43,955 nucleotides of DNA from Idiomarina aquatica (GTDB lineage: Bacteria > Pseudomonadota > Gammaproteobacteria > Enterobacterales > Alteromonadaceae). The stretch lies in assembly GCF_004362895.1 (NCBI RefSeq), contig NZ_SNXI01000020.1:1-43955 (forward strand). The letters are read 5' to 3'. A program made the translations under genes and the position numbers. Shown one piece after another: positions 1 through 43,955 of the stretch. Position 1 is the first letter of the stretch; every line of letters begins with the position of its first letter. The notes beneath the pieces are model-generated. The model ran no database searches, had not been told where the DNA came from, and worked only from the letters and a program-made list of their open reading frames with translations.

Positions 1-148
1 ATTAAAAGTAGTTCAATCAACTCAATGAATTACGCGTTTTTGCTTGGCTTCTTTCGAAACCTTGCTGAACACTCATTCAAAAGTTGCAATACATATTTCG
101 TTTTGCTTAACTTCTGCAAGTGCCCACACAGTTTGCTTGGCTTGATAT

Positions 149-161
149 ATTGTTAAAGAGC
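149..161 (-). promoter_or_regulatory. rRNA operon boxA antitermination element
   Basis: Read on the minus strand this is GCTCTTTAACAAT, the boxA-type element found just upstream of 16S rRNA in gammaproteobacteria. It is followed by the typical leader stretch containing TGTGTGGGCAC (about 119-129). In such leaders boxA loads the NusB/NusE antitermination complex on nascent rRNA. The mature 16S gene is not in the window and would begin to the left of base 1. Confidence 0.85.
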
Positions 162-189
162 GTTGCTTCTTTCCGAAGCAGGGAGGCGT

Positions 190-217
190 ATTTTACATCC
201 CTTTTCGTTATCGTCAA
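190..217 (-). promoter_or_regulatory. rRNA operon promoter P2
   Basis: On the minus strand TTGACG (212-217) and TAAAAT (190-195) are separated by 16 bp. A GC-rich discriminator (ACGCCTCCC) follows, typical of stringently controlled rRNA promoters. The element lies about 30 bp upstream of boxA. The assignment rests on motif and position. Confidence 0.75.
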
Positions 218-241
218 GTGCTTTTTTCAGCTTTTTGATAA

Positions 242-288
242 CGCCGTTGTCAGCGTTTGGCGCTTGCCTTTTCTCCCTGACAACGGCG
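242..288. repeat. 12-bp perfect inverted repeat between rrn P1 and P2
   Basis: The arms CGCCGTTGTCAG (242-253) and CTGACAACGGCG (277-288) are perfect reverse complements separated by 23 bp. A small nested dyad, AGCG/CGCT, lies within and beside the spacer at about 252-264. The P1 start site should fall in or beside the right arm, so P1 transcripts would begin with this hairpin. It could be an RNA structure or a protein-binding dyad; I do not recognise a known operator. Confidence 0.7.
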
Positions 289-292
289 GCGA

Positions 293-320
293 ATTATAGC
301 GATCTTATTTGCCCTTGCAA
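293..320 (-). promoter_or_regulatory. rRNA operon promoter P1
   Basis: On the minus strand TTGCAA (315-320) and a perfect TATAAT (293-298) are separated by 16 bp. An A/T-rich tract at about 326-341 could serve as an UP element. It lies about 100 bp upstream of P2, the usual tandem arrangement of rrn promoters. Confidence 0.7.
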
Positions 321-337
321 GATCTTTTTAATAAAAA

Positions 338-357
338 ACAACTAACTGGTCAGTTAC
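338..357. repeat. Short palindrome downstream of pssA
   Basis: TAACTGACCAGTTA (on the minus strand) is a perfect 14-bp palindrome lying between the pssA stop and rrn P1. On the minus strand it is followed by a T-rich tract, so it could be a weak terminator for pssA, although the usable stem is very short. It could also be an operator-like site. Neither reading is secure. Confidence 0.3.
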
Positions 358-365
358 TAACCAAG

Positions 366-1193
366 TCAGTCGTTTTTGCTGCTTTTTTCATCGCTTTGCT
401 GGTTTTCTTCCCGCTTTTCCTCTTTGGCATCAAAGTCAGCATCATCGGCATCGTTGTCGCCGACCACATGTTCCAGCTTTAACCGCTTCACATTTTTAAT
501 CGTTAATACCGGCCCGGACAACGCATACAGGAAGAAGATGGCAAACAATACCAACGACGGTTGGGTCGCCACAATAACAAAGGCCAGTACGATAACCAGT
601 ATAACGACAAACGACACGCGGCCTTTCCAATCGACATCTTTAAAAGAATGGTAACGAAAGTTAGTTACCATCAATAAGCCGGCCGCAATAGTGACTAAGG
701 CAGCAAAGCTACCAATATCGGCACCGTCAATGCCGTACTCAGTCCCTACCCATACCAATCCGGCAACAACTGCCGCAGCACTTGGAATAGCCAGTCCCTG
801 AAAGTAACGCTTATCTGCACTACCCAGGTTAGTATTAAACCGAGCTAGCCTTAATGCGCCACCGGCAACAAAGATAAACGCAGCTAACCAGCCCAATTTA
901 CCCAAATCAGCCAGGGCGTAGTTATACATAACCAGCGCCGGTGCCATACCAAAGGAAACAATATCCGCCATGCTGTCATATTCAGCACCAAAATCACTTT
1001 CGGTGTTGGTCATACGAGCAACCCGGCCGTCGACACCATCAAATACCATCGCAATAAAAATGGCGACGGCAGCCTCGATATAACGTTCATTCATAGACGC
1101 TACGATCGCATAAAAGCCCGAAAACAAGCCTGCGGTGGTAAATAAGTTTGGCAATAAATAAATACCGCGGCGTTTATTACTGTCTGTAGCCAT
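366..1193 (-). CDS. pssA: CDP-diacylglycerol--serine O-phosphatidyltransferase
   Basis: Integral membrane enzyme that joins CDP-diacylglycerol and L-serine to give phosphatidylserine, the precursor of phosphatidylethanolamine. The 275-aa product carries the CDP-alcohol phosphatidyltransferase signature: D52-x2-D55-G-R-x2-A-R, then G69-x3-D73-x3-D77, with several hydrophobic helices around it. It is the integral type II PssA, unlike the peripheral enzyme of E. coli. The last 35 or so residues are an unusual highly charged tail rich in D, E and K, probably cytoplasmic and disordered. The ATG at 1193 has a GAAGGA-type ribosome site about 10 nt upstream. The gene is transcribed alone, away from clpB's terminator and towards the rRNA promoters. 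Confidence 0.92.
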   Translation of the reverse strand: MATDSNKRRGIYLLPNLFTTAGLFSGFYAIVASMNERYIEAAVAIFIAMVFDGVDGRVARMTNTESDFGAEYDSMADIVSFGMAPALVMYNYALADLGKLGWLAAFIFVAGGALRLARFNTNLGSADKRYFQGLAIPSAAAVVAGLVWVGTEYGIDGADIGSFAALVTIAAGLLMVTNFRYHSFKDVDWKGRVSFVVILVIVLAFVIVATQPSLVLFAIFFLYALSGPVLTIKNVKRLKLEHVVGDNDADDADFDAKEEKREENQQSDEKSSKND

Positions 1194-1291
1194 GCAGAGG
1201 TGTCCTTCGTGTTGAATAGATAATAGTGCTTACCAGAATAAGTCTAGCACAGTCATTCAGTTGGAAAACAGCGCGCTTGAAAATTGCCTGA

Positions 1292-1320
1292 TAAAAGAAA
1301 ACCCGCAACAAGTGCGGGTT
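1292..1320 (-). terminator. Rho-independent terminator of clpB
   Basis: Read on the minus strand, an 8-bp stem (AACCCGCA/TGCGGGTT, arms 1313-1320 and 1300-1307) with a 5-nt loop is followed by a T-rich tract. It lies 24 bp beyond the clpB stop codon. Confidence 0.85.
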
Positions 1321-1343
1321 TGTTAGTAACAGTTTAGCAGCAT

Positions 1344-3914
1344 TTACGCTATGACTAATTGGTCACCTTGCATCGACACATGGATGGTCTGCCCAGGTTT
1401 CAAATCACCAGCCAGAATTTTCTGTGCCAACGGATTTTCAAGCTCGTGCTGTATCGCTCGTTTAAGTGGTCGCGCCCCGAACACAGGGTCAAAACCAGTT
1501 TTCGCCAGATGGTCAAGCGCTTCTTCTGACAGTTCAATAGCATAATCACGCTCTTCCAGTCGTTTATATAATAACTGTAACTGTGCCTGAGCAATGGAGC
1601 GGATTTCGCTTTGTCCGAGTGGGTGGAACACCACAGTCTCATCGACCCGGTTAATGAACTCAGGCCGGAAGTGATGCGCCAGCACGTCCATCACCATCGC
1701 CTTCATTTGCTCGTAACTATTATCCTTCGCGTGCTCCTGAATCAAATCCGAGCCCAGGTTAGATGTCATAATAATAACCGTATTTTTAAAGTCGACCGTG
1801 CGACCCTGGCCGTCAGTTAAGCGTCCGTCATCTAATACCTGTAACAGAATATTGAAAACATCCGGGTGCGCCTTTTCGACCTCGTCCAGCAAAATAACCG
1901 AGTACGGTTTACGCCGCACCGCTTCGGTCAAATAGCCGCCCTCTTCATAACCAACGTAACCCGGAGGTGCGCCGACTAATCGTGATACCGAGTGTTTCTC
2001 CATGAACTCCGACATATCAATGCGTACCATGGCATCATCCGTGTCGAACAAGAAGTTTGCCAGGGCTTTAGAAAGCTCAGTCTTACCAACCCCTGTTGGC
2101 CCAAGGAACAAGAATGAGCCAATCGGCCGATTCGGATCGCCTAAGCCTGCGCGAGAGCGTCGAATCGCATTAGCTACTGCATCCACAGCTTCGTTCTGGC
2201 CTACTACACGTTTGTGTAGATTCTCTTCCATTTTGACCAGTTTCTCGCGTTCGCCTTCCAGCATCTTACTTACCGGAATGCCAGTCCAGCGCGACAGTAC
2301 GTCAGCAATTTCCTCGTCACTGACACGGTTTTTCAGCAGACTCATGTCCTGCATTTCCGCCTGCAACGCAAGATCCAGCTGCCGCTCTAATTCAGGAATA
2401 CGACCGTACTGGAGTTCCGACATACGATTAAGATCGCCAGCGCGACGGGCAATATCAATATCAGTTCGAGCCTGATCCAATTGCGCCTTAATATGTTGAG
2501 TTCCCTGCACAGCAGCTTTTTCTGAGTTCCAGACTTCTTCCAGCTCTTGGTATTTACGCTCTAGCTCGTCCAGCTCCTCATGCAAGGTATCTAACCGTTT
2601 CTTAGAGGCGTCGTCTTTTTCCTTCTGCAACGCCTGACGCTCCAGTTTTAACTGGATAATGCGGCGCTCCAGTCGATCCAGCTCTTCCGGCTTAGAGTCA
2701 ATTTGCATGCGGATACTTGAGGCCGCTTCGTCAATCAAGTCAATAGCCTTGTCCGGCAGTTTACGATCGCTAATATAACGGTGCGACAAAGACGCCGCCG
2801 CGACGATAGCCGGGTCAGTAATCTCCACCGAATGATGAATTTCGTAACGTTCTTTCAAACCACGCAAAATAGCGATGGTGTCTTCTACCGTAGGCTCATC
2901 CACCAAAACCTTTTGGAAGCGACGTTCAAGTGCAGCGTCCTTTTCGATGTACTGGCGGTATTCATCCAGTGTGGTAGCGCCAACACAATGAAGCTCACCG
3001 CGAGCGAGCGCAGGCTTAAGCATGTTTCCTGCATCCATCGCACCGTCTGCTTTGCCCGCACCAACCATAGTATGTAGTTCATCGATGAACAGAATGATAC
3101 GGCCTTCTTCTTTGGATAGCTCAGTTAACACCGCTTTTAATCGTTCTTCGAATTCACCGCGATATTTTGCGCCGGCCAGCAGCGCACCTAAGTCCAGCGA
3201 TAAGACACGTTTGTGTTTAAGTCCCTCAGGTACTTCACCATTGATAATACGTTGCGCCAGTCCTTCAACGATGGCAGTTTTACCGACGCCGGGATCACCA
3301 ATCAGCACCGGGTTGTTTTTGGTACGACGTTGTAACACCTGAATCGTCCGGCGAATCTCTTCGTCACGGCCAATGACCGGATCAAGTTTGCCCTGCTCTG
3401 CGCGTTCAGTCAGGTCGATGGTATATTTGTCGAGCGCCTGACGCTTCTCTTCAGCATTAGGGTCATCAACACTTTGACCATCGCGCACATCATTAATCGC
3501 TTTTTCCAGCTTTTGTTGCGTGATGCCCTGTTTTTTGAAAAGCTCGCCCAGCGCCCCTTTGTCTTCGGTCGCTGCTAACAAAAACAACTCTGAAGAAATA
3601 TAACTATCGTTGCGTTTTTGTGCGTATTTATCACATAGGTTTAGCAGCCGCACGGTGCTTTGTGAGATCTGTACGTCACCGCTGGTCCCTTCGACTTGCG
3701 GTAATGTATCCAGCGCTTTTGCCAGACTCGAGCGGAATTGCGGGATATCTGCGCCGATCATGGTAAACAGGGGGCGTACAGCACCACCATCCTGATCCAA
3801 CATTGCCTGCATCAAATGCACAGGTTCAATAAACTGATGATCACGACCAACGGCCAACGATTGCGCATCCGCAATTGCCATCTGAAATTTGCTAGTGAAT
3901 TTATCGTGTCGCAT
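1344..3914 (-). CDS. clpB: ATP-dependent disaggregase ClpB (Hsp104 family)
   Basis: Cytoplasmic AAA+ hexamer that pulls aggregated proteins apart together with DnaK/DnaJ/GrpE. The 856-aa length matches the family. In order it has the Clp N domain (1-145), the first ATPase domain with Walker A GDPGVGKT at 206-213, a long coiled-coil middle domain (about 410-525), the second ATPase domain with Walker A GPTGVGKT near 605, and the C-terminal D2-small domain. No ClpP-binding IGL/IGF loop is evident, as expected for a disaggregase. It starts at an ATG with AAGGA upstream. A heat-shock-type promoter lies between it and pgeF, and a strong terminator follows it. Confidence 0.97.
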
Positions 3915-3947
3915 AAGTACTTCCTTAAAATCTGTTGCGTTAACAGA

Positions 3948-3976
3948 AATGTGGGTACTTTTTAAACTATTTCAAG
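3948..3976 (-). promoter_or_regulatory. Sigma-32 (RpoH) heat-shock promoter of clpB
   Basis: On the minus strand CTTGAAA (3970-3976) and CCCACATT (3948-3955) are separated by 14 bp, close to the RpoH consensus CTTGAAA and CCCCATNT. It lies about 35 bp upstream of the clpB ATG and downstream of the pgeF stop, so clpB can be induced independently of the rluD-pgeF transcript. Confidence 0.8.
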
Positions 3977-3983
3977 TCAACAG

Positions 3984-4703
3984 TTAACGTTTTCGCCAAA
4001 TAATTGACGCAAACCGTCCTTTGTCTTTACATTTTCGGTGGGAATAGAACAGATCAGCCGAACAGGCGGTGCATTGACCGCTTTGCTGTACGTGATTAAT
4101 ACCAGCCAGTTGCGCTTGTTGTTGTGCTAGTCCCGCTAAGTCACATAGCCACCGCGGCGAACCATCGTCTGCAGCAGCTCCTTCCGTAAAATGATCGGCT
4201 GCAACCTTGCCCGACGCACTAAACGCGTTAACTACATCAGCACCAACTTCAAAGCATCGTTGGCATATCGCCGGACCAATAAACAAGCGTAAACTTTCCG
4301 GTGGCGCACTGAACTGTCGTATCGCATGAGTCAGAATGCCTGCGGCCAGTCCTCTTCAGCCGGCATGCACAGCAGCAATCTGCAGGCCGTCCTCTGAGCA
4401 TATCAATAAGGGCAGGCAATCAGCGGTCAACACGGCACAACTAGCGATTCGATTAGCGTAAACGCCGTCGCTGGGTCTGTGGATTTTTGGATATTTGCTT
4501 ACCGTAGCGGTGTGTTGCTGAGTTAAAAAATTTATCGCAACCGGGAGCTGCAACTGTCGGTGCAATCGACGCCGACGCAATAACACCTGCGCCGGATCAT
4601 CACCAACGTGTGCGGCTAAATTACCCCACGCCCGGGTGGTAATCGCCACCCCGACGTTATCGGGCAATAACCAATCAGGCGTTATTATGGAGCCGGGCAT
4701 CAT
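3984..4703 (-). pseudogene. pgeF: PgeF/YfiH laccase-domain protein, interrupted by in-frame TGA
   Basis: Intact homologues (multicopper-polyphenol-oxidase/LACC1 fold, about 243 aa in E. coli) edit peptidoglycan precursors wrongly carrying L-serine. Here the full frame from ATG 4703 (or 4700) to 3984 would give about 239 residues. It is interrupted by TGA at 4356-4358, exactly where the conserved Trp of HAGWRG is expected: the frame reads VHAG, stop, RGLAAGI. The metal-site residues TADC and VHAG are present upstream. The downstream half (FIGPAI, FEVGADV, CTACS, FYSHRK) is still recognisable. The N-terminus also appears to lack about ten residues of the usual GGxSxxPYxSLNL segment, reading TTRAWGNLAAHVGDD. 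The start overlaps the rluD end, as in a normal operon. A one-base sequencing error cannot be excluded. Confidence 0.85.
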
Positions 4704-5643
4704 CACGCATGGCATCCAGCAACAGTTCAAAATCTTTGGGTCGTGGCGCCTCAAAGGTCATCCACTCACCGTTTACCGGGTGGTGCAACGACAGCTGCGC
4801 GGCATGCAGCGCCTGACGACTAAAGCCTCGCAGCGCAGCTAGAAACTCGTCAGACGCTTGTTTTGGCGGCCTTGGACGTCCGCCATAAGTCAAATCACCA
4901 ACAAGCGGATGGCGGATATGCGCCATATGCACGCGAATTTGATGAGTTCGGCCCGTTTCTAACCTTAGCCGCAACAGCGTGTGGGCACGCAACCGTTCCA
5001 TTACACGATAATGGGTAACGGCCGGTTTACCGCTGGCGACCACGGCCATGTGTGTACGCTTGGTCGGGTGACGACCAATCGGCTCGTCCACCATACCACC
5101 TGCGGTCATAACGCCGTTACAAATAGCTTCGTATTCACGACGGATTTCACGCTTTTGCATCATATCAACAAGCTGAGTCTGAGCAGGCACTGTTTTAGCC
5201 ACAACCATCAAGCCTGTTGTATCTTTATCGAGGCGGTGAATAATGCCGGCTCGCGGTACTTGGTCGATTTTCGGGTAGTGATGCAATAAACCATTGAGCA
5301 ACGTGCTATCGGGCGCACCCGCACCGGGGTGAACAACGAGTCCAGCGGGTTTATTAATAACGATAATGTCATCGTCTTCATAGACAATCGACAATTCAAT
5401 AGGTTGCGCCTGATGACGTTCTTCTGATTCAAGTTCGGCGTCAATTGCCACCAATGCCCCGAGTTCGAGTTTTTCACGCGGTTTAGTCACTATCTCGGCA
5501 TCAACAGATACCTGTCCAGCTGTAATCCAGCTTTTCATTCGCGAACGTGAATAGTCCGGGAACAACTCAGCAAGTGCCTGGTCTAATCGTTTTCCAGCAA
5601 GTTTTTCCGGGACGATGGCTTCAAGTTGAATGGTTTCGCTCAT
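4675..5643 (-). CDS. rluD: 23S rRNA pseudouridine(1911/1915/1917) synthase RluD
   Basis: Converts three uridines of helix 69 in 23S rRNA to pseudouridine. The 322-aa product has an S4 RNA-binding domain (about 17-75) and a RluA-family catalytic domain with the HRLDKDTTGL motif, whose catalytic Asp is residue 139. The length matches the family. It is divergent from bamD, the usual arrangement in gammaproteobacteria. It is followed by pgeF, whose start overlaps its last codons by 26-29 bp, so the two are probably cotranscribed. Confidence 0.95.
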   Translation of the reverse strand: MSETIQLEAIVPEKLAGKRLDQALAELFPDYSRSRMKSWITAGQVSVDAEIVTKPREKLELGALVAIDAELESEERHQAQPIELSIVYEDDDIIVINKPAGLVVHPGAGAPDSTLLNGLLHHYPKIDQVPRAGIIHRLDKDTTGLMVVAKTVPAQTQLVDMMQKREIRREYEAICNGVMTAGGMVDEPIGRHPTKRTHMAVVASGKPAVTHYRVMERLRAHTLLRLRLETGRTHQIRVHMAHIRHPLVGDLTYGGRPRPPKQASDEFLAALRGFSRQALHAAQLSLHHPVNGEWMTFEAPRPKDFELLLDAMRDDARLHNNA

Positions 5644-5763
5644 AAATTTGGTTTTTGCTGTGAAAGCCCTTTGTGCTGCGTTAGAATGCCTAACAAGTAA
5701 ATTCTGTGCTAGTGTAACCGCTCAAGCGGTCAAATGCACTGTAATGTAACATTTTGAGGTTTT

Positions 5764-6522
5764 ATGAAAGGTCGTATTTTTTTAGCGTCTGCACTGTTAA
5801 GTCTATCATTAGCAGGCTGTTCAAGTAATTCAGAGCAATCCAGCGAAGATTTAAAATATTCGCAGGTAGAGTTAATGTATGAGCAAGCGCAAGAACAACT
5901 CGAGATGGGTAACCTCAACCTGGCTCAGGAACAACTGAGTACACTGAACTCTCGGTATCCATTTGGGCCTTTCGCTGATCAGGTGCAATTAGATCTAATC
6001 TATGTGCACTACAAACTTGATAACACTGACGAAGCGTTGGCGGCTATTGACCGGTTTATTAGTTTGAACCCCAACCACAAAGACGTTGACTATGCATTGT
6101 ACATGCGTGGTCTGGTCAACCAACGTGCAGAATATAATGCCATTCACGAGCTAGCCGGCATTGATCGTTCCGATCGTGATTCGACCATGGCTAAGGAAGC
6201 CTTTAAAGACTTTGCCGAACTCCTGCGCAAATTCCCCGATAGCAAATACGCTGCGGACGCCAAGCAACGGATGATAGGTTTGAAAAGTCGCCTGGCCAAA
6301 AAAGAGCTGGCTGTTGCACAATATTATATGGAACGTCAGGCCTACTTAGCCGCCGCCAACCGCGGCCGTTATGTGGTAGAGCATTTTAGTGATACCCCGG
6401 AAGCCGAGAATGCGCTGGCGGTTATGGTTGAAAGCTACGAACAATTAGGTTTAGAAGAATTAAAAGCTGATGCGCTTGCCGTGTTGCGGGCTAATTACCC
6501 CAATAACAACCTGATCGATTAA
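5764..6522 (+). CDS. bamD: Outer membrane assembly lipoprotein BamD
   Basis: Essential lipoprotein subunit of the BAM complex, which inserts beta-barrel proteins into the outer membrane. The 252-aa product begins with a lipoprotein signal peptide ending in the lipobox LAGC (Cys19). Serines follow at +2 and +3, so it should be sorted to the outer membrane. The rest is tetratricopeptide-like helical repeats, with the family segments RYPFGPFADQ and NPNHKDVDYALYMRGL. The ATG at 5764 has TTGAGG upstream. It is monocistronic, divergent from rluD and convergent with glnB. Confidence 0.95.
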   Translation: MKGRIFLASALLSLSLAGCSSNSEQSSEDLKYSQVELMYEQAQEQLEMGNLNLAQEQLSTLNSRYPFGPFADQVQLDLIYVHYKLDNTDEALAAIDRFISLNPNHKDVDYALYMRGLVNQRAEYNAIHELAGIDRSDRDSTMAKEAFKDFAELLRKFPDSKYAADAKQRMIGLKSRLAKKELAVAQYYMERQAYLAAANRGRYVVEHFSDTPEAENALAVMVESYEQLGLEELKADALAVLRANYPNNNLID

Positions 6523-6529
6523 TGACAGG

Positions 6530-6553
6530 GCGGTCGTGCCAAGGCACGACCGC
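6530..6553. terminator. Bidirectional hairpin between bamD and glnB
   Basis: Perfect 11-bp arms (GCGGTCGTGCC at 6530-6540, GGCACGACCGC at 6543-6553) surround a 2-nt centre in the 34-bp gap between the convergent genes bamD and glnB. The flanking T/A tracts are weak, so termination is inferred mainly from position and stem strength. Confidence 0.7.
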
Positions 6554-6556
6554 TAT

Positions 6557-6895
<339 letters not shown>

Positions 6896-6909
6896 TTAAC
6901 AGCTCCCGT

Positions 6910-8550
6910 CTACAATTGACGCTGAATTTCGTGGCGATAATGACTGGTTATTGGGTACCGTCGATCTTTACCGAAGTTGCGCGAAGTGATTTTAGGTCCA
7001 ACAGCTGATTGACGGCGTTTATACTCGTTAAGATCGACCAGTTTAACCACCCGCCGTACGTCCGCCTCAGCAAAACCTGCTGCAACAATTTCTGGCAATG
7101 ACCAGTCCTGCTCTACATACAATGCCAGAATGCGATCTAAATCGCTATAGTCCGGCAATGAATCGGTGTCTACTTGATCAGGCGCCAATTCCGCTGAAGG
7201 GGGACGCGTAATAACCCGTTCCGGAATCGCCGGCGAACGGCTATTGCGGAACTTAGCCAGCTCGAACACCAATTGTTTAGGCACATCTTTGATTGGCGCA
7301 AAGCCGCCACACATATCACCGTAAAGCGTGGCATAGCCGACAGCGACTTCACTTTTATTACCGGTAGTCAGCACCAGCGCACCGGACTTGTTCGACAACG
7401 CCATTAACAACACGCCGCGACAACGTGACTGCAAGTTCTCTTCTGTCGTATCAGTCGCCGTGTTCTCAAAAAACGGTTGCAACTGGCCCATAAAGGCATC
7501 AAACATGGGTTCAATCGGTACCACGTCATAGCGCACGCCCGCATCGGTTGCCTGCTGCTCAGCATCTTCAAGGCTCATACTTGAGGTATATTTAAACGGC
7601 ATCATCACCGCCTGCACTCTTTCCGCGCCAAGTGCGTCAACTGCAAGAGCCAGGGTTAATGCCGAATCAATGCCTCCTGATAAACCCAGAATCACGTTGT
7701 TAAAACCGTTTTTATTAACATAGTCACGCAGCGCGAGCACCAGCGCATCATAAACTTCACTCATATCGGTTTGCAGTTCTTCTGTCGCTGCCGGGCGTGG
7801 TTTAAAATCCGTGCAAACAGGCTCATCAGCCAGCAAAACAGTCGCAACTGCCGGTTTACAATGAGGTAGTTCGGCAACCAATTCTCCGGCCGCACTGAGC
7901 ACCAGCGAATGGCCATCAAAAATTAACTCATCCTGGGCGCCGCAGTTGTTAAGGTAAATGATTGGTTTACCAATTTCAGCAACGCGCTGTCGCAAAACAC
8001 CAAGCCGCTGTTGGTGCTTATCAATTTGGTAGGGTGACGCGTTCACCGACAAGATCGCATCAACCTCGTCGTCCAACAGTTGTTGAAGCGGCTGCGGGTG
8101 CCATAAATCTTCGCAGATCATTAAACCAATTCGTTTTCCCTGCCACTCGAACACTTCCGATTTATGCCCCGGCACAAAATAACGTTGCTCGTCAAAAACG
8201 CCGTTATTGGGTAAACGCTGTTTATGGTAGCGCTGCAGACACTCGCCGCGGTGCAACACCGACAGCGAATTAAACAGTTGCTCACCCACCCGGCTGGGAT
8301 GACCGACCATGACCACACAGTCGGAAGCCGCCGCGCTGATTTGTTCCACTGCGTTGTCGACAGCGCGCTGATGATCTTCGCGCAATAGTAAGTCTTCCGG
8401 TGGATAGCCAGTTATAGCCAACTCAGGAAAAACAATAATATCGTGCGCAGCACTTTGTTCGCGTATGGTTTTTAAAATGACGGCTGTATTGCCGTCGATG
8501 GCACCCACCGTAAAATCTAATTGTGCTAAACAAATCGACAGCTGCGACAT
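6910..8550 (-). CDS. nadE: Glutamine-hydrolysing NAD+ synthase
   Basis: Catalyses the last step of NAD biosynthesis, amidating nicotinate adenine dinucleotide with ammonia from glutamine. The 546-aa two-domain protein has an N-terminal nitrilase-type glutaminase with triad Glu43, Lys110 and Cys146 (GLMICEDLW). The C-terminal NAD synthetase domain carries the ATP-pyrophosphatase P-loop SGGIDS at 291-296. It is therefore the glutamine-dependent form, unlike the shorter ammonia-dependent E. coli NadE. It leads a two-gene unit with glnB, linking NAD synthesis to nitrogen-status signalling. Confidence 0.95.
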   Translation of the reverse strand: MSQLSICLAQLDFTVGAIDGNTAVILKTIREQSAAHDIIVFPELAITGYPPEDLLLREDHQRAVDNAVEQISAAASDCVVMVGHPSRVGEQLFNSLSVLHRGECLQRYHKQRLPNNGVFDEQRYFVPGHKSEVFEWQGKRIGLMICEDLWHPQPLQQLLDDEVDAILSVNASPYQIDKHQQRLGVLRQRVAEIGKPIIYLNNCGAQDELIFDGHSLVLSAAGELVAELPHCKPAVATVLLADEPVCTDFKPRPAATEELQTDMSEVYDALVLALRDYVNKNGFNNVILGLSGGIDSALTLALAVDALGAERVQAVMMPFKYTSSMSLEDAEQQATDAGVRYDVVPIEPMFDAFMGQLQPFFENTATDTTEENLQSRCRGVLLMALSNKSGALVLTTGNKSEVAVGYATLYGDMCGGFAPIKDVPKQLVFELAKFRNSRSPAIPERVITRPPSAELAPDQVDTDSLPDYSDLDRILALYVEQDWSLPEIVAAGFAEADVRRVVKLVDLNEYKRRQSAVGPKITSRNFGKDRRYPITSHYRHEIQRQL

Positions 8551-8588
8551 AACGACTTTCCGCTAATTCAGTAAAATAATGGAGGCGA

Positions 8589-8617
8589 ATAATATAGCAG
8601 CTGCTTAAGTTGCGCAA
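8589..8617 (-). promoter_or_regulatory. Putative sigma-70 promoter of nadE-glnB
   Basis: On the minus strand TTGCGC (8612-8617) and TATTAT (8589-8594) are separated by 17 bp, about 40 bp upstream of the nadE ATG. It is a moderate consensus match in the short gap between flhB and nadE. Confidence 0.4.
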
Positions 8618-8642
8618 ACAGCAGGCAAGTTTACAGCAACAA

Positions 8643-9770
8643 CTAATATTTCAGGTCATCAGGTATGGGTAAGTCAGAAGCCGGTTTATTGGGCCGCTTA
8701 GCTTTACCTTTGCGGTGCATTTTTAACTGGTAAACATAGGCAAGCACCTGCGCTACAGCCACAAACAGCCCTTGCGGAATTTCCTGCTCGAGTTCTGTGG
8801 TGTGGTAAACAGAGCGCGCCAGCGCGGGTGATTGCACCAGCGGAATATCATATTCTAATGCAATTTCACGGATTTTCGCCGCCGTTTCGTCGGTTCCCTT
8901 AGCCAACAGTACCGGGGCTTTTCCGCCTTTATCGTCATATTTAATGGCTACCGCATAATGGGTCGGGTTGGTAACGACAACATCGGCTTTTGGCACTTCC
9001 TGCATCATGCGGCGATTGGCCATTTCCATTTGTAAACGACGGATACGGCCTTTGACTTCGGGGCTACCCTCGCTGTCTTTATGTTCGTCCTTGACCTCTT
9101 GCTTGGTCATTTTTAAGTCTTTTTGATGCTTCCAGAGCTGAAATGGTGCATCAATAACCACAATCAAAAAGATTGAGCAGCACATCAGCAAAAACATCCA
9201 TAGCAAGATATCCAACGCATTCGCCATCATATTGGGCATCTGACCCATGGATATTTGTAAAATGTTATCGTGCTGCCAGGCCAGCAATAAAAAGGCGCTA
9301 ACGGCAACTACCAAAAACTTGGCGATACCTTTTACCAGCTCCACCAACGCCTGCACACCAAACATGCGCTTAAAACCATTTAGCGGATTCATGCGCGAAA
9401 ATTTAGGTGCCATCGCCTTCCAGGCAAAATTAATCCCACCCAACCAGCTATTGCCGAAAAATGTAAAAACCGTAATGAACGCAAAAATAATCAGCACCGG
9501 CCAAATAATTTCGCCAAATGCGATAGCAAACGCCTCAAACATCTTGCTGGTATCAAACGCCTGCGCTCTATCCAGTACAAAAAATTGTTGAAATACCGAG
9601 CGCAGGCCATCAAATAAAGCGCCGCCAAACCACATAAAGGCAACCGCTGCGCTCACTAAAACAAACGCCGTTCCCATTTCTTTAGAACGGGCTACCTGGC
9701 CCTTTTCGCGGGCCTGCTGTTTTCGTTTCTCTGTGGGGTCTTCTGTGCGTTCCTGATCCGTTTCAGCCAC
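8643..9770 (-). CDS. flhB: Flagellar type III export switch protein FlhB
   Basis: Inner-membrane component of the flagellar export gate. Its cytoplasmic domain cleaves itself to switch substrate specificity from rod/hook to filament proteins. The 375-aa protein has a charged N-terminus, four membrane segments (about 35-210) and the cleavage motif N268-P269-T270-H271. It is the last gene of the fliE-flhB run, 11 bp after fliR. In Vibrio, Shewanella and Pseudomonas flhB is normally close to flhA, flhF and flhG, but here nadE follows instead. Confidence 0.96.
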   Translation of the reverse strand: MAETDQERTEDPTEKRKQQAREKGQVARSKEMGTAFVLVSAAVAFMWFGGALFDGLRSVFQQFFVLDRAQAFDTSKMFEAFAIAFGEIIWPVLIIFAFITVFTFFGNSWLGGINFAWKAMAPKFSRMNPLNGFKRMFGVQALVELVKGIAKFLVVAVSAFLLLAWQHDNILQISMGQMPNMMANALDILLWMFLLMCCSIFLIVVIDAPFQLWKHQKDLKMTKQEVKDEHKDSEGSPEVKGRIRRLQMEMANRRMMQEVPKADVVVTNPTHYAVAIKYDDKGGKAPVLLAKGTDETAAKIREIALEYDIPLVQSPALARSVYHTTELEQEIPQGLFVAVAQVLAYVYQLKMHRKGKAKRPNKPASDLPIPDDLKY

Positions 9771-9781
9771 TGCCTACCCCC

Positions 9782-10564
9782 TTAGCACTGGCTGCCAATC
9801 AGTTCACACATGGTCTGTACGACCCGAGCCCACTGATTTTCGAAATGATAAATAAAGCCGCCCAGAGTTAGCCACATAACCACCAGCCCACTAACCATAG
9901 TAATGGGGAAGCCAATGGCAAAAATATTCAGTTGCGGTGCCGCACGCGTCATTACACCAAAACTCAGGTTGATTAACAGTAGCGCGATTATTCCCGATAA
10001 CATGGCGGTTAATGCCGTGGAAAACATGTAACTGCCCCAGTCGGCGATCATTTTAAAAGCATCAGCATCTAAGCCACTAAAACCGACTGGAACGGAATCA
10101 AAACTAGCCACAACCATCTGAATCATCAGTAAATGGCCGTCCAGGGCTAAAAATATTAAACTTGCTAACATCAGGAAGAACTGCGCCACCACGGGAACTT
10201 GTTGGCCGTTAGAAGGATCGACCATTGAGGCAAAACCCAAACCAATTTGCATGGCGATAATTTGACCACCTAAGACAAAGGTTTGCAGGAATATAACCGA
10301 CAGTAAACCCAGGCCCACGCCAATCACTATTTGCTGTGCAGTCACCACAAAGCCGCCCACTGACATCATCTCGTAGGGCGTATTGATCTCGGGCAACGCC
10401 GGCGCTACGGCAAAAATAATAGCGAGCGACAACAAGGTTTTAATGCGTGGATTGATCAACGTGCCGGAAAACAGCGCCATACTCATCAGCATTGAAGAGA
10501 CGCGGGTTAGCGGCCATAGGTGTTGTTCCAGCCAGCCAATAACCGTTGCGGTTACCAGATCCAT
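9782..10564 (-). CDS. fliR: Flagellar export gate protein FliR
   Basis: Multi-pass membrane protein that forms the export gate with FliP and FliQ. The 260-aa product is almost entirely hydrophobic helices, of normal length. Its ATG shares a base with the fliQ stop codon (TAATG), indicating translational coupling. Identification rests on family resemblance and the invariant fliP-fliQ-fliR-flhB order. Confidence 0.95.
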   Translation of the reverse strand: MDLVTATVIGWLEQHLWPLTRVSSMLMSMALFSGTLINPRIKTLLSLAIIFAVAPALPEINTPYEMMSVGGFVVTAQQIVIGVGLGLLSVIFLQTFVLGGQIIAMQIGLGFASMVDPSNGQQVPVVAQFFLMLASLIFLALDGHLLMIQMVVASFDSVPVGFSGLDADAFKMIADWGSYMFSTALTAMLSGIIALLLINLSFGVMTRAAPQLNIFAIGFPITMVSGLVVMWLTLGGFIYHFENQWARVVQTMCELIGSQC

Positions 10565-10833
10565 TAGCCAACAACTTCAGGAATTCGGTTATACATTTCG
10601 ATGGTAAAATCCATTACCATCTCGGTTAAAAAGTGCCCGCCCAGACCAATCACAGCAAGCGTAACCAGCAAGCGTGGCAAAAAACTTAAAGTTTGTTCGT
10701 TAATTGATGTGGCGGCCTGGAATACGGCTACCACCAAGCCTACTAACAAGCCCGGCACAATGATAAAAGCAACCATTATGACAATGACTTTTAGCGCTTC
10801 AGAAAATACATCCAGGAACACTTCAGGACTCAT
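10564..10833 (-). CDS. fliQ: Flagellar export gate protein FliQ
   Basis: 89-aa protein with two hydrophobic helices joined by a short polar loop, the standard FliQ form. It joins FliP and FliR in the helical export-gate core. It starts 8 bp after fliP, and its stop overlaps the fliR start. Confidence 0.95.
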   Translation of the reverse strand: MSPEVFLDVFSEALKVIVIMVAFIIVPGLLVGLVVAVFQAATSINEQTLSFLPRLLVTLAVIGLGGHFLTEMVMDFTIEMYNRIPEVVG

Positions 10834-10841
10834 AAGCCCTC

Positions 10842-11588
10842 CTAAACCCCAAAGCTACCCGCGAGGGTGCTCATGGTTAAACTCCAGCCATCAACCAGTA
10901 CAAACAGCATTAATTTAAAGGGTAATGAGACAATCATGGGTGATAGCATCATCATACCCATCGCCATCAACACACTAGCCACTACCAAGTCGATAATTAA
11001 AAAGGGAATAAAAATCATAAACCCTATCTGGAACGCCGTTTTCAGCTCGGAGGTGATAAATGACGGAATCAAAATTGACATCGGAACATCATCAGGTTCA
11101 GCAATGTTCTCTTCGCCGGAGATATCGATAAAGGTTTCTAAATCGGTCAAACGAGTTTGCGACAGCATAAACGCTTTCACCGGCGCCTTAGCTCTATCCA
11201 GCGCTTCCATTGAGGTCACTTGCTCATCAAGATAGGGCTGCAAAGCCTTATCATTTATCTCGTTTAACACCGGGCTCATGATAAAAAAGGTCAAAAACAA
11301 CGAAATACCGATTAAGATCTGGTTTGACGGTGATTGCTGCAAACCAATCGCCTGCCTCAGTATCGCTAGCACCACGATAATCCGGGTAAACGAGGTCATC
11401 ATGATGACCATCGCCGGGATAAAGGTCAGCGCCGTCATGATGGCAAGGATTTGCAGTGTTACCGAGTACTCCTCGGAGCCATCAGGGTTGGTCTTTACCG
11501 TAACTGCACTAATATCCTGAATTGCAAAGGCGCTATCAGGAACCAACAGCAATAAGCCAACTAACAGCAGTATAAGTCCCCGGTTCAT
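10842..11588 (-). CDS. fliP: Flagellar export gate protein FliP
   Basis: Core export-gate component; five copies assemble with FliQ and FliR. The 248-aa precursor starts with a cleavable signal peptide (hydrophobic stretch followed by DSAFA at about residues 18-22), which is typical of FliP. The family segments [10 protein letters not shown] and [11 protein letters not shown] are intact. Its ATG overlaps the fliO stop by 4 bp. Confidence 0.96.
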
Positions 11589-11962
11589 GGTTTTTGTTGT
11601 CCTTTTAATTCGACCGAGTCAGGAAGCTCCTTCAAACACTCAATGCGTTCTGCAGTAACTCCCAATAACAGCTTTTTGCCCGCAACTTCGACAATCATTA
11701 AACGCTCTTTGGTACCCAGCGACATTGCGCTTAGCACTTTCATGTCGGCATTGCTTTGTATTCTTAAGTTAAACCGTTTCGCGATCATTGCCAAGCCAAC
11801 GATAACCGCTAAAACGACAATAAGCGCCAATAACATGGCGCCTATGTCGGCTCCGCCAATTGGCGAACTTGTTTCGGTCTGCTGCGCGGCCGCACTAAAG
11901 CTGAGCAGCCCCAGCACCGCGCTAACGCAGCTTGCGTATACGCTCGATTTGGCTAATAACAT
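11585..11962 (-). CDS. fliO: Flagellar export-gate assembly protein FliO
   Basis: Small bitopic membrane protein that helps FliP assemble. The 125-aa product has a hydrophobic N-terminal segment resembling a signal peptide (AAA-Q near 27), a strong membrane helix (about 42-62) and a short cytoplasmic domain with the KERLMIVEV segment seen in FliO. The ATG start overlaps the end of fliN by 41 bp, which is long. A GTG at about 11917, just after the fliN stop, is an alternative start, but neither has a convincing ribosome site. Confidence 0.88.
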
Positions 11963-12365
11963 CAGTTAAGCGAATCCCAAATTTATCATTAACAACGACC
12001 ACTTCGCCATGCGCTATCAGCGTTCCATTAACTAACACGTCCAACGGTTCACCGGCAACACGTTCAAGCTCAACCACCGAGCCCTGATTCAGCTGCAACA
12101 AGTTACGAATGCTTATCTGGCTGCGGCCAACTTCCATCGAAATGGTGACCGGAATATCCAGTATCGCATCAAGTTTGCGCTTGTCGTCATCACTGACATC
12201 GGTGTCTTCATTTAACTCTTCAAGCTCGGCTGTCTGCACGCCTTCCATACCCGAGTGACTTGCGCCTTGGCTTTTTGACTCACCTTCTGACTCACCGTCT
12301 TCGGCAGCGGCCTGCTCAGCCATTGCTGCTTCCCAGTCGTCCATATCTTTATCATCATTACTCAT
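11922..12365 (-). CDS. fliN: Flagellar motor switch protein FliN
   Basis: C-ring component that works with FliM and FliG and helps dock FliH-FliI. The 147-aa protein has an acidic, low-complexity N-terminal region (1-60). It is followed by the SpoA/FliN domain with ILDIPVTISMEVGRS and the conserved [17 protein letters not shown]. The ATG at 12365 follows fliM by 42 bp. Confidence 0.95.
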   Translation of the reverse strand: MSNDDKDMDDWEAAMAEQAAAEDGESEGESKSQGASHSGMEGVQTAELEELNEDTDVSDDDKRKLDAILDIPVTISMEVGRSQISIRNLLQLNQGSVVELERVAGEPLDVLVNGTLIAHGEVVVVNDKFGIRLTDVISQIERIRKLR

Positions 12366-12407
12366 TTGGTAACCTCATTCATCAGCGCAAGCTGTTACAA
12401 ATACAAT

Positions 12408-13472
12408 TTACAGGTCAATGTCTTCTTCTAGCTGGCGTAGCTCTGCATCGCCGCCAATACGACGTCCACCGCGAGTTAACATATGGATATCTGATTTAAC
12501 CGTTTCCGGACGTTTAATTTTGTCGGTAATTTTCAGCGCGACATTCTCGCGCGAGCGACCCAGCTTGGCATGGAACGTCGGCAAATCTTCGATCAATACG
12601 GTTAAATTATCCGGTACTTCTAAAGGAATAATATCACCGGCTTGCAAGTCCATAACCTCGCGCAGCGACAAATCAAGATTGGCCAGCTTAGCAATCATTT
12701 CTACCGGCACATCCATAATTTCATCCCGCAACGCTTTACTCCAGCGCATGTCGGTGTCTTCTTTATCCGACTGCACACCGGCGTCCAGCAACTCTCTAAT
12801 CGGCTCCAGCATCGAGTATGGCAGCGCAATATGAAAATCACCGCCACCGCCGTCAAGCTCGATATGGAACGAACTAATGACGATCACCTCAGTCGGCGAC
12901 ACGATGTTTGCCATAGCCGGGTTAACTTCTGAGTCAAGATACTCAAAGCCAACATCCATCACCGGCGCCCAAGCTTCTTTATAATCTTCAAATATGAGCT
13001 TGAGTAGCATCTGAATAATACGACGCTCCGTCGGCGTAAATTCACGCCCTTCGATTTTTGCGTGATAACGCCCGTCGCCACCAAAAAAGTTATCCACCAA
13101 AATAAAAACCAGGCGGGCTTCCATGGTAATCAAAGCTGTACCTTTTAGCGGTCTGAAACGCACCATATTTAAACTGGTTGGTACAAAAAGCGTATGCACG
13201 TATTCGCCAAACTTCAGCATTTGAACGCCGTTTATCGACACCTCGGCGGTGCGGCGCATCATGTTAAATAAACTAACGCGCATGTGTCGTGCAAAACGCT
13301 CATTGACAATTTCCAGCGTCGGCATGCGCCCACGCACAATACGGTCCTGTGACGAGAAGTCGTAGTCGAGCGCCTCAGAGGCGCTCGCGGAGGATTCCGT
13401 ATCCTCTTCCTCTACGTCATCAACGCCGTGCAGTAGCGCATCAATTTCGTCTTGTGATAATAAATCGCTCAC
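12408..13472 (-). CDS. fliM: Flagellar motor switch protein FliM
   Basis: C-ring protein that receives phospho-CheY and transmits the switching signal to FliG. The 354-aa product begins with the CheY-binding peptide LLSQDEIDALL. A CheC-like middle domain follows (about 45-230, including GGDGRYH), and then a C-terminal SpoA domain. The length is slightly above the E. coli protein (334 aa) because of an acidic linker after the CheY-binding segment. It lies 16 bp downstream of fliL. Confidence 0.96.
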   Translation of the reverse strand: MSDLLSQDEIDALLHGVDDVEEEDTESSASASEALDYDFSSQDRIVRGRMPTLEIVNERFARHMRVSLFNMMRRTAEVSINGVQMLKFGEYVHTLFVPTSLNMVRFRPLKGTALITMEARLVFILVDNFFGGDGRYHAKIEGREFTPTERRIIQMLLKLIFEDYKEAWAPVMDVGFEYLDSEVNPAMANIVSPTEVIVISSFHIELDGGGGDFHIALPYSMLEPIRELLDAGVQSDKEDTDMRWSKALRDEIMDVPVEMIAKLANLDLSLREVMDLQAGDIIPLEVPDNLTVLIEDLPTFHAKLGRSRENVALKITDKIKRPETVKSDIHMLTRGGRRIGGDAELRQLEEDIDL

Positions 13473-13488
13473 AATCTAATTCGCTCTG

Positions 13489-14028
13489 TTATTGCATGAC
13501 CATGCTGGTGAATAACACTTGCTCTACGAGTCCTTTACCGGCCACTTTGGTTAATGCCGATTGCAACTCCCTTAAAGCAAGTTCGCGTAATTTCTCTTTG
13601 CCATTAGCAGTTTTTAGCTCTTCAGCTGTAGACGAGCTAAATACCTGGTGCAGGGTGCCTTCGATTAAAGGAATATGGCGTTTAGTCAATTCTTCGTTGT
13701 CTTCGCCTCGCACCATTAACTGTACTTTTATCTGCACCGTACGCTCGCGGGCGTCACCCGGTACAATAAAAACAAACGGCCGGGGCATGCCTACATATAA
13801 TGCGTTTCCAACCTGAGGCGCCTCGCTTGTATCAGCCTCTACCACGTTGCTACTATTGCTACTGTCAGTCGCTTTTGCGGTAGTATACCCGTCACCGGTA
13901 AACAGCCACACAACAACGGCAATAATGATGATTACGCCCGCACCCAGGCCACCAAACAACAGCAGCTTTTTCTTTTTAGCGCCACCGTCGGCTTGCTGTT
14001 CCTGCTGTTCTTCGTTTTCGTCTGCCAT
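13489..14028 (-). CDS. fliL: Flagellar basal body-associated protein FliL
   Basis: Single-pass inner-membrane protein that surrounds the stator units near the motor. With the chosen start it is 179 aa: a short charged cytoplasmic tail, one membrane helix at about 25-45, and a periplasmic FliL domain. The frame opens at 14046, but ATG 14028 is preferred because GAGGAAAA lies 4-11 nt upstream and the next residues (ADENEEQ) begin a typical FliL tail. It is the gene before fliM, as in most gammaproteobacteria. Confidence 0.93.
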   Translation of the reverse strand: MADENEEQQEQQADGGAKKKKLLLFGGLGAGVIIIIAVVVWLFTGDGYTTAKATDSSNSSNVVEADTSEAPQVGNALYVGMPRPFVFIVPGDARERTVQIKVQLMVRGEDNEELTKRHIPLIEGTLHQVFSSSTAEELKTANGKEKLRELALRELQSALTKVAGKGLVEQVLFTSMVMQ

Positions 14029-14117
14029 AAGTTTTCCTCTATGCAACCATACACAATACGGTTAATGGTTGTTGATATCGTCACACTATATCGCGATTGT
14101 AACCGTCATTGCAGTGC

Positions 14118-16001
14118 TTAAACATAGAAATCCACACCACCGGCTGCCAGTGGTCGTCCTTCGTTTAATAAAATCTCGTGTTCACCGGGCTGTTCAACCG
14201 ATGCTTCTGAACGACTACCGCCACCTTGCTGCTGTTCAGCGTCGCCCGCCATTTGCTGTTGCTGCTCCTGAACATCGGTGTCAGCCAACGCAACGCCCTG
14301 TTGTTCCAGCATTTCTCTTAACCGTGGCAGGGCTTGTTCTACTGCATCACGTGCCTGCGCTGATTGCACCTGAAACTGCACGGTGGCTTGTTCCGCGTTC
14401 ATATTAATGCGCACGTTCAGTTGACCTAACTCAGGCGGATCCAGGCGAATATCAGCACGTTGAATATTCTTGCTCAACATGATGTTAATACGTTCCTGCA
14501 ATTTCTGTGAAGCTTCCGACTGCTGCGGATCTAACGGTTTCTGCACGGCCTGCATCGTACTTTGTAGTGTTGATGATAGCTCAGATGCTTTTACCGTTCC
14601 GCTTTGCGTAGACACCGACGCTGTTTGTTGGTTAATAAGGTTTTCACTAAAACTGGTCGCTGTGTCCGATGCGGTTACCGGCGCAGCTTTGGTTGCCCCT
14701 TCCAACAGCTGAGCCACACTCGCGCCATCTTGCTGCGTCGCTGATGGCTTAACTTTACTACCCAACTCAGCCAGTCCGCTTAGTTCGTCGCGTGGCTTTG
14801 TTTTACCGTCCGCGTCAGTAGCAGCGTTAGCCACTTTCTGCTCCGTCGTTTCGATTTCTGTTGCACTCAGGATCGGTCGACGTTGACCATCACTACTTTT
14901 CTCCTGCCGTGACAACGCCTCCGCAAATCGTTCAGCATTGGCCTGTCTATCTGTAACCTGGCGCTGCTCACTGAGCGCAGCTGCCTCAGCTACACGCGCA
15001 CGACTAGTCGTTTCGCGTTGGCCATCGGCCAGCAGTTTTTGTAAATCCTGTACCCACTGTAATGATTTGAGCTCTTGTGACGCTTGTTGCTGACCTTCCG
15101 CGGCTACCGCTAACTTAGTTTCCGCCGCAGTTAACCATTGTTGTAACTGTTGTTTTTGCTGTTGATCCAGCTCTTTAGCAGCGCTCACTTTTTGTTGCAG
15201 TAACTGCAATATATTGCCGGACTCACCCTCATCACTAACCTGATTGTTTTGCGACTGCGCAGTCTGTTGCAGCTGCTGTAATTGATCACGCAGCCACTGC
15301 TGCGCCTCGTTGTCTAACGGTGCGATAGCGGTATCCGCTTGTTTTTGCTGTGTTGACTGTATAGCCAACTCCGCCAATTCGCTGACACTCTGCAGTTTTT
15401 GCAGCAACGCGTACTGTTCGTCTGATGCTGCAGTAAGCGCGTCAGTGTCTAAGGCCATTAAAGCTTCTTTCTCGCTTTCTGATAAGCCGTTACTGAGCTC
15501 CTCGGCAAGGTTTTGCCGCTGTTCGTCCGTTAATTTATTGGTACCTAACTTAGCGATAATATCCGATAGTTTGCTGATAGCCGCATCGCTGTCTGATTCA
15601 TTTTCAGTGTTAGTACCGGGCATCAGCTCGATATCGGTTGAGCCATCCGCCACCGTGATTGATTCAAGCTCAGCGTCGCTCTCTGCATCAGCTTCTGTTT
15701 TGCCTGGCTGCAACAATGCCCGCATTTCTTCAAGCATCTCCAGCATAGGGCTTTCAACAGGCTCACCAACCACCTCGTCATCAAGGGCAATTCTTTGCAT
15801 ACGCTGTTCGCTTTGCTCACCTTTTGCCTTGGTCGTAGTCGCAGCAATTTCCTTTTGAACGGCGTCCAGCCCTGCTAACAGGGCACGTGAAAATTCTGTC
15901 GAGCCTTCTTTAGCTGCCGATTGCCCCGATGAAAGCGAGACTTCATCAGCAAGCTTAGTAAAGAGTTCTGATTGTCCATTAAGTGATAACAGTTGTTGCA
16001 T
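14118..16001 (-). CDS. fliK: Flagellar hook-length control protein FliK
   Basis: Secreted molecular ruler that measures the hook and triggers the FlhB specificity switch. The 627-aa product is longer than E. coli FliK (375 aa). It has a low-complexity N-terminal and central part rich in Gln, Ala and Ser (about 200-500). The conserved Flg_hook domain near the C-terminus carries RADIRLDPPELGQLNVRI. A polar tail ends in GGVDFYV. FliK length varies widely between species, so the long ruler may reflect hook length or simply relaxed sequence. The fliK-fliL gap is 89 bp and holds nothing I can identify. Confidence 0.92.
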   Translation of the reverse strand: MQQLLSLNGQSELFTKLADEVSLSSGQSAAKEGSTEFSRALLAGLDAVQKEIAATTTKAKGEQSEQRMQRIALDDEVVGEPVESPMLEMLEEMRALLQPGKTEADAESDAELESITVADGSTDIELMPGTNTENESDSDAAISKLSDIIAKLGTNKLTDEQRQNLAEELSNGLSESEKEALMALDTDALTAASDEQYALLQKLQSVSELAELAIQSTQQKQADTAIAPLDNEAQQWLRDQLQQLQQTAQSQNNQVSDEGESGNILQLLQQKVSAAKELDQQQKQQLQQWLTAAETKLAVAAEGQQQASQELKSLQWVQDLQKLLADGQRETTSRARVAEAAALSEQRQVTDRQANAERFAEALSRQEKSSDGQRRPILSATEIETTEQKVANAATDADGKTKPRDELSGLAELGSKVKPSATQQDGASVAQLLEGATKAAPVTASDTATSFSENLINQQTASVSTQSGTVKASELSSTLQSTMQAVQKPLDPQQSEASQKLQERINIMLSKNIQRADIRLDPPELGQLNVRINMNAEQATVQFQVQSAQARDAVEQALPRLREMLEQQGVALADTDVQEQQQQMAGDAEQQQGGGSRSEASVEQPGEHEILLNEGRPLAAGGVDFYV

Positions 16002-16080
16002 GACGCCGTCTCTTTTTACAAGGTTAAATGATGACTCAGTGGTTTAAAGCAAGCAATTGCTGTGCCAACTATTCCATCAT

Positions 16081-16551
16081 TTACGGTGAACTTAACTTCC
16101 GTGCTCGTCTTTTTGCTTCACGGATAAAACGCTGACTGGAAAAGTCATCCAGATTTTTTTGCTCTTTTCTTGCTCTAGCCGTAGCTTCACGTTTTTGCTG
16201 TTCGGTAATCAAGTGTTGGATCGACTCTTTTTTACGGCGTTGTGCTAACCATTGTTGCTTACGCTGGTCGGCTACCTTTTGCAGCCTGATGACCGAGTGA
16301 TGGAGTTGCTCAACACCCTCATCAAGCTTGCCAACAAAAGCGTGGTACTGTCCGAATTGCTGCGAAACAATGCCTTGGTTACCCCGCTGTTGCAGTTGGG
16401 TCAAGTAGTCCAGCCGATATTGTGACAACCCTTCCAAACGCATTTTTTCGTCATTAACCTGTTGCTGTACCTGCGCATAGTTACCAGCGGCTTCGTCTTC
16501 ACGACGTTGTTCCAGTTCCAGCAACATGTGCATTTGCTTCAAATCAGCCAT
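16081..16551 (-). CDS. fliJ: Flagellar export chaperone/stalk protein FliJ
   Basis: Small coiled-coil protein that sits in the centre of the FliI ATPase ring, links it to FlhA and recycles chaperones. The 156-aa product is almost continuous charged, Gln-rich helix with no hydrophobic segment, as expected. Identification rests on length, coiled-coil character and position 11 bp after fliI. A 79-bp gap follows before fliK. Confidence 0.9.
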   Translation of the reverse strand: MADLKQMHMLLELEQRREDEAAGNYAQVQQQVNDEKMRLEGLSQYRLDYLTQLQQRGNQGIVSQQFGQYHAFVGKLDEGVEQLHHSVIRLQKVADQRKQQWLAQRRKKESIQHLITEQQKREATARARKEQKNLDDFSSQRFIREAKRRARKLSSP

Positions 16552-16562
16552 GGTAATTCCTG

Positions 16563-17894
16563 TTAACGTTGCTGCGGGTTAATCACTTGTTGCAGTAACA
16601 GCAAGCTTTCGTCATAGCTAACCACCTGCCGCATCGGTTGCTGCAAAAATTTTTCGACTCGTGGTTGCATCGCAATGGCCTGATCAATAGCAGGATCTGA
16701 GCCCTCACTGTAAGCGCCAATCGCAATGAGGTCGCGGTTGCGACGGAAGTTGGAGTACCATTTTCTAACCTGAACTGCTTGCTTCATATGCTCATCGGAT
16801 ACCACTTGCGGCATAACCCGACTAATCGAGGCCTCAATATCAATGGCCGGATAATGACCCGAGTCAGCAAGTTCACGACTTAACACAATGTGACCATCCA
16901 AAATAGCCCGCGACGAGTCCGCAATAGGATCCTGAAGATCATCACCCTCGGTTAACACCGTATAAAAGGCGGTAACTGAGCCTTGTCCGTCGCCCCCGTT
17001 ACCAGCCCGCTCAACCAGCGCCGGTAATTTGGCGAATACTGAAGGTGGGTAACCCTTAGTTGCCGGTGGCTCGCCAACTGCCAATGCTATCTCACGCTGT
17101 GCCATGGCATAGCGTGTTAACGAATCCATTAACAGCAACACGTTAAGACCCTGGTCACGAAAATACTCGGCTATTTCTGCTGCTGTTTCGCAGCCACGTA
17201 AGCGAATTAACGGTGACTGATCAGCGGGCGCGGCAACGACCACTGACTTCTCCAAACCCTCTTCGCCAAGAATTTCCTGAATAAATTCTTTGACCTCGCG
17301 GCCCCGCTCACCAATCAGGCCGACGACAATAACGTCTGCATCGGTACCCCTTGTCATCATCCCTAACAACACACTTTTACCCACACCACTACCGGCAAAT
17401 AATCCCATCCGCTGTCCTTGTCCAACCGTCAAGCAAGCATTGATTGCGGTAACCCCCACATCCAATGGTTGTTTAACAGGACGTCTGTTTAAGGGGTTAA
17501 CTCGTTGACTTCGATAGCGTTGTTGTTGATCAGCATGGATCGGACCACGATCATCCAATGGGTTACCCCGGGCATCAATAACGCGCCCCAATAACTCCAT
17601 GCCAAAGGGAATAGCTGTTTTAGCCGACCGCGGTTTTACTCTTGCGCCCGGTACTACACCGTCAGCATCCTGAGTCGGCATCAAATAGCTGATATTGTTC
17701 TCGAAACCAACCACTTCTGCTTCGATATCACCATTGGCTGACTCGACCGAACAACTGGAGCCAATGGGAGCACGCACACCAACAGCTTCGAACATCAGCC
17801 CGACCACACGCGTTAAGTAGCCGGAGACCAACACCTGCGGTTTGTGGATACGTTTACGTGCTTTTTTTAATCCTGCAATGATGGGTTCAGACAT
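16563..17894 (-). CDS. fliI: Flagellum-specific export ATPase FliI
   Basis: Rotary-type ATPase related to F1-beta that powers unfolding and entry of export substrates. The 443-aa protein has an N-terminal beta-barrel domain and the catalytic domain with Walker [12 protein letters not shown] at 164-174. The GERGREV motif is near 196, and the Walker B segment [11 protein letters not shown] is intact. It lies 2 bp downstream of fliH. Confidence 0.97.
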
Positions 17895-17896
17895 GG

Positions 17897-18643
17897 TTAG
17901 CCTTTTAGCTTCTCGAACACACTGTTAATGCGGCTTGCCAAGGTATGGTCTACCGTAGAGCTTTCGGTTGTAACACGACACCCACCACGCTCAAGTAAAT
18001 CATCTTTACTCAATAACCAGCCATGTTGTTTAAGATCGTCCTCGGAATACAACTGCTGGATTAGCTCAAGATCATCAGAGTTTAAATGAATAACAACCTT
18101 TTGATCGGTCACCGGCAACACTTCGAGCGCCTCGCGAACGGCTTGTTGCACAATTTCGGGCTGGTGATAGGGCGCATCTAGACAAATTGCGCGGGTAAGC
18201 TCCATCACCATCTCGATCAATTCATTTTGTACATCAGTCGTCAGTTTACGATCCGGATAGCTCAGGCTGTCGAGCACATTATTCAATGCAACTGCCTGCG
18301 TTTCCATTTTTGCTTTGCCGTCAGCCAAACCTTGTTCGAAGCCTTTGCCAAAGCCCTCTTCCTGACCTGATTTAATACCTTCTTCGTGGCCAGCCTCTTT
18401 ACCTTCTGCGTGGCCCTGGTTATAACCTTCTTTAAAGCCCTCTTCGCGAGCAGCAGCACGAATTTCTTCAAGCTCTTCTGCCGTCAGCGGTTGCAATTCC
18501 TGCTCTTCTTCATCAGCTTCCGGCGGCTCGTATTGCCAACGTCTGGGCTTATTCAGCGCGTTAGTCTTCTCGCCTTGCAGAAACTCCTCCGAGGTAATAT
18601 CCGGAAACTGCCACTTTTCTGTCGAGCCCTGACCGTCACTCAT
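17897..18643 (-). CDS. fliH: Flagellar assembly protein FliH (export ATPase regulator)
   Basis: Dimeric stator-like protein that binds FliI and anchors it to the C-ring through FliN. The 248-aa protein has an acidic N-terminal third, a remarkable glycine ladder with Gly at every fourth residue from 69 to 109 (eleven glycines, GxxxG repeats), and a C-terminal FliI-binding domain. GxxxG repeats are a known hallmark of FliH and are thought to pack helices of the dimer. This ladder is unbroken and in perfect register. The next gene, fliI, starts 2 bp later. Confidence 0.95.
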
Positions 18644-18674
18644 AGTGTTTCGTTACCTCAGTTATAGGTCTTGT

Positions 18675-19727
18675 TTACAAGAATTCGTCACTACCGCCGC
18701 CACCGAGCATAATTTCACCGGCGTCGGCAAGACGACGTGCAACAGCAAGAATGTCTTTTTGCGCTGCTTCTACGTCACTTATGCGTACAGGACCCATCGC
18801 TTCTAAATCATCTTTAAGCATTTCGCCTGCGCGTTTGGACATATTTTTAAAGATTTTTTCTTTAACATTGTCATCTGCACCTTTCAGTGCTTTTTGTAAA
18901 ACATCGCCTTCGACTTCACGCAGCAAGCTCTGGATACCCCTGTCGTCCACTTCGACTAAGTTTTCGAAGACGAACATCAGATCCTGAATTTGCTGACTCA
19001 TTTCTTCGTCTTGCTCGCGGATGGCATCCATCAACTGACCTTCGATATTGGTATCCAGATAGTTCATGATATCTGCGGCAGCTTTCAGGCCGCCCATCTT
19101 CGCTGCCTGCGCACCCGCCTGACCAGCAAACTGTTTCTCCATGATCTCGTTCAGTTCCTGCAATGCCGCCGGCTGGACTTCTTCCAGGTTGGCGATACGC
19201 ATCATAAGATCAAGACGCACTTTTTCCGGGAACTGCGACATAATTTCGGCACTCTGATCAGCGTCCAAATATGACATGACAATAGTTTGTATTTGCGGGT
19301 GCTCATTACGAATAATCGTTGCGACCTGCTTAGAGTCCATCCATTTAAGTGAATCAAGGCCTTTCGAACCGCCACCCATAACAATCTGTTCAATGAGATT
19401 GCCTGCTTTGTCTTCACCCAGCGCAGAGGTAAGAGCTTTGCGCACAAACTCTTCGCTCTTGAAGCCGATGTTGGTGAATTTCTGGATTTCTTCCAGGAAC
19501 AGATTATGAACCGCGTTAACCTTGTCTTGGTTAAAATCCTGCAAACTGGACATTGCCATCCCCACTTTTTGAACCTGTTTTGGCTCTAAGTGCTTCAGGA
19601 TTTGTGCAGCGTCTTCTTCGGAGAGGCTCAGCAGCAAAATAGCGGCTTTTTCTACCCCTTCCAACGTATCAACATCGAAGTTTGATTCGCGCTTTTTAGT
19701 TTGTAAATCTGTACTAGGCATCTTCAT
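18675..19727 (-). CDS. fliG: Flagellar motor switch protein FliG
   Basis: C-ring protein that touches the MotA/PomA stator and generates torque. The 350-aa product has the N-terminal FliF-binding domain and the EHPQ motif (142-145) of the middle domain. The C-terminal torque helix has the charged pattern VDDRGIQSLLREV. The start at 19727 overlaps the fliF end by 14 bp, with an AAGG ribosome site; an ATG two codons later is an alternative. Confidence 0.96.
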   Translation of the reverse strand: MKMPSTDLQTKKRESNFDVDTLEGVEKAAILLLSLSEEDAAQILKHLEPKQVQKVGMAMSSLQDFNQDKVNAVHNLFLEEIQKFTNIGFKSEEFVRKALTSALGEDKAGNLIEQIVMGGGSKGLDSLKWMDSKQVATIIRNEHPQIQTIVMSYLDADQSAEIMSQFPEKVRLDLMMRIANLEEVQPAALQELNEIMEKQFAGQAGAQAAKMGGLKAAADIMNYLDTNIEGQLMDAIREQDEEMSQQIQDLMFVFENLVEVDDRGIQSLLREVEGDVLQKALKGADDNVKEKIFKNMSKRAGEMLKDDLEAMGPVRISDVEAAQKDILAVARRLADAGEIMLGGGGSDEFL

Positions 19728-21426
19728 TTAACCACGCCTTAACAACTTGAGAAGACAGTTCCGGCTCGTTTGCAACCAATGCACGCACGGCTTTCAGCAA
19801 GTCTTCATCTTTGTGTAAGTCTGGCAGCTGTAAGCTACCGTCAGGGCCAAAGCCCACCGAGTTTTCATCAAATTGTGAGGATAGCAAATCAATGGTCTCA
19901 TCGCCCATGTGCTCGTCTTCATCAAGCAAGGCATGCGCGTCGTCCTCGAATTCCTGAGTAGGGTTCATTAACTTCTTAAGCATAGGACGAACCACCGCCA
20001 TAATCAGCACGATGATCACCAATGCCCCCATAACCAGGCGGAAAGCACGCCAGAACCATGGTTGCTCCCAAAGTGCTTGCTCACCTTCGGCCAAGTCCGG
20101 TAGTTGCGCAAAAGGTACTGAAACGACTTCCAACGTATCGCCGCGCGACAAACTAAAACCAAGACCGCCCTGCAGCAACCGTCGAATGTTATCCAATTCC
20201 GCAGCTGAGCGAGGTTCCTGAACTGACTCCCCTTCCGCATTCTGCGCATTACTGTGATTAACCGCAACCGATACGCTTAAACGATCGATAACCCCGGTCT
20301 GGCTTTGGGTGTAGCTTACTGTATTGTCTAATTCATAATTGCGAGTCGCTTCACGGTGCATACTGCCATTGCTGTCTCTACTACTTGCGCCACCGGTCGC
20401 CTCTTCAGGAATATCGGATTCCATTGGCGGCTGGTTACTTAATGCGCCTGGGATACCACCAATAGCGCTGCCAGACGAACGGTTTTCTACCGTCATTTCA
20501 CTGCGAATGGCTGGCATATCCGGGTTATATTGACGTTGAGTTGTCTCTTTACGGGTAAAGTCCATACTGACATCAACCTGAGCCGTGTAATTATCATACC
20601 CCAGTACAGGGATCAGAATGCTGTCAATTTTCTGGCGCAGTTCTTGTTCGCGTTTTAGTTCTAATTGATACTCTCGGCTGCTTTGGGCTGCCAATGCGCT
20701 TTGAGAGCCGGAATTAAGTAGACGCCCATTTTGATCGGTAACTGTTACATGCTCAGTTTGCAGGCCGGTTACAGAGGACGCCACCATATCAACGATCGAA
20801 GCAACTTCTTCTTCGCTCATTGATTGGCTACCACGCACATTTAGCATAACAGAGGCTTTGGGTTGCTTCTCGCGGCGGGCAAATACATTTTCTTTGGGCA
20901 CAGCTAACAAAACACGCGCAGCTGAAACCGACTTCATTTCTTCAATCGCACGCGCTAGCTGCACTTCGCGTGAATGTATCAGGCGTTCACGCTCTAGTCG
21001 CTGGCTTACACCAAAACCAGGCTCGCTCATTAGGATTTCCGAGCCATTGCTTTCGGTTTGCCCATAGTCCACGCCAGCACGAGTTAACTGTAGCTTTATT
21101 TGGTCGTACTTTTCTTCGGGCACTGAAACTGTGTTACCTGATACCTGATATTCGATACCGTTTGCGTCAAGATAGTCCAGCGTGCTGACCAACTGTTCGG
21201 TTTGCAGCTTACCCAGCGGACGGTAAGTCGATTCTTGCGCCCACAGCATGATAAATACGGCAATAGCAACACAAATTGCGAGGGCCAGCACCACCACCAC
21301 TTGGCGCAACATGTCAAAATTACCAACCATGTCCATAAAGCCCGATTTTTTGTCGTTGCTTTTTGCACCGTCGTTAGCATTGTTGATGTTTGTTTCGGTT
21401 ACCATCAGGTCTGTAGATTCAGCCAC
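19714..21426 (-). CDS. fliF: Flagellar MS-ring protein FliF
   Basis: Forms the inner-membrane MS ring on which the rotor and export gate are built. The 570-aa product has two membrane helices (about 43-65 and 460-485) bracketing the periplasmic ring-building (YscJ/FliF) domains. The C-terminal cytoplasmic tail binds FliG. It is the second gene of the operon, 24 bp after fliE, and its end overlaps fliG. Confidence 0.97.
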   Translation of the reverse strand: MAESTDLMVTETNINNANDGAKSNDKKSGFMDMVGNFDMLRQVVVVLALAICVAIAVFIMLWAQESTYRPLGKLQTEQLVSTLDYLDANGIEYQVSGNTVSVPEEKYDQIKLQLTRAGVDYGQTESNGSEILMSEPGFGVSQRLERERLIHSREVQLARAIEEMKSVSAARVLLAVPKENVFARREKQPKASVMLNVRGSQSMSEEEVASIVDMVASSVTGLQTEHVTVTDQNGRLLNSGSQSALAAQSSREYQLELKREQELRQKIDSILIPVLGYDNYTAQVDVSMDFTRKETTQRQYNPDMPAIRSEMTVENRSSGSAIGGIPGALSNQPPMESDIPEEATGGASSRDSNGSMHREATRNYELDNTVSYTQSQTGVIDRLSVSVAVNHSNAQNAEGESVQEPRSAAELDNIRRLLQGGLGFSLSRGDTLEVVSVPFAQLPDLAEGEQALWEQPWFWRAFRLVMGALVIIVLIMAVVRPMLKKLMNPTQEFEDDAHALLDEDEHMGDETIDLLSSQFDENSVGFGPDGSLQLPDLHKDEDLLKAVRALVANEPELSSQVVKAWLNEDA

Positions 21427-21450
21427 GATTTAACTCCCTTAGTCGCTCGG

Positions 21451-21783
21451 TTAAACCGGCATTGACATGATTTCTTTATACGCTTCCACAACTTTGTTCC
21501 GTACCTGAACAGTTGCTTCAAACGCAATGCTGGATTTTTGACTGGCGATCATGGTTTGCTCGAGCGTTACATTGGGATCACCCAACTCCATCCGAGTTTT
21601 TAAGTCCCCGGACGTTTGCTGTAGTTCATTGACGTTATCAATGGCATTTTTAAGCATGTTAGAAAAGTCGGCTTGGGCGTTGTTACCCGGCAAAGCGTTG
21701 ACGTTTGCTGCCTTATCCTGGCTTGCATTTACGCCCGATAAAGCTTGCCATTGTTGGTAGGCTGCGTTGGCATCGACTTTCAT
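21451..21783 (-). CDS. fliE: Flagellar hook-basal body protein FliE
   Basis: Connects the MS ring to the proximal rod and is the first protein exported. The frame extends upstream to 21807, but ATG 21783 is chosen because GGAGAA lies 6 nt before it. This gives 110 aa, near the usual 104. The C-terminal family segment (LEQTMIASQKSSIAFEATVQVRNKVVEAYKEI) is intact. It is the first gene of the fliE-flhB run and has a sigma-54-type promoter upstream. Confidence 0.94.
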   Translation of the reverse strand: MKVDANAAYQQWQALSGVNASQDKAANVNALPGNNAQADFSNMLKNAIDNVNELQQTSGDLKTRMELGDPNVTLEQTMIASQKSSIAFEATVQVRNKVVEAYKEIMSMPV

Positions 21784-21831
21784 AATATTCTCCGTCAAAA
21801 ATTCCACAGATGGTTCTTCTAACGGTATTAA

Positions 21832-21847
21832 TGCAAAGTTGATGCCA
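21832..21847 (-). promoter_or_regulatory. Sigma-54 promoter of the fliE operon
   Basis: On the minus strand the element reads TGGCAT-N5-TTGCA, with GG and GC correctly spaced for a -24/-12 promoter (consensus TGGCAC-N5-TTGCW). It lies about 50 bp upstream of the fliE ATG. In Vibrio and Pseudomonas the equivalent operon depends on sigma-54 and FlrC/FleR or FlrA/FleQ. Activation by FlrC here is inference. Confidence 0.82.
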
Positions 21848-21882
21848 ACTAAATTAGTTAATCTAAGGAAGTTTACAGAGGA

Positions 21883-23238
21883 CTAAATAGCCAGCCCATT
21901 TTCACGAATTTTGGCTAACTTGTAGCGCAGTGTTCTTGGCGAAATGCCCAATTCATCAGCCACCGGCTTGCGCTTACCCTGGTGCTTTTGCAATGCCTTT
22001 TTTATGATCTGGTATTCACGATAAAACATCGATTCGCCCAGTCCTTCAGCGCTCTCAGCGGCCACTGCAGGCTCGACTGATTCAACTTGCTCGGGAAATA
22101 CCGACTGTTGCTCCAGCTCTAACATCAGGTCAGCAGGCTGAATTTCTCCACCGTTCTGTAATACCAACGCGCGCTGGATGACGTTTTCCAGTTCACGAAT
22201 ATTACCCGGCCAGCTATAGCTCATCAGTGCATTTTCTGCCGCGCGGCCGTAATGTACCGGCTGCTTAATTCCCAACCGTTGTTTGTGGCGTTGTAATAAC
22301 GCATTAGCAATTGGCACGATGTCGCCAGGGCGCTCAGCCAGAGCTTTCCACTGCAGCGGGAAAACATTCAGCCGATACATCAAATCTTCACGGAACTGGC
22401 CTGCTTTTACCGCTTGCTGCAAATCACGGTTAGAGGTCGCGATAACCCGAACATCCAGATTGATCGCTTTGCGCGCCCCCAGGCGCTCTACCTGCCGTTC
22501 TTGCAGTACCCGCAATAACTTGGCCTGCAGGTTAATATCCATTTCTGTAATTTCGTCCAGCAACAAGGTGCCGCCCTGCGCCAGTTCGAATTTACCCGGC
22601 GTCGCCTGACTAGCTCCGGTAAATGCGCCTTTTTCGTAACCAAACAGAAGTGATTCCAGCATGTTTTCCGGGATTGCAGCGCAATTAATCGCAACAAAAG
22701 GCGCGGCTTGCCGTGCTGACTGTTCATGAATATAACGCGCCAACACCTCTTTGCCGGTACCGCTGGGCCCGGTAATCATGACTGTCGCGTCAGTCCCCGC
22801 CACTTTTTTGGCCATTTCTAACAAGGCTAAACTACTGGGATCTTCAGCAACTACATTGCTGACTTCGTGTTCCTGCAAAGGCAAATGTCGTTGCACCAGT
22901 TGCAGCAGCTTTTCAGTAGAAAACGGTTTACTCAGGTAATCAATCGCACCCTCGCGCATTGCGATAACGGCATCATCGACTTTAGCGAAGGCAGTCATCA
23001 TGATCACCGGCGTATCATAGTTTTGATTGCGCAAACTACGCAGTAACTGCAGGCCATCAATGCCCGGCATTTGTACGTCGCTGATAATCAAATCTATCGG
23101 CGCCGATTTTAGTTGTACCAGCGCATCTTCACCTGACTCTGCTTCTATACAGCAATAATCTGCCAATTCCAGCGTATCAACGATAGCCTCTCGCAGTGCT
23201 GCATCATCCTCGACAATCAAAACACGGGCATCAACCAT
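21883..23238 (-). CDS. flrC: Flagellar sigma-54-dependent response regulator FlrC (FleR)
   Basis: Response regulator that, once phosphorylated by FlrB, activates sigma-54 promoters of basal-body and hook genes. It has a receiver domain with Asp54 in IISDVQMPG, a sigma-54 AAA+ domain with the GAFTGA loop ([12 protein letters not shown]) and intact Walker A/B, and a C-terminal Fis-type helix-turn-helix (GISPRTLRYKLAKI). The start is set at ATG 23238, not 23274, because GGAGAT lies 6 nt upstream. This gives 451 aa and an 8-bp overlap with flrB, so the pair is translationally coupled. Confidence 0.94.
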   Translation of the reverse strand: MVDARVLIVEDDAALREAIVDTLELADYCCIEAESGEDALVQLKSAPIDLIISDVQMPGIDGLQLLRSLRNQNYDTPVIMMTAFAKVDDAVIAMREGAIDYLSKPFSTEKLLQLVQRHLPLQEHEVSNVVAEDPSSLALLEMAKKVAGTDATVMITGPSGTGKEVLARYIHEQSARQAAPFVAINCAAIPENMLESLLFGYEKGAFTGASQATPGKFELAQGGTLLLDEITEMDINLQAKLLRVLQERQVERLGARKAINLDVRVIATSNRDLQQAVKAGQFREDLMYRLNVFPLQWKALAERPGDIVPIANALLQRHKQRLGIKQPVHYGRAAENALMSYSWPGNIRELENVIQRALVLQNGGEIQPADLMLELEQQSVFPEQVESVEPAVAAESAEGLGESMFYREYQIIKKALQKHQGKRKPVADELGISPRTLRYKLAKIRENGLAI

Positions 23239-24235
23239 AACAAATCTCCTGTGGCTTAGATTGAACGACTTCAATCGGCAGACGAATACTGAACTCGGTT
23301 CCCTGGCCAGCCTCGGTTTGCCAATTCAACTGGCCCTGGTGGGCTTTTACTACGGTATTAACCACCGCCAGACCGAGTCCGGTACCGTTTGGCTTGCTGG
23401 TAACAAAAGGCGTGAATAACTGCGACTGGATTTCTGCAGGAATGCCGGAGCCGGTATCGCTTACCGTACAGCACCAATCATTGGCGCTGTAATCGGTTGA
23501 CACCGTTACCACCTGGCCTTTATCCGTGACATCAATCGCATTGGTTAACAGATTCTGAATCGCTCCACTAAGCGCGGTTAAGTTGCCTTTTAAGATCGCG
23601 TCGTCAGCGTTGTTTTGCACGCTTAACCTAACCTTTTTTGCTTGCGCGTAGGGACTGACCGACTGCACAACTGAGTCGATTAAGGTTGCCGATGACAACG
23701 GTTCCAGAACTTGCTGGTCACCGCTTTTTGCAAACAACAGCATGTCATTGACTTGCTGTTCAAGTGATTTAAGTCGGGATAGTAGCTTATCCGAAAAGCG
23801 CTGCTGGCGGTTGTGGTCAAGGTTCGGGGTTGCCAGGTTTTGGGCATAAAGTAAGGCTGCAGAAAGCGGTGTTCTGATTTGATGCGCCAGAGAAGCAACC
23901 ATTCGCCCCATCGATGACAAGCGTTGTAGATGGCTAATTTTTTGTTGTAGGCGACGCGTTTCAGTCAAGTCAGTCAACACCACTAACTGCCCTGACTGAT
24001 CAGGAATAGCCGAAATATCGACTTTAACGCGACGACTATTGTGCAACGACACTTCGTGCCAGTCATCGGCCTGAGGTTTGAAGTACTCAGCAACACAATC
24101 ACGCCATAAACGCCCCACCAGTGGCGCGTCCACTAACACGATCGCATTATGGTTACAATGTTCTACGGTTCCCGCACTATCGACCAAAATAACGCCATTG
24201 GGCATCGCATCGATCAGCATTCGGTGATCCTGCAT
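23231..24235 (-). CDS. flrB: Flagellar sensor histidine kinase FlrB (FleS)
   Basis: Cytoplasmic histidine kinase partner of FlrC. The 334-aa protein has an N-terminal PAS-like domain (about 1-90) and a dimerisation domain with His118 in SLAHQIRTPLSAALLY. The Gln after HxH-region His is a feature I recall from FlrB/FleS proteins. A HATPase_c domain with GSGIP and GTGLGLAVV boxes follows. No membrane segment is visible, so the input is internal. It is preceded by a sigma-54-type promoter and coupled to flrC. Confidence 0.93.
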   Translation of the reverse strand: MQDHRMLIDAMPNGVILVDSAGTVEHCNHNAIVLVDAPLVGRLWRDCVAEYFKPQADDWHEVSLHNSRRVKVDISAIPDQSGQLVVLTDLTETRRLQQKISHLQRLSSMGRMVASLAHQIRTPLSAALLYAQNLATPNLDHNRQQRFSDKLLSRLKSLEQQVNDMLLFAKSGDQQVLEPLSSATLIDSVVQSVSPYAQAKKVRLSVQNNADDAILKGNLTALSGAIQNLLTNAIDVTDKGQVVTVSTDYSANDWCCTVSDTGSGIPAEIQSQLFTPFVTSKPNGTGLGLAVVNTVVKAHQGQLNWQTEAGQGTEFSIRLPIEVVQSKPQEICYG

Positions 24236-24276
24236 AGTTCTCTCTCTGTTTGCCTGCGCAACTATGCTAGAGACTA

Positions 24277-24292
24277 TGCAAAGACTGTGCCT
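24277..24292 (-). promoter_or_regulatory. Sigma-54 promoter of flrBC
   Basis: On the minus strand AGGCAC-N5-TTGCA matches the -24/-12 consensus except at its first base. It lies about 40 bp upstream of the flrB ATG, in the 142-bp gap after flrA. This fits the known hierarchy in which FlrA/FleQ plus sigma-54 drives flrBC. Confidence 0.82.
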
Positions 24293-24377
24293 ATATTTTT
24301 TTGTTTCATTTCAATGGGTTATTTTGTAAATATTTAAAGGCAGGGGTGTCAATTTTTCGGCTACCTGTAACATGAGG

Positions 24378-25802
24378 TTACTTTATTTGGTATTTTTTCA
24401 TTTTCTCGACCAGCGTTGTCCGCCGCATACCTAATAATTCAGCTGCTTTTGCGACCACACCATCGGCTTTATCCAGCGCCTGCTTTATCATGGCTGTTTC
24501 CAGCTCACTCAGCATGTCTTTTAGGTTAACGCCGTCATCTGGTAACTCGGAGTTAATAGCCGCAGTATCCGCGTCGGGCTCGTCCTCGTCGTCAGCAAAA
24601 ATGGAGTTAAGCGCCTCGCGCTCAAGCAGTTCGTCAGGATACTCAGGCTCTACCCGAGGGTGGTCAATATGTTGATACTTTGGCGGCAGGTCACTGACAT
24701 CCACTAATTGATCGGGATGCATGATGGTTAACCGTTCAATTAAATTACTCAGCTCACGAACGTTACCGGGCCAGCGATGCAATGACAACGACTCCAATGC
24801 TTTACCGGTAAACCGCACACCGACTCCGCGCTCTTTTTTAAAGCGCGCGGTTAGCTCTTGCAACAATAACGGCACGTCTTCCTGGCGCTCACGCAATGCC
24901 GGTACATCAATGGGGAATACATTTAACCGATAGAATAAGTCTTCGCGGAATTTGCCTTCGTTAATCATCGACTCAAGTTGGCGATGGGTTGCAGCAACAA
25001 CGCGTACGTCGGCTTTAATACTTTTTGCGCCACCAACACGCTCAAAGGTGCGTTCCTGCAAAACGCGCAGTAATTTTACCTGCATGGCTAACGGCATGTC
25101 GCCAATTTCGTCGAGGAATAATGTGCCGCCCTGAGCTAACTCAAATCGCCCTTTACGAGTGCCAATTGCGCCGGTAAACGCGCCTTTTTCGTGTCCAAAG
25201 AGCTCGCTTTCGAGTAAATCCCCTGGTATTGCGCCACAGTTTACCGGCACAAAAGGACCATCTTTACGGTTAGAGAGACTATGAATTCCGCGCGCTACCA
25301 CTTCTTTACCGGTGCCGGACTCACCCAAAACCAAAACATTGGCGTCGCTACTGGCGACCTGTGCAATCATCTTGCGAATACTCTGAATTGCACTGCCCTG
25401 GCCTATTAGCAGTGACTCCAGTTTGCCGGTTTTATGATTCTGCGAGCCATGACGTTCGGCAAGGTTACGGTGGTAAGAGTGACAATAATGCAACCAGCGT
25501 GACAATTCCTGATAATCAACATTAGCATCGATGGGACCAATAACATTAGCGCGATTAAGGGCTGGCTGATGGCTCTCTGCAGCGGCGATAAAAGGAATAG
25601 CCGGCTTGCTTTTGGCATGCTCGCTTAAGTCATTTACCCCTGAACCGGCAATAACACAAAGCACGTCATCGTGATCAGCCAGTTCGTCAATCGCCGGCAG
25701 CACTGTAACTCGCTCACCAATAAAGGTTAACACGGTCTCAAATCGCTGACGCCGTTCATTATTCTGTTCGCATAAATATATGACTTGAGGGCTGTTCATC
25801 AT
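24378..25802 (-). CDS. flrA: Flagellar master regulator FlrA (FleQ), sigma-54 activator
   Basis: Top-level activator of polar flagellar genes; FleQ homologues also bind cyclic di-GMP. The 474-aa protein has an atypical N-terminal FleQ receiver-like domain without a phosphoacceptor pattern (1-115). An AAA+ domain follows with Walker A GESGTGKE (160-167), GAFTGA (207-212) and Walker [11 protein letters not shown]. The C-terminal Fis-type helix-turn-helix ends [19 protein letters not shown]. It starts 24 bp after a DUF1285 gene, so it may be cotranscribed with that gene and the LuxR-type regulator upstream. Confidence 0.94.
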
Positions 25803-25826
25803 ACCTGACCGCGTTTTCCTACTCTA

Positions 25827-26342
25827 TTAGGCCTGACCAAGCGAAAACAGCTGGCCCGCACTGCTAATAACAAATTGATTGTCAGCCGTTAACTCAGCTT
25901 GTTGTGCCCATTGATAGTACACATTTCGATGAACTTTTGCGGTCATACCTCTGGGCAGGCAAACATATGGAACGTCGTCATAAATTTTTAACGGGGTTCG
26001 CTCACAAAGAATATATCGCTCCCCGATGTTTGTGACAACCTGAATTGCCTTTTCACCAGACGATTCGACCTGCTGCCATTCAGTAACAATAAAAGGAGCA
26101 TCATCAACCTGAATTTTTACCTTTTCGACCGGCGTTACTAAAAAATAGTCTTCGTTTTCTCGTGTTAGTACCGAGGCGAACAAATTGACCAAGCGTTGAC
26201 GGTTAATTTTACTGCCTTGGTACTCCCAGTCACCGTTGGCTTTTATGCGCAGAGGTATTTCGCCGCAGTAGGGTGGGTCCCACTTTTCGGTAGGTGCGTG
26301 CTGGGTCGACTCAAGCTGTTCAAATAATTTTTCCAGACTCAT
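25827..26342 (-). CDS. DUF1285 domain-containing protein
   Basis: 171-aa soluble protein matching the DUF1285 family as I recall it (CGEIPLRIKANGDWEYQGSKI near the N-terminus, RGMTAKVHRNVYYQWAQQAE near the C-terminus). Its function is not established. There is no signal peptide or membrane helix. It sits 20 bp after the LuxR-type regulator and 24 bp before flrA, all on the same strand, suggesting a three-gene unit. Whether it has anything to do with flagella is unknown, as the family is widespread in non-flagellar contexts. Confidence 0.82.
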   Translation of the reverse strand: MSLEKLFEQLESTQHAPTEKWDPPYCGEIPLRIKANGDWEYQGSKINRQRLVNLFASVLTRENEDYFLVTPVEKVKIQVDDAPFIVTEWQQVESSGEKAIQVVTNIGERYILCERTPLKIYDDVPYVCLPRGMTAKVHRNVYYQWAQQAELTADNQFVISSAGQLFSLGQA

Positions 26343-26362
26343 GGCTTACCCATCAGGCCGAT

Positions 26363-26986
26363 TTAATCAACCAACTTCTTTTGCCGTAACAAATACCAAA
26401 GCGTTGCTTCGGTGCGGTTAGACACTTTAATCGCTTTAAAGATCGCCGACAGATGCACACGAATAGTGCCCTCGGTAATACCCAAAATATTGGCGATTTC
26501 CTTGTTCGACAACCCCTGAGCCAACAACTGCATAATCTCCAGCTGGCGGGGTGACAAAAACGTTTCAGCACCACTGGTGCGCTGACGCGGTTCGTTAAGC
26601 GATGGATCATCGGGAAGATAGCGGTCACCGTTTAACAAGCTCTTAACTGCCAGTTTTGCCTGCTCAGCGCTGGAGTCCTTTGGTAAAAAGCTGCGAATGC
26701 CGGCTGACATCACCTGGCGCACATCACTCATCGCACGAGCCTTGGTAAAAAGTACCAAATGAGCACGCGGAGCAAGCCGTTTCAAACGTTGTAACGCCGG
26801 TCGAATTTCTTCGTCTGGCAGATCCATCTCGATAAAAATCAGATTAAATTCGTCGGCATTAAGATAGGTTTCTGCAACACTAAATGAATCCGCCTCAAAA
26901 ATTGACGGTTGCGTCGCATAATTCGTTAATACTTGTATAAGTCCCGCACGCATAAAAAACGACGAGTCAATGATCAATATTTTCAT
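26363..26986 (-). CDS. LuxR/NarL-type regulator with atypical receiver domain
   Basis: 207-aa protein with a REC-like N-terminal domain (1-120) and a GerE/LuxR helix-turn-helix (about 139-205, LSPRQLEIMQLLAQGLSNKEIANIL). The receiver looks unable to be phosphorylated in the standard way. The phosphoacceptor position in NLIFIEMDLP is Glu53 instead of Asp, and the acidic pair is D7-S8 instead of DD. Thr81 and Lys103 of the switch are kept. Glu at that site may mimic phosphorylation, or Asp55 two residues later might substitute; both are inference. No kinase gene is adjacent. Being upstream of DUF1285-flrA makes a link to flagellar control plausible. Confidence 0.88.
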   Translation of the reverse strand: MKILIIDSSFFMRAGLIQVLTNYATQPSIFEADSFSVAETYLNADEFNLIFIEMDLPDEEIRPALQRLKRLAPRAHLVLFTKARAMSDVRQVMSAGIRSFLPKDSSAEQAKLAVKSLLNGDRYLPDDPSLNEPRQRTSGAETFLSPRQLEIMQLLAQGLSNKEIANILGITEGTIRVHLSAIFKAIKVSNRTEATLWYLLRQKKLVD

Positions 26987-27186
26987 GTTGAATTCCCAAA
27001 TCTTGCGACAGCCAGTCTAACTTTTAGCATACCTTAATTCGCTTTTTGAGCAAGTATCAAGACCAATAAATCGAACAAATTCACTGTAAACGTTAAAAAA
27101 AATAACAACTTGTAATAACATCTCTGGATATTAATTTAGGCTTATCCGTTTTATAGTGACTGCAAAACTATCATGCAGAGGTTCGT
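26987..27186. promoter_or_regulatory. Divergent intergenic region with putative promoter of the LuxR-type gene
   Basis: This A/T-rich 200-bp gap separates the divergent LuxR-type regulator and the amidohydrolase. On the minus strand TTGCTC (27048-27053) and TATGCT (27026-27031) are 16 bp apart, a plausible promoter for the LuxR-DUF1285-flrA unit. For the plus strand I see only a TATAGT at about 27152 without a good -35. No RNA gene is recognised here. Confidence 0.4.
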
Positions 27187-28872
27187 ATGCTAACAAAACT
27201 AATACCGTCAAAAGTTACAGCGTTTGCGTTTATCGGTGCGTTGTTATCTTTCTCTAGTACGTCAGTCCTGGCACAAACGGTTTATACCGATGCCAATGGC
27301 TACACGCTTACCAGTCCGGCCGGTCAAGATGCGGTGCTAACTCAGTTTAATACACTGGTTGTACAGAATGGCCGGGTATTAGCGATGGGAGGCCACGAGC
27401 TAGCCGACAAATACCCTGATTTTGAGCAAGTCGACCTAAACGGCAAAACCGTATTGCCGGGGTTGACTGATGCCCACGGTCACGTGCTGGGCTTAGGGAT
27501 GAGTTTGTTGCAGGTCGATTTGCGCGATGCTGATTCGGTTAATGATGCAGTCGGCCTGGTCGGCGACTACGCTAAACAGCAGCCGAATTTATCCTGGATT
27601 ACCGGACGCGGATGGAACCAGGAGCAATGGCCAAGTCGTGAATTCCCCAACGCCAGTCAACTTGACGAAGTCGTCAATGACCGCCCCGTTTATCTTACCC
27701 GAGTTGACGGTCATGCCGGCTGGGCTAACCAAAAAGCATTGCAAATGGCCGGTATTGACGCTGGCACGGTAGCGCCTGACGGCGGTGAAATCGTCAAAGA
27801 TGCACAAGGCAATCCAACCGGGATATTAATCGACAACGCCATGGGATTAGTGGAAAACATTATTCCTGAACCCAGTGCAGAAGATAAACGGCAAGCATTT
27901 AAGCTGGCTTTCGACCACCTGCTTGCTCTCGGCATTACCAGTGTGCACGATGCAGGAGTACCCGCGACCGACCTCTCTATATACAAAGGCTTACAACACC
28001 AGGGCCAACTGCCGTTGCGTATTTACGCCATGATAGCGGCAACAGAACCACAGTTACCACAGCTACTGGCCGAAGGTCCGTTTACCACCAACGACGACAA
28101 ATTGACCATTCGCAGCGTAAAAATCTATGCCGACGGGGCATTGGGCAGTCGTGGTGCAGCACTGATCGAACCCTATAGTGATGATCATGACAATCATGGT
28201 TTACTGGTTACCTCGCCGGAAAATATCGACGCCCTTTATGAGCTAATTATTCCGCACGGCTTTCAGATCAATACGCATGCCATTGGTGACCGGGCTAACC
28301 GGATAGCACTGGATGCATTTGAAGACAAATTTGCCAGTATTGGCGGCAGAAACTTGCGTAACCGTATCGAACACTCACAAGTTGTGCACCCGGACGACCT
28401 AAAGCGCTTTAAAGAGCTCAATATCATTGCCTCGATGCAGCCGACCCATGCTACCAGTGACAAAAATATGGCAGAAGACCGGCTCGGCAAAGACCGTATG
28501 CAAGGCGCTTATGCCTGGCAAACACTGCTGGACCAGGGCACCATGATTGCGGCAGGCTCCGACTTCCCGGTCGAACTTGCCAATCCGTTTTATGGTTTGC
28601 ACGCCGCAGTCACACGCCAGGATCGTCAAAATCAGCCCCAGGGCGGCTGGTATTCGGAAGAGGCCATGTCAACCGAGCAAGCATTACGTGCCTTTACTAT
28701 CGATGCAGCCTATGCGGCATGGCAAGAGCAGGATTTAGGTTCGTTAGAGCCCGGTAAATGGGCTGACTTTATTATTGTCGACCGCGACCCTTTTGCTATT
28801 GATAGCAGCGATTTGTGGAAAATAGAGGTCGAACAGACGTATATTGGTGGCAACAACGTCTACACTAAATAA
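27187..28872 (+). CDS. Secreted amidohydrolase family protein (YtcJ-like, Amidohydro_3)
   Basis: 561-aa metal-dependent hydrolase of the amidohydrolase superfamily; the substrate is unknown. A signal peptide (hydrophobic 10-28, probable cut after VLA at 29) sends it to the periplasm. The metal-binding HxH is H97-G-H99 in LPGLTDAHGHVLGLG. Later superfamily elements are HAIGDRAN, RIEHSQVV and SDFPVE. The C-terminal GSLEPGKWADFIIVDRDP is typical of YtcJ-like enzymes. The following response-regulator gene begins 33 bp downstream on the same strand, so the two may be cotranscribed. Confidence 0.88.
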   Translation: MLTKLIPSKVTAFAFIGALLSFSSTSVLAQTVYTDANGYTLTSPAGQDAVLTQFNTLVVQNGRVLAMGGHELADKYPDFEQVDLNGKTVLPGLTDAHGHVLGLGMSLLQVDLRDADSVNDAVGLVGDYAKQQPNLSWITGRGWNQEQWPSREFPNASQLDEVVNDRPVYLTRVDGHAGWANQKALQMAGIDAGTVAPDGGEIVKDAQGNPTGILIDNAMGLVENIIPEPSAEDKRQAFKLAFDHLLALGITSVHDAGVPATDLSIYKGLQHQGQLPLRIYAMIAATEPQLPQLLAEGPFTTNDDKLTIRSVKIYADGALGSRGAALIEPYSDDHDNHGLLVTSPENIDALYELIIPHGFQINTHAIGDRANRIALDAFEDKFASIGGRNLRNRIEHSQVVHPDDLKRFKELNIIASMQPTHATSDKNMAEDRLGKDRMQGAYAWQTLLDQGTMIAAGSDFPVELANPFYGLHAAVTRQDRQNQPQGGWYSEEAMSTEQALRAFTIDAAYAAWQEQDLGSLEPGKWADFIIVDRDPFAIDSSDLWKIEVEQTYIGGNNVYTK

Positions 28873-28905
28873 CGATGTGATAAACGCTGACGGAGATAAA
28901 CAGCC

Positions 28906-30468
28906 ATGAATGACGACTTTCTGTTTTCTGAAGACGAACCAGAAGTTGAGGTCACGGAAGACGAAGAGCCCTTTCAAATCCTCATCGTCGATGACGATGA
29001 GGAAATTCACACTATCACTAAAATGGCGCTGAGCGACTTTAAACTGGACGGTCGCCGGCTGCAATTTAACTCGGTCTACTCCGGTAGCGAAGCCAAGGCT
29101 TTTTTGCGTGACCGCGATGATATTGCCATGACCCTGCTCGACGTGGTGATGGAAACCGATCACGCCGGACTCGAAGTGGCACGCTGGATCCGCCAGGATT
29201 TAAAAAACAAATTGATCCGCATCGTGCTACGCACCGGGCAGCCCGGACAAGCGCCTGAAGAAGATGTCATTGCGCGCTACGATATTGATGATTACAAAGA
29301 GAAAACCGAGCTAACTTACCGCAAGCTGGTCACCCTGATGTACTCCTGCCTGCGCGCGTTTCGGGATTTAAATGCGATAGAACGCAATAAACGTGGTTTA
29401 GAAAAAGTCATTAATGCCTCCGCCGAAGTATTCAGTGCGCAGTCAATGCATGGCTTATGTCAGGGCATTCTTGAACAACTGGTTGCCTTAATCACGCACT
29501 CCGATGACGCCATGTATTGCCGTGCCGAGAGTAGCAAAACAGAAGGCCTGACGGCAGCAACTGAAAGTGGCAGCCTGTTCGAAATAATTGGCGGTACCGG
29601 TGACTACGAGCGCGCCATCGGCCAGTCGGTGGAAGAAGATATAGACTGGCACTTAGTGCAACAATTGCAGGACAGTAGCAACCATGTCGAGTTTCGCATT
29701 CACCACAATAACTATTACGGGCTTTACAAAACCAAAGGTGAGCGTCAGTACCTGCTGTTTATTAAAGGTGTTCGCGAACTCTCTGAGTTAGATCAAAACC
29801 TGCTCGGCCTATTTGTTAATAATAGCTCCATCGCTATCGATAATTTACACAGCCGTGATATCGAACGCGCACAGCAACGCGAGTTGCTGTACTCCGTCGG
29901 TGAAGCCATCGACAAACACTCGGTTGAGCATATTAGTCATCACGTTAAACGGTCAGCCGAAATGGCTGGTCAGTTGGCGATATTAACCGGCGCCACCATT
30001 GATGATGCAGAGAAGTTAAAGCTGGCATCTTCTGTCTATGATATCGGCAAAGTATCGGTTCAAATGGAGTTAGCTCAGCGAGCCGATGCGCTGACTATTC
30101 ATGATTACGAAGAGATCATGCAAAAAGTGATTAAGGGCCACGATTATCTTAGCCAGACGGACACTGAGATTGCCCATATAGCTGCACAGGTTGCCCAGGA
30201 TATTCATGAGCGCTGGGATGGCACTGGCTTTCCGTCGCAAAAACGCGGACAAGATATTAATATTAATGCACGTATTCTGGCCATTACCAGCCAATACGAC
30301 GCCATTCGCACGGACCGAAGTTACCGCGAAGCACAGTGTATGGAATCGGCTGCGGATTATTTATTGCAGCACAGCGGTAAATTTTTTGACCCCGAACTGG
30401 TCGGGCTAATGCTGGACAACCTGGACGCTATTGAGAAAATTCGTCAGCGTTATCCTGATAAACGCTAA
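28906..30468 (+). CDS. Response regulator with DUF3369 and degenerate HD-GYP domain
   Basis: 520-aa cytoplasmic protein. The receiver domain (about 23-150) is complete: D29/D30, phosphoacceptor Asp79 in TLLDVVM, Thr110, Lys131. A DUF3369 sensor-like domain follows (about 165-320), and then an HD-GYP-like domain (about 335-510). Canonical HD-GYP phosphodiesterases hydrolyse cyclic di-GMP, but here the HD pair is Y378-D379, GYP is G441-F442-P443, and the usual DxYDA reads SQYDA. H412 and HE (434-435) remain. Catalysis is therefore doubtful, and a binding or signalling role is possible. The acidic first 20 residues precede the receiver. Confidence 0.88.
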   Translation: MNDDFLFSEDEPEVEVTEDEEPFQILIVDDDEEIHTITKMALSDFKLDGRRLQFNSVYSGSEAKAFLRDRDDIAMTLLDVVMETDHAGLEVARWIRQDLKNKLIRIVLRTGQPGQAPEEDVIARYDIDDYKEKTELTYRKLVTLMYSCLRAFRDLNAIERNKRGLEKVINASAEVFSAQSMHGLCQGILEQLVALITHSDDAMYCRAESSKTEGLTAATESGSLFEIIGGTGDYERAIGQSVEEDIDWHLVQQLQDSSNHVEFRIHHNNYYGLYKTKGERQYLLFIKGVRELSELDQNLLGLFVNNSSIAIDNLHSRDIERAQQRELLYSVGEAIDKHSVEHISHHVKRSAEMAGQLAILTGATIDDAEKLKLASSVYDIGKVSVQMELAQRADALTIHDYEEIMQKVIKGHDYLSQTDTEIAHIAAQVAQDIHERWDGTGFPSQKRGQDININARILAITSQYDAIRTDRSYREAQCMESAADYLLQHSGKFFDPELVGLMLDNLDAIEKIRQRYPDKR

Positions 30469-30488
30469 CTGCTACTAAGAGGTACACC

Positions 30489-31127
30489 ATGGATCTTGAA
30501 CAGATTCGTCGTGATTATGGACTGGGTCAATTGCTGCAGGAACAACTAAAGCAGAACCCTCACCAGCAATTCGAGTTATGGCTGCAACAGGCCATTGAGG
30601 CGGAGCTTAGCGCTGATCCCACGGCAATGACCATCGCAACCGTTGATGGTGGCGGCTGCGCCAGCCAACGCGTGGTGCTGTTAAAAGGCCACGACGAGAA
30701 TGGCTTGCGTTTTTACACCAATAAAAACTCTAACAAAAGCCGTGATCTGGCGTTAAACCCGCATATTTCGGCACATTTTTCGTGGTTACCGCTAGAGCGC
30801 CAGGTGCATATTCAGGGTCATGTCGAACCCTTATCGGACGAGCAAAACGATCGTTATTTTCACTCTCGCCCTAAAAGCAGCCAAATTGGCGCGCTGGTGT
30901 CGCAACAAAGCCAACCGATCGACTCACGCGACAGCTTAGACCAGCAGTTTGAGCAATTGATGGAGCAATACAAAGACCAGCCAGTGCCGCGTCCGCAACA
31001 CTGGGGTGGTTATTTGATTAAGCCCAGCTTATTCGAGTTTTGGCAAGGCGGCCGCAACCGTCTGCACGACCGATTTATCTATAAGCCGGTCGGCGGTAGT
31101 TGGCAAATACAGCGTCTACAGCCTTAG
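30489..31127 (+). CDS. pdxH: Pyridoxamine 5'-phosphate oxidase
   Basis: FMN enzyme that oxidises pyridoxamine/pyridoxine 5'-phosphate to pyridoxal 5'-phosphate. The 212-aa product has normal length and family motifs SQRVVLLKG, FYTNKNSNKSRDLALNP, SRPKSSQIGALVSQQSQ and the C-terminal FWQGGRNRLHDR. An AAGAGG ribosome site lies just upstream of the ATG at 30489. The stop codon overlaps, on the opposite strand, the stop of the convergent Ldh_2 gene. Confidence 0.95.
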   Translation: MDLEQIRRDYGLGQLLQEQLKQNPHQQFELWLQQAIEAELSADPTAMTIATVDGGGCASQRVVLLKGHDENGLRFYTNKNSNKSRDLALNPHISAHFSWLPLERQVHIQGHVEPLSDEQNDRYFHSRPKSSQIGALVSQQSQPIDSRDSLDQQFEQLMEQYKDQPVPRPQHWGGYLIKPSLFEFWQGGRNRLHDRFIYKPVGGSWQIQRLQP

Positions 31128-32194
31128 GCTTTTGACCCCGGCATTGCCACACCGGTAAATTCGCTGCAGCGGCGCAATACTTTTAAGGTTGCGTCGCTAT
31201 ATTCAAGCCCTGATTTTAATTGCTGTTGTTTTAATCCTAAGCCACGTTCACCAGGAATACGCACCGGTTGTTGCGCGCTGATCGGCGCCGCCCCGCGACA
31301 ATCGTTAATCAAATCGTCTACCTGCTCAATAAAGGCTTTTTGCTCACCAAAAGCACTGGGGTCAATAACCTGCACCCAAACCGAGTTGGCATCACCGTCA
31401 TCGCTGCCCTGCCGACGACCATACTGACTCAGCGCCATCGTTAAGATCTCGCTGTAAAGCGTCAGCCCATAGCCTTTATAACCTAATTTTTCGCCACCCA
31501 ACGGCGCAATAGCACTAGCAGGTTCGGCAAAAAACGTGGCCGGATCGTCAGTCCATTCGCCATCCGCTGTCACCAACGCTTGGTAGGGTAGCTTCTCGCC
31601 ATTAGCCTTTGCCTGGCGAACTTTGCCCGCAGCCGTCATCGAAAAACTCATATCTAATAACAGCGGTGTCGTAGAACTCGGCACGCCCACCGCAAACGGA
31701 TTGGGCGAAAACACCGCTTGTTTACTGCCAAACGGTGCGACGGCCCGCTGTCCGGGAGTCGAACACATCAAACTGACAACCATGCCCTGCTCTGTCGCCA
31801 GACTTAAATAAGACGCTAATGCCGCAATGTGCTGACTGCGACGTATCACAATAGTACCCGTGCCGGCATTTTTGGCCATAGTCACCGCGGCTTCTATTGC
31901 CTGCGGCACCACGTAAGGCCCGGGCAAATGCTGTGCGTCCCAATGCGCTACCGCGGCGCGCTCGCTTAACGTCAGTGGCTGGCCCTTGCTTAAGCTGTCA
32001 CCGCGTTGCAGCCACTGACAATTATTCAGCAACCGAATCAACCCATGAGTGGAATAGCCCAGTAAATCACCCTCTAATAAATAAAAAGCGACATTGCGTG
32101 CAATCTCACCCGAAGCGCCCGATTGTTGCAAGCAGTCGTCGGCCCATTGCAGCATTTGCTGATAATCAAAGCGAGTAACTTCAGTCGACATCAA
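31124..32194 (-). CDS. Ldh_2-family NAD(P)-dependent oxidoreductase (malate/L-lactate dehydrogenase-like)
   Basis: 356-aa protein of the malate/L-lactate/ureidoglycolate dehydrogenase fold. The family signature with the catalytic His is GYSTHGLIRLL (His50). Further conserved segments are FGSKQAVFSPNPFAVGVP and GGEKLGYKGYGLTLYSEIL. The true substrate cannot be assigned from sequence, since the family includes malate, lactate, ureidoglycolate and delta-1-piperideine-2-carboxylate reductases. It is divergent from pfkA and convergent with pdxH, whose stop codon it overlaps by 4 bp. Confidence 0.87.
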   Translation of the reverse strand: MMSTEVTRFDYQQMLQWADDCLQQSGASGEIARNVAFYLLEGDLLGYSTHGLIRLLNNCQWLQRGDSLSKGQPLTLSERAAVAHWDAQHLPGPYVVPQAIEAAVTMAKNAGTGTIVIRRSQHIAALASYLSLATEQGMVVSLMCSTPGQRAVAPFGSKQAVFSPNPFAVGVPSSTTPLLLDMSFSMTAAGKVRQAKANGEKLPYQALVTADGEWTDDPATFFAEPASAIAPLGGEKLGYKGYGLTLYSEILTMALSQYGRRQGSDDGDANSVWVQVIDPSAFGEQKAFIEQVDDLINDCRGAAPISAQQPVRIPGERGLGLKQQQLKSGLEYSDATLKVLRRCSEFTGVAMPGSKA

Positions 32195-32262
32195 ATTTCC
32201 TCTTGGTATGCCATGGCTCTATAGGTAAGCTATCACTAAGACAGTATCAAGGAGTAGAGATC

Positions 32263-33297
32263 GTGTCATCTTCTGACGCTATTAATCGTATTGCCGTTAT
32301 CACCAGTGGTGGTGACGCACCTGGCATGAATGCCGCTGTTCGCGCCGTGGTATTAACAGCCGAAAATTATGGAATTGAAGTGGTTGGTTTTCGCCATGGT
32401 TACGAGGGAGTGCTGACCAACGACTACATTAAATTAGGCCGCGAGAGCGTGGAGCATATCTTGCAATATTCGGGCACCATCATTAAAAGTGCCCGTAGCG
32501 AGCGTTTTAAAACCGACGATGGCGGCCGTGAAGCGGCTGAGAACCTTGATGCGCATCAAATTGACGGCTTTATCGTTATTGGTGGCGACGGTTCATTTCG
32601 CGGTGCCGATCATCTTGCTAAATTTTGGCAAGGCCCTATTATTGGCGTCCCCGGCACTATTGATAACGACTTGTATGGCACCGACAATACCATCGGCTAC
32701 GACACCGCCGTAGAAACCGCGATGGATGCGCTGGATAAGATCCGTGACACCGCCGAGGCCATGGACCGCGTCTTTATCGTAGAGGTTATGGGCCGTAACG
32801 CCGGTTACATAGGCATCAGCAGCGCCATGGCTTGTGGCTCGGAACGTATGATCCTGCCGGAACTGCAAAAAGATAAACCATTGACCGTCGACGCTTTGGT
32901 TAAGCACATCGAGGGCGTGCACCGGGTTCGCGGTGATTCAAGTTACGTCATGGTGCTATGCGAAAATCAATGGCCCGGCGGTGCTGTACGTCTGGCAGAG
33001 CAATTAGAAGATCGGTTAAACTTCCCTTGCCGTCCTTGCCTGCTAGGTCACGTACAACGGGGCGGTCGCCCCACTGCCATGGATCGTATCCTGGCCACTC
33101 GGCTGGGCGTACACGCGGTGGAGTTAATCCGTAGCGGCGAAACTGGCGTAATGGCCGGTATATCGCGCAATGAATTATGCACAACACCGTTGCAGGATAC
33201 CTGGATGCAACGCAAGCAATTAAGCCAGGAATTGATCGATATTCAGACAAAACTGTTTAACCCGGTCAAAAAAGAGCGCCATAAGGCAGTACAGTAA
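32263..33297 (+). CDS. pfkA: ATP-dependent 6-phosphofructokinase
   Basis: Phosphorylates fructose 6-phosphate in glycolysis. GTG 32263 is chosen as start, not the in-frame ATG at 32203, because AAGGAG lies 8 nt upstream. The product is then 344 aa. Motifs are the ATP-binding TSGGDAPGMNA (14-24), GGDGS at 107-111 and PGTIDND at 130-136. Gly in both diagnostic positions indicates an ATP enzyme; PPi-dependent enzymes have GGDDS and KTIDND. MGRNAGYI and the fructose-6-phosphate-binding segment HVQRGGRPTAMDR are also present. It lies 22 bp before speB, so glycolytic and polyamine genes may share a transcript. Confidence 0.94.
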   Translation: MSSSDAINRIAVITSGGDAPGMNAAVRAVVLTAENYGIEVVGFRHGYEGVLTNDYIKLGRESVEHILQYSGTIIKSARSERFKTDDGGREAAENLDAHQIDGFIVIGGDGSFRGADHLAKFWQGPIIGVPGTIDNDLYGTDNTIGYDTAVETAMDALDKIRDTAEAMDRVFIVEVMGRNAGYIGISSAMACGSERMILPELQKDKPLTVDALVKHIEGVHRVRGDSSYVMVLCENQWPGGAVRLAEQLEDRLNFPCRPCLLGHVQRGGRPTAMDRILATRLGVHAVELIRSGETGVMAGISRNELCTTPLQDTWMQRKQLSQELIDIQTKLFNPVKKERHKAVQ

Positions 33298-33319
33298 TAA
33301 CTTTGAGGTGAGTGAGTAT

Positions 33320-34240
33320 ATGTCTCAGATCCCATTACCGGTTCCGACTAACGATCCCAGTCGACCATTTTTTGGCGCCGAACGTTCGTTTACAATTCGC
33401 CCGGGCAATACCCATATCATCGGCTTCGGCTTTGATGGAACTGCCTGCTTTCGTAAAGGCACCAAAGAAGGTCCCGATGGCCTGCGCGCCGTCTCTGAAG
33501 ACATAGAATCTTACTCGCCCTATTTAGACGCCGACCTGGAAGACTATGAATTTTTTGACCTTGGCAACCTGCGCCTCGGCTTCGATGAAGACGTTGAAGC
33601 ACAGTGGCACCATGCCGTTGGCGATTTTAATGCGATTTTTGAACCGTTGGCGCTTAACGGCACAAAAACCAAAATTTTAACCCTGGGCGGCGAGCACTCG
33701 ATTTCGTATGCGCCTATCGTTAAGCATTTAAATGAATTCCCTGATCTCGTGTTACTGCACCTGGATGCGCATGCCGACCTGCGCGACGGCTTTTTAGGCT
33801 ATCATTATTCGCATGCGTCGATTATTCGCCGCGCCTACGACCATTTTGGTGACGACCATCAATTAATTCAGTATGGCATTCGCTCAGGCACCCGCGACGA
33901 ATATCAATGGATGAAGCAACACGGCACCATCCGTCAGTCACGGCAGGAGTTTTTAGACAGCGTGCGCGCAATCGCCTGCGAGCGACCGATCTATTTAACG
34001 CTCGACTTAGATTATTTTGACCCGTCATTTTTGCCCGGCACGGGAACACCCGAGCCCGGCGGTGAAGACTTCCACTCGTTTGTTAGTTTGATGAAAATAC
34101 TGCGTGATAAGAACTTCGTTGGCGCGGACGTGGTCGAGCTATCGCCCAAAATTGATCCCACCGGTAATTCCGATGTGTTTGCCGCTAAAATCGTACGCGA
34201 AATTTTATTGACGCTAGAGCAGTCAGGAGCAAAGGCTTAA
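33320..34240 (+). CDS. speB: Agmatinase (arginase/ureohydrolase family)
   Basis: Mn-dependent hydrolysis of agmatine to putrescine and urea. With ATG 33320 it is 306 aa, the length of E. coli SpeB; a GTG at 33308 is a weaker alternative start. Metal ligands are His126 (GGEHSIS), D149-A-H151-A-D153, and D229-x-D231 with D234 (TLDLDYFDPSFLPGTGTPEPGG). Agmatinase is preferred over arginase because the gene is coupled to speA through overlapping stop and start codons (TAATG). Confidence 0.9.
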   Translation: MSQIPLPVPTNDPSRPFFGAERSFTIRPGNTHIIGFGFDGTACFRKGTKEGPDGLRAVSEDIESYSPYLDADLEDYEFFDLGNLRLGFDEDVEAQWHHAVGDFNAIFEPLALNGTKTKILTLGGEHSISYAPIVKHLNEFPDLVLLHLDAHADLRDGFLGYHYSHASIIRRAYDHFGDDHQLIQYGIRSGTRDEYQWMKQHGTIRQSRQEFLDSVRAIACERPIYLTLDLDYFDPSFLPGTGTPEPGGEDFHSFVSLMKILRDKNFVGADVVELSPKIDPTGNSDVFAAKIVREILLTLEQSGAKA

Positions 34241-36150
34241 TGTCAGATTGGACAATCGAACACGCTGAAGAACTTTACGGGGTTAACCGTTGGGGCGCTG
34301 GTTATTTTTCGATCGGCGACAACGGTAACATTAAAATTGCGCCTAACCACCGCTACCCCGATATCACCATTGATATGAATGACGTGGTCGACGAAATAAA
34401 AGCCGAGGGGATAGAGTTTCCGGCAGTTATTCGTTTTCACGATATTCTGCGCTCACAAGTGGAGATTATTAACGAGACCTTTGCCCAGGTCATTAGCGAT
34501 GCAGACTACCATGGCAAGTACTGCGGCGTGTTCCCGATCAAAGTTAACCAAATGCGCGAAGTGGTCGAAGAGATCATGGACGCCGGCGAACCCTACGACT
34601 ATGGCCTCGAAGCCGGCTCCAAGCCGGAATTGATGGCTGTTTTGGCGTACAACGATAACCCCAACGCACTGACCATTTTAAATGGTTACAAAGACAAAGA
34701 TTACCTGACACTGGCATTGTTAGGACGTCAATTGCGTCGCAAAATAATCATCGTTATCGAGAAATACTCGGAGCTGGAAATGCTCATTCCGCTGGCTAAG
34801 AAGCTGGGCGTAGAGCCAATGATCGGCTTGCGATCGAAGATGATGGTGCGTAGCTCCGGTAAGTGGGCAGGTTCGAGTGGCGATCGGGCAAAATTTGGCT
34901 TAAGTATTGCCGAAATTCTTAACGTTGTGCAGCGCCTGCGTGACGAAGACATGCTGCATTGCGCGAAGCTACTGCATTTTCATATCGGTAGCCAGCTCTC
35001 TGATATTCGTAAAATCAAAGAGGCGGTAACCGAAGGTGCGCGTCTGTACGCTAAGTTAGTACAAGAAGGCGTGCCGCTGGAATACCTTGATATTGGCGGC
35101 GGCCTGGGCATCGATTATGACGGCACTAGTTCTACCACCGATTCGTCACGTAACTACTCGACCGAAGAATATGTTGCCGACGTGGTATGGGGCGTTAAGC
35201 AAATTTGTGATTTAGAGAAAGTCGCACACCCGAATATTGTCAGCGAAAGCGGTCGTGCCATGACAGCACACCATAGCTGTGTGGTAACCAACATCGTCGG
35301 TGAAATTAAGCCCGCCGGTACCGAGTTTGATGTCAGTGCCAGCGATGACGAGCACATTTTGGTCAAAAACATGCGCGAGCTTTATCAGTCGGGCGATCAG
35401 TACCATCCGCAGGAGCGCTACAATGACGCCGCCGGTTATAAGCAAAACGCCTATGAGGCATTTAAACTGGGCATTTTGTCATTACCGGAAATGGCTAAAC
35501 TGGATACCATGTACTGGCGCATTTTGACCGAAATCCACCAGTCGCTGGACGAAGAGAATCAATTTATTCAGGAGCTGGAAGAGCTGGAGGACATGCTCGC
35601 CAGCCAGTACCTGTGTAACTTCTCGATATTCCAATCAGCGGCGGATACCTGGGCCATTGGGCAGGTGCTACCTATCGTGCCGATTTCACGACTGGACGAG
35701 CAACCCGAGGTGCGTTGTTCTATTGCCGACATTACCTGTGACAGCGACGGCAAGCTCAGCAAATACATTGAAGGCACCGAAATTAGCGATAATATTCCTA
35801 TGCACGCGCTGCGCAAAGGCGAAGACTATCATGTGGGTATGTTTTTGACCGGCGCCTATCAGGACGTGATGGGGGATATGCACAATTTATTCGGCCGCTT
35901 AACCGAAGTACACGTCTATTGCCATGACGACGAACCGGGAGACTTCTACATCGAAGAAGTTGTTCCGGGCACATCGGCAGAAAAAGTGCTGACAACCATG
36001 CAATACAACACCGAATCGATGGCTAAAACGATAAAGAAACAAATTGATCGCCAAGTTCGTAAAGGCAGCCTGGCACCGCGCGAAGGCGTGCGCTGGACCA
36101 ACTTTTACGAGAAATGTTTGGCAGGTAGTACCTATTTGAGCGTCGATTAA
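34240..36150 (+). CDS. speA: Biosynthetic arginine decarboxylase
   Basis: PLP-dependent alanine-racemase-fold decarboxylase that converts arginine to agmatine, the substrate of the adjacent agmatinase. The 636-aa length fits the family (E. coli SpeA 658 aa). The PLP lysine is Lys101 in VFPIKVNQ. LLHFHIGSQLSDIR and the glycine-rich YLDIGGGLGIDYDG are intact, and the C-terminal PLP/substrate segment DITCDSDGKL is present. It is translationally coupled to speB. Together they form the arginine-to-putrescine route. The tRNA-Phe gene begins 90 bp downstream. Confidence 0.95.
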   Translation: MSDWTIEHAEELYGVNRWGAGYFSIGDNGNIKIAPNHRYPDITIDMNDVVDEIKAEGIEFPAVIRFHDILRSQVEIINETFAQVISDADYHGKYCGVFPIKVNQMREVVEEIMDAGEPYDYGLEAGSKPELMAVLAYNDNPNALTILNGYKDKDYLTLALLGRQLRRKIIIVIEKYSELEMLIPLAKKLGVEPMIGLRSKMMVRSSGKWAGSSGDRAKFGLSIAEILNVVQRLRDEDMLHCAKLLHFHIGSQLSDIRKIKEAVTEGARLYAKLVQEGVPLEYLDIGGGLGIDYDGTSSTTDSSRNYSTEEYVADVVWGVKQICDLEKVAHPNIVSESGRAMTAHHSCVVTNIVGEIKPAGTEFDVSASDDEHILVKNMRELYQSGDQYHPQERYNDAAGYKQNAYEAFKLGILSLPEMAKLDTMYWRILTEIHQSLDEENQFIQELEELEDMLASQYLCNFSIFQSAADTWAIGQVLPIVPISRLDEQPEVRCSIADITCDSDGKLSKYIEGTEISDNIPMHALRKGEDYHVGMFLTGAYQDVMGDMHNLFGRLTEVHVYCHDDEPGDFYIEEVVPGTSAEKVLTTMQYNTESMAKTIKKQIDRQVRKGSLAPREGVRWTNFYEKCLAGSTYLSVD

Positions 36151-36201
36151 CCGCAAAGTGGTGATTTACTGAGCAAACAGTAAAAAACCTTAGAAAAGCG
36201 G

Positions 36202-36230
36202 TTGACTCGGAACGCAAAAAAACGTTTAAT
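36202..36230 (+). promoter_or_regulatory. Promoter of tRNA-Phe
   Basis: TTGACT (36202-36207) and TTTAAT (36225-36230) are separated by 17 bp. A GC-rich discriminator (ACGCCTCG) follows, as in stable-RNA promoters, and ends 10 bp before the tRNA. Confidence 0.75.
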
Positions 36231-36240
36231 ACGCCTCGTC

Positions 36241-36316
36241 GCCCGGATAGCTCAGTCGGTAGAGCAGAGGATTGAAAATCCTCGTGTCGGTGGTTCGATT
36301 CCGCCTCCGGGCACCA
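36241..36316 (+). tRNA. tRNA-Phe(GAA)
   Basis: Complete 76-nt cloverleaf with encoded CCA. The acceptor stem is GCCCGGA/TCCGGGC, the anticodon stem GAGGA/TCCTC, the loop TTGAAAA at 36272-36278 with anticodon GAA at 36274-36276, and the T-loop TTCGATT. It has its own promoter and terminator. A partial copy of its 3' part lies at 37673-37746. Confidence 0.98.
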
Positions 36317-36347
36317 CTATTCAGAAAAAGCCCTGCACTTTGTGCGG
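36272..36347 (+). repeat. Direct repeat, copy 1 (tRNA-Phe 3' part plus terminator), putative att site
   Basis: This segment begins exactly at the first base of the tRNA-Phe anticodon loop and runs through the 3' end into the terminator stem. It recurs at 37673-37746 in the same orientation with one substitution and one 2-nt deletion. Tyrosine-integrase attachment sites in tRNA genes commonly start at the anticodon loop, so this is read as the attachment site that kept the tRNA intact. Confidence 0.85.
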
Positions 36348-36356
36348 GGCTTTTTT
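36325..36356 (+). terminator. Rho-independent terminator of tRNA-Phe
   Basis: A GC-rich stem (GCCCTGCAC / GTGCGGGGC with one T-G pair, 3-nt loop TTT) is preceded by five A and followed by six T, starting 9 nt after the tRNA 3' end. Confidence 0.9.
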
Positions 36357-37672
36357 AGTTTCTGAACATCGGATGTAACACACTTAGTCACACAGTTCAG
36401 TAACTTGGCATTACCTCTACCCTCATAAAAAATCGTTTTGCCAAAGCCACGTCATTGGAGCCGCGATGCAGTTTTCAGTCTTTAGTGGCAGTGCGTTATT
36501 GCCGCAATAGAGCAATACGCCCCCTTTAAAGCTTTTACCGGCTTGCGCAGCCAACCGTTTTAGTCCTTCACCATCTTTGGCTTGAATGCTGGCTGCTTTT
36601 TTTACTTCAATGCCATAAATATCGCGGCCTTGTTCAAGCACCAAGTCGACTTCGATCTTGTCTTTATCTCGGTAATGGCTGAGTCGAATAGGCTCCTCTA
36701 ACCATTCCGCTTGAGTGCGAATTTGTTGAATGGTAAAGCTTTCCAGCAATGGGCCAAAGTCGGAAGAATAATCATGCCATTCGGCAGGTTTTAAATTATT
36801 CATAAAGGCGGCCAAGCCACTATCAATTAAATGCAGTTTGGGGGCTTTTACCAACCGTTTGGCTTGATTGCTATGCCATGCAGGTAAGCGATAAACCAAG
36901 AACAAATGCTCCAATATACTAATGTATTTTTCAGCCGTTTCGCGACGCATTTTAAGATCAGTTGCGATGCTGCTGGTATTAAGTAAATTACCTGTACGTA
37001 AAGCTAGCAATTCGGCTAAGCGCAGTAGCTCGTCCTCGTCGCGTATATTGGCAATGTCTTTCACATCGTTCTGAATAATAGTTTGCAGGTATTGCCGGTA
37101 CCATTGCCGTGCTCGTGAAGCAGAGCGAGTTAACGGTTCTGGGTAACCGCCCTGACATACACGCTCTGCTACCCCAAGAGTTCCTGCTGAGCTTGAGTGA
37201 TTCTGGGCTTGAGTTTGCCACTGAACAATGCCTCTAAAAAGGCGGGCTTGTTTTGCTCTTTCTCTAATTCGGCCAGTGGGTGTAAATGTAAGATCTCCAC
37301 ACGGCCTGCTAGCGACTCTTTCACCTTAGGTAGTAGCAATAGGTTCGCAGAGCCAGTGAGAAGAAACCTCCCTGGTTGTCGGTTGCGATCGACTTCAGCT
37401 TTTATCGCCAGTATCAATTCCGGCACCCTTTGAATTTCATCAAGCGTTACCTGTTCTGGCAGGCTTTGAATAAAGCCGGTTGGGTCTTGTTGAGCAGCTG
37501 TTAGGATGGCATGGTCGTCAAACGTCAAGTAGTGACGATCCGACGCGACCTGATGGCATAAAGTCGACTTCCCCACCTGGCGCGGTCCTAACACACAGAC
37601 GACGGGTGTGTCGACCAAATACCGGTTTTGACAGCGTCTATTTGACTATTATAAGTGCGGCTACTTGCCTAT
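36348..37672. mobile_element. Putative 1.3-kb tRNA-Phe-targeted insertion carrying one DUF4143 ATPase
   Basis: The DNA between the two direct repeats holds only the broken DUF4143 ATPase gene and about 120 bp of flanking sequence. There is no integrase, excisionase or transposase. The repeat starting at the anticodon loop suggests site-specific integration. The absent integrase suggests a decayed or non-autonomous element. A tandem tRNA duplication followed by deletion is an alternative. Confidence 0.6.
36423..37618 (-). pseudogene. AAA ATPase with DUF4143 domain (COG1373-like), frameshifted
   Basis: Upstream part (37169-37618): P-loop VLGPRQVGKSTL and the Walker B-like segment TLDEIQRVPEL. 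Downstream part (36423 to about 37171): the DUF4143 region with a nuclease-like segment near the C-terminus (EVDLVLEQG...IYGIEVKKA). The frames join after codons reading ...QQELLG. Here TAG follows a run of four G (37169-37175), and one extra G would restore VAERVCQGGYPEPL and the full protein. No ATG begins the upstream part, only TTG 37618 or the next GTG. The usual short N-terminus before DTPVV is not evident, so the 5' end may also be truncated. The family function is poorly defined. It is the only gene between the two tRNA-Phe repeats. A sequencing error in the G run is possible. Confidence 0.85.
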
Positions 37673-37746
37673 TTGAAAATCCTCGTGTCGGTGGTTCGAT
37701 TCCGCCTCCGCACCACTATTCAGAAAAAGCCCTGCACTTTATGCGG
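37673..37746 (+). repeat. Direct repeat, copy 2 (partial tRNA-Phe 3' remnant), putative att site
   Basis: 74-bp imperfect copy of 36272-36347. It carries the anticodon loop, T-arm and CCA region, then the start of the terminator, but lacks two G of the acceptor stem and has one G-to-A change. No 5' half of a tRNA precedes it, so it is not a functional gene. The truncated terminator stem runs into seven T. Confidence 0.85.
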
Positions 37747-37803
37747 TTTTTTTGCACGTATCCGATGCGTGCCAATCAAATCTCTACCAATGTAAAAATT
37801 AAC

Positions 37804-37829
37804 AAGCACGCCCAATAAAGAGCGTGCTT
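37804..37829 (-). terminator. Rho-independent terminator of the czc operon
   Basis: Read on the minus strand, arms AAGCACGC and GCGTGCTT (8 bp, 37822-37829 and 37804-37811) with a 10-nt loop are followed by a T-rich tract. It lies 12 bp beyond the czcA stop. Confidence 0.8.
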
Positions 37830-37840
37830 AAATTTTCAAC

Positions 37841-40800
37841 TTATTCTACACGGGGTCTCTTAAAGCGCTGCACTGTGTAGTACAACGCTGGCAGCACCAC
37901 CAAAGTCAATAATGTCGACGAGACAATGCCGCCGATTACCACAGTAGCCAGTGGTCGCTGTACCTCAGCGCCGACACCGGTATTAAATGCCATAGGGACA
38001 AAGCCCAGGCTAGCTACAAGAGCAGTCATCAGTACAGGTCTTAACCGTTGTTGCGCGCCTTCAAACACCGCATCTTTCAACGGCAGTCCGTCGCGCAGCA
38101 GTTGCCGTATGAATGTCAGCATGACCACGCCGTTCAAAACCGCCACGCCCGACAGTGCAATGAAGCCGACTGCAGCGGAAATTGATAGCGGCATATCACG
38201 CAGCGCTAATGCGAATATCCCGCCGGTCAGCCCTAAGGGAACGCCTGTGAATATGACGAGTGCACTGCTCAGCGAATTAAACGCACTGTATAGCAGGCCA
38301 ATAATTAATAGCAGCGCTAATGGCACAACCAAACTCAACCGTTGGGAAGCTGATTGCAGCTGTTCAAAGGTACCGTCGTAGTTAACCCAATAACCTGCTG
38401 GCAAATCAACGTCAGTCGTTAGCGCATCCTGAACATCTGCCACAAAAGAGCCCAAATCACGATCTTCAACATTCGCACTCACAATAACATTGCGTTTGCT
38501 GCTTTCCCGATTGATTTGGTTTGGTCCGCTATTCAAGCTTAATTCGGCGACCTCGCCTAACGGCACATAGCTTAGCTCTGGGTTACTAGCTGAGACGTCT
38601 ATCGGCAGTGATTTAAGCTGCTCAATACTCTTACGCCATTCTTTGTCGAGACGTACCATGAGTTTGAAGCGTTTATCCCCCTCGTAAATAATCCCTGACT
38701 GAACGCCGCCAACCGCTGCTTGAACTGCCCGTTGCACATCAGCCACTGTTAGGCCTAATAACGCTAAATGATCACGCTTAGGTATCACTGAGAGTGTCGA
38801 TAAACCGGTCATTTGTTCAACCCGAACATCAGCAGCGCCATCAACGGTGCGAATGACTACCGCGGCTGAGTCGCCTAACCGTTTAAGCGTTTGCAAGTCA
38901 TCGCCATAAATACGAACCCCCAAGTCAGCTCGAACGCCTGCAATAAGTTCGTTAAACCGCATTTCAATCGGTTGAGTGAACTCGTACTTATTACCGGGAA
39001 GCTCTTGCACAGCAGTTCGTATTTCAGCAACCAGTTGCTCTTTGGTTTTTTCTGGGTTTAGCCAGTCCTCACGCTCCTTTAAAATAATAATGGTATCAGC
39101 GACGCTCGGTGGCATAGGGTCGGTCGCAACATCCGGGGTACCAATTTTTGAGAATACCAGTTTAACTTCGTCAAAGCGTGACACCACAGACTCGACATCT
39201 TTTTGCATTGCTATAGACTGCTGCAAGCCAGTCCCCGGAATGCGCAAGGCTTGCATGGCAATATCGCCTTCATCAAGCTGTGGCAAAAACTCAGTTCCCA
39301 TGCGACTCGCCTGAAACATTGATACCGCAAACAGCCCAAAGCCAAGCAAAATAATGACAACTGGAAGCTTCAGTGTTTGCCGTAAAACCGGCTGATACAC
39401 TTTGCGGGCGGCTCGCATTATTCGGTTTTCACCGTGCTTAATATTGCCACGGACAAATATTGCAATAGCAGCGGGTACAAAGGTAACGCTGAAAATCAGA
39501 GCCCCTAAAAGCGCGGCTACGACAGTAAACGCCATGGGATGAAACATTTTGCCTTCAACACCACTTAACGCAAATATGGGCAAGTACACCAGCATAATGA
39601 TAAGCACACCAAATACCGCAGGGTTAAATACCTCACGAGTACTATGGGTTACTTCAATTAAGCGCTCTTTAGTGGTAAGTACCCGGCCTAAGCGTTGCTG
39701 TGCAATTCCAAGCCGTCGCAAAGCGTTTTCAACCACAATGACCGCACCATCGACGATAATACCAAAATCAATTGCGCCCAGGCTCATTAAATTACCAGAC
39801 ACCTTGTTGGCGACCATGCCGCTTACCGCAAACAGCATACTCAAGGGAATAACGCACGCCGTAATCAGTGCTGCACGGACATTTCCAAGCAGAATGAAAA
39901 GCACCACAATAACCAGCACCGCACCTTCAAACAGGTTTTTCTCGACCGTTGCAATAGTTTTATCAACGAGAGAAGTACGGTTATACACCGTTTCAATCAC
40001 CACCCCGTCTGGCAAGCTTCGTTGCACCTCCTCAATTTTATTGGCGACATTCTGTGCAACGATGCGACTGTTTTCGCCAATAAGCATCATGGCCGTGCCC
40101 AATACCACCTCGCTCTCGCCCGAGGTTGAAGCGCCAGTGCGTAATTGTTCTCCCAGTTTGACCTCAGCCACGTCACTCACGCGCACCGGTGCATCATCAC
40201 GTTTTGTCACGACCACATCACGAATATCGTCAAGTGTCTTAAGCTGTCCAGGCGAACGCACCAACCATTGCTCACCATTTTTCTCGATATAACCGGCACC
40301 AGCGTTTCTATTGTTAAGATCCAATGCTGCCAAAAGGTCCTGCATGGTCACTTTATAGGCCAGCATACGACCGGGGATGGGAGCCACCTGGTATTGCTTT
40401 TCATAACCCCCCACACTATTAATCTCGGTAACACCGGGCACCTTGACCAGTTGCGGCTTAATGATCCAATCCTGGATGGTACGCAACTGCTCGGGCGTAT
40501 ACGCCTCGCCATCGGCATTGGTAGCCCCCTCTTTCGCGCGTACTACATAATTAACAATTTCACCAAGGCCGGAGGCTATTGGCCCCATCGTCGGCTCGAT
40601 ACCGTCGGGTACTTCTCCCCTTACCTTTTGCAATCGCTCACTGATTTGCTGTCTAGCCCAGTAAATATCGGTGCCCTCTTCAAACACCACGGTAACTTGC
40701 GACAACCCATAGCGTGAGATCGAGCGGGTGTAGTCCAGCTTTGGTAAACCTGCCATCGCGGTTTCCACCGGATAAGAAATACGTTGTTCGGTTTCTAATG

Positions 40801-40972
40801 GCGAATAGCCTGGCGCTTCTGAATTTATCTGTACCTGAACATTGGTAATATCCGGCACAGCATCGATGGGTAGCTTTAATGTGCTATAAACGCCCGCAGC
40901 TGCTACTAACAAGGTTGCGGCAAGCACCAGCCATCGACGATCAACAGCAAAGCGAATGAGTGCATCTATCAT
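37841..40972 (-). CDS. czcA: Heavy-metal efflux RND transporter, CzcA type
   Basis: Proton-driven inner-membrane pump exporting divalent metal ions, probably Zn/Co/Cd, through a trans-envelope complex. The 1043-aa length matches HME-RND pumps. Membrane helix 4 carries DFGIIVDGAVIVVEN, with Asp402, Asp408 and Glu415 at the same numbers as the proton-relay residues of Cupriavidus CzcA. This pattern separates Zn/Co/Cd pumps from monovalent-metal CusA-like ones. Two large periplasmic domains lie at about 35-340 and 555-865. It is the last gene of the czcC-czcB-czcA operon, 12 bp after czcB. Exact metal specificity is inferred. Confidence 0.93.
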   Translation of the reverse strand: MIDALIRFAVDRRWLVLAATLLVAAAGVYSTLKLPIDAVPDITNVQVQINSEAPGYSPLETEQRISYPVETAMAGLPKLDYTRSISRYGLSQVTVVFEEGTDIYWARQQISERLQKVRGEVPDGIEPTMGPIASGLGEIVNYVVRAKEGATNADGEAYTPEQLRTIQDWIIKPQLVKVPGVTEINSVGGYEKQYQVAPIPGRMLAYKVTMQDLLAALDLNNRNAGAGYIEKNGEQWLVRSPGQLKTLDDIRDVVVTKRDDAPVRVSDVAEVKLGEQLRTGASTSGESEVVLGTAMMLIGENSRIVAQNVANKIEEVQRSLPDGVVIETVYNRTSLVDKTIATVEKNLFEGAVLVIVVLFILLGNVRAALITACVIPLSMLFAVSGMVANKVSGNLMSLGAIDFGIIVDGAVIVVENALRRLGIAQQRLGRVLTTKERLIEVTHSTREVFNPAVFGVLIIMLVYLPIFALSGVEGKMFHPMAFTVVAALLGALIFSVTFVPAAIAIFVRGNIKHGENRIMRAARKVYQPVLRQTLKLPVVIILLGFGLFAVSMFQASRMGTEFLPQLDEGDIAMQALRIPGTGLQQSIAMQKDVESVVSRFDEVKLVFSKIGTPDVATDPMPPSVADTIIILKEREDWLNPEKTKEQLVAEIRTAVQELPGNKYEFTQPIEMRFNELIAGVRADLGVRIYGDDLQTLKRLGDSAAVVIRTVDGAADVRVEQMTGLSTLSVIPKRDHLALLGLTVADVQRAVQAAVGGVQSGIIYEGDKRFKLMVRLDKEWRKSIEQLKSLPIDVSASNPELSYVPLGEVAELSLNSGPNQINRESSKRNVIVSANVEDRDLGSFVADVQDALTTDVDLPAGYWVNYDGTFEQLQSASQRLSLVVPLALLLIIGLLYSAFNSLSSALVIFTGVPLGLTGGIFALALRDMPLSISAAVGFIALSGVAVLNGVVMLTFIRQLLRDGLPLKDAVFEGAQQRLRPVLMTALVASLGFVPMAFNTGVGAEVQRPLATVVIGGIVSSTLLTLVVLPALYYTVQRFKRPRVE

Positions 40973-40984
40973 TGTTTACTCTCC

Positions 40985-41887
40985 CTAATGGCTGTGGCCT
41001 GCGCCTTGTTTTAGAATGTCAGCCTTTATCAAGTAGCTGTTTTCAACGACATAACTTTCGCCATTCTCAATACCCGATAACACCTCGGTGTATTCACCGT
41101 CAGTTCGGCCTAACTCAACTTCCCTGGCTTCGAAACGATTACCCTCTTTAATAAAAACAACGGGGTTATCTTCTAAACGTTGAACAGCATCATTGTTTAT
41201 CGCCAAGCTCGCGTTAAAGCTGTCTGTAACGACATCCGCTTTTACGTGCATTCCCGGTCGCCAATGCCCCGACTGATTGGGCAACTCGATAAGTGCGCGT
41301 GCAATATGTCCGCCAGTCATTTGTGGCGAGATATAAGACACAGTTCCTTCGACGGTTTTATGATGATGCAAGTCGTACACATAGGTCGTTTGCTCTTCTT
41401 CTAACGACTCAATGTTCTCCGGGAACGCTGAAAGCTCTACCCAGACCGATGATGGATCCAGGACTTCAAATAATGGCTTTTGCTCAACCACTTCACCAAC
41501 ATTGGTAAAACGTGCAGTTACCTCTCCGCTAATTGGGCTGATGACTTCAAATGCCGTGCCTGTCGTAACATTCTCAACAACAGCCAGAGTTTGCCCGGCT
41601 TTTATGGCATCGCCGATATTGGCCTTTAGTGACGTAACAATACCTTTGTACTTCGCTCCGATATGCACAATATTGTTATTATTGGGGGCTATTACACCGA
41701 AAATTGTTTGCTTTACTCGAATGCTTTGAGCGCTCGCTGTTGCCAACGTTAATTTCGCGTTTTCTATTGCTGCATCACTTAAATTGGTATGGGGTGCTTC
41801 ATGCTCTTCGTGTTTTTTCTCATAAGCCAATACGGGCAGTGAAAAACTGGCAATGCAGATAATTGTAATCAATGTGTTGAGTTTCAT
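40985..41887 (-). CDS. czcB: RND efflux periplasmic adaptor, CzcB type
   Basis: Membrane-fusion protein linking CzcA to the outer-membrane channel. The 300-aa product has a signal peptide (cut near VLA-Y at 21). His-rich metal-binding patches lie at the N-terminus (KKHEEHEAPH), in the middle (DLHHHK) and at the extreme C-terminus (GHSH). Lipoyl/barrel-sandwich segments are GDAIKAGQTLAVVEN and SPISGEVTARF. It is shorter than many CzcB proteins. Its start overlaps the czcC stop by 4 bp. Confidence 0.92.
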   Translation of the reverse strand: MKLNTLITIICIASFSLPVLAYEKKHEEHEAPHTNLSDAAIENAKLTLATASAQSIRVKQTIFGVIAPNNNNIVHIGAKYKGIVTSLKANIGDAIKAGQTLAVVENVTTGTAFEVISPISGEVTARFTNVGEVVEQKPLFEVLDPSSVWVELSAFPENIESLEEEQTTYVYDLHHHKTVEGTVSYISPQMTGGHIARALIELPNQSGHWRPGMHVKADVVTDSFNASLAINNDAVQRLEDNPVVFIKEGNRFEAREVELGRTDGEYTEVLSGIENGESYVVENSYLIKADILKQGAGHSH

Positions 41888-43131
41888 TGTTGTACTCCTA
41901 AAAACGGCTGTCCGGTCATGCGCTCTAATTCGATGATGTCGCTGTAAATCGCATGTTGACGGGAGATTTTTTCATACTCGATTTTTGCTAACTCTGTTTG
42001 CGCGTCTAACACTTGCAACAAAGAGTGCGTTCCGCGTGCGTAACCCTGTTGAGTTTTTTCAAGTAATTGCTCAGATAATGGCATCAGTCGCTGATTTATC
42101 TTTTGCAGATAACTTTGGTGAGTTTGCAAACTGTGCACTAGCGATAAAGCCAGTGATTTTAGTTGCTGCCGAACCTGTTTTTGCTGCGCCAGGATAGACT
42201 GATGCAGTAATCGGCTTTGTTTTATGCGACCGACGTTAGGGTCAGTGAACTGCAATGGCATCGATGCCTGGACGATTAAACCTACATCATCGAACTCATT
42301 ATTGTAGCGAGCCCCGACACCAACGGTAATATCCGACTTTGAGTCCGCTGCTAACGCTCTGGCTTGCGCTTGTAGAAGTTGCTCAGAGTCCAGTAAACGC
42401 AAATACTCCGGCGCCCGATTAACAGCCGATAACACGTTGGCTTTTTCCGGGAGGCTTAGCGGAAAAGTAAAGTCTCCAGAGACGCGCGTAAAATTGAGCT
42501 CGCCTGCCCACATTGAAGCCAGTTCAGCTTGTTGCTTTTTCAGTTTACCGTTCAACTCGTCAGAGAAAGCGTATTGGCGCTCTAACTGTAATTTAATGCG
42601 AATAACCTCGGATTTAGGCACCGCGCCAGCTTCTACACGCTCCTGTGCCACTTTTATCAGTCGCTCAGTTCGCTGAATTTGACGCTCGCTGGTATGCGCG
42701 ACTTGCTGAAGTTTTAAAATGTCATAGAAACGCTGTGTGGTTTCTGCCAAAACCTCAATTTGACGATACTCAAACTCTGCTCGCTGAGCTTTCTCTTTTT
42801 CGGTTGCAGCTTTAACTCGTAACTGCCGTTTGTCCCCTAACTCTATGAGCTGAGAAAAGGATACGGTCAATTGTGAGTTACTGATACCTTCTAGCCGTCC
42901 TGAGCCGGCAAAGTTTTCTATTTCCGCAGATACCCTTGGGTTCGCTGAAAACTCAGCCTGCTCTATCAGTGCTCCTGCAGCTCGTATTTTATAATCATAC
43001 TCCAGTAACTCAGGGTTATTCTTGATCGTTTTTTGTAACGCTTCTTTCAGCTTTAAATCTGTCGTCGCAGCCGTCGCCACAGGCACTAGCGCACCTAAGC
43101 AAAAGGCTGCCACGAAGTATAAATACTTCAT
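41884..43131 (-). CDS. czcC: Outer-membrane efflux channel, CzcC/TolC family
   Basis: Outer-membrane channel subunit of the metal efflux complex. The 415-aa protein has a signal peptide (about 1-22, ending VATAA) and two repeated outer-membrane-efflux units with long helices. The segments YDILKLQQ and GYARGTHSLLQVLDAQTELA are typical. It is the first of the three efflux genes and is coupled to czcB. Confidence 0.92.
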   Translation of the reverse strand: MKYLYFVAAFCLGALVPVATAATTDLKLKEALQKTIKNNPELLEYDYKIRAAGALIEQAEFSANPRVSAEIENFAGSGRLEGISNSQLTVSFSQLIELGDKRQLRVKAATEKEKAQRAEFEYRQIEVLAETTQRFYDILKLQQVAHTSERQIQRTERLIKVAQERVEAGAVPKSEVIRIKLQLERQYAFSDELNGKLKKQQAELASMWAGELNFTRVSGDFTFPLSLPEKANVLSAVNRAPEYLRLLDSEQLLQAQARALAADSKSDITVGVGARYNNEFDDVGLIVQASMPLQFTDPNVGRIKQSRLLHQSILAQQKQVRQQLKSLALSLVHSLQTHQSYLQKINQRLMPLSEQLLEKTQQGYARGTHSLLQVLDAQTELAKIEYEKISRQHAIYSDIIELERMTGQPFLGVQQ

Positions 43132-43178
43132 GTTGCTTCTCCATTAACTTATAGGTTTTAAAAAGTCTAAGTTAACGG

Positions 43179-43502
43179 TTACGCGTTTGGTGGAGGTACA
43201 GGGGGTTGGTGAGTCAGGCTTTGGTCAAAACCTACCGAGTTTGAGTTGGGTGCCAAAATAACAGGCACGGCTGAAATTAAGAGGTTATAACCAGTAATGC
43301 AACTAATATGAGGTTGTGTTTGTTGTTTACTATCATATATTGATTTATTTAAGTCTTGATTTTCACGCTCAATTTCTAAGACTAAGTCATACGCAACTCC
43401 TGCACTCTTTATTGAAGACTGACTGAAAGTACCAGCCACAGGAGCACAGGCAAAAGAGCTATGAATGAGCACAGTCAGTATTAAAAACCAAGATATTTTC
43501 AT
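43179..43502 (-). CDS. Small secreted hypothetical protein in czcI position
   Basis: 107-aa protein with a clear signal peptide (hydrophobic 4-18, then SSFACA). The mature part of about 85 residues has two cysteines at most, a hydrophobic stretch ISCITGYNLLISAVPVILAP, and a Pro-rich end (QPPVPPPNA). I cannot assign a family. Its position 47 bp before czcC, its length and its Pro-rich C-terminal end recall CzcI, the small periplasmic regulator/accessory protein that precedes czcCBA in Cupriavidus. It lacks the His-rich metal-binding segment of many CzcI proteins. A GGGG ribosome site lies 8 nt before the ATG. The gene is A/T-richer than its neighbours. Confidence 0.6.
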   Translation of the reverse strand: MKISWFLILTVLIHSSFACAPVAGTFSQSSIKSAGVAYDLVLEIERENQDLNKSIYDSKQQTQPHISCITGYNLLISAVPVILAPNSNSVGFDQSLTHQPPVPPPNA

Positions 43503-43577
43503 TCAATTACCCCACTCAATATAAATTCCTAATCCATCCAAAATAAGCTCGGCCATATTAATTATTATACTTACTAT

Positions 43578-43955
43578 TTACTTAGAACCCGGTAGATTCG
43601 GTATCATTGAGACCTGCAAGTTGCTTAACAGTAATAGGATAACTCCTAGGGTAATTGCAATATCGGCAATATTAAAAACTGGCAATTGCCACGTTTGCCA
43701 ACCTAGATGAAGGGAGTCGACAACATAGCCACGAAACAGTCGGTCAATGAGGTTCCCAACCGCCCCCCCAAGAATCAGCCCGTAGCTAATGCCATCCCGT
43801 TTACTTACTTTATTAAAGATCAACCTCGTTAAAGCCACAGACATTAGCAGAGCAACCCCAATAAAAAAGTAGCGCTGCCAGCCTCCACCATTCGCAAAAA
43901 GACTGAATGCGGCACCGGTGTTCCATAGGTGCACCCAGTTAAAGAACGGGGTCAC
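43578..43955 (-). CDS. lspA: Lipoprotein signal peptidase (LspA), partial at window edge
   Basis: Inner-membrane aspartyl protease that removes signal peptides from prolipoproteins. The 5' end lies beyond the window; the visible 125 residues start inside the protein (TPFFNWVHLWNTGAAFSLF) and reach the true C-terminus. The two catalytic aspartates are present in GNLIDRLFRGYVVDS and FNIADIAI (80 and 98 of the visible part). It precedes a metal-efflux operon and not ileS/fkpB neighbours. It is therefore probably a second, metal-resistance-associated lspA of the kind found with cadA/pbr-type determinants, and not the housekeeping copy. This is inferred from context. Confidence 0.9.
   Translation of the reverse strand: MTPFFNWVHLWNTGAAFSLFANGGGWQRYFFIGVALLMSVALTRLIFNKVSKRDGISYGLILGGAVGNLIDRLFRGYVVDSLHLGWQTWQLPVFNIADIAITLGVILLLLSNLQVSMIPNLPGSK

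Follow-up and report, generated by a model that had tools for sequence, protein, structure and literature searches.

The 1.4-kb unit that follows the anticodon-loop boundary of the tRNA-Phe gene in Idiomarina aquatica (36272-37672) is probably what decay has left of an integrative element, inserted into this gene at the anticodon loop by a tyrosine integrase. The window analysed, 43,955 nt in length, is the entire contig C20 of this genome (G000; 2.95 Mb in 63 contigs), and positions given without a contig name refer to it. The features of the locus are collected in Table 1.

Table 1. Features of the tRNA-Phe locus and the adjoining sequence in the window.
Feature	Position	Strand	Basis or remark
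tRNA-Phe (GAA), intact	36241..36316	+	ARAGORN; own-genome search
Repeat copy 1, 76 bp, from anticodon-loop base 32 of tRNA-Phe into the terminator	36272..36347	+	
Intact terminator hairpin of copy 1	36324..36356	+	-23.3 kcal/mol, z -6.3
Conserved post-terminator stretch with GTAACAC-like direct repeats	36357..36402	+	
DUF4143, C-terminal part of broken ATPase gene	36423..37064	-	Pfam PF13635, E=2.9e-43; tblastn
AAA_14, N-terminal part of broken ATPase gene, other frame	37169..37618	-	Pfam PF13173, E=3.9e-27; tblastn
Right edge of the unit, ending at copy 2	37627..37672	.	G002 has a similar stretch
Displaced 3' part of tRNA-Phe, repeat copy 2 (74 bp)	37673..37746	+	acceptor-stem deletion, damaged terminator
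Left end of metal-resistance island, cut by contig end	37804..43955	.	near-identity to G006

The tRNA-Phe gene is the only tRNA identified in the window by ARAGORN, and a search of the genome returned three matches to it, of which one is full length. The anticodon loop opens with tRNA position 32, which is 36272 in the window, and the block of identity begins exactly there, with 38 nt at 100% (36272-36309 and 37673-37710) and a further 44 nt at 91% (36311-36354 and 37710-37753) that is offset by 2 nt against the 38-nt block. The sequence-only reading of this locus had described direct repeats of 76 and 74 bp with this start, one substitution and a 2-nt deletion, and alignment of the copies confirms the description, the substitution being a G-to-A change. 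The distance from copy to copy is 1401 bp, below the 2-kb minimum of Islander. A chance origin of the repeat was rejected, as an exact 38-mer in 44 kb lies far beyond chance by simple arithmetic (not a shuffle-based estimate); the same 38-mer has no exact match in viral contigs. The GTAACAC-like direct repeats beyond the terminator of copy 1 are, judging by their pattern, possibly candidate integrase arm sites. Similar stretches occur after tRNA-Phe in G003, G011 and G017, and also after the distal tRNA-Phe fragment, described below, in G002, G003, G011 and G016.

The two copies have decayed unequally. The acceptor stem of copy 1 is intact, whereas in copy 2 a single G is left of the three at positions 69-71, and the hairpin has fallen to -8.4 kcal/mol (z -1.5), a loss of most of the terminator stability. 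The earlier reading had suggested looking for further 3' remnants of tRNA-Phe to the right of the window, and the own-genome search located a third fragment at C3:1368-1428; it begins in the T-loop, one G is missing from it, and its hairpin is preserved at -22.8 kcal/mol. The terminator sequence is common to all three fragments of the genome and is little changed. According to an excerpt of the published account of such islands, displaced tDNA fragments can carry small deletions 3 bp upstream of the discriminator, and damage is listed for 148 of 3919 islands (PMC4383910). The deletion in G69-G71 of copy 2 falls at the place given in that excerpt, which supports the decayed-element reading. The extension of the repeat into the terminator had been called unusual. 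Since everything downstream of a crossover is displaced, it is not odd in kind, and terminator-like hairpins follow both copies in the islands of G023 and G033 considered below; what does stand is that terminators as nearly identical as these are uncommon.

Between the copies lie the two parts of a broken ATPase gene and no integrase, as the sequence-only reading had proposed. By tblastn, both parts are matched, each in its own frame, by six homologue ORFs of 408-415 aa (38-57% identity), so that the AAA_14 and DUF4143 parts constitute one frameshifted gene, which occupies approximately 1.18 of the 1.40 kb. The alignments start at homologue residue 14-20, leaving the first 13-19 residues unmatched. 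Eight homologue ORFs were taken, with L120 (a neighbouring gene) and L105 (a shortened reading) excluded from the length range. Neither the ORFs nor the Pfam search revealed an integrase between the copies, the nine integrase-family matches of the genome all being located off C20, and no excisionase or integrase is linked to the unit. Searches with the DUF4143 protein gave matches in 15 of 394 genomes at the order level (E <= 1e-20) and in 5 of the 19 genus genomes (E <= 0.001), G000 included in each case; the two longest matches in the genus besides G000 are 42% identical and are found at other loci in G005 and G011. Four loci were returned from GTDB contigs, three from MAGs (43-45% over residues 1-209 of 213) and the fourth from Legionella tunisiensis (61% over 40 residues). 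ARAGORN, run over mostly about 1.5 kb per side and blind to fragments, placed no tRNA near any of the 22 DUF4143 loci scanned, out of 25, and no paper was found that joins DUF4143, tRNA and a genomic island.

Matches to the DNA of the unit were obtained in 11 of 295 family genomes, G000 included. Outside G000 they are pieces of at most 192 bases, so that no other full-length repeat-DUF4143-repeat unit, for which a search had been suggested, came to light in these 295 genomes. Two other species of the genus have retained parts of the unit at this locus. In G016, directly after the distal fragment, segments correspond to 36295-36512 (77%) and 37072-37180 (93%), and much of the middle of the unit and its right end are missing. 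G002 has retained the left flank together with a 51-nt stretch aligned to 37627-37677; the score of this match, 47, was reached by 0 of 5000 shuffles and is the highest among 8432 windows, the next unrelated one scoring 36. No copy 2 was detected in G002 after its TTGAA (844 of 1000 shuffles reach the score). Just the first 38-58 bases after the terminator are matched in G003, G011, G017 and, from another genus, G111, and pieces of 30-192 bases inside the gene in G108, G126, G193, G215 and G295. A comparison with relatives lacking the insert had been proposed by the sequence-only reading, and G006 and G015, which have no match to the unit, are such relatives; the precise absence of the insert cannot be read from them at the level of single bases, because the species differ in their flanks.

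The sequence that follows each fragment was compared by shuffling. After the remnant in G016 it is like the sequence that usually follows the terminator in the genus, with the score reached by 0 of 1000 shuffles for G014, 0 of 1000 for G008 and 1 of 1000 for G018 (121 of 1000 for G001), which is as an insertion between the tRNA end and the old downstream sequence predicts. The stretch after copy 2 in G000 bears a weak likeness to that of G018 and of G006 (7 of 1000 shuffles each), and seven other comparisons gave 59, 210, 293, 315, 347, 530 and 946 of 1000. The stretches after copy 1 and after copy 2 show no similarity to each other (530 of 1000). The position of the unit also varies: in G000 it stands between tRNA-Phe and the metal island, and in G016 and G002 its pieces are found beyond the distal fragment.

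The metal island to the right of copy 2, which is itself mobile DNA, was outside the view of the earlier reading. It contains an RND efflux gene at 37841-40972 (Pfam ACR_tran), followed by two more genes, to 43131, that look by eye like RND partners. The window from 37673 to 43954 aligns with G006 over 6296 columns at 98.2% identity, with unbroken identity from about 37804, and its right part is 96-98% identical to G003, G006, G008, G011 and G016 and 78% identical to G017. To the left of tRNA-Phe the backbone shares 75-90% identity with genus mates, and the right part as chromosomal backbone was thus ruled out. With ends 96-98% identical across species against about 80% for the backbone, the metal island appears from these identities to have spread recently by horizontal transfer. 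The sequence that the right end of C20 and the start of C3 each share with genus mates places the end of C20 inside the metal island and the start of C3 near its far end. The 600 bp preceding the C3 fragment are identical in G006 and G011, 99.8% identical in G001 and G018, and 94% identical in G016.

Distal fragments of the T-loop type are present in at least 10 of the 19 genus genomes (G000, G001, G002, G003, G006, G011, G013, G014, G016 and G018), the link being inferred for G000, G002 and G013, where fragment and tRNA lie on different contigs; weak partial matches to tRNA-Phe elsewhere, for example in G005 and G008, are outside this count. One acceptor-stem G is missing in nine of the ten fragments, and two in G011. 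Being independent of the host terminator, the one-G lesion may belong to the attP of the metal island. The distance from tRNA-Phe to the fragment is about 47 kb in G006 and G011, 44 kb in G003, 46 kb in G018, 38 kb in G016 and 62 kb in G001, and long collinear blocks connect the fetched island stretches of G006 with those of G003, G011, G008 and G016. In G016 an integrase with an Arm-DNA-bind_3 domain adjoins the tRNA; island cargo other than this gene and the RND gene was judged by eye. The label of ICE was dropped for the metal island, of which only a few proteins were scanned.

Comparison with the 18 genus mates identifies the interval between tRNA-Phe and pepQ as an island hotspot. G015 represents the island-free locus, consisting of tRNA-Phe, its terminator, less than 200 bp and pepQ; in G000 a pepQ-like gene (Peptidase_M24) is located at C3:7513-8775. 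In G006, G003, G011 and G017 the RND block lies within about 200 bp of tRNA-Phe and its terminator, and in the first three of these (L048, L051 and L054) the left end of the island follows the terminator without the integrase-bearing left arm of G016. The left arm of the G018 island is absent from the fetched stretches of G006, G003 and G011 and from G000, where it matches nothing but 24 nt of the tRNA end. A second terminator copy is seen about 790 bp to the right of the distal fragment in G018 (L063, 6311-7141) and likewise in G013 (L076), with a partial gene between the copies that resembles by eye a YagK/YfjJ-type gene of the G016 island. In L004, on contig C3 (1464-6269), a metallo-hydrolase gene and an arsenic-type cluster, both assigned by eye, are situated between the distal fragment and pepQ; homologues of these genes sit at other places in genus mates.

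The history that would account for the unit begins with an element placed into tRNA-Phe by a tyrosine integrase that had its crossover in the anticodon loop. The present 3' half of the gene (copy 1) and its terminator would then derive from the att site of the element, and the original 3' half would have been displaced to the right as copy 2. The integrase and most of the cargo would later have been lost, leaving one DUF4143 ATPase gene that was then frameshifted, while copy 2, no longer needed, would have decayed. We infer that the junction was made by an integrase and that the unit was once larger. The start of the identity block at position 32 and the contrast between an intact copy 1 and a damaged copy 2 argue for this reading, as do the unit pieces in G016 and both edges in G002 at the same locus, and the integrase-bearing islands of G023 and G033 with a similar boundary. 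Of the earlier description of the element as satellite-sized or strongly decayed, it is accordingly the second part that is retained, on the strength of the boundary, the damage, the frameshift, the traces in G016 and G002 and the islands of the two other genera; the first finds no support, as the gene is broken and the 295 family genomes gave no second full-length match.

Several observations point the other way. The unit has no linked integrase or excisionase, and a search of G000 for close relatives of the G023 integrase gave none; identity stops at base 32, when in G023 and G033 it runs into the 5' anticodon stem; a copy 2 was not detected in G002; and the likeness after copy 2 is weak. 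The near-identical terminators of G000 would fit duplication or gene conversion within the lineage better than a foreign attP. The location of the unit on opposite sides of the metal island in G000 and G016 demands an extra event, and either the unit entered G000 after the metal island or the metal island targeted copy 2 rather than the tRNA.

An unlikely alternative, which nevertheless deserves the most weight among those considered, is that the DUF4143 stretch was resident downstream of tRNA-Phe and that copy 2 is the left end of the metal island, brought to this place either because an older tRNA fragment served as the target of the island or because DNA of a strain in which tRNA, terminator and RND block are adjacent recombined illegitimately with the locus. 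Such strains exist, given the close RND blocks of G006, G003, G011 and G017; the unit pieces of G016 and G002 immediately follow the terminator of the distal fragment, towards the chromosome; and all three fragments of G000 share a little-changed terminator. Each route meets a difficulty, however. Illegitimate joining must hit the first base of the anticodon loop by chance, and integration at an older fragment presupposes an older displaced fragment, which is the preferred explanation again; moreover, the left arm of the G018 island was not found in G000.

It is highly improbable that the 3' region of tRNA-Phe was simply duplicated in tandem and that the copies then diverged. Short duplications do occur in the genus, since G009 carries a second copy, of about 65 nt, of the stretch from T-loop to terminator 108 bp downstream. 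This comes near to a downstream copy without any insert, a finding that the sequence-only reading had held would count against insertion, but the copy starts in the T-loop and not in the anticodon loop. The G009 copies (L060, reverse strand, from 1952 and 2060) enclose a perfect 16-nt palindrome, and G004 (L058) seems by eye to hold a decayed version of the same duplication. A tandem duplication should have repeated the post-terminator sequence too, yet this is unrelated in copies 1 and 2, and the explanation was rejected on that ground. Two full tandem tRNA-Phe genes in close relatives, which had likewise been named as evidence against insertion, were not seen: among the matches listed, the 18 genus mates have one full-length gene each. 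Several full tRNA-Phe genes are found in more distant families, such as in G059, G055 and G044. The slightest credence is given to a minimal non-autonomous cassette, that is, one DUF4143 gene between att sites moved in trans by a tRNA-Phe integrase. A single gene filling most of the unit would suit such a cassette, as would the pieces in G016 and G002 in another order relative to the metal island. Against it are the broken gene, the short pieces outside G000 with no second full-length copy, and the 22 scanned DUF4143 loci, of 25, at none of which ARAGORN, to which fragments are invisible, places a tRNA. Equally slim is the chance that a minimal cassette with its own tRNA terminator was retained as supplier of the working 3' half of the sole tRNA-Phe.

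Under the preferred reading of a decayed integrated element, the remnant is probably locked in, because loss of the unit by simple recombination would leave the sole full-length tRNA-Phe found with a damaged acceptor stem. The unit would thus illustrate how an old insertion may turn permanent: the host's original tRNA-Phe end appears to have decayed, and the single tRNA-Phe seems to depend on the end of a dead element. Most likely it is a decayed case of the well-known tRNA-integrated type of island, and as such an ordinary genomic fossil.

G023 and G033, which belong to two other genera of the family, show the anatomy that the ancestor of the unit is proposed to have had. Each has a full tRNA-Phe and a distal copy about 11.8 kb away that starts in the anticodon arm, with an integrase-family gene beside one end of the 12-kb island and, by eye, a terminator-like hairpin and T-run after both copies. 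These islands share with the G000 unit the tRNA, the anticodon-arm boundary and the hairpins; in contrast to it they carry the integrase-family gene and a full cargo, with no DUF4143 noted by eye among the listed ORFs. In them the identity extends by a few bases into the 5' anticodon stem, and the two terminators differ, whereas the G000 pair is nearly identical. The G023 integrase has weak matches in 3 of the 19 genus genomes (E 1e-4 to 5e-4). Proteins of 861 aa (ATPase-like) and 1061 aa (methylase-like) in these islands (L124 and L125) may, by eye, be defence genes. The G000 gene itself resembles the AAA_14-DUF4143 ATPases (PF13173 and PF13635) in domain order and over nearly its full length, and departs from them in being frameshifted and in missing its first 13-19 residues.

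A phage satellite has replication, packaging or regulatory genes of its own. The unit was not classed as one, the single broken ATPase gene being all that was recognised in it. Its closest counterpart is the class of Islander site A islands, with an anticodon-centred attP, in which a full tRNA is accompanied by a directly repeated and damaged 3' fragment displaced from the anticodon loop. The unit has the intact tRNA with a downstream 3' fragment in the same orientation, the anticodon-loop start, and relatives without the insert; it differs in its length of 1.4 kb, under the 2 kb required, and in containing no integrase gene in the interval, and is therefore at most a remnant and not a functional member of the class. 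The excerpt of PMC4383910 describes Islander filters that discard candidates shorter than 2 kb or without an integrase frame. Catalogues made in that way would miss short integrase-less remnants of this kind. The metal island of the genus, in G016 and others, is similar to the unit in its target gene and in a displaced fragment lacking one or two acceptor-stem bases, and is distinguished by a length of tens of kilobases, from 38 (G016) to 62 kb (G001), the T-loop start of its fragment and the integrase of G016. Two att classes, of the anticodon loop and of the T-loop, are stacked at this one tRNA gene.
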